In this document: positions 1-64,000 of the stretch, piece by piece | Layout: every line of letters begins with the position of its first letter | Position numbering within the stretch: the stretch's first letter is position 1 | From: Capsaspora owczarzaki ATCC 30864 | Lineage: Eukaryota; Opisthokonta; Filasterea | NCBI RefSeq assembly: GCF_000151315.2 | Contig: NW_011887294.1 | Span: 58,361 to 122,360, forward strand | Reading direction: 5' to 3' | Length of the DNA stretch: 64,000 nt | Program-made: the position numbers and the translations under genes | Notes under the pieces: generated by a model | Told to the model about the DNA's origin: nothing | Seen by the model: only the letters and a program-made list of their open reading frames with translations | The model's database searches: none

Positions 1-1500
1 GTTGCGCTTCGAGAACTTGCATTTCCTGTTTCAAAGGGTTTGAAGTGAGAGGACTGATCTGTCTGAGTTGCGAACCTTGCGAAACAAGCAAAGTAAAAGC
101 ATTACCAAACAGCCTTCTGCCATGACGGCCTCCCACTTGCGTCGAAGCTGCTCGAGCTTGCGCACGCTGTCGCGATGCTCCTTGTCCGACTTTGCCGTTG
201 CTTCTTCAGCCTTTCGTGCAGCCTTTTCGAGCTTGGCCAAATCCTTCTCCGAGTACGGGCGCGTTGTGCTCGACCTGGCTTCTTCAAACTGCAAGTACGC
301 ACCTTCCATTTCCTTGCATTTGGAGAAGGCCGACTTTTTGAACTGCAAAAAACACAACCGACGAACAAAACGTGAGCAATGATTCTTAGTTTGAGGCATC
401 GAACCGAGCAGAGCCAATACCTTGAGTTCGGTGCTACGGGCATCAAATAGCTCGGCTGTGATCTTGTCGACCTTGGTCTCAATCTAACAGCAAAAGAAAG
501 GAGGATAAGATGTTGAGCGACAAAATGATCGAAAAAAACAAAACAAAAACAACCGATGCACGACGGGAATCATTCGTACTGGCTTGCGCGCCTTCTTGGA
601 CTCCTTGTGGAAGCTCTTCATGTGGACGACAATCTCGTCGTGGATGCGCGTTGACGCAGTGAGGTGCCACTTTGCCTCTTGCTCGAATGACGAGCGCATT
701 TCAGACCAAGCGTCGCGGATGGTGCTGCAGTTCAAAAGACGCAGAAATTTTGCAGAAATGCAGCTTGCAGAGTTAGTTTCAACCATGATGAGCGACCCAA
801 ACGTCGCAATCTGACTTCTCGTCGCACGAGGCAAAACCCTGATTTGTTTGAAGAACGTCGAAATTGAAATTGAAATTGAAAAAAAAAAGAAAAAAAAAAA
901 AAAAAGAATGAACGGCAATTTGTGGTTCGTTTCTGACGTTCAGCCACTCTCCGTTCCGCGCGCGCATCACAAGCACAGTCGAGGTCCCGTTGTTTGTTGC
1001 TCCACCGGCAAACGCCTGGGGTGGTCGCCCTCGGTTTGGACACGGAGGACAGCAGAAAGCTCATTGTTGAAAGGCTGCCCCCTTTCCCCCCCTCTTGTCC
1101 TGTGGTTGTGGCTCACCCGATAAAGTCCTTGCCGCCAGACTCGACCTTGGAGGAGAGCTTCTGGAGGTTCTTGGCATAGTCCTTGGAGGCGTCGGCGCGG
1201 TCGGACAGAATCGACATGACGTGCTCGAGCGCGTCCGAGCCCTTGCTCGCGAGCTTCTTGACCTCCTCGAATCCGTGGCCTTCCTGCAACCAGTTGGACA
1301 AGAAACGAAGCGCGAAAACAAACGTCAATGAGCTGGCCAACAGGGCAAGAGCAAGGGAGCGAGAAGAGAGACAGCGACGGCGATAGAGTTGTAAAAAAAA
1401 AAAAAAAAAATAAAAAAAAAAGCCAATGTAATGCAATGCAATTGAACAGAATGGAAAAAAAAAAAAAAGTTACCCAGAAATTGGTGTCAAAGCCAACCAT
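1..1500 (-). CDS. F-BAR domain protein (5' part; continues past the left edge)
   Basis: Membrane-bending F-BAR protein of the PSTPIP/Fes-CIP4 type, expected to dimerise on the inner plasma membrane and link it to actin. Exons, read right to left, all phase-consistent: 1500-1474, 1283-1117, 724-580, 483-421, 342-106 and 25 to beyond base 1. The protein starts MVGFDTNFW, the usual FCH opening. It goes on with GFEEVKKLASKGSDALE, a YAKNLQKLS segment and TIRDAWSEM, then long charged helices ending in RRKWEAVMAEGCL and EMQVLEAQ. All are hallmarks of the FCH plus coiled-coil F-BAR module. Any C-terminal SH3 or other domain lies outside the window. An LTR element inserted 32 bases upstream of the start codon may have changed the promoter. 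The family is confident; the orthologue is not resolvable. Confidence 0.85.
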
Positions 1501-1537
1501 CGAGGAACAACAAAAGTAAAACTGAGCCGAGTGAAGT

Positions 1538-1660
1538 TGTTACGGTTGAGACCCGTTGGGTCTAACCCACTCTTGTGATTTTGTATTAAAGACGAGAATC
1601 CCATCATAACCCATCCATAACCAGCTGTGGGACCTGAGGTGCCAGGGTTTGCTCGTAACA
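1538..1660 (+). repeat. Left long terminal repeat, 123 bp
   Basis: A short LTR bounded by the 7-base inverted ends TGTTACG and CGTAACA. It has an AT-rich TATTAAA stretch near 1585 that could serve as a promoter box. Its final bases recur at the right end of the element (about 3190-3209). Confidence 0.75.
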
Positions 1661-2849
1661 TTATGACAAGAGTCCAAACACCTCAGATTTCACCAGCTGA
1701 ACACAGCATGTGAGTATGTCCTCGTTCCGCGTTCGTGTCGCGTGTACTTGTCTTCGTCCTGCGTTCGTGTCGCGTCGAATACAGAATTGTCGCGCCAACT
1801 CTACGCCTCCTCAACCAAGACCCGCACCAACCGACAAAGAGCACCACCCTCTCACATGAGAGACTCGCCACATGAGGAGCTGCGATATCCGCCCTCACTG
1901 GTAAGTCCATTGACAAGACCGGCTGGACGTGGAAGACGCGACTATCCGCTCCCGCCAACCGGCCCGCTTAGCGTCATTCCTAGCGGCAAAAAGACCTGTT
2001 GGACGAGGTAGTCGCGACTATCCGCTCCCGCCAACCGGCCCGCTTAGCGTCATTCCAAGCGGCATTCGCTCAGGCGAGGAAGTTGCGCCATCCGCTTCTC
2101 GCCAGTTCCAGAATATTCGTGCGAAAATCTCCGTGCGAGGAAGCCGATTTTGGCCACTCGCCGTCAGCCAGTCTTTTTCTACAATGTCGCAAGCAAACAA
2201 ACTCAAGAAGAAGACCGTGCAGGCGCCCCAGCGCGAGAAACGCCCGGTTGACGACCCCGCTGCGCCTGACTCGCCCAAGAGAGAGCGCATTGAATCGACC
2301 AGCGAGAACCTCACCCGCGCCATCATGCATATCGCCGTGTACTCTGGCTCGACCATGCCCACCATCTTCCTCGACGAACTGCGCAGTGCACTGCTCGCGT
2401 ACCCTCCGAGCTCTGAGGACGCGCCGCGCATCTGCAAGCTGATCGCATCGCGCCTCACAAGCGGCGCTCGCGCTTGCATCTCCAGACTGGCAGAAGACGC
2501 TCCAGAGCACAACGACCCGGAGTTGTTGCTCGAGCACATCAAGAATCACTTCGGTCCCTTGCGCGGCCGCGTGGAAGCTTTCGCGAAGCTCGAGGCGATG
2601 AAGACCCAGACCATCCTCGAAGTATGCGACACGGCAGAGGCGCTGCTCGATCAGGATCAGTCCGAGTTTGTTGACTCGGCTGCTGTCCTCCTGGCCGTAT
2701 CCAACGCCTTGCCACCGGCCCAGCGTGAAATCGCGCTGCGCACCGTCCATCCTCGCGATGCCGACGCGATCCGGGCTTTGGTCGCCAAGCTCCGCGAAGA
2801 AACCCTCAACTTGCGCGCCATCGAACAAATCCAGGACCAGTACCACCCG

Positions 2850-2897
<48 letters not shown>

Positions 2898-3020
2898 CAA
2901 CGGCGGCAGCAACGCTTCTCGAACAACCGTGCCAACCGTGCGCAAGCCGCAGTCCGCTGCGGCCACTGCCGCCGCACCGGCCACGCCACACACGAGTGCC
3001 GCTACTTCCGCAGCGACATC

Positions 3021-3103
<83 letters not shown>

Positions 3104-3209
3104 CTTCGACAGCAACCACTCCGCACACGGCTACGGCAGCAGCTTCGCGCCTCGCGGTCAGTTCTCGCGCCCTGCCAGCGGCAACCAGCGCCAGGGCTTG
3201 CTCGTAACA
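1538..3209 (+). mobile_element. LTR retrotransposon, gag-bearing, incomplete
   Basis: The element begins TGTTACG and ends CGTAACA and is flanked by the 5-base direct repeat GAAGT (1533-1537 and 3210-3214), a clean target-site duplication. The left LTR is 1538-1660. A leader contains a tandem duplication (1937-1988 and 2013-2064, one mismatch in about 52 bases). A gag-like frame starts at about 2184 and carries a CCHC zinc knuckle (C-x2-C-x4-H-x4-C, about 2960-3000), a glutamine run coded by CAG (about 2853-2900) and an asparagine run coded by AAC (3021-3104). No pol region is seen, and the right terminal repeat is far shorter than the left, so the element is not whole. The last 20 bases match the end of the left LTR at 19 positions, and the target duplication is perfect, which suggests a young insertion. 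The Ty3/Gypsy versus Copia assignment is open. Confidence 0.8.
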
Positions 3210-3214
3210 GAAGT

Positions 3215-4837
3215 GATCGCGTTGACGATGAAACGAACAGGGGATTTTAGGAGTAGGAAAGATCAGACACACATGGGACGGGAAATTCAACGAGAGGTGG
3301 AAACTGCTGTGCACTTGTCGGGATCGGCACCAGGCAATCTGACATTGTGCAGTGTTCAGGTCAAGACATTATGTAGTGCTCAGGCTGAGAAGAGCGAGGC
3401 TGTTTATTGTTGCGTGAACTGCTCTTGCTCGAGCACGCCGAAGGTCATTTCCACAGACACAAAATAGATCAGCGCGGCTCCAGTAGCAGCTTGAATTATA
3501 CATGCAACACAATGTACTCTCAAACATCAAACAACGAACACCAGTGTTCACAGAACAAAGGGTTATACGTCTGTCGAAACGAGGTCGCAAGGACGCGGCA
3601 AATCATGCACTTGTCTCGACGTTGGATCCTCTTTTGAGCACATGCAACGCAGACACATGCGTGGCTGTGTGATCTTGGTTAGAGTAGCTTGGCTGGCTGT
3701 ACACTAGGGTTCGAGAACGGTGAGTTTGGAGAACTCGACAACTTCCCCTTGGTTTGAGTCATCCTGAGCCAGAAAAAAAAAGAAGAAAAAAAAGCAAAAA
3801 AAAAAAAAAAAGCACAGCAGCCTGATTTCCAGCCTTTGCTTTTTGTGGTTTTACATTTTCCTTGACCTCATATAGCGTGACCGTTTACGCACTCTTTGTG
3901 TGTTGTTGTCGTTACCAGGACGGAGCACCTTGTGGGAGCTGGAGTTGAAGTGCCGTTTTGTGTTTTCCGGGATTTTTTTTGTTGTTGTTTTTTTCCCCAG
4001 TTGCGTCTCGCATTTTCTCATCTCTTGCGTGACCTCGTCTGCACACCGACACACCACGCACACACAACAACAAAACTCACAAACACCATAAATGCATCCC
4101 CCCCTCGTTATGGTTTGTTGAGCTCGATCGTCCATTTTAGGGTTCGGAGGGGTGTTGCTCATTTCTCATTTCTTTTGCTTTGCCTTTTTTTGGGATTGTT
4201 GTTTTTGTTCAAGTCGATTTTTTTTTTTGGTCTTTTTGGTAACGTCCCTCTCGACCACCAACCCACCCATCCACAAATGCCCCATCTGCACCTCTCCTGT
4301 GTCTCCTGGTCTTTTGCATAGCCTTCCCGCTTGCCCCAGCTTCGCACACGCGCAACGCAACGAACGGTTGCTCAACAACACCTTGTTTTTTTGTATTTTA
4401 TTTTATTTATGTTTTTATTAGCTGTTTTGTCCTTTTTTTTTTTTTTTTTTTGTCCATCGCCCCACTCTCGCATCGGCACAGACGACGCTGCTGCGCCTGG
4501 TGCTACACGGCCACTTTTGTCTTCTTGTACGTGCTGCCCCGCTCTGCACTCGGCGCCCAAGCGGTACAGAGAAGCCGCCGAGAAACCGCGCTTGCAGTGT
4601 TTTTTCGTTTCCTGTTTTTTTTTTCCGTTTTTTTTTTTTTCATTTTGCTACCGCACCCTTTGCACGAGACTGCTGACGCTCGCTCGCGGCAGGCGTTTGA
4701 CGCTGCCTGTCACGGTTGGCCGCCTTCATCAGTGATCTTCCTTTGACACACGGTGTTGTGTGTCTGGGCAGCAGGTGACACGGGGGACAGGCAGGGCGAG
4801 CACGATACCGCATGGGTATGACTCTTGTCGGGTTTCG

Positions 4838-4868
<31 letters not shown>

Positions 4869-5913
4869 TTTGATTTTCCCAAACCGACACGCTTGCGGGC
4901 TGCCTCTCCCCCCTGTTGGCACTGCTCCTCCTGTATCGTGACCTTGCCTGTTGCTGCGCCCCGGCTGTTGGGCTCTGCGTAGGCGCAGTGCAGAGGGCTG
5001 CGAGAGTCGCAAAACAACGGTGTGGATCTAAACTTTTTTCTTTTTTTTTTTCAAAAAACAACTTCTCATCGTCATCTTCCCCGCTTTTCTCGCATGCATT
5101 CAGAGCGCGTGCACCGCCACCCCTCCCCCTCGCGCACCTCCGTCTTGACCCTTGATTGAGACTCGTGCTATTGCTTGCGCACCTGCTCATGCGCTCGGCT
5201 CCCCGCCCACTGCTCGCCCCTCCACATCGGCTTATCTCGCGGCGATGATTCGTTTTCTGAGGGGTGACTTTTTTTGTTGTCTGGTGTCAAGAGAAGAAAA
5301 CAAAAAAACCAGCAGAAAAAAAAAAAAAAAAAAAGGCACGCGCCTCGTTTATTTTCGTCGTCGCGTTGTTTTCGCATCAGCGAGAGGCACCGAGTCAGTG
5401 CCAATGCGTGGACGAGGGAGGAGTGAGCAAAAGTCAATAGACTCTCACTGTCGTTTTTGTGGCGGCGGTCGAGCGCATGCTGGCGGTGCGCGGCTGTTTT
5501 ATTTTTTTGATTGATTTTTTTTTGCACCCAATTTTTTTTCTCTTTTTTATTCGCAAAATCGACTTTGTGATTCACTTGGCAACCCCCCTTCCCGACGTCG
5601 AATCTCGCCTTCCTCGCTTCCACTCCTTCGCTTCCTCTCTCTCGATCTCTTTCCTCTATCTCTCTCTATCTCTCTCTCTATCTCTGACTCTTTTGCTCTG
5701 TGCACGTCGCTCCTTTGTGATGTGTGTCTGTTCGGTCAGGCTGTCTCGCACTTCCATCAGGCGAGTCAAAAGAAAAGCCGCACGCAACACCTTATTTTGG
5801 GTTTGTTCATTTTCCGAGCTCCTCCTCCTCCTCCTCCTCCGCTTGTGTGCCTCGCCCCTCTCCTCGTCGTTTGTCTGCTGCACTCTATGACAGTGATACA
5901 CAGCTCAAGTGCG

Positions 5914-5963
<50 letters not shown>

Positions 5964-6598
5964 CCATACAAAGTGGGAAGCCGGGTCTGTGCTACTTGGG
6001 TTTTTTTTTTTTTTTTTTTTTGCGGGTTTGGCGCTGAATTTGACCACCGCCCAATTCCATTCTACCTCCCTCCGTCGCACGCGCTTCGACCGTTCCTCGG
6101 TTTTTTTCTTGGTTTTCCTGCTACTTTCGCCGATTCTCGTTTCCTAATTTTTTTCTTGCATTCACTGCTTCCATTCTGTTGCACTTTGCTTTTCGTCGTG
6201 CTCGTCATCGCAACAATATTTTTATTATTGTTTTTTTTTTTTGGATTTGTTTGATTTTGATTGGTGCGGGAGCTGACCGCAATTCGCCAATCCCGCTCGC
6301 TTAGCTTTTTCGAATCGCAAACCCGCTGCTCGTTTTGCTGTCCGCCAACGTTCTTCTCTCCACCACCATCCGCTCCATCACACACCCACACTACCGCACA
6401 CCCACACTGCCGCACACCCGCACACACACACGCTGTTTCTATCGTTGTTATTTGGCTGTTGCTCACCGTTCGTGTTTTCGTTGGTTTTGTTTTGTTTTGT
6501 TTTGTGTTTTGGACAGTTCGCGGTTTCTAGATTTCTTTTTTTAAACTTCCAACAAACCAAGCTGCCATTCCGGCTCAAAACAAACCAAACCTTAATTC
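3215..6598. other. Gene-free stretch with many homopolymer tracts
   Basis: I find no spliced or intact protein here. Bases 3215-3750 follow the retroelement and would originally have been the upstream region of the F-BAR gene. They include an imperfect tandem repeat near 3343-3390 (GACATTGTGCAGTGTTCAGG, then GACATTATGTAGTGCTCAGG). From 3760 on, long poly-A and poly-T tracts, a CTCC-rich run near 5820 and a GT microsatellite dominate. The pyrimidine-rich end just before 6599 probably includes the promoter and 5' leader of the WOPR gene, possibly with an untranslated intron. Confidence 0.6.
5916..5962. repeat. GT dinucleotide microsatellite
   Basis: About 23 uninterrupted GT units, followed about 40 bases later by a 22-base T run, in the upstream region of the WOPR gene. 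Confidence 0.95.
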
Positions 6599-8053
6599 AT
6601 GGCATTCATCGGCTACCCTTCGCCGACCGGGATGGTCGACCACCAGGCAGCATACCCTCAACCATTCATGTACCCCATGACGCCGCAACAACCGCATGCT
6701 GCGGGATGCTACACGATGCCGCCAACACCTGTGTCGTCTGCGTCGAGCTCCGCGTCCTCCATGCCGCCCGTGGTTGCAAGCACCATGAGCACGAATGATG
6801 CTGCGGCTGCGCTGCAAATCATGCAACGGTCGCCTGTGACACATCGTACACAGCCAGTCGCACAGTTTGCAAGTGCCCAACCTTCAAACCCGACGTACAC
6901 GTATCCGTACTATGTCCAGCCGCAGCAGGTCCAGCCGCAGCAGCCTCAGCACATTCAACACGTGCCGTCGGCCTTCACTCAGCCGAGCTACCAACAACAA
7001 CACCACCACCAGCAACAACACCAACCACAGCTGCTTGTGCAACAAGCTTATCACGCGCAACCCCAGCAACCGCAGCTACTACAACAACCGCAGCAAATGC
7101 AGCAAATGCAACAACTGCACATGCAACCGGCCTACCAACAACAACAGCCTCAACAACCTCAACAGCTCCAACAGCAGCAAATGTACTTGCCACAGCAGAG
7201 CCAGCACTTCTTGCCACTGCAGAGCCAGCACTACTACCAGCTGCACATGCAAAAGCTCGAGCACGCCGCCGTGCAATACAACGACGTGACGCCCCCGCTG
7301 TCCACGACTTCACTTCAAGCGCCCGTGAACCTGTTCCAGCAGCAACGACCTCCCGTTGCGCATGCTGCCAATCGGCTTCCTTCGCCCGCTCCGTCCGGGT
7401 CGAGCGTCGCAAGCGAATCAGTCCGCCGCTCGCTGAGCCCCGCTGCCTCCTTTGCGGACCAAGGCCCGGGCGTCGTCAATGCCAGTCGCGTGCGAAAGGC
7501 CTCTTCGTCAACCAAAAACCGCAAGGCGGCTCGACCAAATCCCATCTATTTGGACAACGAGGTGCCCGTCATCAAGTACGCCAAGCCAACCCAACACTCC
7601 AAGTTTGTCATTGGCTCCATCACAACCGAGCTGGACGCTCGGTTCTTCTTTGCCGAGTGCATGGAGGGACGTATTCACCTGAACGCGTGCCGCCTGGATC
7701 GCGATGCTCCCACCGAGGTGGAGGCTGGCCAGATTTATGTCTTCCAGTCCGAGGAGCGTCCGAGCACTGACGGCGATGCTCAGCCAGCCCCAGCGACCAA
7801 GGCAGACTCAAAGACGAAAAGCAGCCTCAAGCGCTGGACTGACACGCTGCAGTGGAATTCGCGCAAGTACTGGCACTTGAAGAACATTCTCAAGTATCGC
7901 CAGACGATGCCCCACCCCGATTTTCCCACGGATCCGAAGCAGAACATTATCAAACCCGATGGCTTGACGAAAATGATCATCTGCGGCACTGACAAGTACA
8001 GCCATCTTCGCGCGGTTCACTACTTTTACGACACTTCCCGCAAGTCCAAGTAG
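6599..8053 (+). CDS. WOPR-domain (Gti1/Pac2/Wor1-type) transcription regulator
   Basis: Single-exon gene, 484 residues. The first 300 residues are a low-complexity, Gln-, Ser-, Pro- and His-rich tail, typical of transcription factors. From about residue 315 comes a conserved block that I read as a WOPR DNA-binding fold. The first half has DARFFFAECMEGRIHLNACRL, then an acidic linker, then SLKRWTDTLQWNSRKYW (about 405-423), which matches the family's ERW/KRWTDG-xxWSxSR signature. After a spacer, the second half reads GLTKMIICG...HLRAVHYFYD (about 454-478), matching the LIKKT...HLISYY box. In fungi these proteins (Wor1, Ryp1, Mit1) are master switches of morphology and bind DNA sequence-specifically. 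The domain sits at the C-terminus here, whereas fungal members carry it at the N-terminus. The start is the first ATG of a frame with a clear purine at -3. Family call fairly confident, role unknown. Confidence 0.72.
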   Translation: MAFIGYPSPTGMVDHQAAYPQPFMYPMTPQQPHAAGCYTMPPTPVSSASSSASSMPPVVASTMSTNDAAAALQIMQRSPVTHRTQPVAQFASAQPSNPTYTYPYYVQPQQVQPQQPQHIQHVPSAFTQPSYQQQHHHQQQHQPQLLVQQAYHAQPQQPQLLQQPQQMQQMQQLHMQPAYQQQQPQQPQQLQQQQMYLPQQSQHFLPLQSQHYYQLHMQKLEHAAVQYNDVTPPLSTTSLQAPVNLFQQQRPPVAHAANRLPSPAPSGSSVASESVRRSLSPAASFADQGPGVVNASRVRKASSSTKNRKAARPNPIYLDNEVPVIKYAKPTQHSKFVIGSITTELDARFFFAECMEGRIHLNACRLDRDAPTEVEAGQIYVFQSEERPSTDGDAQPAPATKADSKTKSSLKRWTDTLQWNSRKYWHLKNILKYRQTMPHPDFPTDPKQNIIKPDGLTKMIICGTDKYSHLRAVHYFYDTSRKSK

Positions 8054-8536
8054 ATTGGCCACCACTTGTGTGCCAATGTTGTTAGTGTTCATTCGGTTTT
8101 ATTTCAGCGTCTATTTTTCGGGGTTTTTTCGCGTCAGTTTGGTTTCGGCCTGCATGTTGATTTTGTTTTTTTTTTTTCATTGTTTGTTTTCGCCTTTTTT
8201 TTCTCTCTCTCTCTCTCTCTCTCTTTTCGATCCATTCAATCTTCGTTCGTTTCTTCTCGCGCGACGCATTCTTGCTCTCGCACACCCACCCACCCACACT
8301 CTCTTTATCGATTTTTTTTTCTGCCGCTATTGGCCATTGCATTGCCACCTCATTCGCCTCGATACCATCTTTTTTTTTGCATATTTTTTTTCATGTTAGC
8401 TTCCTTCATTTCGTTTCTACCCTCGCCATCAAAACTGTAATCAATAGGATTCCATTGTAGTTTTCATTGTTCTGACGTACAACATCCAAAAACAAAAAGA
8501 AACGAAAAGACATCCAAAACGCTGCAGCGCACTGAA
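8054..8536. other. Convergent intergenic region (3' ends)
   Basis: Pyrimidine-rich DNA between two genes that converge, including a CT run near 8205-8225. It probably holds both 3' untranslated regions. No gene is seen. Confidence 0.6.
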
Positions 8537-9861
8537 TCATTGGAAGCGGTCGCTGATATCTTGCCAGTTGAATCGCAGATTGTGCATGGTTTTCACTTTT
8601 AGCGGCCAAACTTTGACAGGATTGTCGCTGTACACCGGCAATTCAACAACAGGGGGAGTCAGTGGCAAAAAAAAAAAAAAAAAAAAAAGCGAAAGACAAA
8701 AACGAGAACATACCACAAGTCGAGCGTGCGCACCATAAACAGCTCAATCATATCCTCTGGAATGGCGTCGAGCTTGTTGTTACTGCAGCCACACGAACAT
8801 TCAGAAGTGAGCAATTTGTGTTTCCTTTCAAAGTCGCAATCTCTCGCTCTGGGTCGCACCTCAAGTCAATCTCTTTGATTTCGCCAATGTTCTTGGCCAG
8901 TTCGACCAAAACCTCCGGCTGCAGTCGCACCAGCTGGCAGTGTGACAAGACCAGTTTTTCAACCTTGTTCATCTGGGAGATGATTGGCGGCAATTCCTTA
9001 AACTTGTTGTGGTGGATTTGGAGGTTGGTAATGTTCTGCCCAGAACAAAAGCACACAAAAGCGTCGCATCATCAAAATGAGACAACTGATAACAGAAAAA
9101 AAACCAAAAAACAAAAAAAAGAGACGTCGTTGAGCGGTCTCGTTGTACTCACCCGGCACTCCTTCAGCCCCGGTGGCAAGGACGTTAGCTGGTTGCCGTC
9201 AGCGATGAGATCCGTGAGATTGTGGAGCAGCCGAATGGCGGGATTGATCTCTAGCAACATGTTGTGCGAAATGTCGAGCATGCGCAGCTGCATGAGTGCG
9301 CCAATCTGGTCTGGCAGCGCAGTCAGCTGGTTGTATCCAATGTTGAAGCGGCGCAAGTTGGAGAACATGGCAACCTCGGCCGGGAGTGACTTGATTTCGT
9401 TGCCTGCGAGGTTGAGCTCGGTCAGGTTGACGAGCGTCGTCAATCGCAACGGGAATTCGCGAATGAGGTTGGCGTTCAGCGTCAAGATGGTCATTCCAGT
9501 GACGTTGAACACGCTTGACGGTATGCTTTTGAGCTCGGCGTAGCTGTGTGATGGCATTCAGGAATGATGGTGATGTGTGAGTGGAGCAAATCAGCTGAGA
9601 GGAGCATTTTGTGTTTTTTTTTTGTTTGGTTGTTTTTGTTGTTTTCGTTACCCCAACCCCCCAAACCCCCTCCATCTCCCATCTCCCAATCTCACGCCCT
9701 TTCCCCTCGCAGCTCTTCTTGCAAATCCCTCGTGTTATTTTGTGTGCTTGTTTGAATGCTCGTCGCAGTCAGCACTCAACCCCCCCCCCTCTCAACCGAA
9801 CTCTCCTTTGCCTGACTCCCACCCGCTCCAATTGCGGTAGATTGAATCCGCTTTTTTTTTT

Positions 9862-9895
<34 letters not shown>

Positions 9896-10375
9896 GCTTT
9901 TTGACTTTACTGCCTGTTGGTCTCTGTTTCCACTCCTTGCCTGCAACTGCCGTGTCCGCGACCCGCCACTCAAACTCACGTCCCTCCAATTCAACGCCGC
10001 ATCCAACCAGCAGCTGATAAGCCAAAGCAACGCGTTGCATTGTCGGATGAGTTGCAGCTTCAACCAAACAAAAGGGTTTTTTTTTTTTTTTTTGTGATGG
10101 CTTTTTTTTTTTTTTTCAAGAGTTGTTTGGAGAACGGGTCGATTGCTTGTCTTCTCGCTCTGCTGCAGTCGACCTCGCTGGATTGTGACTGAGTTTAAGC
10201 TGCTTTCGCGTTGTCACACTGGGCGATGAACGGCAGCGGCGGTGCGAACGAGAGGCAGCCGCAAAACGGTGCTGCTTTGTTTTGTTTTCAAAAACAAAAA
10301 CTGGTTGCTTTACCTGAGCTCGAGCTGGCCAGTGCGCTTGCTGCGCTCGATGGCTTTGGAGTGTGCGCCGCCCAT
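8537..10375 (-). CDS. Small leucine-rich repeat protein with N-myristoylation-type start (LRRC57-like)
   Basis: Five exons, read right to left: 10375-10314, 9543-9153, 9035-8860, 8782-8714, 8627-8537. They give 262 residues. The protein opens MGGAHSKAIERSKRTGQLEL; the Gly2/Ser6 pattern is a good N-myristoylation signal, as in animal LRRC57. About eight cytosolic-type LRRs follow, with cores such as LTELNLAGNEIKSLP and MLDISHNMLLEI, and a short C-terminal cap ending FNWQDISDRFQ. No signal peptide or membrane segment is present, so it should be a cytosolic or membrane-anchored scaffold. Intron 1 (9544-10313) is unusually long for this genome and carries several poly-T tracts. The gene is just downstream of the triple-PH gene on the same strand. 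Exact orthology to LRRC57 is uncertain. Confidence 0.8.
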
Positions 10376-10861
10376 GATGGATGTGAGGACGAAGAGGGGG
10401 CAGTGACAGAGAGTGTGAGTGTGTGAGTGTGTGTGTGTGAAGCACGGGTAAAAGGAAAGCAGACTGAGTTAACAAAAAAACCAAATAATTTTAAAAATTA
10501 AAAAAAAAAAAGTAAAGGGAAAGCTGGAGTCAGCTTCTGTTGTGAAGAGTGGTCACTCGACTCGGTCATCCAACCATGGTCGAGGAACTCAAAGCCTGCA
10601 TCAAGAGCAGAGCAAAAAAAATCTGATCGACACAGACAGGGGCGAGCGACACAAGTGACGATTTGCAGAGTGCATCGAGATCAACACAAAACAATGTGCT
10701 AGCATTGGGAACAGTGCGTCCTGACAATCTGACAATGAGGTAAAATGCATACAACAACAAACAAGTAACAACGCAAGCCATTCTAAAGCCCTCGGAAACT
10801 CCCCCAGCCTCTCTCCTTCCCTCGCTCTTGTTTCTCAACACAACGACTTTTCTCGTCACTC
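10376..10861. other. Region between two minus-strand genes
   Basis: Holds the 3' end of the triple-PH gene and the promoter and 5' leader of the LRR gene. A GT/GA-rich microsatellite lies near 10410-10440 and an A-run near 10500. No additional coding exon is recognised. Confidence 0.6.
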
Positions 10862-13800
10862 TCATGGGCTTTGAGAGTCCATGGCCCCTTCGCTGTCGGC
10901 GCTCACGCTTCGGTCACGCGAGAACTGCGACAGATTGGGAATGGTGGCATACGCGCCGTCTTCTTCATCTTCAGTGTCCGAATGGGCGACGTTTGCTCGC
11001 TGCGAGGCCAGCGGCTCGGGCTCGGGCGACTCGGGGAACGGATTGCCTGCTTGTTGCAACGCAGGGGGCGAGGTTGGTGAAACTGGCGCGGGAGACGTAG
11101 GGCGAGCACCTGCAGTAGCGGGATGCAGCTGCGGAATGGCTTTCGTCGAGGTGCCAATCCGCCCTGCGCTGATCGTGCCTGCGACCTCAGGTTCCTTGCC
11201 GGCAGAACTGAGCTGGTGGCGCTCGCGGTGGCCTTTGACCTGCAGGCGAATGGTCGAAAGCAATTGAATCCCTACCAAAAGGCAGACGACTGAAAGTCAG
11301 ACAAGAAACAACGCAAATGCCGCGGACACGAAGGCAACACAGGGACATACAATCGCGTCGGCTTTGCTCGCTTTCCGCAGACAGCAAATAGGTTCGATCG
11401 GCAGTGACAATTTGGAAGACAAACTCGTGCCCTTTCGACTTTGCCTCAGAAACACCAGAGCACTCGGCCAGATCGATCACGCCCATCAATTCTTTTTCCT
11501 GTCGGTTGTCCAAACCAATCAAAATGAGAGACCTGGACAGACGAGTAGACAATCCAAGCATTCACCCGCAACCCCCCCCCCATATACCTTATCAGTGCGA
11601 TAGTAAAAGAGCAGACCAAACACATCGATCACAGGCGTCTTGAGGTATTGGTTGTGATGCAGCAGCTGCATGACTCGCTGAGGGAACTGTTGCTCGCGCA
11701 GCACAAACCATCGTCGTTTCCAGCCCTAACAAAAGAAAAAAACGGCGATCAGTCAGCACAAACCTCTCGAATTCCAAGAAAGGCACAACAGCTCCACCCA
11801 ACACCGCTTACCTTGGAAGTGCCGACGCTGTGACCACCGCCTTTCTTGGAGAGGTAGGCACTCCGGCTCAGTTTGAGCATCATTGCATCGTCCGTCTCAG
11901 TTCCGTCCAACAGGTCAACAAGAGGCGTCTGGGCAGGGAGAGCTGGCAACGACGAGGTCGAGGAAGGTGACAAGGACGGCATCAGAGGCGACGGCGGGCC
12001 GCGGATGGACTTGCGAGCATCCGCAAGATTGTGCTGCTCATCCAAGTCATCACCAGAGGTGTCGCCCTCCAACGTGGGCGAAATCAAGCGACGTTGCAGC
12101 AGCAACACCGTCAGGGCGTCCCTGAAGGCCGAAAACCACACATCGAGCTCCTTGGCGTTCGATGCAGCCAAGTAGTAGATGCGCTTGCTGGTGCGGATTT
12201 CGAATGGAAAGTTGTTCTGGAACCGATCGACGGCGCCGAGATAAACGGCGTCGGGACCGGTGCAATCCGTCAGTCGAATGCCGCCCATCAACTCGCGCTC
12301 CTTGTCGTCCTTGTAGTACAGCACGTTCTCAAGCGACTCCTTGCCAAGCACAAACCAGCGCTTTTTCCAGGACTTGATGCCGCCGCCTTGTTTGGTCAAA
12401 TAGCCCTTGACGACGACCTGTTGGCAGTGGATGAATTCACCCGTGAGTCAGGCCTTCAACGAAGCATAAACACCGAGTTGGAGCGCATTCCAAACTTACA
12501 CCAGCGTCACTCAGAACAATCTCGGGACCAGCGGCATCTGGTTCAGCATAGACGGCTTCTTTGAAGGCCTCGACGTTCGACTATTCGCCGCGGCAAGCTC
12601 TCGTGTCAGAAAAAACAACAAACAGCAAACAACAAACGACCAATCTGTTTTCAATACATACCTGACGCGTGCTTTGCATGCACAACGAGATCGCAGACAT
12701 CCACTGCGTGCGCCAAAAACATCAACCAAGGCGACAAGGACATTGTGAGCTCTCTCTCCACGCTTCCCATCAGCCACAAAAAACAACGTCAACAGTTCAT
12801 ACCTCAGCTGCCTCTGCGTCGCTTTCACAGCTGATAAAGTAGGTGCGATCGGGCGTCACGAGTTTGAAGCAGAACGAACGCTTGTTGGTCGCACTCTCAA
12901 CGCAGGAGATCTCGTTGAGATCGATTTGTCCAAGGAGATCCGAATCGTCGTCAATGATACAGTCAGACGTTTTGAAATACTTGAGCTGAGTCTCGGTCAA
13001 CACAAACCATCGTCGCTTCCAGTTCTGAAAGAAGAAACCGAAAAAAAAAACACATCGAGGTGAAATTGGATTCGCCACAAAGAACGACCACAACCAGAAT
13101 GCGACTCGCGCATGCACGGTACCTTGTTCGCCCCGCCCTGCTTGGTCATGTAGCCCGTCTTGTGCACTTCATTCACAAAGGTGGTGGAGGTTGTGGTCGT
13201 CGGAATCACCGAGGTCACTCGCTCCGCAACCGGCTCCACGCTCGCGTCGTCTGTGTCGCCGGTGACTTTGATGGCAATGCCATTTTCGGGTTTGGCATTG
13301 TTGCGTGCCAAGGATCCAGAAAAGATACCATTCAATGCAGGGCCAGAGACAGACATGTGAAGCTCGCGAATGGAATGGATTCGCTGCGCCTGCTTGAGCT
13401 GCTGCTGACGCAGCTCCTCTGGATCCATAATGTTCAATTGCTGCGCAGGGCTGATACGAGTTTGACGAAGCGACGGCTGCAGATGACGGGGGAGGGGCGT
13501 GAGAGCTGGAACGAGACAACAACGCAACAAAACAAAAAAAGCAGACTTCAAAAGCAAAATTTTCAAACTGCTTACATTGGATCGCAGAGCCGGCGGCGGG
13601 GCAGCCGGGGCGGCGAGCGTTTGCTCGTCCACGGCATTGCCGGACAGACCCAGAGCATTCGGTTGAGCAGCCAAGGCCGCGGGACTCGCGAACGCATTCA
13701 GAGCGGCGAACGAGGACGTGTTTGCACTGATGGTCGGAACACCCATGCTGTTGGCTTGACCGAAGAGAGCTGGTGCAGGTTTCGCGAGTCCGGCCGCAGA

Positions 13801-15500
13801 TTGGACCGAGGGGGCGATCGGCACCTCCACACGCCGTTCAATCTCATCAAGCAGATTGTTCACCTCTGCAATCGACTCGCGCGGAGCTCTGGCGTTGGTC
13901 AAGTATATTGCCGAGCCATTCGTCTGACTGACACTTGATGAAGCTTCGTAGACGTGCATCTGAAACAAAACAAATGCATCGAGACAACAAAGCATACAAA
14001 CAAAAAAATAAGCGGTTCCGAACAGGACAGGAGCAACAACAATCATTATGCACAGAGCAAAATGGACCGCTTACAGAAAAGTCAACGGAATCGGACGCTC
14101 TGTCGACTGGAGAGCGGATTGACGGTTGTGCCACTGCGTAAACCTGACCGTCGTCGGTGGCCGTGTTGGAGAAGGACGCGCGGACGGCGGCCATGTCTGC
14201 TTTGTACTGCTCGCGTAGTCGAACCACATACTCTCGTAGGCTGCTCGCCGTGCTGTGCAGCTCTGTGATTTCTCGTTTGAGCTGTTTTTGAAAAAAAAAA
14301 TGACAACAACAGGGAAACACGAATTCAGTGAAAACGCAATTCCAGCAGCAATAGAACTGTGCGAGGCTCAAGCATCGAAAGTAAGCAAACAACAAACCAT
14401 GCATGACATACCAAGTGAACGGACTGGACCTCAAGCCGAAGCGCTGCCAGCTCGGATCGCATGGAGGCAACCTCCTCATTGTCGGCCTGCGCGATCGGAT
14501 GAGGCGCGGGCGGCGTGAGCACTGTGTAAGTGTCGTCGGGCTGTTCTGCCGCCTGCTGGCGATTCTGCTTGTTCGGTTGCGTGTACGTGTCGTTGTCGGA
14601 ATTGACAATCTGAGTTGCTTCACCGTCGACCTGCGCGTCTTGCTTGACTGCGCTGGCAGAGTTGCCGCCGCCATTGGCATCCGTGGCACTATCGCGCTCG
14701 TCCTTGCCGCCATGACCTTGAGCAGGAGGACTCTGTGCAGCAGCAGCATCAGCAGCACGGAGCACGTCATACAAGTTGTCGCCAATCTGCTCATTCGCAG
14801 CAGCAGCAGCAGTCGCAGCAGCAGGCTCGTCGGCGTCGGCTGTCTTGGACTGGCGCTTGGTCTCGTCATGGGCTTGGCTTGCGTCTGCAACTGGGGCCAC
14901 CTTGACCTCGACCTCGACCTCGACCTGGACCTCGACGGCTTCAGAGTGAGTGCTTCCATTGCTGCTTCCATTGCTGCTGCTGCTTGTGTCGCGCTCTGTC
15001 GTCGCAGCAGTGCTTCCAGTGACGGCGTCCACGGGGCTCGCAGGAGACGTCGCTGATGCTGCTGATGATGCTGATGTTGATGCTGATGTTGATGCTGCTG
15101 ATGCTGCTGATGCGCCAGGAGTGAAGGACGTCGAAGTCGAGATCGCAGCAGAGCGCCGATTCGCAGCAGTGACATCGACCGTCGACCGCTGCAGCGCCGC
15201 CCGCGCAATCCTCGACGAGCCCACTCCCGCTGGTGATGATGATGGAGATGATGATGATGATGATGATGATGGCGATGACTGGGCGGCGGCGGCGGCGGTG
15301 GGCGACGGCGGCGAGGATTCAAAGACGCTGCGCAGGCGCGAGACGGACGGAAGCCGCCAGCTGCTGGGCTGCTTGGCGCCCGTGGACAGCGTCGCGACCG
15401 CGGAAGAGACGCCCGGCTCGGGTGCTGACGGTGATGAGGCGGCGGCGGGGTCGTCGGAGCCGGGAGACGCGGCCGACGCAGGCAAATGCCAACGGGACAT
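10862..15500 (-). CDS. Large protein with three pleckstrin-homology domains
   Basis: Eleven phase-consistent exons, read right to left: 15500-14412, 14281-14075, 13959-13576, 13476-13123, 13024-12803, 12703-12662, 12580-12500, 12417-11812, 11725-11588, 11498-11351, 11271-10862. They give about 1226 residues. The first 360 residues are acidic, Ser/Ala-rich low complexity ending in a coiled coil that runs into exon 2. PH1 begins GYMTKQGGANK and continues NWKRRWFVL. PH2 has GYLTKQGGGIKSWKKRWFVL. PH3 has AYLSKKGGGH, then GWKRRWFVL, then EKELMGVIDLAECSG. Each ends in the invariant PH tryptophan; in PH3 that codon is split by the last intron (T|GG), which confirms the splice. The tail is Pro/Ser-rich. 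It is likely a phosphoinositide-binding scaffold. PH1 and PH3 carry phase-0 introns at the same place, just before the WKRRW strand, which suggests domain duplication. No enzymatic domain is seen. Confidence 0.85.
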
Positions 15501-15857
15501 TTGTTGTTGTTGTTATTGTGCTAAAGTGCTCAGACAAGTGTGAAACTGAGATAAACAACAAAAATGAAGGAGGGAAACAAAAAAAAAAAAAAAAAAAAAA
15601 GAATGACACGCCGAAAAAAAAAAAAAGAAAGCTCACACGTTAAAGAAAAGGAAAAAAGAAAAGAAAAAGCAAAATCTGATCACAAAAAGACAGAAGCGAA
15701 ACAAACAGAATCTCAGAGAATAAAGCAAGGAAGGAAGGCAGGAAGGCGACGACATGGAAGAAACACAAAGGACGACTCGACATAACGAAACCAAGAAGGT
15801 ACGAAATGGCAGCGTCGAATTGAACAAAACAAGAAATCACACACACAAAAAACAAAC
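15501..15857. other. Short intergenic region, A-rich
   Basis: Poly-A tracts and GAAA-rich sequence between the PH gene start and the 3' end of the Sen34 gene. This is presumably the promoter of the PH gene; no coding signal. Confidence 0.6.
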
Positions 15858-17133
15858 TCAGACCATCCCAGACCAATTCACAGAGACAAGCTCAACGGCG
15901 CCTTGCTCAGTCACTCCGCATAGCAAGACCGTCTTGCGAACAGTCGTGCCTAGTCGCCCGATCGCCGCAAGATCCACGGCAGAGAACGACTGCCCAGCTG
16001 GCATGACGATGGCCACAAACTGGGAATGGTAGCGAAATGGGTCTCCTGCGAGAATCAAAGCGGACAAGACGGCGTCAGATTGCATCGACAAGATGAGGGA
16101 CGTGACATTTGTTTTTGCTTCCTGTTTTCTGCAATCTCAGAACCAAAAGCCCCCAAAACCAATTCGTTTACCTGGATAGACGAGAAAATCGCCACCGAAT
16201 TTGGAGGCCGCAGTCATGTAGTGGCCGCGCTGCCATAGCTCCGAAAAGACGCGGGTTCTTAATCGTTGCTTGAATGTGATTGGGAATTTCCACTCTGCAT
16301 CTGCAAGTGGCGGCTCGGCTGAAAACAAGGAAATTGGCGCGGCAACCTCAATTCGACCTGCGTCGCCAGCAGCTGTGTCCTCCGCTACTGCATTAACATC
16401 AACTGCTGTTGTGCTTGCTGATGGACCATCTGAAGCCTGTGGCTGCTGCGGTGCATCGACAACCATGGCAGTGTTGCTCGAAGACGACGACGACGACGGC
16501 TCAGATCCAGCCGCAGCCCGATTGAATCGCTGCAAAAAGACGGCGCGGTCATTTACCAGATGAATGATGCCTGTTTGTTTGTGTTCCAATCGATGCACGC
16601 ACAGCCATGCGACGGTCAGAATCAGCTCGAAGCCTCATTTCAAGTCGCTTTCGTTTTGAAGCTTGTCACTGAGCCACTTTTGCGTGTGATTGCTCTGCTC
16701 TCGATGAATTCGCCATCATCATGACCATCATCATCATGTTTCATGCCTGATGGTGATGATTTACCGTGTTGAAGCAGGACGGTCGTCTGCTCGGGCATCA
16801 GCACCAGCGGATACGTCTCAACGCCCAGCTGCGTCGACTCGCTCACGGCAATCTCGCCCAGCAGTGCGCCCACAATGCGAAACTCGCGCCGTAATCGATA
16901 CACGTCTGTATATAGTTAGCACAAGCCAAAGCGCGCGTTTGAGCAACGCAATGCAGTTTGTTTGAGTCTGCATTGGATTCGCAGTGGATTCACTTGCCGT
17001 GCTTGTCGTAGACGATCGCGTGGTCGTCCTGGCCGTTCCAGAACGCGCGGATTGGCTCGGACAGCGGACTGGGTGGCCATTGCAACGCCGACTGCGGCTG
17101 GCTCGGCGGAGGCTCGATCGCACTATGGCTCAT
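15858..17133 (-). CDS. TSEN34: tRNA-splicing endonuclease subunit Sen34
   Basis: Catalytic subunit that cuts the 3' splice site of intron-containing pre-tRNAs within the Sen2/Sen15/Sen34/Sen54 complex. Exons, read right to left: 17133-16998, 16905-16765, 16570-16172, 16045-15858, giving 287 residues. The N-terminal half contains VYRLRREFRIVGALLGE and LVLMPEQTTVLL. A Ser/Asp-rich linker follows, then the nuclease core HYMTAASKFGGDFLVYPG|DPFRYHSQF and GRLGTTVRKTVLL. The catalytic triad is visible and correctly spaced: Tyr in FLVYPG, His eight residues on in RYHSQ, and Lys 31 residues further in VRKT. Intron 1 appears to start with GC (GCAAGT), because only that donor keeps the frame into VYRLRREF. 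It lies 131 bases downstream of the methylthioribulose gene on the same strand. Confidence 0.93.
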
Positions 17134-17264
17134 AGGCTCTGAGCCACCAGCACAAAAACGAGGAATGAAACAGATTCTCAGACTAAAACAAACAAAAGAC
17201 ATTTACAGTATATGACAAAATGGACGCAGCGCTTTCGATTTTACTTTGATACAACAACGCAACC

Positions 17265-18389
17265 TCAGGACTGCACCAGGCTCGCGTACTCTGAATCAGC
17301 CGGAACGAGCGAAGGATCAAGTCCGGCAAGGCGCATTTTGACGGCAATCTCAAAGAGGTAGTCGTAGCACTCGCTCATTGTCTTGCATTGGACCCAGTCG
17401 TTGCCCCAGACGTAGACGCCGTGGCGCCGCACTAGCACGGCGCATGCATCGGGGTACTTGCGCATTTCGGCTGCCATTCGGTCGGTCAAGTCGCGCTCTT
17501 CGGCAGTGTTTTCAATGATGGGGACGACGAGCTTGTCGTAGAACTTGTGGTATCCTCCGGACGTGTTTTTAGCAATGCCTGAACGACGCAGAAGCGAAAG
17601 AGAGAGAGAGAGAGAGTCACTCAACGTTAGCAAAACACTCTGGACTACCCCGATCGCTTGCTTGGCACTAGCTTGCGACTTGACCTCACCTTTGATCATT
17701 TCCTGATGCGTGATGCAAAACTCTGAGCCGGGAAACAGCAGCGTCGCCATCACGGCGTGCTGCGAATGCGTGTGGATGACAGCTCCGGCATTTCGCATCT
17801 TGTACGCATTGAAGAAGAGCGGCGTGCACTGACTCTTGCGCAGACCTCGCTCGATGGCAGGACACTCGATATCGTTGCCGTCCCGGTCGCACACAAACAA
17901 GTCGTCCGGTTGCATCCGCTCCTTTTGCACTCCGGACGGCGCAATGTAAATATGCTCACTACCAAACCAGTGTCAAAGTCAGAGCATTTTTGTGTAGATG
18001 ATCTACATTTGTCACTTTCCACAAAACTCAGACTCGCGTTGTTTTTGTTCAATCTGAGCAATCTGAGAATTGAGAATTTTTGGTGGATGCGCGCACCTGT
18101 CCCGGATGGTGATGCCGCCGCCGGTGCCTGTGACCCAGCCCTGGTGGTAGAACAAGCTGCATAGCTCTGGAATGAGGTTGCGCGGGTGCTCTGGTCCGAG
18201 TTGCTGCGTGGTCGTGGTCGGCGTTTGAGTGCAGTTGCATTGGCAGCAATTGCTGCAGCGCGCCAATGCCGTGGCTGATGACGCTGCAGTCGCATTGCTA
18301 GAAGAGCTAGAAGAGCTAGTTGAAGACGAAGCGGGGTGATCGCAGCAGTGCGCGCTGACTGCAGACGGCGACGGTCGCTGCTCAGACAT
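17265..18389 (-). CDS. MTNB: Methylthioribulose-1-phosphate dehydratase (APIP/MtnB)
   Basis: Zinc enzyme of the methionine salvage pathway, class II aldolase fold, dehydrating 5-methylthioribulose-1-phosphate in the cytosol. Exons, read right to left: 18389-18097, 17958-17690, 17578-17265, giving 291 residues. After a variable N-terminus come [14 protein letters not shown] and [15 protein letters not shown]. The zinc site follows: HTHSQH in exon 2 and HGVYVWG in exon 3. EMIKG holds the likely catalytic Glu. The first 60 residues are unusual: a Ser run followed by a Cys-rich cluster (CSNCCQCNC) not part of the family fold. It shares a 141-base divergent promoter region with the HemK gene. Confidence 0.93.
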
Positions 18390-18530
18390 TGAGTGATTGA
18401 ACACAAAAAAAAAAGACTGAGACAAACGCTCAGAGCAAGTGCAATGGCATTTGAATTTCATCACTACTGTATTCTATACGAATGAGTTGCTTTGGCAGTC
18501 CTCACTTTATTGTGCTTGGGGTTGTCGACA

Positions 18531-20352
18531 ATGACAGTGCAGCGAACTGTGAATCTCGCATCATCAGTGCTGCAGCGAGTGGGCAGCAGTCACCTGGCTA
18601 TCGTCCGCCGTGTTGGCGCATTGAATTCACAAGCTGCTCCAGGACCAAATGCGATTGTGCCAGGGCGAATCACACCAGTGCCAGCGCGGCTCGGTTGGCG
18701 CGGGATGAGCACCTGGGCAACCGAGTTTGACATCCTCCACAAGCCTGCAGACACTCGCGCTATGGCTATAGCAGAGCAAGTGCAACGCATCAAGACACGG
18801 CTGGTACCCGAGGAAGCGCCAGAACGCGAGACGCCGACCAAAGGCACCAGCACACGATCAGACTTGCCAGAGTCAAAGCTCGGTCGACACAATACTCAAG
18901 CAATTGTACCAACGTACGGTCGAGTTTTGACAATCGATCCAACTTATATCGACCATGTTGCATGCGCGATGCGGGTCCAGGACAACCCAGATTGCTCGAA
19001 GCAGGTGCTCTGCGCCGAATCGTTCGCACCCTCACATCGCTCTAACAAGCTGGTAATCATCGATAGACCGCCCGTCAAGGCTGCAAAAGATGTCTCGTCT
19101 AGCCCATTTGAGCATGACCATATACCACGGCGAACACGAGCAAACAATCAAGATTTTTCAGCGAGCTCGAACGTCGCCTCTCTGTTGCAAAGTGCGTCCA
19201 CCGTGCTCAAGCAAGCCAAGCGCTCTGAAGCAGAGTTGGGTGCAGAATACCTGCTGGCGGCAGCTTTGTTTGGCTCCAGTGCCCCGCGAAGCACCCTCAC
19301 GAACGTATCGCCAGCAGTCCTTCGTCAAGCTCTAACCGGCGAATCCTTCGTTCGATTCATCTCGTTGCTCAACCAGCGATTGGAAGGGAAGCCTATCCAG
19401 CACATCTTGGGTGAATGGGACTTTGGTCTTCACACGCTGCACATGCACCCGCGCGTGTTTATTCCTCGCCCAGAAACTGAGGTGTGCATGTTTGTTGTTG
19501 TTTTTTTGTTGTTGTTTTTTTTTTTTTTTCCCTTCGTGAGAAAACTGGGACGGTGCTATTTGGCAGATGTACTCACCTGATGTGGTGTTGGGCTCTGATA
19601 GAAACTCGTTGACATGGTTGTGAAGGACTTGAAATCTACGCTGCCCAGTTCGGCCGAGAACAACACCAGCAGCTGGATCAACACCACGCCCAGTTCTACG
19701 CCCTCGGCACTTCAGATCTCACTACTTGTCAATCGACCACCTTGTATTTTGGAGGTTGGACCTGGCACTGGCGCCATTGGTCTGTCCATTTTAGCAGAGT
19801 TGCCTGGGCTGCACTACCTCGCGCTAGACGTCAATCCGTTCGCCTGTGAACTGACCCGTGTCAATGCACAACGGTAGGTCATATTGATCAAATGCTTTAT
19901 CATCGTTTTCAAAGTTTTTGAACTGCGTGGCTTACTTGTACGGATTCCGATCTGTTGTCTGCAGGTTGGGACTTGAATCCCGGACGGCCGTGCATCACGT
20001 AGCCTTTGAGCAGTTCACTCTGCTAGAAGGCCAGTTTGACGCCATCGTCTCCAATCCACCCTACATCCCATCCAGAGAGATTTCCGAGCTCGACATTGAA
20101 GTTCGCGGGTTTGATCCTCACGTCGCCCTTGACGGCGGCGTCGAAGGTTTGGACGTCATTGTACAGCTGCTAAAACGCGCAGCTTTGATGCTTGTTCCTC
20201 ATGGCAAACTATGGCTCGAAGTGGACGAAAGCCATCCGCCAAAGATCGAGAGCTGGCTTTCGAGCCATCCTTCCTGCGGGTTGCGCTATCTCAAGACCCA
20301 TGCCGACTGCTTTGATGTACCCCGGTTTTGCGAGTTGATTCGTGTCGACTGA
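18531..20352 (+). CDS. HEMK1: Mitochondrial-type HemK/PrmC release-factor glutamine methyltransferase
   Basis: Methylates the Gln of the GGQ motif in class I release factors. Exons 18531-19481, 19602-19873, 19965-20352, giving 536 residues. The start chosen is MTVQRTVNLASSVLQRVGSS, which is rich in Arg/Ser and lacks acids, as expected for a mitochondrial presequence. The N-terminal helical domain includes EGKPIQHILGEWDF and FIPRPETE. The SAM-binding motif I is ILEVGPGTGAIGLSI, and the catalytic NPPY motif follows in DAIVSNPPYIPS. About 200 residues between the presequence and the family domain are extra compared with bacterial PrmC and human HEMK1 and show no recognised domain. Confidence 0.9.
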
Positions 20353-20651
20353 GAGCAACTGCTTGTTGTGTTGATCGCATCATCAGCCTTCCACAGTGGT
20401 TTGTAAACCAATGATGCGAACTCGATTCACACTCGATGCACAGCCGCTGCTGTCCAAAATCCGGTCGGTTTCAGAGCTCAGTCTCACTTTCACTCTTCCA
20501 ACTCCATATTGCAGAGCTCAGTCTCAGAATCTCAGACACTCAGACACTCAGAATCTCGTTCCATTCATTTCCAAGCTTTTTTTGCAACCGAAACCTCCAA
20601 CCCCCCGCTATCACCTTTTGCTTGTCGCTGCCGGTTCGCCTTGTTGTGTGA

Positions 20652-22716
20652 ATGATGCAGAGCGCCGTGTTCTATGGCAGCGACCAGGTGACGACCGTCT
20701 CGTTCAAGGTGCCCGAGTCGCTGTCGGGCGATCTTGTCTACGACGCGTCGCGCGAGTCTGCCGGGCGGTCGTTTGCGCGCTACGGCGAGCTCGTCCAGTT
20801 CCTCATGATTGTCGGATGCCCCATCCACGACATTGGTCGCATGCCGGCGCAGTACGAAGCCTGGCGAGCAGAGTTCTCGACGCTCCAGATTGACGTTCGC
20901 GTCCAGCCCTTGCCCCCACTGCCCAACGGCGGCGAGGAGGACCAACCCCGTCCAGGGCAGAATGCTGCTGGTGCTACCATCACGAGCACGCAGGCGCTAC
21001 TGCACGCGAGCGGTGCGGCGTCGTCTTTATCATCAGGTCAATTCGTTCCCGACACGCCGCTCGCAACGCTGCTGGCGTCCCCGACAGCCAAGATCCAGCT
21101 GCAGCCATACTCGGTGAGCAACTCTGCACGGCGGTATGACGAAGCGGATTTCCAAGAGCGGGCGGCAACTTTGCCGGATCCAACCGACGCTCGTGCTTCT
21201 GCTTCTGACGACGCGACGAAGCATCACGATGCTGCTGCAACCAGCAAGTCTCGTGCGCTTCCTCGTGACGGCGGTGTTCGGCGAAGTTACAGCGTTGCTT
21301 ACGGTCCAAAGACGCAGCTGTCGCATTCGTCCATTCCCCTCGCCCACGCAGACAATGGAGACATTATTTACCTCGTATCAACGTATCTTGGACACATTCC
21401 CCAATGTCAGCGTATTCAATTCACCATCAACACCAATTCTGTGCAGGCTGGCAGCGCCATGGACTTGACGGCACTCAATCTCGTCACGCCGAACGAATTC
21501 CTCGAAGTATTGGCATCGCGGTCGGTACCCAATCAAACTCTGAACAATCATGCTCTGCGCGGGGCTTTGACATCATCCGCTGCTGGAGAAGCTGGGGGTC
21601 CCACAGCCCTGTCTGCCGCCGCCATGTTGCTTTCTCGACGCGCTGCGCTGGTAAACACGGAACAGGCAAAGCGGCCATTCACCTGCACAGCCGACTTTGT
21701 TCTTGATCTCATCCCACCGCCTCGCGTTGAGAGCTCTGCAGCACGTATTGGAAGGAGCTTGTTTTTGAGCTTTCACATCTCCAATCCGCACGAACGCGAG
21801 CGAATCAGCTTGCATGGCGTGGACTTTTCGGTTGCTCGAGGAGGTCCTTCTGCAGTTGTGTCGTCGGGCTTGGCGCCGGTGCCTTCAGAAGACGCGGGCT
21901 CGACACTGCAGCTCTGGCTCACGGGCGATACCGAGTTTCCAATCACGCTCAGTCCCGGGGAACGCTACACTTTTGTGTATCGCATCGACGAGACGGTGCC
22001 CCGAACCACCTTCATTCACAGTAGTGTAAAGAGTGCGCGCGGGTTGCTGTTTGTGCGTTGGAATCCGAGCACGGCTGGCTGCACTGAAGATCAAGTCATC
22101 ACGTGCGACTATGGCATTTCTGACCTGGCCGAGTTTGCCAATCCGCAGTTGACCATTTCGTCGTGCGTGGTTTCCGAAGGGACCGAATTGCAAGCCAGCT
22201 CTGATGGCACAACGTTCGTCCAGCGTGCGTCCGTCGGTGTGATTTGTGTTCAGTACACTGTCGGCAATCTCAGTTTGCAGTCCACGGAGGCGACGCTCTT
22301 ACTGGGCGGTTCCGATGCTCATTCGAAGGAGGAAGTGGCTGTATTGCAAGGTATGTTGGCGTGGTGCTTGTTGATGTTTTTGTGTTCTGTCATTCACCTC
22401 TGTGTCTATGTAGGCTCTGAGGTTTCCAGTGCCCAGTTGGAGTGTCTGACACCTCGAATTCGATTGGGGTAACTTTTGAAGTTTCAGTTTTGCTTGTGTG
22501 GAAGTTGGGGGGGGGTTGCTGCCGATCCTCAATTTTGATGGTTGCCTGTTTTCATCTTACAGCCCGCTAGCAACTGGCGCTTCGCTCGTTGTGACTGGGC
22601 AATACATTGCACGCTCTGCTGGGGTGGTTACAATTCCATTACCGCGCGTGTTCAACCAGCAGCTGCAGCAATACGCATCCATTAGTGGCTCCGATTTGAT
22701 TGTTGCCGTGTCATAG
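20652..22716 (+). CDS. TRAPPC14/MAP11-like protein (probable)
   Basis: Exons 20652-22350, 22414-22468, 22563-22716, giving 635 residues. Beta-sandwich-like protein with no signal peptide or membrane segment. Several segments line up, from memory, with animal TRAPPC14 (C7orf43), a TRAPP II-associated subunit involved in vesicle tethering and ciliogenesis. GELVQFLMIVGC corresponds to its GETVRFLLVLRC. FVLDLIPPPRVES followed by LFLSFHISNPHERERISLHG corresponds to LLPPPVL...LKVLNSSSQEEISI. A late LLFVRWNP...ITCDYGISD block corresponds to AVVQWSTP...YTHYRLPS. A disordered Ser/Ala/Asp-rich insert separates the first two blocks. The alignment is in the right order throughout but of low identity. The start is a double ATG; the second is equally possible. 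Confidence 0.5.
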
Positions 22717-22864
22717 TTCTTGACCCTTTGTTTGTTGCGCTGTCAATACTTTCGCCGTTCCTTTACAACCTTTTGTGCGTTTTCGTCAATATCATTTAAT
22801 AAATGCTACATTTTTCATGCAAAGCGATTTAAACCGATCGATTTTTTTTGTTTCAACTTTCTGC

Positions 22865-24526
22865 TCAAAGCATTACTGGCGGTTGTGCACGAGCCCGCTG
22901 TTCAGCTGTGGCGCGACGTTGCTCAACCAACTCGGAGAATAGCTGGAATCGAATTTGTGCAGGCAGAACGCACTTGTTAATCAGCGCCTTGCGAACATTG
23001 GTTGTGATGATCGAGGCAAGCTTTTCCGAAGAAAGGTGCACGCGTTGACCAATGGCCGTGTCAGTTGTGAAGGAGAACTGTGGCTCTTCCACAAAGGCAA
23101 AGGAAAACATGTTTTCCGGCGCCTCGGGCATGTCGGTGGAGCGGATCGGGCACGGGAGATGTAATTGGACCTACCAAGAAGTAGAAGAAGAGGAAGAAGA
23201 AGAAGAGAGGTTTTGAGTAGCTGTAGGTTGCCAACAAGAATATGTTGAACGCGAGGATTTCTCGCTTACCTTGGCACGAACGCTGGTCAACCGAACGGTC
23301 GCGGTGACTGATGTGGAAGCCAGTCCGTCCACGGGCCAATTCAAGACCAGCGATGTGTTGCAGGTGAGTGCAATTTCGCCCTGGAAATCGATTGTGAAAA
23401 CGGCTCGCTGTGTGTTGAGATTGGCAAAGGTGAGCGGAACGGCATAGGTCAAACACAAACCGTCCGATTCACCACACATACCAGGTCCAGCGGCTGAGAA
23501 CCGCTTGGATTGTAGTCAGTGTTGACGACGACGTTCTCAATCACAGGGATTGCGTCGCCGAGCACCAGCGACTCGACCGAAATGGGACCCTGACCAAGCC
23601 AAAGCAAAAAAAAAAAAAAAAAATGAGAAAACGAGGCTTGACAGAACAAGGCGAAAAACGCCAGAACACCACAAGTCCATGCCAATGTGCTCCAAAGTCT
23701 GTGCATATGTGGCTCCTCACCAGGAACGGAGGATTGCGCGCCGAGTTGAGCGAGGTCTTGAGAAACCGCAAGAGCCGATCCATGACCGCATCTGAGCTGG
23801 TCACGTCGTGATAGATGCGTGCGAGCACCACATTCAGCCACAGGCAAGTTTCATTCGTTGCTTTTGTCTTGGCAAACGTCTGTTGGTGCAGCGCTTTGAA
23901 GAATGCCTGCGTTACAGAGAGAGAGAAAGGGTGAAGCAGCAATGGGATTTGAGTGATGACACGAAACTGAGTACCCCCGAGCTCACTCAGACACACAATT
24001 ATGTAGCACCAGCTTCAAACGTGAACTCCATCCTTGCAACGAATGCTTCACTGACCTGCTCGCTCTGGCGTGAGACGCGGACTCGGATTGGGGATTTCGA
24101 GGCTTTGCCATTGGCGTCTGTTGTGATTGACCCAGCTGATGCTGATGTTGACCCTGATGCCGATGCTGATCCCGATCCCGATGATGGTTGGCGTGGGTTG
24201 TTGCGCAGGACGAGCAGCCAGAGCAGTGTGAGGATGGTCGCAATGAGCAGCGTCTGGCCGACAATCATCCCGGCCAGGAACGGCACCACCGCCGACGACG
24301 ACGACGACGACGACGACGATGATGCAAAGCCAAGCATCGACGACGATCCAGCAGCCGAAGTGTCGCGCGGCGCGTCGCTCGTCCAGTACGACAGCCAGCC
24401 AGCCTCAGCTGCTGCTCCAGCGCCAGAGCCAGCCTGAGCATCTGTGCCTGCGCCAGTGATGGCGGCTGCTGCTGCCGACGATACTGCTTTGGTGGCTGCT
24501 GCACCGCCACGCAATATGGCGTCCAT
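22865..24526 (-). CDS. MMM1: MMM1-like ERMES subunit (SMP-domain ER membrane protein)
   Basis: Lipid-transfer subunit of the ER-mitochondria encounter structure. Exons, read right to left: 24526-24056, 23906-23721, 23589-23482, 23407-23270, 23170-22865; all in phase, 402 residues. A low-complexity Ala/Ser/Gly N-terminus is followed by one membrane span (about residues 80-105; core FLAGMIVGQTLLIATI). This matches the FTQGLILGQ-type anchor of fungal MMM1. The SMP domain shows ETCLWLNVVLARIYHD, LNSARNPPFL, GPISVESLVLGDAIPVIENV, the long beta segments around VLNWPVDG, and MFSFAFVEEPQFSF. It ends with LASIITTNVRKALINKCVLP. All correspond in order to MMM1 landmarks (WFNVLIAQ, RPSFLDxIxVTEISLGEEFPI, MLTFSFLDDYRL). 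No TULIP protein of animals has this exact anchor plus SMP layout. Confidence 0.82.
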
Positions 24527-25045
24527 GAGTTGTTTGGGGAAGTGAGACTGGAGCGTGAAGATTGAGATTGAAAAAGTAGACTGAGGTTCTAAGATTCTGA
24601 CGGGCCAACCCTTTCTTTCGCTTCAAGCTGACTGAAGATGTCGAATTGCGACTGTTTTCAGATGGGTTGAGTTCACACCGAGGTGTGTGCTGCACTCTGA
24701 ATGCCAACTTACAACAAAAACCCGAATCGGCGAGCACTTTTCGCGTCTGACTGCGCCGTGGATGTCCACATTGTACTCAACGGCTGAGCCAGTATATCGA
24801 GCAAGGTTTTTTCAGCCTATGAGCAGGGTCGCAGTTTGCCCAAGCGTTTCAACAGCGAACAGGGAACTTTCGCTTTTGGCGCTGTTTTGTTTTTGGAATT
24901 CCCCTCAAACAACAGCATTTTGTCGTATCTGTTTCAATCTCTTGTTTCGATGTGTCAAAATGCATCTCTTTGCCGAGTTTGTTATTTCGTTCGTTTGTTG
25001 CTTCAGTCGTCTTGCTGCATTTTGTCAATTCATTCACCATTCACA
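24527..25045. other. Divergent promoter region between MMM1 and citrate synthase
   Basis: Shared upstream region of two oppositely oriented mitochondrial-function genes. No coding exon is recognised. T-rich tracts occur toward the citrate synthase start. Confidence 0.6.
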
Positions 25046-25456
25046 ATGCTGTCTCGTCTGTCGCTCTCTGTCGCTCGCCAGGTAAATCCCCTCTTCTCCA
25101 TCTTCTCCCTCTTCCAGCAGACCCCCATCGCCGTCCCTCTTCTTCTTCTTTGTCTTCTTCTTGTGAATGTGATTGCACACCCAGACGCTGCCTCTCTATC
25201 TCTCTCTCTCGGCTCCAACCCCTGTCGCAAAGTCACAGTGACCGTGTCGCACGATTCTCCTGTTCCCACTCTCTCTCCCTCCTCCTCCTGCCCCTCTCTG
25301 CCTTTGTTCCCCCCCCCCTGTTTGCTGTTCCCAATCGTCTTTCCTCTCTTGCCACAGTCGCAGCGCCTCGTCCCCTCCCTCTCCCTCTACCTCTCCCTCT
25401 CCACACGCTGTTGTTCACTCACTGTCAATCCAGTTTCAAACATCAACGCCAAGATA

Positions 25457-25489
<33 letters not shown>

Positions 25490-27356
25490 CACGTTTTTTT
25501 CTTTTTGTGCCGATCTTTGCTTTTTTTTTTTTTTTTTTGCTTTTTTTTTTCAGTGATGATCATCTTCAATGCATTTTGGCTGCAAAAGTGAGATGCGATC
25601 GAATTCAACGTGTGTGCAGACGAACGATGTGTGTGTTTGTTGCAGCAAACGCAGATCAGCTGGAAAAGCAACAACAACAGCAAGTTGATCAATGAGAAAA
25701 TACAAAAAAAAAAAAAAAAAAAAGAGCAAAAGAATCGATTTTTAACAGTCGATTTGGAGTCACGTTCGGTCAACCAATCGCGATACCTTTTGGTACCCTG
25801 GCGATCCATACGCTTTAGTGACCACCTTGGCTTTTTTTTCCCCCAACAAACCGATCATCCCCCTTCAATGCAACATCACACTCCCACTTCATGCTCACCC
25901 GCTTTTTTTCTTTTTTTTTTTTTTCTGAAAACCTCGCTCGAATCTCAACCCCCCTTTTGGACAGGCCCCCGCTCTGGCCCGCGCTTACTCGGCCAAGCCT
26001 GCCACGTCCGGCCTCAAGGAACGCCTCCGTGAGATCATCCCCAAGAAGCAGGAGGAGGTCAAGACCTTCCGCAAGGAGTACGGCCACGTCAAGATTGGCG
26101 AGGTCACCATCGACCAGGCGTACGGCGGCATGCGCGGCATCAAGGGTCTTGTCTACGAGACTTCCCTGCTCGACGCCGACGAAGGCATCCGCTTCCGCGG
26201 CCTCTCCATCCCGGAGGCCCAGAAGGTCCTCCCCAAGGCCCCCGGCGGTGCCGAGCCCTTGCCCGAGGGTCTCTTCTGGCTCCTTGCCACCGGCGAGGTC
26301 CCCACTGCCGAGCAGACCAAGGCACTCTCCGCCGAGCTCGCCTCGCGCGCCTCCCTCCCCGCCCACGTCGTCAACCTGATCAACAAGTTCCCGGCCACCC
26401 TCCACCCCATGTCGCAGCTCGCTGCCGCCGTCGCCGCCCTCCAGAGCGAGTCCAAGTTCGCCAAGGCGTACGCCGCCGGTGTCAACAAGGCCGAGTACTG
26501 GGACACCACCTACGAGGATTCGCTTGACCTGATTGCCAAGCTCCCCATCGTCGCCGCCATGATCTACCGCAACCTCTACCGCGACGGCAGCATTGGCGCC
26601 ATCGACCCCAACAAGGATTGGTCTGCCAACTTTGTCCAGCTCCTCGGCTACGACAACCCCCAGTTCACCGAGCTCATGCGTCTCTACCTCACCATCCACA
26701 CCGACCACGAGGGTGGCAACGTGAGCGCCCACACCGTCCGCCTCGTCGGCTCGGCCCTCTCCGACCCGTACCTTTCCTTCGCCGCCGGCATGTGCGGTCT
26801 GGCTGGCCCGCTCCACGGCCTCGCCAACCAGGAGGTCCTCGTCTGGCTCACCAAGTTCCAAAAGTCGCTCGGCGGCAAGGAGGTCTCGGATGAGCGCCTC
26901 TCTGAGGAGATCTGGAAGACGCTCAAGTCTGGCCAGGTCGTCCCCGGCTACGGCCACGCCGTCCTCCGCAAGACCGACCCCCGCTACACTTGCCAGCGCG
27001 AGTTTGCCCTCAAGCACCTCCCCAACGACCCTCTGTTCAAGCTCGTCGGCCAGCTCTACAAGCTCGTCCCCGACATCCTGCTCAAGCAGGGCAAGGCCAA
27101 GAACCCCTGGCCCAACGTGGATGCCCACTCTGGCGTTCTCCTGACCCACTACGGCATGACCGAAATGAACTACTACACTGTTCTTTTCGGCGTCTCCCGC
27201 GCACTCGGTGTCCTCGCCTCCCTCATCTGGGATCGCGCTCTCGGCTTCCCGCTTGAGCGACCGAAATCCCACACCACCGAGGATCTCAAGAAGATTGTCA
27301 AGAAGATGGGTGTTGAGCCTGCCAAGGGTGACAAGCCCGTCGCTGCCGACGATTAA
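25046..27356 (+). CDS. CS: Citrate synthase, mitochondrial
   Basis: Condenses acetyl-CoA and oxaloacetate in the first step of the TCA cycle. Exon 1 (25046-25081) codes [12 protein letters not shown], the start of a mitochondrial presequence. An 883-base intron full of T- and A-runs separates it from exon 2 (25965-27356), which opens [12 protein letters not shown]. Total 475 residues. Eukaryotic type I features are present: [16 protein letters not shown] near the N-terminus, the active-site His in [11 protein letters not shown], a second His in [14 protein letters not shown], and the catalytic Asp in [10 protein letters not shown]. Codon use is strongly biased to C-ending codons, typical of a highly expressed gene; this bias also creates a long but meaningless open frame on the opposite strand. 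Confidence 0.96.
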
Positions 27357-27640
27357 AAAGAGCAAAAGTTGAACCTTCGACCTCGGTTTTTTTTTTTTCT
27401 TGTTTGTGAAACGGTCTCCCTCTTTTTGACTCTGCCATGGGTTTTTTGCGTGTGTGTTTCAAGTTAGCCTCTCTTGCTTTGCTTTTTGCTCTCGAGTTGG
27501 TTTTGAACGATGTGGCTTGTGAAAAATTGGGCATCGCGATGAACAAGAAAAACAAAACAAAAAAAAAGTTCCATTCATTCATTCATTTCTGTTGTACAAG
27601 GTTTGACTGGCTCCTCTTCGATACACATCGACACGACCAT

Positions 27641-28231
27641 CTAGCTGGTTGACTCTGCTGCTTGTTTCAACGCGGCCATGAGCTTGGCTTCATCGAATCG
27701 GTGTTGCATGGCAAACTGGTCGTTGATGTGCAGAACTGGAATGTCGTACTTGTACTTTTCAAACCACGTTGCGTTTTCTGGGCGTGTGATGTCAATAAAC
27801 TCGATGGTACATGGGATCTGTGTGTATGTGGGCATGTTCCAAAAAGCGATTCGTTGTCGGCGTTTGCTCAGACATCATCACAACAACTCACCAATCCTGC
27901 ATCGCATCGCACGCCTCATCCAAAAGCCTCAGAAACTAATAGCAAACCGCACCTGAGCTTGACACTTGTACATGACTTCCTTGGCTGGTACGCAGAGCGA
28001 GCATTCATCCTGTGATCGAGTGAAGTTGACGTTGGAAGTGAGCTCAAACACAGTCAGTCCATGCTGTCACCCAATCGGACAACCGACCCGTACCTTGGTG
28101 AAAAAGCTCAGCTTTGGAAGTGGTTTGGCCGATCCACTGCTCGCAGCAGCGGCGGACGGAATGGCGGTCGTGGAGAGCAGCCGCCGCGACAATGTCGGAA
28201 GCGTGAGTCGAGCAAGTGAAACAACGGTCAT
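27641..28231 (-). CDS. Glutaredoxin-like protein (DUF836/C5orf63 family), probably mitochondrial
   Basis: Exons, read right to left: 28231-28094, 28009-27953, 27817-27641, giving 123 residues. An Arg/Ser/Thr-rich presequence (MTVVSLARLTLPTLSRRLL) suggests mitochondrial import. The thioredoxin fold begins KLSFFTKDECSLC; the CxxC motif (Cys-Ser-Leu-Cys) is formed exactly across the first splice junction. It ends with IEFIDITRPENATWFEKY, the cis-Pro strand DIPVLHI and FDEAKLMAAL. This is the layout of the small glutaredoxin-like family found from yeast (YDR286C) to human (C5orf63), whose function is poorly known. It converges with the citrate synthase gene, 284 bases apart. Confidence 0.85.
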
Positions 28232-28396
28232 TCTGAAACAAAGCAGCAAAAAGAGGACGACTGGACTGGAAGACAACGTGCATATGTGAATGGACTAAAT
28301 CACAGATGGAATCGGTTTGGATTTTGTATTGGAACGAGCACAAAGGAAATCGACAAAACTCTCTTCCTGCCTCGCTGTCGCTCGCTCGCACTCGCA

Positions 28397-30158
28397 CTAC
28401 ACGGAGCGATTGTAATGGGAGAACTCGGGCTTGAGCTGATATGTGTTTCGGTTGGCACCCCGAGTGTTGTAGTCACAAAGCTCGCTAAGCACTTGCTTGA
28501 GATAGTTCTGGAAAACAAGCACAAAAATCAGCACAAGATAGTCAACATTGCGCTGCACATAGACACAAAAGACACACTCGACCAAAGCACAAAAATACGC
28601 ACCGGTGGCTGGTTGGTAAGTTGCTGGAGCTGTTGAAGACTAGCAAACTGGTACCGTTCGAACACGGCAGTGATCTGGTCCTTGAGCTGCTCCTTGTCAA
28701 TGCGCTCGCGCTTGTCGACGTCCCTGCGCTTTTCGCGTTGCTTTTCCTGTAGCGAAAACAAACCCAGCATTCAAAGGTCAAGAAGTAAGTTTTGTTTGAA
28801 GAGCCGGGAACAACTTTTATGCATGGTGGACTTGCCTCTTCCGCGATGGCCGACACTGGCTCATACAAGGCCTTCACAACCGCGACTTGCTGGGTCTCGA
28901 ACTTGGGCTTGGCTTCGAGCTCTCGTTTTCTGTAGATTTTCACCAAGTGATGATTGTGAGTTGTGCGAGATCGCTGGAGCGATGCACCCCCCCCCCTCCA
29001 TGTTGGCCTGAAAGCTTACGCCGACAGGTAGGCGCGATACTCGTCGTTTAGCACAGGCATAACATCGCACTTTTGAACAGCAGTGCCTTCGAACGCAAGG
29101 TTGCCTGTTTTCACGAGCAAAATTGTGTGAGAAGTGAAGCCCAGCCAAAAATAAAAAATAAGCTGTCAAGCAAAACCGCTTCCCCTCACCTGATTCATCC
29201 TCGGAAAATGCGGCAGCTCCTAGAGTGTTTGGCAGGATTTGCATGCGATACTGATGTGGCAGCAAGAGATCGTTCTGGTCGGTCAGATCGAGCTCAATGT
29301 CGATTCCAATCTGTGTGCCCCAGGCAAGTCAGCCACATTCTAGCAGCGAGAGTACACACAGTAGCTTGCAGAGAGTCCTTTGCGCTTACCTCACGAGGTG
29401 CACCAAAGCTGCGGATGGATGCGGAATGATGGTGAAGTAATGAACATTGGGGTTTCCAATAAATCGACAACATGGAGTATCAGCAGTGCTCTCCCAGTCT
29501 GAGTCGCACCAACAACACTTCTTTTTTTGTCCATACGTACCGCGATGGTGCCGGAGCACTCGTGGGCATCTGGAGTGTGGCAAAGTGTGTTTGATCTTCG
29601 AGGTGTTCAAGCGCATTGGCAAAGTACTCTGGCACCTATCAAACGAACATCGCCAAACCCCCATCATCAATTGAATTAAGATTTCCATGTATCATCATCA
29701 TGAGATTGGATTCAAGTCAGGTCCCAGTGATCAGAGTAGTTATCGTATTGAACGTCATTGAAATCGGTGGTTGGACGTTTGTGTGGGTTGCTCGCTTCCT
29801 TCCTCACCTTGACAAGCCAGACCTGGCGACCGAGGCGCGAGGGCTCGACTGGCTGTGGGATTTCATGCGGCTGCAGCGGGCGTCCGTTGGGACCGAGGAC
29901 GACTGGCCTGGCGCCAAAGCCGGGCTTCTCGTCGAGCGTGTCCATTGGCTTGACATCGAGCCCTGACGCTGCTCCTGATGACCCTGCTCCTGAGCCTGAA
30001 CCTGAACCTGAACCTGAACCTGACCCCGACGGCCCTGATGCGGGCGACTCGAGGGTTGCAGTTGGACGGCGCACGGGCTGGCGCACTGCCATCATCCGCT
30101 GCTGCTCCTCGCGCAGGAACCGCTTGGCGGGATGCTCGTCGTCGTCGTCGTCCATCAT
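28397..30158 (-). CDS. GTF2F2: General transcription factor IIF subunit beta (RAP30)
   Basis: Small subunit of TFIIF, which escorts RNA polymerase II to promoters. Eight exons, read right to left: 30158-29808, 29635-29541, 29408-29390, 29310-29190, 29104-29020, 28929-28836, 28746-28603, 28507-28397, giving 339 residues. The N-terminus has an acidic start, a Gly/Ser repeat and QVWLVK|VPEYF, the RAP30 WLVKVPKYL motif. The C-terminal winged helix has LKDQITAVFERYQFASLQQL, NQPP|NYLKQVLSELC and NTYQLKPEFSHY, a near-textbook match. Exon 3 is only 19 bases long. Intron 6 appears to start with GC (AG|GCAAGT), fixed by the phase of EKQREKRRD. The start at the second of two adjacent codings (MMDDDDDE) is chosen; an in-frame ATG at 30233 would add 25 residues. 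Confidence 0.92.
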
Positions 30159-30455
30159 TCCGTGCTCTGTGCTTTTGGATGAAGGAAGACTGGTCACCAA
30201 CAACAAACAAGAGACGGAAGAGAGTTGTTTCATTCAAATGCAGAGTGTAGCCATGGAACGTGCAAGTCGCGGAAAAGGGGGGAAGGAAGTGTGCGTCGGT
30301 ACTCGAATCTCAGTGTAAATCTCAGGTCTGTCGCTTTCTGATGTGAGTGTGTGTGTGCAGCAACAAGTACAGTATCAGGCACTTGTAATGGGCACATCAA
30401 CAAAGTTTAAATGGCGAGTTCACTCGTTTTGTTTTTGTTCTGAGAAACTCTGGAT

Positions 30456-32742
30456 ATGGAGCTGTCAATCCGCGCATCTGGTTTGTGCGCTTTACTGCGA
30501 TTCTGCTCCAACAACCAGCTTTGTCTAGCAAGCACTTTGAACTCATTCGGTTTGCATTCGTTTGCAGATGCGACTGCAGTGTGCGCGGCGCTCGCGGCTC
30601 GTCTCGAAGACTATCTGGAGCGACCTCAGTCTGAAGCGACTGCTCAGGCACTCTGCGCTGCGTGCGCATTGCTGCTCGCACCCGAGGCTGCCGTGAGTCA
30701 AATGTCAAAATGAGTCTGAATCTGCTCAACTGTGTCTGTTGTTGAACGAAGCGCCAAAGTTGGGGCACTCTGTTCTATTGAGAAATGGCTGACAAGCTCA
30801 AGTCAATGACAAACGACGTGACAGACCCTGCTGGGGGAAGCATCGCTCGAATTGGCAGCCGCGATTGGCCCAGCACTGCAGTTCATCAGCCGTGACGAGT
30901 TTCAGTCCAGCACGGGTGGATTGGTCGCTCAGTCCACATGCCAGATCCTCGAACAACTGTTCATCGCAGGTATCTGGATTCGATTCTGAGATGGTTGGAT
31001 TTTGTGTCGAGCATTCTATTATGGTTGTGCTGATGCGTTTCTGTTGCATTGGAGCAGTTCTTGAACAGAGCGGGTTGCTTGAAAGCCACCTCATTCTGCT
31101 CGAGCAAATCGAGCTGTTGCGCTCGCAGCACATTGAACGCTGCCAGACCACGCCCCACCAGTTACCACGGGTTGCGATACTCTTCATCCAACAATTGGGA
31201 GCGTGCTTGTTGAAAATGGCGCCAAAGCGTCGGTCCAAATTTCTTGGATCGTCCGTTAACGCACTCGTGCGGTTGTTGCCTTTCGGCGTCATTCCATCAG
31301 CTACGCAGCAAAAACAGTCAGCTGGATCCAACCCGACGAAGCTCATTGACACCACTGGCACATCTGAGCTGGACTTGACAATCTTTTCGGCGATGGTTGA
31401 CATGATCGTGCCGTTGATTCCGAAATCCTTATCGCCGGATGAAAAAGCCCAACCTGCCGACCTCGAGGGCGACGTTCATTGGACGCGCAGCACCGACCGA
31501 CCTCTTGTCTTGCTATTGTTGCATGCTACCGCCAAGCTTGCCACCGTGCGCTGGTGGGCAGCCGAAGGTGCTGACATTCCGACTCCTGCTCCCGCCAGGC
31601 CTGCTTCCGCTGCCGTTCGAAGCGAGTCAGTCAGATCTATTCTGGTCATTGATCGAGCCAACCCTGCTGACATCTACGATGAGCCGGCACTCGCATTAGC
31701 CCGAAGAATTGCGGCTACACTCGCCGATGCGCCTTTCAGAATTGGCACTGGAGAACTTGCGACCGCCATTTCATCCCAGACCGCTGCGCTCGCCTCTTCT
31801 TCCACGCCAAGATCTGCTGCTGTGCAGAAAGATGAAACTTCAGACGACATGCCCGAAGGAGAGCCCATCCAAGAGAGCGAGCTCATTCCTGCCACCAGCA
31901 TAGTTCTCGACCTTTTGCTGTTGGACCACGCATCTCGAAGGCAAAAGACAAGCTACGAGCTTATTGGTCCGCTTGCAAAAGCCGTGCGAGTGCTTCTGCG
32001 CCACGCCGAGATGCGATTTTTATTGACAAAGGGCTTGATGCTTTTGAACGGGCTGACCAATTGGCTGGAACAGAACAAACTGCCTCCCCTTTCGACCAGC
32101 GAGGCCGAAACCGCCCAAATACAACCCCTGCTGCAGACTTTGGTCGACCTTCTCGCTTGCTGCCCACACGAAGGTGTTCGACGGCTGATACCTGGTATTC
32201 TGGTGCGCTTTTTGAATCTGGCTGCTGACGAATCGTATCGGTGTCGGTTTGCAACCACCACCCTCGTTGAAACATGCCCATATCCCTTTGTGACAGCACT
32301 GGTCCTCGATGCACTCCGCGATAGTCGTCATGTACCAGCGCTCAAACTTGGCGCACAGTCGTGGATGGTCGTGCTGCAGGCAGCCATGCACAAGTTTGCT
32401 CCTCCAACAGCATTTACGCCAGATCAGGTCAACGCACTCATGGACCCATCGTCTTCTCCCGTGGACGTCTACCAGAGCTTGATGAACGAAATCCTGTTCA
32501 TGCTTGCGAGCACTCGGATTGGCGATGGCGTCCGGGCCAACACGGCTTTTATTGATCGCATCCGCACGTATGTTGCCGGCTTGGGCTCCAGTGTCGATGG
32601 TCTCATCACACTGCTCCATCGTGTCCCTGCCGACGCTCCCGGTGCGCGATTAGCCGGGGAGCAGCAATTGCGTCTGCTTCTCCTGAACAGTGCGATCGAC
32701 CGCCTCAAAAGCGCCGTTCCCGGCATGACTTTTGCCGTGTAG
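30456..32742 (+). CDS. Helical-repeat protein, possibly glomulin/FAP68-like
   Basis: Exons 30456-30692, 30825-30969, 31055-32742, giving about 689 residues, nearly all predicted alpha-helix with a disordered insert (about 290-350). A late block resembles, from memory, animal glomulin (RBX1-binding inhibitor of cullin-RING ligases) and plant ALF4. LLQTLVDLLACCPHEGVRRLIPGI matches QGLVKVMTLCPIETLRKKSLAM. YRCRFATTTLVETCPYPFVTALVLDAL matches YTLFRCLLNTSNHSGVEAFIIQNI. The C-terminus has a final helix LLLLNSAIDRL, like LHSALFTFDLIESVL. Length compares with 594 in human. The first exon is uncertain, because a good acceptor (TTTGCAG) lies inside it near 30566 and another start could be used. Confidence 0.45.
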
Positions 32743-34116
32743 TTCAAGCTAGGGGGGGGGTGATCAGGATGACTTGAAGCGATTTGTACATTTTGTGTGA
32801 CTCTTTGGCAATCCAGCCATGTACTCGAATACTCTTACTCGCACCCATGCAATTTCTGACCTGTGCACTGACTTAGCTCTAGATCTGTACACCTCTTCGA
32901 CCCTTTCCCGACCTCCTCCTCCTCTCTTCCCTTTGCTAGTCTCGCTCCCGGGAGCTGCTCCGACTTTCGTGGTAGATTTGGGTCGAAAACAGGTCAAAAT
33001 CGAATCAATCCGTTGGCCAGCAACTCTTCCTGTGTATGAAACTTTGACACGCTCGAACAGAAGAGTGCGAGAAACATGTGTGGTCTTGGTAAGAAAACAG
33101 CATAACGACAAAAACAAAGTGGGGGACGGGGGCGTGACGAAACCAAGACGGAAGGGGCTGGAATGGAAGCGAGCCAAACGGGAAACGAGCCAACCACTTC
33201 AAATGTCGTCCGACTCTCGTCCAGCTCTCGTATCTTGAAGCTCTCCGCCTTCCAATATTCCCCGCTTGCATGTAGATCGCCCGTTGGACGCCGCACGTCG
33301 CAACAGCGCCAGCGTCAAATCGTACTTGTGTTTTGTAGTGTTTGACCACTCCTTTTTTCTTTTTTTGTTTTTTTTTTGGGTTTTTTGTGGTTTTTTTTTT
33401 GTGGTTTTGGCTTTTTGTGGTTTCCTTACTTTCTTTTTCTGTTTTGTACGTTCCCTCCCCCTCCCTGCCCCTTGTTTGTAACCCAACGCACATCCGCAAA
33501 CCCAAAGAAGCGCTCTACTGCTCTCTTTCGATTCTCTCGCTGATTTTGCAGTGACATCTGCCTGCCGCTTTGCAAAAGTCGAAGTCGAAATTTTGCTTGT
33601 CGCGATTTCGAGCTCGTTCTGTCTTTCCCTCCCAACCCCGGTTTCTGCTCCCATGGTGCTCTCTGTTTGCTGCACACTACTAAAAGCTACTCAAGTTCAG
33701 TAGAAGAAGCGAAGGATTGAAACGAACAACGGGCTCTGCGACTGGCACCCAACCAAAGCAAAAGGGGAAAAAACAAAACCAAGGACAAACATGTCTAAAC
33801 TGCGCCTTGCTGTGGTCGAACAGGTCGCGCCGTCTCTCACCGGTGCATTGTTGAGGAATCAATGGGGGAAGTGGTCAACAATCGCACGCGCGGGCACAGA
33901 GAGGCGCAGAAAAGGAGCACGCTTCGTTACGGAGGCTCGGGCACATGTGTCGTGACGCTGCTGCTTCTTGCTTGGGTGATTCACACGCTCTCCCCTCTGA
34001 AGTCAGCCCCTCTTCCACCACGCGGACGCGGGGGCGAGTGTTGGTTTTGTTTTTTATGTGATTTGATGCTCACTCTCTCACTCTGCCAATTATTGTCGCA
34101 GATCCAAACACTCAAG
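32743..34116. other. Gene-free region upstream of the LRR receptor
   Basis: Contains the first copy of a dispersed repeat (32771-32868), then T-rich DNA around 33355-33430. It ends in probable 5' leader of the LRR gene; an intron acceptor-like TTGTCGCAG lies just before 34103. No protein gene is recognised. Confidence 0.55.
32771..32868 (+). repeat. Dispersed direct repeat, copy 1
   Basis: Shares about 100 bases, at roughly 80 percent identity by eye, with 37143-37252. The best-kept core is GTGTGACTCTTTGGCAATCC and the following CATGTACTCGAATACTCTT, with the ends GACTTGAA and GTGCACT kept at both sites. Confidence 0.75.
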
Positions 34117-36762
34117 ATGGGAACAAGAGGATTTACCTTTTGTCTGCTGCTTCTGCTGCTGTTCTGCGCGACGAACCACGTCGAGTTGGCACAGGCGGCC
34201 AATGATGCTTGCACCGTGTGCACTTGCTCGGGAACTGATGTCAATTGCTATGGCCAATCTCTCACAGCCATTCCGAGTGGAATCCCAACCCACACAACAC
34301 AACTGTAGGTGTTGCTGTTACGCTAAAACTTGAGGCAAAGCGTTGCCCTCCTGACTGACTAGCATATGGTCAATAGGACTCTCGACCTCAACTCGATCAC
34401 TAGCATTTCGGCAAACGCATTCACCGGTCTTACTGCCCTGACTTACCTGTAAGCAAGCAACTGACAGGAAAGGCTACGAGCAGACGGCTCACTCATTTAT
34501 CACTCCATCGGTAGGTCTCTGCAATACAATCAAATCACCGGCATTCCTGCTGGCACATTCACCGGCCTGACTGCGCTGACTGCCCTGTAAGCACGCAAAA
34601 ACACGATGTACCACGCACAACCGGCTCACTCGTTTCTGACTCTATCGGTAGGTTTTTCGCCTACAACCAGATCACCAGCATTCCTGCTGACACATTCACA
34701 GGCCTGACTTCGCTGACTTACCTGTAAGCGAGCAAACATGATGTATCACGTACAACCGGCTCACTCGTTTATAACTCCATCGGTAGGTCTTTGCAAAACA
34801 ACCAGGTCACCAGCATTTCGGGAACCGCATTCACCGGCTTGACTGCGCTGACTTCCCTGTAAGCGAGCAAAAACACGATGTATCACGCACAACCGGCTCA
34901 CTCGTTTCCGACTCTATCGGTAGGTCTCTGGGACCCAACCAGATCACCAGCATTCCTGCTGACACATTCACCGGCCTGACTGCGCTGACTACCCTGTAAG
35001 CGAGCAAACACATGATGTACCACGCACAACCGGCTCACTCGTTTATAACCCCATCGGTAGGTCTCTGCAAAACAACCAGATCACCAGCATTTCGGGAACC
35101 GCATTCACCGGCTTGACTGCGCTGACTTGCCTGTAAGCGAGCAAAAACACGATGTACCACGCGCACTCGTTTCTGACTCTATCGGTAGGTATTTCGGCTC
35201 CAACCAGATCACCAGCATTCCTGCTGGCGCATTCACAGGCATGACTTCGCTAACTTACCTGTAAGCAAGCAAGCACATGATGAACCACGCACAACCGGCT
35301 CACTCGTTTATGACTCTATCGGTAGGTCTCTGTATCTCAACAAGATCACCAGCATTTCGGCCAACGCATTCGCCGGCCTGACTGCGCTGACTTACTTGTA
35401 AGCAAGCAAACACATGATGTACCACGCACAACCGGCTCGCTGGTTTCTGACTCTATCGGTAGGTCTCTGTTCAACAATAAGATCACCAGCATTCCTGTTG
35501 GCGCATTCACCGGCCTTACTGGGCTGACAGATCTGTAAGCAAGCAACCGACAGGAAGGCTACAAACAGACGGCTCACTCGTTTGCGATTCCATCTTTAGG
35601 TATCTAGACGGCAATCAGATCACGAGCATTCCCTCTTCTTCATTCACAAACCTGACTGCGCTGACTGCCCTGTAAATATGAACTCTCGTTGCACGCATTC
35701 GATCCGCTTCTTACTTTTTGCGTACCTGCAGGGCTTTGCAAAACAATCCTATCACGACTTTGCCACCTGGTCTGTTCAAGGGCTTGCCAAATGGCTTGGC
35801 GTTGTCGAATCCAAACCCATATCTGGCCCCCAATAACTTTACTTTTGGTGGCAACACTGTTGCTCCGCCCAGCACCTACGGCAATGCATCGAAACCATAC
35901 AGTAAGAGTTCGAGATGACCACAATTCCCATTTTGTTCACTTTGCTGACATTTGTGTTGTTGTAGAGTGTGATACAGTCTGTGCCACCTGCTATGCTGTG
36001 GGGTCCAGTGCGTGTTGCGAGACCAATTGCCTGTACTGCACTTCATCGTCTGTGTGCACTCAGTGCTATGACGGTTATGGCATGCTGGGTGGATCTTGTG
36101 TTCCTCTTGCTTCCATCGCTTCGGTCGCTTCGGTTGCGTCCACGCAATCTGCCTCGGCAGCCTCGATGGCCTCTGATATTTCCGCTGCCTCGGCGTCCGT
36201 TGCCACTGTGTCCTCAGCGTCAATTGCCTCGCAAATGTCTGCGTCCGCCGCCAGTGCTTCATCTGTTTGGCAGACATCGGCTGCATCTGCTGCGTCCAAT
36301 GCTCCAAACGAGTCAAGCGATGCATCTTCTTTGCCCATTATTCTTGGAGTCATTTTTGGCGTGCTAGGTCTTCTCTTGTTGGTTGCGCTGGTTGTGGCCC
36401 TTCGGCGTCGTCGCTCGCCAAACGCATTGGCAACCAGCAGCACGGCCACCAAGCTCCGCGAATCGACACCCGGCTCGGAGCCGACCTATCAGGTTGTCGA
36501 TAACAGCGGAACTGTGGCAAACGTTGTGAATCCAACCTACAGCACGTTGTCTGCGACTGGCGACCACGCCTTGTACGAACACGTTGGCTCACAGCCTCAA
36601 GGTCCTACGGGCTCGGAGCAAGTGTATGCCGAAGCATCTGCACCCGGCGTCGAGTACGCTGATCCTTCGCTGCCCAATGCCTCGTCTGTCCGTGTGCCGC
36701 CCACGCCCTCAACAACCACTTACTCGACGATCTCCGGTGTAGTTTCCACCACCAGACGGTAA
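34117..36762 (+). CDS. Single-pass LRR receptor with tyrosine-rich cytoplasmic tail
   Basis: Thirteen exons: 34117-34304; ten LRR exons of exactly 72 bases starting at 34377, 34515, 34652, 34787, 34924, 35061, 35189, 35326, 35463 and 35600; then 35732-35901 and 35966-36762. Total 624 residues. Signal peptide (core FCLLLLLLFCA), a Cys-rich N-cap (CTVCTCSGTDVNC), ten or eleven 24-residue LRRs of type NQITSIPADTFTGLTALTxL, and a Cys-rich segment (CDTVCATCYAVGSSACC, CLYCTSSSVCTQCYDGYG). A long Ser/Ala-rich stalk and one membrane span (about 482-506) followed by RRRR complete the outer part. The cytoplasmic tail has six Tyr in short motifs: TYQV, TYST, LYEHV, VYAE, EYAD, TYST (about 532, 549, 561, 578, 588, 610). 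No kinase domain. All LRR introns split a Leu codon (CT|G), so exons can be added or skipped without changing frame. Ligand unknown. Confidence 0.9.
34377..35671 (+). repeat. Tandem array of ten LRR exon-intron units (period about 137 bp)
   Basis: Each unit is a 72-base exon plus an intron of 56-66 bases. Introns are as alike as exons: nearly all read GTAAGC(A/G)AGCAA...ACCGGCTCACTCGTTT...CATCGGTAG or TCTATCGGTAG. In the middle, ISxxAF exons alternate with IPAxxF exons, and the intron ends alternate too, giving a two-unit period of about 274 bp. The first and last introns (34449-34514 and 35535-35599) share a different middle (GACAGGAA...GGCTAC...CAGACGG) and look less homogenised. Confidence 0.92.
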
Positions 36763-37282
36763 TTTGTCGACTCCGCGCCGATCGCTGACTCGCGTGTTCG
36801 TTGGTTTGTGCTGATCGACTGGCTCCTTGATTGGATTGTGATCTTTTTGTCTGTCATTGTCATGGATTCCCCTTTCTGTCTTCGTCGTGCGTTTACACTC
36901 TGATGTGTGCTTTGTTCAATGCCCAATGCATCAATTCGACGAGTCAGTAGTAGCTGAGCAAACGACCAAAAGCCGGAAGAGATCAGTGCAACTTCTTACA
37001 AATAGCGTTCAATCACTGTCCATCGAGATACCTCTATACCTCTCGATTACATTAACCACCATGTTTTGCTCACAAGCGAAACCAAAATTCAATCCCAGCG
37101 TACTCTGTCTCTTTGCTGAATGGCTGACAATCTCAAGCGATCGACTTGAAAGCGAATTGCACACAGAGTGTGACTCTTTGGCTATCCAGCCATGTACTCG
37201 AATACTCTTGCTCATATACACATGCAATTTCTTATTTTGGACTTGTGCACTCTAATTTCATTCTTTTTTTTTTTCTCAGACA
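36763..37282. other. Intergenic region between LRR receptor and RING ligase
   Basis: Short region with the second repeat copy (37143-37252) lying directly before a T-run, a TTTCTCAG and the RING-ligase start codon. No other coding signal. Confidence 0.55.
37143..37252 (+). repeat. Dispersed direct repeat, copy 2
   Basis: Partner of 32771-32868, same orientation, about 4.37 kb away, with a few short insertions relative to copy 1. It ends 30 bases before the RING-ligase ATG, so it must lie in its promoter or 5' leader. Confidence 0.75.
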
Positions 37283-39493
37283 ATGCTTGTGCGATCAAGG
37301 GTCTCGTGGAGGTCTCCCGCTGCGATTGCTGCTGCAGCTGCGCTGTCGCTGTCGCTGCTGCTTGTGCTGCATGTGGCTGAGACCGAGGCCAACCTCGTTC
37401 TGCGCACTCCGCTCAACCAGACGATCAACGTTGACACTGCCGACGCTGACTTTGGCTCGTATGCGAATGGTGGGTTTTGTTTTTTTTTGGTTCCGCTTTG
37501 CCTCTTCGTCCGCTCTCGTTCCCACACACCCCCCCCCGGCACCTCCTTCTCTCCTATTGCTGTGACTGTATTCGTGCCATTGTAATGTTGTTGGTACAGT
37601 CAGCGAGGGGGTGCAATCTTGTTGTCGTTGTGTTCCTATCTGCTGCCGCTCACCGTTTTTACGATGTGGCGTCATCACTCCGACACACTCTCTCTCTCCG
37701 ACTCGCTGATGCACTCTCCCTCTCTCCCTCTTCCCACTCTCTCCCTCTCTTACTCTCTCCCTCTTTACTCTTCAGCACTTGTACGCAATCATTGTCCGCG
37801 TGTCTTTTGCTGCTTTTTTTGTTCGACCATCCATTTGCGTTGCTCGCCTTCGCACTGCCCTCTTGCTTACTCTGGCTTATTGCTTCTCTCTGCTGAACTT
37901 TTCAACACCCCTCGCTCGCCTCGCCTCTTCGTCCCTATCTATCTTCATTGCATTCCTCGCCAAATCCATTCGCCTTCTTCAAATATGGTTGATGCATGCT
38001 CAATGCAACGTTGAACCTTTTTCCCCGCAACGCGCTCTCGTTTTCGAGTGTTTCTTGGCACTTCTCAACGTCATGAGATTGCATTCAATGCTGTCTGCAG
38101 TAAAACTCAACATTTTTTTCTTTTCTAATGTTTTATGTTTTATTGTGGGGGGCGGGGTGGTCTCTGTTTGCAACCACAGGTCTCAGAGCAACTCTCTTCT
38201 TGTCGACGCCCGATATCCGAGGCTGCTCCCCGATCAAGCCGCCCGCCAACTTTACAGGTAGCTGGGCAGTGCTCGTCCAACGTGGCAACTGCTCATTTTC
38301 CGCCAAGGTAGGAGCATCGTGACAGGGTTTTCTGGGTGGGATTTTCCCCCAAAACCTTATCCAAAACAACAACAACAAAAACAAACACCATGTCCCGACA
38401 CTCGGCAGCAGCTCGTCGATCGCTCGGTCGGTTGCTTTTTCTTTCGCAACCTTGTGGCCACGTCAATGCGTGCACGAAAAAGTAGCGGCATTGATCGCGG
38501 AATGGGAATCGGGGGGGAAGGGGAAAAAGCGAGATCAGACAATGTGACTCGCTTTTGGTTTTGTTTTTGAATTGGTTTTGGTTTTGCGCCGTGACCCTCT
38601 CCCCAAACTTCACTCACAACATGTGCTCGGGATGCTCGATGAAACACAGGCATTCGCGGCACAGCGTGCTGGCGCAGCGGCAGTCATCATCTTTGACGAC
38701 GTTGACGAAGACTTGATTGAAATGGGCGGCGACTCGGACGTTGCCATCGTCGCCGTATTCATCAGCCGAGACGATGGCGAGCTTCTCCAAGAATATGCCG
38801 AACAACAGGGCTCGACTGTGACCATTTGGCAAAAGTATGTCTTTTTGTTGTTGTTGGAAGATGCGCTTTTTTTTTTTCTTTTTTTCCTTTTTTTTTTTTT
38901 TTTTTTTTTGGTGATCGACCTGACAATTGTCTGTCTGTTTTCCTCCTGTTAGTGACGACATCTTTGGAGTGTGGCCGACCTTCGTTCTGCCCTTCATGAT
39001 TATGATGCTCGTGACCGCGTCCATCTACGGAGTCTACCTTGTGTACCGCCACCGCCGGATGCTTCGCGCAAATCGCATGCTCGAACCAGAAGTCATTACC
39101 ATCCCGACGCGTCCCTACAAAATGTCCGCCGACCAACAGGAGCCAGACACTTGCGCTGTCTGCATTGAGGAGTTTGCTGTCGGCGAAAACCTGCGTGTCC
39201 TGCCGTGCAATCACCTGTTCCACGACGCCTGCATCGTGCCATGGCTCACCCAGCAGCGCAGCACCTGCCCGATCTGCAAACGTGACGTTCGCACTGGTCG
39301 GTCGTCAGGTGCTGGTGTCAGCACACCGACTGTGATGGTTGCTGGCGAACGGACGCCGCTTCTTCGCGGCAGCACCAGCACTGGCCAAACTGCCAACTCG
39401 TTGCCGCCATCGATTCCGCCGCTGCCTGCCTCCGTTTCAGAGCAAAACTCACGCCTGACTCCTTCTCTCAGCCAGATTCAAAACACTGTGTAG
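37283..39493 (+). CDS. PA-TM-RING E3 ubiquitin ligase (RNF13/RNF167-like)
   Basis: Exons 37283-37469, 38180-38307, 38650-38834, 38953-39493, giving 346 residues. Signal peptide (Ala/Leu-rich, residues 12-35), then a protease-associated luminal domain (GSWAVLVQRGNCSFSAK, AFAAQRAGAAAVIIFDD). One membrane span follows (VLPFMIMMLVTASIYGVYLV) and then a cytosolic RING-H2: CAVCIEEF...LPCNHLFHDACIVPWL...CPICK, with all eight zinc ligands. The C-tail is Ser/Thr/Pro-rich. This layout acts on endosome/lysosome membrane cargo in animals. Intron 1 is 710 bases, long for this genome, and holds CT-rich and T-rich runs. It is directly downstream of the LRR receptor. Confidence 0.92.
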
Positions 39494-40030
39494 CTGAATG
39501 GTGCCGGGGGTGGATGAAGCTCTCTGTCGTTGAGCATGCACAGCCAGAACAAACAAAAACACACACACAAAAAACCCAAAAATACTGATTCCTTCGATTG
39601 ACGTTTTGCTTTGAGTTGGGATGTCGTATGTATGTATGATCAATATCACCTGGAGCTCTGCGACCAGGTCGGTAAAATACACAGCTTTCGCTTGCATTTG
39701 TATCGAGTGTTCAACACGATTTGCAAGGTGGCAAAGTAAAAGGTCGACATTTACATTGGAGAAGAAAAAGAGCAATCACAACACACAAACAAACAAACAA
39801 ACAAATAAAGCAAACAAACAAACAAACAACCAATCAAAAAAAAAAAAAAAAAAAGGACGGAAAACACCAAATAGAAACGTCACACAATGATAAACAGCAA
39901 AGCAAAAAACAAGCATAAGCCACATCCAGGCGACGGAAGCGCATGCGGCCTACATGCAAAATTAGCCGACAAACACCCAACAACGCTTAGCGTGGCGGCG
40001 GTGGTCGAGCTGTTGTTGAGCAAAGGAACA
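39494..40030. other. Convergent intergenic region
   Basis: 3' ends of the RING ligase and WIP genes. An AAAC microsatellite lies at about 39785-39830 and a poly-A run at 39838-39855. No gene seen. Confidence 0.6.
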
Positions 40031-41295
40031 TCAGAACAACAACAACAACAACAGCAAGCGAGCCAAGTTAGAGGTGAGAACAGCAACAAACTGGCAAGCG
40101 CAAAACGCAAGTGACGTACGACTACTTCGGTTTGGTGGTGGCGGGGGTGCGCTTCCGCGATTGGGAGCTGCTGGTGCGGCACGAGCGGCAGTGCTTGTCC
40201 GTGCTGCAAAACAAAGTCGTCAACAAAAGTCAGAAATCAACCGCAAAGAAGAAACCCCCAGAAACCAATGGTGGGACAAACAACATTTCAGCAAACAACG
40301 CATCACTCACCGCCTGCAGGACCGGATGTTGCAGAGATATAGGTCTTGGGACCGGGAGTGTACGGCTCTGGGTCGGGGATGGAAGGAGGGTTCGGGAAGA
40401 AGCGTGATTCGAAATCGCCGCCCTGGTTGGATCGGGCTGGCGCCGGCGGGGCATTCGAGGCGCGAGTGGGTGGAGGCGGGGCAGCCGAGGTGCGGTTGGA
40501 CGGCGGCGGTGGTGGGCCTGCAGTCCGGCCGGGTGGCGGCGGAGGGCCTGCGCGCTGTGCAGCCGGTGGTGGTGCAGGGGCAGCGTCACGGGTTGGTGGC
40601 GGCGGAGGAGCAGCGTCACGTGTTGGTGGCGGCGGAGGGCCAGCCCGACCAGGCGGTGGCGGAGGTCCAGCGCGGCCAGGCGGTGGTGCGGGCGCAGCGG
40701 ATCGTGTTGGCGGCGGAGGAGCCGCGGCCCGGTTTGGCGGGGGCGGGGCGCCAATTGCGGACGATCGAGGCGAGTTGGACGCGCTCGAGCTGTCGGCGTC
40801 GTCGCGTGCCGGAGGCGGGGGAGGGCCAGCGCGGCCGGGAGGCGGAGGAGCGCCACCGCGTGACGGCGGAGGAGGACCTGCTGGCCGTGGTGCTGATGAA
40901 ACGGGAGACGGGGCTGCTGGAGGTGGGCCAGCGCGGGAAGGCGGAGGAGGCGCGCCTCCTGGACGTGGTGCGCTCGGCGGGGGCGCCCGAGCCATTCCGG
41001 GGGAACCCGCAGAGCTGGTAGGGGTGGCCATGGGCGCTGGTGGTCGTGGTGCCGGCGCCGCTGCAGCAGGAGTGGGAGCCATCGGAGGCCGTGGTGCGCC
41101 GCCCATGGCTGGAGGTCGCGGGCCAGAGTTCATCGAGGGAGGAGCCGGTCGAGGAGCGCCGCCTGCAGAGCTGGGGCTGGACGTTGGGGGTCGTGGCATG
41201 GCCATGCCTGGGGGTCGAGGGCCAGGAGCAGCAGCAGCGCCAGCGCCGCCACCGCCACCCTTGTTTGGGAGCTTTGGGATGCCACCAGCAAAGAG

Positions 41296-41337
<42 letters not shown>

Positions 41338-41627
41338 GCCGCCACCACCACCTTTAGGTGCTGTTGCAGGGCCAAAGGAAACAAGGTGGGAGAGTGAGCC
41401 AAAACAAAAGGGAGAATTACAAGGCATTGATTCCAAAGTGCGATTTGCAACCTACCGTCGAGGACGGGTCCAGATCGGTCGTTTGTAACAGTCTTTTTCA
41501 ACTTTGTGCCACCTCGAATGTCGCCGAGGAGCGCGCCGCGAGCCTTCTCGCCGCCCTTGGTCATGGGCGGGGGGCCGGCAGCGGGCGGCGGCGGGGGGCC
41601 CGGAGGCGGGGGAGGCGGGGGAGGCAT
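40031..41627 (-). CDS. WIP/verprolin family actin regulator
   Basis: Binds monomeric actin and WASP and regulates Arp2/3-driven actin assembly. Exons, read right to left: 41627-41456, 41360-40311, 40203-40031, giving 464 residues. Starts with a proline run and a WH2 motif (ARGALLGDIRGGTKLKKT), then a Gly-run and GGLFAGGIPKLPNK, both characteristic of verprolins. Several hundred residues of profilin/SH3-type proline repeats follow, such as GRAGPPPPP. Near the end is the WASP-binding motif FESRFFPNPPSIPDPEPY...KTYISA. The last intron is an inference: reading through its donor would stop at once (GGE then TGA), giving a shorter tail. The opposite strand has a long Gly-rich open frame produced only by composition. 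Confidence 0.85.
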
Positions 41628-42087
41628 TGTGCTGGATCGAGACTAGGCACCCAATGTATCCGACTTTCGGCCAAAAAGGGGGATTGAGCAAAAAGGGGGG
41701 GTGGGAACCGACGACGACGCTCTCTTTTTGCGTTAGCGGGTTTCGAGCGAACGGATTTCAAAACAATTGGGGAATTGTCTCAGCCACACGCCAACGAAAC
41801 AAGCAAGTCAAGAGGCGGACGACGGAACCTGTGACGAGCGAAATGTGATGAGACATGAACGCAAGTGAGAACCATCGAGTGAGGCAACAACGGCATCAAA
41901 CAGGGACGATTTGGACGAGAATGTTGGAACAAAAGGGGGGCAACTTGTGCTTTTTGTGACTTGTCGAGCTGTCAATGAGCCGTCAATGGTCACAAGGAGG
42001 CTAGCATCAATGCATGAAAGCGGGGTGTATGTGTGTGGAGTGGGAGTTGGAACGAGACGCACAATGGACACAAGCGGAAGGGAAAAT

Positions 42088-42125
<38 letters not shown>

Positions 42126-43487
42126 CGGGCTTTGGCTTTGGCTTTGTTTGCCTTTGAAGAAGCCCAGCGGCTGCAACTCGGGCTGGTCCGAGCGGCGAGG
42201 CGAGGCGAGGCGAACGCAAATCAAGCAAGCACAAATGCAGTCCTGCGGCGACTGGACATCCCCCTTCGACGCAGCCCACACTGAAGGAGCGGAAGGAAGA
42301 GAAGCAGTAACAGTGAAAGATCTCGGCTTTTTTTTTATTTTTTATTTTTTTTTATTTTTTTTATTTTTTGTGATTTATTCTCGTCCCATCCCATTGAACG
42401 ACGAATTGTGGCTGCGAGAGATCGGATTGATCAGCCACGGTTGGAAACCACCGTATCGACAGCGAAAAACGGGGACAAAAGCAAGCGAACGAAGGGCGAA
42501 GGACAGACGCAAAGGCAAAGGGACGAACAATCACAAAATAATCGTAAAAAAGAATTAAAAAGAATAAAAAGAATAAAAAGAATAAAAATAATGCAAGTCC
42601 TACTCGTGCGAGCGACAGTGAGACGGACGAGAGGGCGCGAGGGCGAGGCAATGTCAGAGTTGTTGGCTGCTCAACACTACATTGCACATGGATGCGCAAC
42701 CTGGGACACGCCAAAATGGACGTCGTCTCGCTGCTGTTTTGCGTTTTTGGCTCGTGATGCATTGGAAAATAGAACGGGCAGAAAAAAAAAAAAAAAAGCC
42801 GCAAAATAATAAATCAAACAAATAATAAAAATAATAATAATAATCTTCAAAATAACAATCTCGCTCTGAAGCGAACGGAAAGAGACGAGAGACGAGAGAC
42901 GATGAGAGAGAGAGAGAGAGAGTGCGAGCGAGCGAGAAAGAGACAGTGAGAGGAACGTCATCATCAGCAAGAGCGATGAAGCAGCCTGATGGAAGCAAAA
43001 CCCGCATCGCGTTCATTCACCACCAAAAAAAAAAAAAAAAAAAAAATCAAACATTGCTGAAAAAAACAATCCAAGCAAAGGGTAGCACAGGCCGAGTGAA
43101 ATGGTGACCGCTTCGTATCAGCTGTAACTGATTTAAACAAAACAAAAACAAAACAAACAAACAAAAAAAAACTCACAAAAAAAATCAAAAAAAAAAAAGA
43201 ATGCTGGCTTTCCATTTGCGGCAAATTCTGAACACGAAAAACCGCGAAAGTCGGAAATTCGCAGCATCAGAAACTCAGAAGTGGAGGGTTGGAAAATATT
43301 GGAGTGTTGGGGGTGGGGGTGAGGTTGCAGGATGAAAGCAGCGAGAGATTTCTATCGGTCCTCGCGGGGGTGTTGTTGTGTTGAACGAGCAAATCGACAA
43401 TCGGTTTGACTTGGATGTTTGGATGTTGCTACCTTTTGTTTTTTTTGTTTGTTTTTCGATGCAAGCTCACTCTCTGTCCATTTTGCA
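41628..43487. other. Divergent intergenic region between WIP and GUF1
   Basis: About 1.9 kb with no recognisable gene. Contains a 36-base A-run near 42085-42121, AATAA-rich repeats around 42555-42590 and 42810-42850, and GA-rich tracts near 42905. It presumably holds both promoters and 5' leaders. Confidence 0.6.
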
Positions 43488-45623
43488 ATGCAGCGGTGGA
43501 CGCAGCAGCTCGGAGCAGTCTCAACCAGCCGCGTGCTGGCGTGCTTCAGAGCGTCGACGCTGCTGCACCACCACCACCACCACCAGCAGATGCGACACCA
43601 TGTCACACTAACAGCACCCACCCCCAGACAGAGTCGCTTGCGTGCGATCGATGCAGCCCGAGCAGTTGGGTTGGCTGGGCGCCCAACACTGCGCGCGCTC
43701 TCGTCCAACGCCGCCGGAGCCCAAGACCACAGTCCCAAGCCCACCACCCATGAACCGGCTGCAGCCACCCTGCCGCCACAGGCCATCACGCCAAAGGACT
43801 TGGATCCCGCGCGGTTTGACATGGCAAAGTATCCGCCAAGACTGGTGCGCAACTTTAGCATTGTGGCACACATTGACCACGGCAAGTCGACGCTTGCAGA
43901 CCGACTGCTCGAGGTGACGGGCACGATCGAGCGCAACAAGGACAACAAGCAAGTCCTGGACAAGCTGCAGGTCGAGCGAGAGCGCGGCATCACCGTCAAG
44001 GCACAATCCGTGTCCATGTTTTACAAGAACAAAGGCGAGACGTACCTGATCAACCTGATTGACACGCCTGGCCACGTCGATTTCAGCTACGAAGTCTCGC
44101 GATCACTGTATGCATGCCAGGGCTGCATTCTGCTTGTCGACGCTGCGCAGGGCATCCAGGCGCAGACCGTCGCCAACTTTATGCTTGCCTTCGACAGCAA
44201 CTTGAGCATTGTCCCCGTGCTGAACAAGATTGATCTCCTGCATGCGGACGCCGCGCGCGTCACCAAGCAGATGCAGTCCGTGTTTGGCACAGAGCCGGAG
44301 GAGGCGCTGCGGATTTCCGCCAAGACCAACCTCGGCATCGATCAAGTGCTTCCCGCCATCATTGATCGCGTGCCTCCGCCCAGCGGCAACCCCGATGCTC
44401 CGCCCAAGGTCCTGCTGTTTGATTCGTGGTACGACGACTTTCGAGGCGTCGTGTGTCTGATTGCAGTCGTCGACGGCTCGCTCAAGGTCGGCGAGAAGAT
44501 CACGTCGGTGCACTCTGGTTTGTCGTACGAAATTCTCGAGCTGGGTGTCGTCTCGCCGGAGCGAGTATCCACAACCGAGCTGCACACGGGGCAAGTTGGC
44601 TACCTCATCACTGGAATGCGATCGACGTCGGAAGCACGGATTGGCGACACGCTGCACCTCTTCCAAAAACCCGTGGAGGCGCTCCCGGGCTTCAAACCCG
44701 TCAAGCCGATGGTGTTTGCCGGTGTGTTTCCGATGGAGCAAGCCGAGTTTGACGACCTGCGCAAGGCCATTGAAAAGCTGACGCTCAATGACGCCAGTGT
44801 CACCGTCCATCGCGAAAGCTCGGTTGCGCTCGGCTCGGGCTTTCGGCTCGGTTTCCATGGCATGCTCCACATGGACGTCTTCCAGCAGCGCCTCGAGCAA
44901 GAGTATGATGCCAATGTGATTGTGACCTCGCCAAGCGTGCCCTTCCGGGCCGAAATGCGCGACGGCGAAATCAAGACCATTGAGTCCCCTGCCGAATTTC
45001 CCGACACTTCGTTTGTCAAGCAATTCCAAGAGCCGGTCGTGATTGGTACCCTGGTCTTCCCAGAAGAGCACCTCGGGGCCATGATTGATCTCTGCCAGCG
45101 GAGCCGCGGCGAGCAGGTCGACCTTTCCTATCTCGATGAAACGCGCGTCATGCTCAAGTACCGCCTCCCTCTCTGCGAGATTGTCACTGACTTTTTCGAC
45201 GCCGTCAAGGGCGTCACGTCTGGCTTTGGAAGCTTTGACTATGACGAGCCGACGTTTGTTCCATCCAAGCTGGTCAAGCTGGACATTGCGCTGAACGACG
45301 TGAATTGCGATGCTCTCTCCGTCATTCTGCATGACAGCAAGGCGCAGGAGCATGCCAAGAGCATCTGCGAGCGTCTTGCCGAAACCATCAGCCGCCAAAT
45401 GTTCGAAGTTGCCATCCAAGGTCGCATCCACTCAAAGGTCATTGCAAGGGCGACCGTCAAGGCCCTGCGAAAGAACGTCACTGCCAAGTGCTACGGCGGC
45501 GATGTCTCGCGCAAGAAGAAGCTGCTGGACAAGCAGAAAGAAGGCAAGAAGAAGATGAAAATGATTGGCAGCGTCGAGCTGAGCAAAGAGTCCTTCCTAT
45601 CAGTCATTTCCAAAGCGCGGTGA
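43488..45623 (+). CDS. GUF1: Mitochondrial translation factor GUF1 (LepA/EF4)
   Basis: Single exon, 711 residues. Ribosome-dependent GTPase of mitochondria. The N-terminal 110 residues are an Arg/Ala/His-rich presequence that includes six consecutive His. The GTPase domain has all G motifs: AHIDHGKSTLADRLL (P-loop), RGITVKAQ (switch I), DTPGHVDF (G3), NKIDL (G4), and ISAKTNLG (G5). Domains II-V follow, and the LepA-specific C-terminal domain ends AKCYGGDVSRKKKLLDKQKEGKKKMK, whose conserved core confirms LepA rather than EF-G. Start: the first in-frame ATG (MQRWTQQLG). No introns, unusual among its neighbours but shared with Nck and the WOPR gene. Confidence 0.96.
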   Translation: MQRWTQQLGAVSTSRVLACFRASTLLHHHHHHQQMRHHVTLTAPTPRQSRLRAIDAARAVGLAGRPTLRALSSNAAGAQDHSPKPTTHEPAAATLPPQAITPKDLDPARFDMAKYPPRLVRNFSIVAHIDHGKSTLADRLLEVTGTIERNKDNKQVLDKLQVERERGITVKAQSVSMFYKNKGETYLINLIDTPGHVDFSYEVSRSLYACQGCILLVDAAQGIQAQTVANFMLAFDSNLSIVPVLNKIDLLHADAARVTKQMQSVFGTEPEEALRISAKTNLGIDQVLPAIIDRVPPPSGNPDAPPKVLLFDSWYDDFRGVVCLIAVVDGSLKVGEKITSVHSGLSYEILELGVVSPERVSTTELHTGQVGYLITGMRSTSEARIGDTLHLFQKPVEALPGFKPVKPMVFAGVFPMEQAEFDDLRKAIEKLTLNDASVTVHRESSVALGSGFRLGFHGMLHMDVFQQRLEQEYDANVIVTSPSVPFRAEMRDGEIKTIESPAEFPDTSFVKQFQEPVVIGTLVFPEEHLGAMIDLCQRSRGEQVDLSYLDETRVMLKYRLPLCEIVTDFFDAVKGVTSGFGSFDYDEPTFVPSKLVKLDIALNDVNCDALSVILHDSKAQEHAKSICERLAETISRQMFEVAIQGRIHSKVIARATVKALRKNVTAKCYGGDVSRKKKLLDKQKEGKKKMKMIGSVELSKESFLSVISKAR

Positions 45624-45764
45624 TTCTGGTGTGTCAAATGATACTGGTGTTTTTCTCTTGGTTTTTTGAACAATGAAAAAAATCAAATTGTAATTCTGGC
45701 ATTTTCATTTTGGTCAAGAATCTAAAAACAAACAAAAACCCCAAGTTCATCACCCCTCGAACCC

Positions 45765-47383
45765 TTAAGGGCAAAGACGCTCCACTTGCCAGCTCTGCAG
45801 CCCGTCGGCAGTCAGTCCCGGAAGGAGACGATATCGCAATCGGTCGTGCAATCGCGAAGGACGACCCTGCCAAAATTCAATCACGGTGGGGCGCACGAGA
45901 TATCCACCCCAATTCGCGGGCTTTTCGATGACTTCCGCGTCCTTGAAACGCCCAGCCGCTGCTTCTGTGCGAAGTTCGAGTGCCTGGGGTTGCAATCGCA
46001 GAGAGAAATGCAAAAGAAGTGCGACGAATTGAGCGCGATTTCGGGCGCGAACAAAGTTGAGCTGGCTGCACCTGCTCATGCTCACAAACACCATCCATTA
46101 CCTTGCGGTCAGGAATGACCTGGCTTTGCAGGCTGGCGTGGGCGCCAATTTGACTGCCTCGTGGACGTGATTGGAAATAGGCCGTAGACTCTTCTTCCGA
46201 CAAGCGCTCAACGACGCCTTCAATGCGAACCTGGCGATCCATCGGGCCCCACCAGAAGGACAATGCCACATGCTTGTTCTGGACCATGTCGGAGCCCTTG
46301 TGGCTGCCGTGGTTGGTAAAGAATTGAAACCCGTCCACGCCGTAACCCTTCAGCAGGACGACTCGCGAAGAGGGGCGACCGGTCCTGTTTTTCGGTCCAA
46401 TATTAATAAGCGTCAGAGAACAAAACAGCACGGGTTAGTATCCACCGATCGTAATTGGAGAAAGTTGCGCAGAATGGGAAATCGTTGCTTTGAAGGGTTT
46501 GGCAAGCAGTACTCACGCTGACACTGTGGCAAGGGTCATGCCGTTTGGCTCGTGCACGTTTGCAGCAACAGCCTCGCGAAACCATCGATCAAACTGGTCA
46601 ATCGGTTGCGATGCCAAATCCTAACATCCGAAACATCAAAGCGAACGTGAGCGAGTGGCGTTCGCTTTTTGTGTGTTTGGCCCCCCAGCCAAGCCAAATC
46701 GTCCTCCCTTGCAGGATTCAAAATAGAAGATGAAAACGCTATTGAGTATGTCAAGAACCGACCTCTTCGTTCAGCTCGCCGTAAGTGTAGTTGAGGCGCA
46801 TGTTCGCCACGGCTTGATGAACGGCGGCTTGTCCAGTTGCAGCAGCGGCAGTAGCAGCAGCGGCGGCGGCGGCAATCACAGCGGCGGCAGCAACTGCGTT
46901 TGCATCGTCGCTCGTCGGTTCAGGATCACTGGTGGCAGCGGCAGTGGCGGCCATCGTCGAAGCGTGCATGGCGGGAGTGTTTGTGTTTGTTGCGGCTGAT
47001 GGATGCGCGGCTGCTGCTGGTGGAGGAGGAGTGGCGGTCGAGAGCGAGGCCGAGGCCGAGGCAGTTGGGTTGCTTGGCAGCATGGCAGCAGAGGCAAAGC
47101 GCGAGACACGGAGGAGGGAAGGCAACGACGACGGACTCGTGCTGGAGAAAGGACGACTGATGACGACGAAGGCCGACACGACCGGATTCGGATTCGGATT
47201 CGGATTCTGAAGCGGATGCGGATGCGGATGCGGCAAAGTGGAGCGCAGTGATGAGAGTGACTGGATGTGGATGCGGAACGGGCGGCGGTGGCGGCAGTGG
47301 TCGAGATGGATGGAGTGCCTCGTGCGACTGGAGAACAACGCAGCGAGCCCAGCGCCAAACCGCACACGATGGCACAATCGCAT
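45765..47383 (-). CDS. PNPO: Pyridoxamine/pyridoxine 5'-phosphate oxidase
   Basis: FMN enzyme making pyridoxal 5'-phosphate (vitamin B6 salvage). Exons, read right to left: 47383-46763, 46620-46517, 46384-46102, 45983-45765, giving 408 residues. The catalytic part starts [28 protein letters not shown]. It goes on with [61 protein letters not shown] and NWGGYLVRP...[13 protein letters not shown], and ends VERLCP. These are the FMN- and PLP-binding segments of PNPO. A 200-residue N-terminal extension begins with an Arg/His-rich segment compatible with mitochondrial targeting and continues as Ala/Thr/Pro low complexity. A downstream in-frame Met could make a shorter cytosolic form. Intron 1 uses a weak donor (GTCGGT). 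Confidence 0.92.
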
Positions 47384-47435
47384 CACAGCAGCAACAAACA
47401 ACAAGAAAAAGAATAATAACACACACACAAAAAAA

Positions 47436-47471
<36 letters not shown>

Positions 47472-47908
47472 CGGCAAAAGGAATAAAAGTAGAATTATGG
47501 AGCTCAAATGTTGGAGATGAAAAACCATAGTTACAACACAAGGAGGTCGATGCACAACAGCAAAAGGGAAGAGCAACGGAATTGACAACCAAAGAAGAAG
47601 GAAGAAAATCAAAGCACCAGACCATCCAAAAGAAACCACGAAACAAAGTGGGATGCATGTACAAACACGAGCAACAGCCAAGCACAAAGAAACCAAACGA
47701 GACGGACGGGGGGAAAAAAAAACAAGGAACGACGACGACGACGACGACGAAGCACAAAGAAACCAAACGAGACGGACGGGGGGAAAAAAAAAACAAGGAA
47801 CGACGACGACGACGACGACGACGCAACTAGAGAGAGATTGAATGCTGAAAGAGCGCACTGAAAAAAAAAAAGCGGGGCAGACAAAGCCTAACCTGTTTTT
47901 ATGCAACG

Positions 47909-47955
<47 letters not shown>
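47384..47955. other. Intergenic region with simple repeats
   Basis: Between the PNPO start and the Nck stop. Contains a GAGA run (47435-47470), the 70-bp tandem duplication and a GTT microsatellite (47908-47955) that abuts the Nck stop codon. No gene seen. Confidence 0.65.
47681..47822. repeat. Two-copy 70-bp minisatellite
   Basis: A unit beginning AGCACAAAGAAACCAAACGA and ending in a GAC run occurs at 47681-47750 and again at 47751-47822. The copies are essentially identical except for A-run and GAC-run length. Confidence 0.92.
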
Positions 47956-47956
<1 letters not shown>

Positions 47957-49245
47957 TAAGAAACCGGGAAGGGCGTCACAAGAAGAATACGCTCGCCCTC
48001 GGGAGTGGTGAAAATGGGGTGCTCCTTGTAGTGATCCACCAGCTCAAAGAGGTTGGAAAACTCGCGAGGTCCAATCTTGTACCGGTTGTTTTCAAACATG
48101 ATGCGGAAGTGCTTGACCATGTCGTACACGCGGAGCGACACGGAATAGTCGCCTGACTTGGTCTCGCTGGCACGCAACAAAAAGTCGCCGTGGCGGGACC
48201 GGCCGAGCATGAGCGCCTCCGTGTCGCGGCGCGAGAGGGGCCCGTGGAACCACGACTGGTCCTCGACCACGCGACCGGCAGTGTTGGTGTTGTTGTTGGC
48301 GCGCTGTTGGTTTGAGCCAAAGCCACCAGCGCCGACGCCGCCGCCGTTCATGGGCTTTGGCGGCAGGTTTGCCGGAGGGAACTTTGGGGCGCCACCCACG
48401 TCGTGAGCAGAAGCCACGGGGACTTGTCCACGGTGCGAGTTGGGAATAGTTTCAACATAATTGGAAGGGATGACGCCAGTTTCGTTTGTGCGGCGACTCC
48501 GTGCGGTAAACCACGAGGCGTCCGCGTTATCGAGAATATCCACAATGTCGCCAGGCTCGAGGTCGAGCTCGTCCGTCGCGCTCTTCTTGTAGGCAAACTT
48601 GACAGTGGCAGAGTATAGTGCGGGCTCGACGTCGTCAAACTCGGGCTGCTTGCCGCCAGCGGCCAGTGTCTGGTTTGGCCGCAGACCTCCCGCCGGCTGT
48701 GCCATGTTTGGGGGCAGATTCGGCAGTGCGGGGCCGTTTTCAGGCGTCTCCTCGGCCACATAGTTGCTGGGGAACCAGCCGACGCGACCGTGCACGCGCG
48801 CCTGCCACCAGCCGTCGTCCTCCTTTGTGAGCACGTCGACAATTTCACCCTTGTTCAGCGACAACTCGTCATCGCGTGTGGCCTGGTACTGGAACTTGAC
48901 ACGGGCCTGGCACAAAACCTTCATGGACTCGACCGCCAGCTGATCCGAGTGCGATGGGGCGGCAGCAATCACGGGCATCGAGTCCTTCTTGCCCGATCGC
49001 AACCGGTCCAGCACGGACGGCTTCTTCTCCTTGGGGGCATTCTTGTCTTTTAGCAGCTGAAGGTAGTTACGGGGCACAAATCCGCTGTTACCGTTGTCCT
49101 TCTCGACCTTCCACCAGTTCTTCGAGTCGAGCTTGGCGTCGTTCTCGAGCAGCTTGAGCCGGTCGCCCTTGACAAACGTCAGCTCCTCCGAGTTTTTGGC
49201 GACATAGTCGTACAGCGCAGTGGCGTATCGAATCGGGACAGCCAT
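47956..49245 (-). CDS. NCK: Nck-type SH3-SH3-SH3-SH2 adaptor
   Basis: Adaptor linking phosphotyrosine sites to WASP/WIP and actin assembly. Single exon, 429 residues, starting MAVPIRYATALYDYVAK. SH3-1 (about 5-65: ALYDYVAKNSEELTF, NWWKVE, GFVPRNYL). SH3-2 (about 115-170: VKFQYQATRDDELSL, DGWWQARV, GWFPSNYV). SH3-3 (about 215-275: VKFAYKKSATDELDL, GVIPSNYVE). C-terminal SH2 (about 330-425: WFHGPLSRRDTEAL, GDFLLRASETKSGDYSVSL, FSNLFELVDHYKEHPI). The phosphotyrosine-binding Arg is present in FLLRAS. Same order and size as animal Nck (377-380 residues), slightly longer because of Pro/Gly/Asn linkers. A natural partner for the WIP and LRR-receptor genes in this window. Confidence 0.96.
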
Positions 49246-50787
49246 CGGTGTGTGTCGGGGTGTGTGTGTGTGTGTGTGTTTGAGTGACTTTGTTTGATGC
49301 GGGGGTGGCCTTTGTGGGGCGAGATTGATCAAACAGACAAAAAAAAAGCAAAGGCACCTGCATTTGACACCAAACCAAGAGGCCGCAAACAGGAGGATGA
49401 GACAGAGTGACGAGATCATCATCAACAACGACAAGCCATAATAGATCAAATGGAAAACCAAGCCAACCCTCAAACCCAGTCCCAAGCCCCCACAGCCCCA
49501 AACGCCCCAAAACTCGTGCATTGCCTGACATTCGTTGTGCTGACTTTTGCCCCCCCCCCCCTTGTCGTTCACAGCGAGCCAGCCATGATCCATTTGGCTG
49601 GGTTTGGATGGTCTTTTTTTTTTTTTTTGGCTCCATTTGCTTTTGCTTTCCCCTTCTTTTCCTTGTTCCCGATCTTCCACCATCCCGAGTCTAAAGTGCC
49701 CATTCGAACCCCCTCAGTCTCGCTCTCTGTCTCTGACTCTCTCTCGTTTCTTCACTCAACTTCCATGACAAGTGGCTTTTTTTTTTTTTTGATTTTTTGA
49801 TTTTTTTTTTCCCTTCCTTTTTCTGGATTTTTTTATTTTATTTTTTTTTCCCTTCCTTTTTCTGGCTTTTGAGCGTGTCGGCTTTTGTGTTGCTGCTGCT
49901 GCTGCTGATGCTGCTGTCGTCATACACGCGTGTACCACATTGGCACCAGCTCAGTCGCAGCACGTTGCTCGTGCTTGGCTCTTGGTTTGAAGCAAGCAAA
50001 GACCAAAATCGCTCGCACAAGAAACAAAGCAAGTAAAGACCAACAGCGAACAAAAAATAATAAAACCAGAAATAAAAAAAATCAAATAAAACAAAAAAAA
50101 AAAAAAAAAAAGGAGCGCATGCTGCAAGCGCGTGCTGGTTGAAGGGGTGAAGGGGGGGAAGGGGGAAGGGGGGAGAAGGGAAGGGGGCGCTGCGAGTGGG
50201 GGGATGAACAGACGATGGTCGGAAGGGAAGGGTGCGAAGGGAGAGGCCGATGGGAGGAGCGAGAAAGAGAGGCAAACGAAAAAAAAAAAAAAAAAAAAAA
50301 AAGACAATGGAAAAGCAATAGAAAAGCAATAGAAAAAAAAAACTCACCAAAAAAAAAAAGAAAAGAAAAAAAAAAGAAAGAAGACTGAGAAAAACAGAAA
50401 CAGTTTGATCCCACTTCCAAAAACTGAGATTGTGAGTCAGAATCAAAGAGCAAGGAAATAAAAAAAAGACAATCGACTGACTGAGAACGGATTGCTGGAT
50501 TGAAGCGGAAGAGCTGCAAAGCGTTGAAACCAACCATTGGAGCCTCAACCCCGTTTCATGCTGTTCCCCCTGCCTACTGATGGAGTTTGCAGTTGCTTGG
50601 TCGATCAGACAGACTGGAGGGTTGCTTTGAGGGGACTGATACAAAAGTCACTTTGTGCAACCTCGATGGCTCAGTCTGATTTTCCTCTGATTCAATTCCT
50701 AACGTCGCTCCACACTCACACACTACAGCAGCTGCTGCAGCTTCACCTTTGACAATCTTCAAAACGAAAAGGGGGACAAAAACCACA
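49246..50787. other. Divergent intergenic region between Nck and the WW gene
   Basis: Contains a GT run close to the Nck start (49258-49280), repeated T-runs with a near-duplicate (CCCTTCCTTTTTCTGG at 49812 and 49852), G/A-rich DNA near 50150-50260 and A-runs. No coding exon is recognised. Confidence 0.6.
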
Positions 50788-50944
50788 ATGCCAGACAAGT
50801 ACCCTCACTTGCCAGGCGGCAGCAGAGACCGATCAGGCCAGCCTCCATCATCGTCGTGGACGACGAGCCAGCGCCGCAGATCACCGTCGCCGACACGAAA
50901 CACGTCGCGGCAGTCGAGTCACCGGAGTCGATCCAGATCAAGAT

Positions 50945-50975
<31 letters not shown>

Positions 50976-52092
50976 GCAGCAGACGCAACGCGAGTCCAGC
51001 CACGCGAGCTCTGACTCGGCTGCCAACCACACACACCCACAGGCACTGGCAGCAACTACTACTACTACGACTACTACTGCAGCCCCATCCACTGCTGGAT
51101 ACGATCCACGCATGCACGGTCACAATGGCTGGCCCAGCGCAACGATGGGCGGACAACCTCATCCTCAAGCACCTTTTTCACTTGGAGCCAATCCTTACGT
51201 CTACCATGCTGCTGCCGACATGCAGGCGCAGTACACGCAGCAGATGGCAATGCACCAGCAATCTGCTGCAATGACGCCGGAAATGCGCATGCAGTACATG
51301 CAGCAGCTGGCGTTCTACCAGCAGCAAATGTCTGCACAGATGGCGCAAGGAATGGCGCCCCATTCTCAGAATCCTGCAACATCCGCAGCCCCGTCAACAA
51401 CAACGTCAACATCCGGATCGCGACCAACGACGCCGCAGAATACTAGTGCCAGCGCGCCTTTGGTTGCACCGATTGCTTCAAGGCCCGCGGATTTCCCACC
51501 GGCCGCAGTCCCGCTCCCAGTCTCCAAGCTAAATTCGTCGTCGGCTTTACCACCGCCAGCAGTCCCGCTTTCGGGTGCCAAGCCAATCGCACACCCTGCA
51601 CTGATGGTCTCAAGGCCGACGGAGTTACCACCGGCAGCAATTCAGCTCCCAGCGACCATGCCAATAGCACCCCCGGCACCAAGCGTGCCGCCTCCTTCCC
51701 AGGCCTCTGATCAACTGCGAGAAGTGTGGGCCAAGCTCGCCATGCTGCCTCCTTCAAGGCGGCAAACTCTACTCCAACTTGCAGGAAGCCAAGCTCAGCA
51801 GCAGACTGATGCCTCATCTTTAGCCGCATTGCAATCGTGGCAACAAGCGCCGCCGGCTCCAAGCGCTCGTCAAGCCGCCCTGCCGCCAATTTCTGCGTTG
51901 CAAGCCCTGGCAGTTTTACACAACAGGCCTGTAGTGCTACGAGAACTCTCCGATGATGGATGGGACCAGTATGTCACCCGGGACGGACAGGTCTTTTACT
52001 TTCATCGCTTGTCAAACAGAAAGCAATGGGACCCACCTGCTTCAATGATGGACATTCACGATTCTGCAGTGTCAATGCTGCAGCAACAACAA

Positions 52093-52124
<32 letters not shown>

Positions 52125-52311
52125 ACTCGCGCCCGTGCAACAATTGCTCAACCTTGTCCTTCAGCTTCAATCGGCACAACAAAACGGATCCATCCCTGTA
52201 GCGCCGGGCGCTGTCGTGGACCCTGCCGCCGCGCTTGTGAATGCCGTCGCGCTTCTCCAGCAACGGTCGCAGGGCACAAATCAAACTGCTTTGGCGCAGC
52301 CGCCACAGTAG
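50788..52311 (+). CDS. WW-domain protein with RS-like and Gln-rich regions
   Basis: Single exon, 507 residues. N-terminal 70 residues contain Ser-Arg dipeptides (SRSRSRSPPP) and a Gln run. A long Pro/Ala/Gln/Met-rich middle follows. A WW domain sits at about residues 385-420 (ELSDDGWDQYVTRDGQVFYF, then HRLSNRKQWDPP), with the two Trp and the closing Pro present. A second Gln run (about 432-447) follows the domain. The mix of RS and WW resembles pre-mRNA processing factors (PRP40/TCERG1-like or scaffold proteins binding the polymerase tail), but no FF domain or other specific signature is seen, so no function is assigned. Confidence 0.75.
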
Positions 52312-52435
52312 TGGCTAGCCATGGATCAAACGCCACAACATGTTAACAACTTCTTTTTTTGTAAAAGTAATAGAACCCATTGTATTTTTTAAAAACCAAA
52401 CAAAGCACATCTAAAAACTCGCCGACAAAGAGTCT

Positions 52436-55400
52436 TTACCATTGACGAGACTTGAGACTCCAGAACGAGTACTGGGCGTCCACCTCCAGCTGAGCCAACT
52501 CAACAACGGAAGGGGCGAGTTGAGCGGTGTGTGCTTGGTACTCGTCCACACCCGCTGCTGCGCGCTTTTCGCCATACACGATCTTGCCATCGGCCAGCGT
52601 TTGCGTAGAGAGGGCAAAGTCGCCAGTCAACTCGGCCACATTTTCGCCAACATGCGCTTGGACTCCCCGGAGCAGTGCGGGCTCGTCGTACCAGATGGTG
52701 CAGCCGCCCTTTTCGGTCAAGTCACTGTTCGTGCAGCCGCGATCTCGGTTTGCGCAAGTGTGGTACCACACCTTTTCGGGCACGTCGGAGATGAGCGAAA
52801 CCGCCAGACCCATCCGCTCTGCACGGCCGACGCGACCGATGCGGTGAATGTAGACCTCGGGCGTATCGGGCAACGTGTAGTTGACAACAAACGGCAGCCC
52901 CGTCACATCAATGCCGCGGGCAGCAACGTCAGTACACAGCAAGAAGCGAACCTCGCCATTCTTGAACTGCTTGACGGCACCATCACGGTCACGGACATCG
53001 CTGTGCAGGCACACGCACGAGTAGGCATTCACCAGGGCGTTGGAGCCTCCAGCAGCCAGCAAAAAGTCGCGAACATGGTCGCAGTCAAGCTTGGTGCGGC
53101 AGAAAATGATGGCCTGGTCCATCTTGAGCGCCTCAATCACCCGGAGCAGGTAGAACGGCTTGAGCTTCTTCACCTTCTCGGACAAGGCCTCTGGACTCTC
53201 GGGGTGGGTGCGAATATTCGGGGCATCGCGCACGTGCACGCCGTCCGTCTGCATCGCGACGCGTTCGGGGCAACCGGCAGTCTTGGCAGCAGAGGCAAGA
53301 TCCTGGGCGGGATTCACCTTCACACACACTTGATGCACCGTGTCTGGCACGGCGTCTTTGCCCTTGAGGTCAATCCAAGTGGGAAAGTGCATCAAATCCG
53401 TCGCCAGCGCCTTGACGTCGTTGGAGTGGAGCGTGGCGGAGCACACAATCATTTGGAGGCGGCGGCCATTGTCCAAATCCTTGGGCACGCCGTTGAAAAT
53501 CTTTTGAATGAGCTGGCGATGCCCCTGCGCAAGCAGGCCGTCCGCTTCGTCCAAGATCAAAAAGCGGACGCGGGAAAGATCGAGCGAGCCGCTTGTGACG
53601 AGATCGTCGACACGTCCAGGGGTACCCACCGCAATATCGACACCTGGAGTATTGTTAATGTTTTGAAAAAAAAGTCATCGGAGCAAAAGAACGAAAATTG
53701 TGAGCAGTCGACCAAACGGAGAGTTAAAAAATAACCTGAACTGCATTCGCACCTCGTCGCAACTCGGCCATTTGGTCCTTGGCAGCAACACCACCGACAA
53801 ACAGTCCGATTCGAATGTCCGATTCAAGGTACTTGAATTGATTGAAAAGGTCAAACCACCGGACAAAAAACAACAACACAAAAAAAAAAAAAAAAAAAGA
53901 AGGTCATGTGTCAGTGACGACTGCTGATTTTCCGGCAATGAACAAGACACACGTACCTTCTTGAAGAGCATAAGTTGATCATAAATCTGCGTGGCAAGCT
54001 CACGAGATGGCTCGAGAATGAGCGCCGACGGCGACTTTTTCTGATTGGCAGAACCCGCCGCCGACTGGCCAGCTTGATCGCGCGGGCATCGAGCCACAGC
54101 CTCAAATCCAGGGCATGGGTGTTTGAAAGGTTGGGCTCCAAAGTTGAAGCGCATCTCTGCATTCTACGTTCCAGGCGACCCGAACAATCGTGAGGGCAAA
54201 AGACAGGGCAGCATGAAAGCATGTGGCAAGGAGAGACGGCACAAACCTTCACAACGGCCGCAGGGTAGAATGGCATGCGATGGAGCTGGGTAGGAATGTC
54301 AAAGGCCTTGTCAAAGCGAGATCCTGGCAGAACAGGCGGGAGTGGTCCGTGAGAACAATTGTGGTGACGCGAGGCTACATCTCCTGCGCAAGCAAATCAT
54401 ACCGTTCTTGGAGAAAAAGATCTGATGCGCGTCCATGTCGATAAAGCAGCCAATCGTGTCGTTCACGCCGAAAGCAAGGCCGTAATTTTCAAACTGGCCG
54501 CCGAACGCCTTCTTGCCGGTTCCGCCAAAGCCGAATCCCTGGTATTTTCATAAGAGTGCAAAGAAACAACCGATTCAGGATGTTAGGCACGTCGATTTTA
54601 TGCATCACTTTGATGAAGCGTCCAAAACTCGGCCGAAAAAAAAACAAAAGCCAAACTCACCTGCTTGTCAGTGCCAAGATTACGGCTGGCTGTGATCGTC
54701 GACCAGCCGAGGCGGCAAAGACCTTCATCAGTGACGGTTGCTTCGTAGTAGTACTTGCCTAGCACAGTACCAGCACAAGGGCAGCACGAGGGATGAGCCG
54801 ATCGCGAAAAACAAAACCAAAGAGCATCACTCCAAGCTGCGCCTCTACCTTTGGCAATGCCTTGGGTGGCGCGAGCACCAGCCCAGTCTGCAGAGCGACT
54901 CTGGCAGAGCAACCCGTCTTCAGCGATGGCAAAGGTGGCATCGCGGTCTGACAAGCTCATCGTAACTTCTGGCATGTCATCGAGCGTTCACACCATCGAA
55001 ACGAATGGTCAGCCACCCAGCTGCTTCACACAACCAGGAACTACGCCAAAACCCTGCCAACTAAAACTCATACGTGATGCGGAGGAGGAAGAGGAGGAAG
55101 CCGCCCCAGCTGTTGCTGCCTTGGAGTGGGCGATCAGCGTGTTTGTCTCGTGCACAATCTGCAGCACAGGCAAGCAGAATGCCTGATTGTGCGGTTATTT
55201 GCATAAACCATCATAGCATGGTGAGCATCTCAAAGTTTCATGACTCGAGCGACTTATTGCATCAGAGAGCACAGAAATCAAAGCGTTTTGGACCCATACA
55301 CCAGTCTTGCCACTTCCAGTCTCGGCCGCCTGTCACCCAACCAGACGCAATACAGGTGTTTGTGAGTTTATGCACATATCGTTGCGATCACGATCCAGCC

Positions 55401-55808
55401 AATGCCAATGCCAATGCAGGCATCTCGAAGTGAGTGCTGCAGTGATGTAACATTGAAAGGTCTGCTGCTCCCTCCACTGCACTCACCATCAGCACATCGC
55501 CGCGCTTCTGCTTGGACATCCCTGGGCAATCTAACGAGACAGAGCAGAGAGAAGCAGCAGCACGCAGCAGTGAGCAAGTGACGTTGTGGGATGGATTTCG
55601 CACAGCGTCTCTGGTTATTCAGCACCCCCCCCCCTACCGCCAGTCGAGCTCCTCCACGGCACGGATGATCTCGGGCATGACGCCGTATTCTGTGGTCGGA
55701 ACGTCAGAAGGATGAGAGTTGAAACAGTGAGACCCAGTGACCCCCAAAAACGCAATGGTGCTGGATTTCATTGGATTTCGTTCGCTTGTTACCTTCAAAG
55801 GCAGACAT
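52436..55808 (-). CDS. DDX1: DEAD-box RNA helicase DDX1 (with SPRY domain)
   Basis: RNA helicase with a SPRY domain inserted between motif I and Ia; in animals part of the tRNA ligase complex. Exons, read right to left: 55808-55793, 55689-55638, 55530-55487, 55330-55301, 55182-55074, 54968-54849, 54758-54661, 54538-54403, 54323-54247, 54163-53957, 53831-53753, 53643-52436. Motifs: [15 protein letters not shown] (Walker A across a 30-base exon); SPRY ([48 protein letters not shown]); [39 protein letters not shown]. Exons 1-2 read [22 protein letters not shown], a perfect DDX1 N-terminus. Exon 3, however, keeps LPRDVQAEA in that frame and RGDVLM in another. A start at 55519 ([11 protein letters not shown]) gives an intact 698-residue protein without the Q motif. 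Confidence 0.93.
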
Positions 55809-56200
55809 TTGGAACAAACGAGCACAGCAAATGTAAATGTGGACAAGAACAAAAAAGTGAGAGTGGCTCAGTGCGAATGCAACCCCCCAAACCCCCAAAT
55901 CCCCGTTGCGTAACAGTAACGCACTTTGAAAATCGCTTTTGGCTCCACATTCAGTAAGTCCTGTCGGTTCTGCTGCTGCTGATGCTTTTGGCTCAACATT
56001 CAGTTTCTGCTGCTGCTGCTGATGCTTTTGGCTCTCTTCTCGACCTGTCATCATTTCAAGCTCGCTTTTTGGACACGATCGTTAGTTCAACGTCGCTGAG
56101 TTTGCAAACTTTGGCATTTTTGCCATCAGCATTGAATTACGTGATTCATTGTGGTTTTAGTGTGCGCACTCTTCCTTTGTTGCTTTTTTGCTGAGAGAAC
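55809..56200. other. Divergent promoter region between DDX1 and the AAA+ gene
   Basis: A short imperfect duplication is visible: a TGCTGCTGCTGATGCTTTTGGCTC-like segment at about 55970-55994 and again at 56010-56035. No coding signal. Confidence 0.55.
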
Positions 56201-59200
56201 ATGTCATCCTCAACAACCGCTAAACCCACTTCCAGCACCACTGCTGATGCGGCTGCGACGTCCCCTGTTGTCGCTAATGCTGCGAATGCTGCTGATGCTG
56301 CTGAAGCTGCTGATGCTAGTGCTGCGGCGGAGGGTGCATTGTCAGCAGCCGTGCACTCGCTGTCGATTGCAGTCGGTTCCGTTCCCGATGCGCTCCTCCC
56401 CGCCAAGCTGCAGGAGCTCGCCGAGCACTTCCCCGAGCTCCACGCCACCCTGTCGCCGGGTGTCATTCTGGCGTGCTCCAAGCGCAGCGACACGCCGTTC
56501 CCGACCAACAGCGAGTACATGGAACACGTAAGCATTCGCAATTGCCAATTTCTAACTTTAGTCAAAAATAATAACAACAACATTGATCACAAGTATTTCG
56601 TGTCAACATCGTTCGTCGCTCAGCGAGTCAGACAGTCAAAGATGATAATGTTGTGTGACCGTTGCAGCACAACAAAAAAAAACATGCAGCACTTGATTTT
56701 TCGTTTTGATGCTTTGAAACAACATCTTCTCACTACACCCGATTCTGTTTGTTTGTGTTTTGGTTTGAACAGTGGCTCGCATACTTCCATGTGCGCAGGA
56801 CAATCATCTGCTTGCAAGAGACCATCCGTGGATTGAGCACGTACAACCAAATCCTGAGCAAGAATGTCAACGGCGACGCAGACTACATGAAGCGGGCTGG
56901 ACGTGTTTTGGGCGAAGTGCTCGATTTCCTGGCCAAACTCATGGAAATGCGCTTGGCTGCGCACGCATCGCAGAAAGTGCTCGCTCCGCGCCTCGTGCGC
57001 ATGTGCCAGGCGTTCAACATTCCCGAAAACCGCCTCGTGGCCGTCGTGTTCATCGTGCTGCACTCGAGCGAAATGTTTGCGTTTGACCCGCGCGACTATT
57101 CCAACGGCGACATTTTCCTGACGCTGATGGCGCGGTACACTGGCCTGACCCTGAGTGACGCCATCCAGTTTGTGGATCCCAGCCGCTCGTACATCAAGGA
57201 AGGCCTGATCAACCTGGTTGAGGACGCGCAGTACCGCTACCCTCCGAGCATCCCGCAGCACGTCTTCCCCATTCTCTTCACCGAGCACGTGTCGACCGAC
57301 GTGCGCCTCAAAGTCGACGGAACGACGCTTGCCAAGATTCTGGACGAGGAAGACGGCGATGAAGCAACCGCGAGCTCCGCGCAGGACGACGATCGCAGCG
57401 ACGACGACGATGCCAATGAAGGCCAAGAATCTGCCGACGAGGGCGAGCAAGCCACTTCAAGTGGCGACGCTACGGTGGGTGAGGACACGAGCGACGACTT
57501 TACCCTCGTTGACGCTGGCAAGCACTCGAAGAAGACCAACAAGAAGAAGAAGACGAGCAAAAAGGTGCTAGCTCGCTCCGGCTCGACTGGCGGCCCTCGC
57601 GAGCAGGAGGAGGACAAGGATTTGTACGACTTGCTGCGCGAGCAGCTGCAGTTTGAAGAGGAAGAGCGCAAACTCAAGGAGGCGAGCGGCGAGAGCGCAG
57701 AGTCGGCCACCGATTTGGGTGCCTCGGCCTCTGGGTCTGGTGCCTCGGCCGCAACCGACGAGCTCAAGCCGTACACGACCAACCTTGGCTACCTGAGCGA
57801 CCACTTTGAGTGGGTGTCGCTGCGCTGCCGTGTCTCCACGACCGAGCGCGAGGTCTCGGACGACAACTTTGGTGTGAAGGATGTCAAGGGCGAGCAGCAA
57901 CTTCGCGAGATGAAGGCCAAGGAGAAGATGCAGCGCGCCCGTTGTGTCAAGCGCATGGAGCTCACCGTCAAGGAGGGCACGTGGCTGCCCCGTCTCGAGC
58001 GTCTCGTCCTGATTCTCCAGCTGGACGATTTCGAGCGTCAAATCCTGTGGACGCTTGCCGGCAACAAGCTGAGCAACAAGGTCGGCCCCGAGATGGGCCG
58101 CTGGAGTAACCGCGGCTCGTATGTGTCGGCCTTTACGGTCGGGCAGCTGCTGCACATGTACTCGGAGGATTTCGAAGACGAGGTTGGCCGGCGCAAGTAC
58201 TTTTACAAGAACGCGCGGCTCGTCAAGGAAGGCGTCATTCGCCTGGCCGATTCGGTTGTCAGCGGTGAACTGAACAACTCGCAGGTCGAGATGGACCGCC
58301 GCATGCTTGACTTTGTGGTTGGCCTGGAAACGGAGGTGTCTGAAATGCTCGATGGCTCGCACTTGTACACCCCCAACGTCAAGCTCGACCAAGTCATTCT
58401 TGCCGAGGACCAAAAGAAGATGGTCATTGACACAGTAACCACCTTTGAGCGCTTCAAAAAGCTGCGCAAGCGCCTTGGCTTTGACGAGTTGGTTCAGGGC
58501 GCTGGCATTCTTCTGATGTTCTACGGCAAGTCTGGCACGGGCAAGACGATGCTGTAAGAAGGAGGCATTTTTTTTTGCTTTTTGGTGTTTCCTGTTTGGT
58601 TGTTTGTTTGTTTGTTTGTTTGTTTGTTTGTTTGTTTGTTTGTTTGTTTGTTTGTTTGTTTGTTTGTTTGTTTGTTTGTTTGTTTGTTTGTTGTGGGGGA
58701 AAGACACTCACCGGTTGTTTTGATTTCGCGTTGCTTGAAATCCTCACTTTTCAGAGCAAACGCCCTGGCTTCCCATCTCGGCAAGCGCATTCTGCTGATC
58801 AACTTCCCGTCGCTTGGCTCACAGCCCGATCAGGTCATCAAGTTTATCTTCCGCGAAGCCAAGCTGACCGACGCCATTCTGTTCTTTGACGAATGCGAGG
58901 CCCTCTTCAAGTCGCGCGAACTCGGCGGATCGTCCAACATCAATCTGCTGCTGACCGAGATTGAGCAGCACGGTGGCCTCAGCATCATGGCGACCAACCG
59001 CCCGGTCGACATTGACGAGGCCATGCACCGACGCATCACGCTCGCGATCGAGTTCCAGCCGCCGACGAACAAGCTTCGCGAGCAAATCTGGAAGGCGCAC
59101 GTGCCCAACACTGGCGTGTTTGACAGCTCCATTGACTGGCACTACCTGGCCGCCAAGTACGAGCTGGTCGGTGGCCTCATCCGCAACAGCGTTCTGTCGG

Positions 59201-60271
59201 CCCTGTCGTTTGCGGTCGCGCGCAGCGAGGTGGACAACTCGGAGGTCATGATCACGCAGGCCGATCTGGAGCGCGGCGCGCTGCTGCAGCTCAAGGGCCG
59301 CCTCAACATGGTCGATTTCGACCGGCGTGTGGTGCCCACCCGCGGCCTCGAAGACATTGTTCTCTCCAACGATGTGCGCAAGCGTGTTGGCGACATTATT
59401 GCTTTCGAGAAGGCACGCCAAGTGCTCATCTCCGAGTGGGGCTTCTCCGAAGCCATGTGTCGCGACCAAGGCACCAGCTGTCTCTTTGTTGGCCCACCCG
59501 GCACTGGCAAGACGATCTGCTCGTAAGGGCTCTTGTTGAAAAGAATGATGGTTTGGTTTTACGTATTTTTTTTTTCTGGAGAGCGATTGTGTTTCTGAAC
59601 TGTCCCTCACGCGCTCTGTCTCATTTGTGTCCGTTTTTTTTTCCTCTGGAATCCGCAGAGAGGCGATTGGTCTCGAAACAGGCAAGGCTTTGAAGATTGT
59701 CAACTGTGGCGAGCTCGTGTCCAAGTGGGTTGGCGAAACAGGCAAGAACATTGAGGCCATCTTCAAGGAGGCGCGCGCCGTCGACGCCATCCTCGTGTTT
59801 GACGATGCGGAAGGCCTGTTTGGCTCGCGCACCGAGTCAACCAAGTCGTCGACCGACCGCTACGCCAACATGGACACGAGCATTCTGCTCTATCACATGG
59901 AGCGCTTCCCTGGCGTCGTGATTCTCTCGACCAACATTGCTGATAGCATCGACCGTGCCTTCCTCCGTCGTTTCCGCTTTATTGTCGAGTTCAAGCTCCC
60001 TGACGCAGCCATGCGTGCCAAGCTCTTCCGTGACCATCTGCCGACCAAGGTCCCCATTGCCAACAACATTGACTTTACGGATTTGGCCCAAAAGTTCTCA
60101 CAGTTCTCCGGCGCCAACATTAAAAATGTCTGCTTCAAGGCAGCATCCCGTGCGGCGCTGCGTCCCGCTGAGGAGCGTCGCGTTCTGCTTTCCGATCTGG
60201 AAGAGTACTGCGTGGAAGAAGAGTTTGCAGCGGGCATCAAGGGTCGTCCTCCGACCGACATGTTCTCTTGA
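56201..60271 (+). CDS. Tandem AAA+ ATPase with large N-terminal region
   Basis: Exons 56201-56527, 56773-58553, 58755-59522, 59659-60271, giving 1162 residues. N-terminus: Ala/Ser-rich, then a helical region with no family I recognise, then an acidic Ser/Asp/Lys linker (about 300-400). Before the first ATPase is a segment like the winged-helix part of bacterial tandem AAA proteins (LERLVLILQLDDFERQILWTLAG). AAA-1: P-loop GKSGTGKTML (about 693-702), Walker B ILFFDECEALF, ATNRPVDID, HRRITLAIEF. AAA-2: P-loop GPPGTGKTICS, pore-type SKWVGET, Walker B ILVFDDAEGLF (second acidic residue Asp, not Glu), STNIADSID, RRFRFIVEF. It ends after a helical lid. Cytosolic by default; no signal peptide. Substrate unknown. 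Confidence 0.8.
58601..58692 (+). repeat. TTTG tetranucleotide microsatellite in an intron
   Basis: About 23 near-perfect TTTG units inside intron 2 of the AAA+ gene, beginning some 47 bases after the donor site. Confidence 0.95.
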
Positions 60272-60472
60272 ACACGTTCTTTAAGTGTGTGTGTGTATGT
60301 GTAGGGGGTGGCTCTTTGTTGCGTGATGTGGGTGTATGCATGTAGCACGTCAGTGTTGTAAAAATCCGAGTCGATCATTGGTCAAGTTCACATCATTTGG
60401 GAGTTTTGGAAGAAATCGTTTTTGTTGTTTTGTTATTAATGGGAACAGTGAATCCACCAACGCAAAAAGTGT

Positions 60473-61443
60473 TTAGTGGAGGACGCCAAGAATCTCAACG
60501 TCGCGGTACAGAGTAAACTCCTAAGCAACGAATCAAGTTTACAAAATGACAAACACCAAAAGTGAGACAAAACCGAGACATGAGCACGAAAGTTACAACC
60601 AAGCGACATACCTTGTCGTCGAGCTTGATCTTGTTGCCGCCGAACTCGGGGAGCAAGACCTTCTCGCCGATCTTGACCGACGGGGGGATGAGGTTGCCAG
60701 CCTGTGCGAGCGAGGAGGTCACGGAATTTTGAGCAAAAACACGACGAGACAGTGCAAGAGAGAGAGAGAAAAAATGACCGAATCGGCCATCGAGGTTACC
60801 TGATCGCGAGCGCCAGGGCCGACAGCAATAACAACACCCTCGTTCAGGGCAGGAACGGCAGACTCGGGGAGGAGAATGCCAGACTTGGTCTTCTACTCGA
60901 GAGAGAGAGAAAAAATCGGATCGATCGTAACGGAGCCCATCGCCATTGATACAAGTGGAAAGTTTGGGGATGGTACGTGTCATTTTCAGACAACCAGCAA
61001 TCATGGAATCATGGAATCAAGAAGCAGGACGACAGGGGTGAGTGTTTGAAAAGGACCATCCATGTGCTTTTTCTGGCGTTTCCATTGGCACTCTTGTCAA
61101 TTCACATCGACGGGGAGGACACTGAGACGCACCTGGGGAGCGACGAGACGCTCGACGAGAACGCGGTCGAACAGAGGCTTGAGGCGACGGGCGACGTTGG
61201 CAGCCTGAACACAAGCGCGAGGTAGAAGCAAGAAGAAGCAGAGTGAGGCAAAAGTTAAGACAGAACGGCGAAGACGACGAAGACGGAGAAGCGCGATCGC
61301 ACGGGGCAACACGCGCAGTGTCCGATGAGGGGAGCATTGAATGCGATGGGAGCAGTGCACCATAGATGATGAGATGAGAGGAGAGAGAAAAAGAGCGAGG
61401 CGAAGAGCGGGAAGAAGCAGAAGACAAGTCAAAACGTTACCAT
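60473..61443 (-). CDS. HSPE1: Mitochondrial co-chaperonin HSP10 (GroES)
   Basis: Lid of the HSP60 chaperonin in the mitochondrial matrix. Exons, read right to left: 61443-61441, 61204-61133, 60892-60800, 60701-60612, 60520-60473, giving 101 residues, the normal family length. The first coding exon is only the ATG, followed directly by the donor GTAACG. The protein reads AANVARRLKPLFDRVLVERL, KTKSGILLPESAVPALNEGVV, IAVGPGARDQ, then KIGEKVLLPEFGGNKIKLDDK and EFTLYRDVEILGVLH. The mobile loop (about 24-36) and the roof and base strands match GroES. There is a short Arg-rich N-terminus, and no cleaved presequence is needed in this family. Head to head with HSP60. Confidence 0.93.

Positions 61444-64000
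<2,557 letters not shown>

Follow-up and report, generated by a model that had tools for sequence, protein, structure and literature searches.

Leucine-rich repeat receptors of Capsaspora owczarzaki: a gene family built from arrays of 72-nt exons and its probable diversification through exon turnover

Background

Genes in which every leucine-rich repeat (LRR) occupies an exon of its own raise the question of whether such exons generate new receptors or are the trace of ordinary duplication. One of these genes lies in the window, a stretch of 64,000 nt from Capsaspora owczarzaki ATCC 30864 (contig NW_011887294.1, positions 58,361 to 122,360 of the forward strand). A first-pass annotation, made from the letters of the window alone, described a homogenised array of ten LRR exons with a two-exon period. 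We compared this array with its relatives in the genome. The window gene appears to belong to a large C. owczarzaki family of cell-surface receptors with LRRs, and the family probably diversifies by frame-neutral exon turnover together with selection on the concave face of the repeats, displayed on either a kinase or a tyrosine-bearing tail.

Results

Architecture of the receptor gene

The receptor gene spans 34117-36762 on the + strand and is composed of 13 exons, whose spliced translation returns 624 residues and one terminal stop. Its parts are as follows.

34117..34304, + strand: exon 1, signal-peptide-like leader (by eye) and LRRNT (PF01462, residues 34-57)
34377..34448, + strand: E1 (ISANAF), 72-nt LRR exon
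34449..34514, + strand: intron I1, 66 nt, same intron type as I9
34515..34586, + strand: E2 (IPAGTF), 72-nt LRR exon
34587..35462, + strand: stretch with the interior introns I2-I8, within E2-E9; 56-65 nt each, alternating 3' ends
34652..34723, + strand: E3 (IPADTF), 72-nt LRR exon
34787..34858, + strand: E4 (ISGTAF), 72-nt LRR exon, 96% identical to E6
34924..34995, + strand: E5 (IPADTF), 72-nt LRR exon
35061..35132, + strand: E6 (ISGTAF), 72-nt LRR exon
35189..35260, + strand: E7 (IPAGAF), 72-nt LRR exon, 90% identical to E3
35326..35397, + strand: E8 (ISANAF), 72-nt LRR exon
35463..35534, + strand: E9 (IPVGAF), 72-nt LRR exon
35535..35599, + strand: intron I9, 65 nt
35600..35671, + strand: E10 (IPSSSF), 72-nt LRR exon
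35732..35901, + strand: exon 12, final incomplete LRR and the sequence that follows the array
35966..36762, + strand: exon 13, Cys-rich stretch, Ser/Ala stalk, transmembrane segment and cytoplasmic tail

All features of an extracellular LRR receptor are present, namely a leader (recognized by eye), an LRRNT, tandem LxxLxLxxN repeats and a single transmembrane segment, placed by hydropathy at about 36337-36405 in exon 13. Besides LRRNT, Pfam returned LRR_8 on the protein with an E-value of 1.3e-69. Kinase, ROC and COR domains, sought up to E 1, had no match in the C-terminal 322 residues, and no tyrosine kinase lies near the gene among the listed matches of a genome-wide kinase search. Elsewhere in the window, a separate LRR_8 match (9255-9428, - strand, 45.1 bits) belongs to another gene. 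Close behind the receptor gene follows the next gene, from 37283 onwards on the + strand, which appears by eye to start with a signal-peptide-like leader.

As the first-pass annotation had stated, the array (34377-35671) is formed by ten LRR exons of 72 nt that are split in the same Leu codon. Each exon encodes one 24-residue repeat, is preceded by AG and is followed by GTAAG, or by GTAAA after the tenth. The Leu codon is cut after its second base (phase 2) at every array junction, into CT and G in general and into TT and G after E8. Exon 1 likewise closes on the CT of a split Leu codon, and phase 2 within Leu also holds for both introns that flank the array (34305-34376 and 35672-35731); the last intron of the gene has a different phase. 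The array introns measure, in order, 66, 65, 63, 65, 65, 56, 65, 65 and 65 nt.

All ten exons have lengths that are multiples of three and the same phase 2, which confirms that each of them is frame-neutral. Since the exons are self-contained LRRs, whole repeats could be swapped without damage to frame or fold. The same property would also suit the regulated skipping of exons, and the arrays might chiefly serve to produce isoforms with fewer LRRs. Published passages on Capsaspora splicing report 191 cassette exons, an overlap with protein domains for two thirds of the differentially regulated exons, and an enrichment of tyrosine and Ser/Thr kinases among the genes that host them; those same passages do not name LRR exons (PMC3870316). 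The enrichment in kinase genes makes splicing a question worth testing for these arrays, and the brown-algal LRR exons are described as alternatively spliced in passages of PMC11378527. On the other side, intron retention is given as the dominant form of alternative splicing in Capsaspora in the passages of PMC5560861, and short reads placed on exons this similar could mimic skipping. We hold it possible, but doubtful, that skipping is the main use of the arrays.

Duplicated units within the array

The interior introns I2-I8 are 87-95% identical to one another over ungapped columns, 9 nt being absent from I6, and exon identity across the array ranges from 65% to 96%. Introns as alike as exons indicate that exon and intron were duplicated together as whole units, as had been proposed; the contrary pattern, in which exons would far exceed introns in similarity, is absent. 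The closest units are those of E4 and E6, whose exons are 96% and whose flanking introns about 95% identical.

The first-pass annotation had further proposed that the unit of duplication was a pair of exons, with a period of about 274 bp. Tandem Repeats Finder gave the 274-nt period a score of 1508; the 137-nt period was scored twice, at 1304 and 1178, and the spans covered were not quite the same. Intron-plus-exon units have a mean identity of 0.827 when two places apart (lag 2) and of 0.786 when adjacent (lag 1); the P-value for lag 2 is 0.025 (1000 permutations of the unit order, six lags computed). This value would fail correction if lag 2 had not been the prior claim, and we count it as modest support. 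When the test was extended to 26 arrays with up to six lags, at a stage when the exons skipped by our first search pattern were still absent, it amounted to about 150 tests, so that chance alone should yield several P-values of 0.01-0.03. Firm periods (P-value of 0.002 or less) were of one unit in array L010, of two and four units in L020+ (lag-2 P-value 0.002, lag-4 P-value 0.001), of four units in L017 and L021, and of five units in L017 and L019. The two-exon period has modest support in the window array and better support in L020+, and it is not special, as other arrays repeat in fours or fives.

The finer pattern was likewise described too regularly. The alternation of ISxxAF and IPAxxF repeats holds from E3 to E9, but E1-E3 read IS, IP, IP and E9-E10 read IP, IP. 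At the 3' ends of the introns the first base of the motif does alternate between A and C across I1-I8, and the motif itself departs from the quoted one in I4 (CCGAC) and in I7 (ATGACTCT).

The term 'homogenised' survives in part. Units of the window gene are closer to each other than to those of L011, L009 and other arrays. When compared to L010, the nearest paralogue, synonymous and intron differences are similar (0.272 and 0.167 within the gene, 0.291 and 0.164 against L010 units), so that special homogenisation of the gene is not supported against this paralogue. For arrays in general, two units of one array resemble each other hardly more than units of different arrays do. The distinctness of the first and last introns had been ascribed to gene conversion or unequal crossing-over in the interior. 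I1 and I9 are 83% alike, each being 67-78% like the interior introns, and the simpler reading is that both are of a second intron type; the interior is no more alike within the gene than it is to L010. The two intron types are mixed in several genes of the subfamily, interior positions included. The closest counterparts of I9 stand at the array end in L009 (0.93) and L011 (0.96), whereas in L010 this preference is marginal (0.81 versus 0.80 elsewhere).

A family with two kinds of cytoplasmic domain

A DNA search found at least 98 places matching the window array in the 27.5-Mb Capsaspora genome (40 of 67 candidates scored), and the idea of an array unique in the genome was rejected. The same genome has matches to T-box and integrin-beta proteins and many to tyrosine kinases, as fits Capsaspora. 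The analysis covered the window and 20 fetched regions, 14 further regions lying outside it. Here the exon pattern, which demanded an LRR-like reading and a length divisible by three and missed other exons, identified 29 arrays of at least three exons, with 363 of 365 exons measuring 72 nt; after gap filling, 373 of the 379 exons in the 29 arrays had this length.

We grouped the matches into 40 array loci and assigned to each the kinase or tail match lying less than 3.5 kb downstream on the same strand, that is, by distance and not by gene models. Among the matches listed, at least 18 loci have a PF07714 kinase, 17 have a tail of the window type, none has both and five have neither; the tails derive from 36 of 48 matches and the kinases from the listed part of 176, so that a kinase may have gone unlisted at a few of the 22 loci counted as kinase-less. 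In DNA, the window array exceeds 80% identity both to L009, which bears a kinase, and to L010, which does not, so that each kind of cytoplasmic domain is found behind similar ectodomains. Tail matches occur also where the array search found none, for example at three sites on contig C9 near 1.30 Mb, and the tyrosine-tail family may have other or more diverged ectodomains there.

The window tail contains six tyrosines, five of which are kept in all nine aligned tails (that of the window gene and eight taken from fetched regions in which the match covered more than 80 of the 119 residues). The motifs are PxY (NPxY in seven of nine) and, in nine of nine, LYE, YA, the fourth tyrosine and a C-terminal TxYxx(I/V), which we take, from the definitions of ITIM and ITSM, to resemble an immunoreceptor switch motif. 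The dN/dS of exon 13 is 0.55 against L010, 0.29 against L023 and 0.35 against L016 (255-257 codons), indicating constraint on this final exon. We infer that the kinase-less tail is a candidate substrate or docking platform for tyrosine kinases of the family or for others.

Selection on the concave face

To measure selection, we used repeat positions 24, 2, 4, 5 and 7, which we assume from LRR geometry to be concave. These positions were fixed before omega was fitted, and trees were built from introns and the other codons, leaving the concave codons out. Concave omega values, which are rough because exon recombination breaks the assumption of a single tree and the fitted trees, with 18-49 changes per codon in this class, are long, were 3.2 in the window subfamily (38 units, P-value 0.0004), 4.1 in L017/L019/L021 (77 units, P-value 2e-5) and 6.3 in L020+ (16 units, P-value 0.0007) under F1X4, and 13.6, 4.9 and 9.3, respectively, under F3X4. 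The window array alone (nine units) returned 4.2 under F1X4 (P-value 0.064) and 5.7 under F3X4 (P-value 0.031). An earlier run gave concave values of 2.8, 4.6 and 5.2, together with 1.1 in the L027 set; the latter does not differ from 1, and positive selection in that set is unsupported. Omega was 0.46-0.73 in the convex class and 0.19-0.46 in the core, and in 24 random sets of five convex positions it ranged from 0.23 to 1.44, with five sets above 1.

We also compared young copies directly. In three independent pairs of segmental duplicates, the concave replacement rate was 1.04 (0.48-1.88) and 0.95 (0.44-1.99) relative to introns and silent sites, with zero concave changes in two of the three pairs; concave change nevertheless exceeded that in the rest of the exon (P-value 0.005, Fisher test, same three pairs). 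The 22 youngest within-array pairs, chosen by similar introns and in 19 cases from one array, had a concave pN of 0.098, a pS of 0.034 and a convex pN of 0.004. The idea of a stronger constraint on introns than on silent sites in all arrays was rejected, as a shuffled-intron control placed the saturation of gapped intron distance near 0.30. Owing to this saturation the intron-ratio results in wide divergence bins were set aside, together with those of a further comparison; the latter had also chosen its pairs by low intron distance, which biased the distance downwards.

These data bear on the alternative that the arrays reflect ordinary neutral exon duplication, with the variation in exon number and at concave positions being relaxed drift and having no role in recognition. 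One LRR per phase-2 exon is known elsewhere, gonadotropin receptors included (passages of PMC11378527), and both the concave pN of the segmental duplicates, near pS and pI, and the L027 omega agree with drift. Against this, three of the four exon sets reject a concave omega of 1, with values above all 24 convex sets, and concave replacement exceeds silent change in the youngest pairs, most of which come from one array. We consider neutral duplication rather unlikely as the full account. The results suggest instead positive selection at concave positions, a grade that we do not raise because the segmental duplicates changed at the neutral rate and because recombination and saturation may inflate omega. 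We read the contrast between the omega values and the segmental duplicates as a sign that diversification is mainly coupled to exon duplication or exchange.

Exon number in close paralogues

On contig C16, the duplicates L017 and L019 share a flank that is 99.0% identical over 786 nt, as well as a neighbouring stretch, 97.7% identical over 3589 nt, with another LRR gene whose array has eight exons in each copy (L018 and L020-). Their own arrays differ, with 34 exons in L019 and, in L017, 39 together with one whose reading is broken. On the other side the two loci differ, with no kinase or tail match listed behind L019. The relative on C18 has 45 exons; it is without a five-exon block of L017 and has further unmatched units. 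A pair on C1 is 99.4% identical over 876 nt of array, with flanking pieces at 86-94%, and differs in detected exons (eight versus six). Compared in this way, the loci point to an exon turnover that is between paralogues, not between individuals.

Between units 32 and 33 of L017 lies an LRR-like exon with stops, at a place where L019 and L021 have units. Given this broken reading, some members of the family may be decaying; L017 may be such a member, or the broken exon may be unused. The 3' end of the L019 array (about C16:34994) adjoins an inverted array match at C16:34621-34996 on the + strand.

Assembly errors in repetitive DNA are a quite improbable source of these differences: five array loci do lie less than 7 kb from a contig end (ends of C4, C9, C16 and C18, in a count that leaves out C13, C15 and C19), among them L017 at 3.7 kb and L021 at 5.2 kb, but 35 kb separate L019 from such an end, and more than 110 kb in the case of the C1 pair; the unmatched units are not copies of the units next to them, and aligned units on their flanks are in many cases 0.9-1.0 identical. 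The loci near contig ends may have a subtelomeric placement.

Exon number that varies between close paralogues, together with a concave omega above 1 in three of the four sets, argues for a role in receptor diversification, and we read the arrays as diversifying ectodomains. To this extent, the data support the part in receptor diversification that the first-pass annotation had proposed for the window array.

Discussion

The reading that we favour, diversification by exon turnover under selection, would proceed as follows. Misaligned recombination between similar units, either unequal crossing-over or conversion and involving one to several units at once, would add, remove or exchange whole LRRs and leave frame and fold intact. 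Selection would then favour amino-acid changes at the concave, presumably ligand-facing positions, with the remainder of the repeat being held. One kind of ectodomain is presented on two mounts, a receptor tyrosine kinase or a kinase-less tail with phosphotyrosine-type motifs, and the tails would be phosphorylated by kinases of the family or by other tyrosine kinases.

More speculatively, and with the odds in our view against it, the family may form a two-armed recognition repertoire, in which recombining and selected LRR ectodomains on kinases or on NPxY- and immunoreceptor-switch-like tails recognize prey, symbionts, host or kin. If this speculative reading is true, receptor families that exchange exons and signal via tyrosine motifs would predate animals. 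If the ectodomains diversify against ligands, it becomes testable whether phosphotyrosine receptors served the recognition of others before animals arose. Transfection and genome editing have been published for Capsaspora, according to the titles of PMC6001378 and PMC9170242.

In the literature searched (titles, abstracts and passages, with most subscription papers outside it) we found no report of LRR exon arrays in Capsaspora. Modular LRR exons that keep the frame are on record from brown algae and ciliates; in Capsaspora, a single-celled holozoan relative of animals, a 72-nt module of this sort builds the sensing part of receptors that end in either a tyrosine kinase or a tyrosine-bearing tail, a setting that is probably new. 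Work by Zambounis in 2012 is said to have dealt with the brown-algal ROCO genes. In Ectocarpus and kelps, the passages of PMC11378527 describe ROCO genes with 72-bp phase-2 LRR exons, exon shuffling, selection at concave sites and alternative splicing. The likeness to the window array lies in the single LRR per 72-bp exon and in the phase, and probably in the shuffling of exons. On concave selection the Capsaspora data are mixed, with omega above 1 in three of four sets, P-values of 0.064 and 0.031 for the window array alone, and segmental duplicates not above 1. The products differ, the brown-algal ones being ROC-COR GTPases and the window one a membrane receptor ectodomain with ROC and COR unmatched behind it.

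Tetrahymena LRR genes, as described in part of PMC6564038, number in the thousands and have 90-bp exons, phase-2 introns, long arrays, a subtelomeric concentration and an intron-associated retrotransposon. Uniform exon length, phase-2 introns and long arrays are shared with Capsaspora, where five loci lie near contig ends, whereas the Capsaspora exons measure 72 nt and the loci number in the tens. A Capsaspora kinase with N-terminal LRRs, CAOG_004404, has been reported, with exon arrays unmentioned in the passages of that source (PMC6993872). Like the kinase-bearing paralogues, it combines an LRR ectodomain with a kinase. From LRR receptor tyrosine kinases in general, the window gene differs in its missing kinase domain, which at least 18 of the 40 paralogous loci have downstream.

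Among animal receptors, the introns of gonadotropin receptors are all in phase 2 (passages of PMC11378527). The solved structures closest to the window protein in LRR sequence are LGR5 ectodomains, a likeness that may reflect a shared LRR consensus only, and chains of the variable lymphocyte receptors (VLRs) are also among the solved relatives. LGR4, LGR5 and the gonadotropin receptors are seven-transmembrane proteins with a stable exon number. Lamprey VLRs combine LRR modules, vary on the concave face and are assembled somatically from cassettes. Diversity from combined LRR modules and variation on the concave face would be common to VLRs and to the Capsaspora family, but the former are put together somatically and the exons of the latter belong to the germ line. 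As for tails of the ITIM and ITSM type, the TxYxx(I/V) motif is present in all nine aligned Capsaspora tails, where its phosphorylation and binding by SH2 domains are putative.
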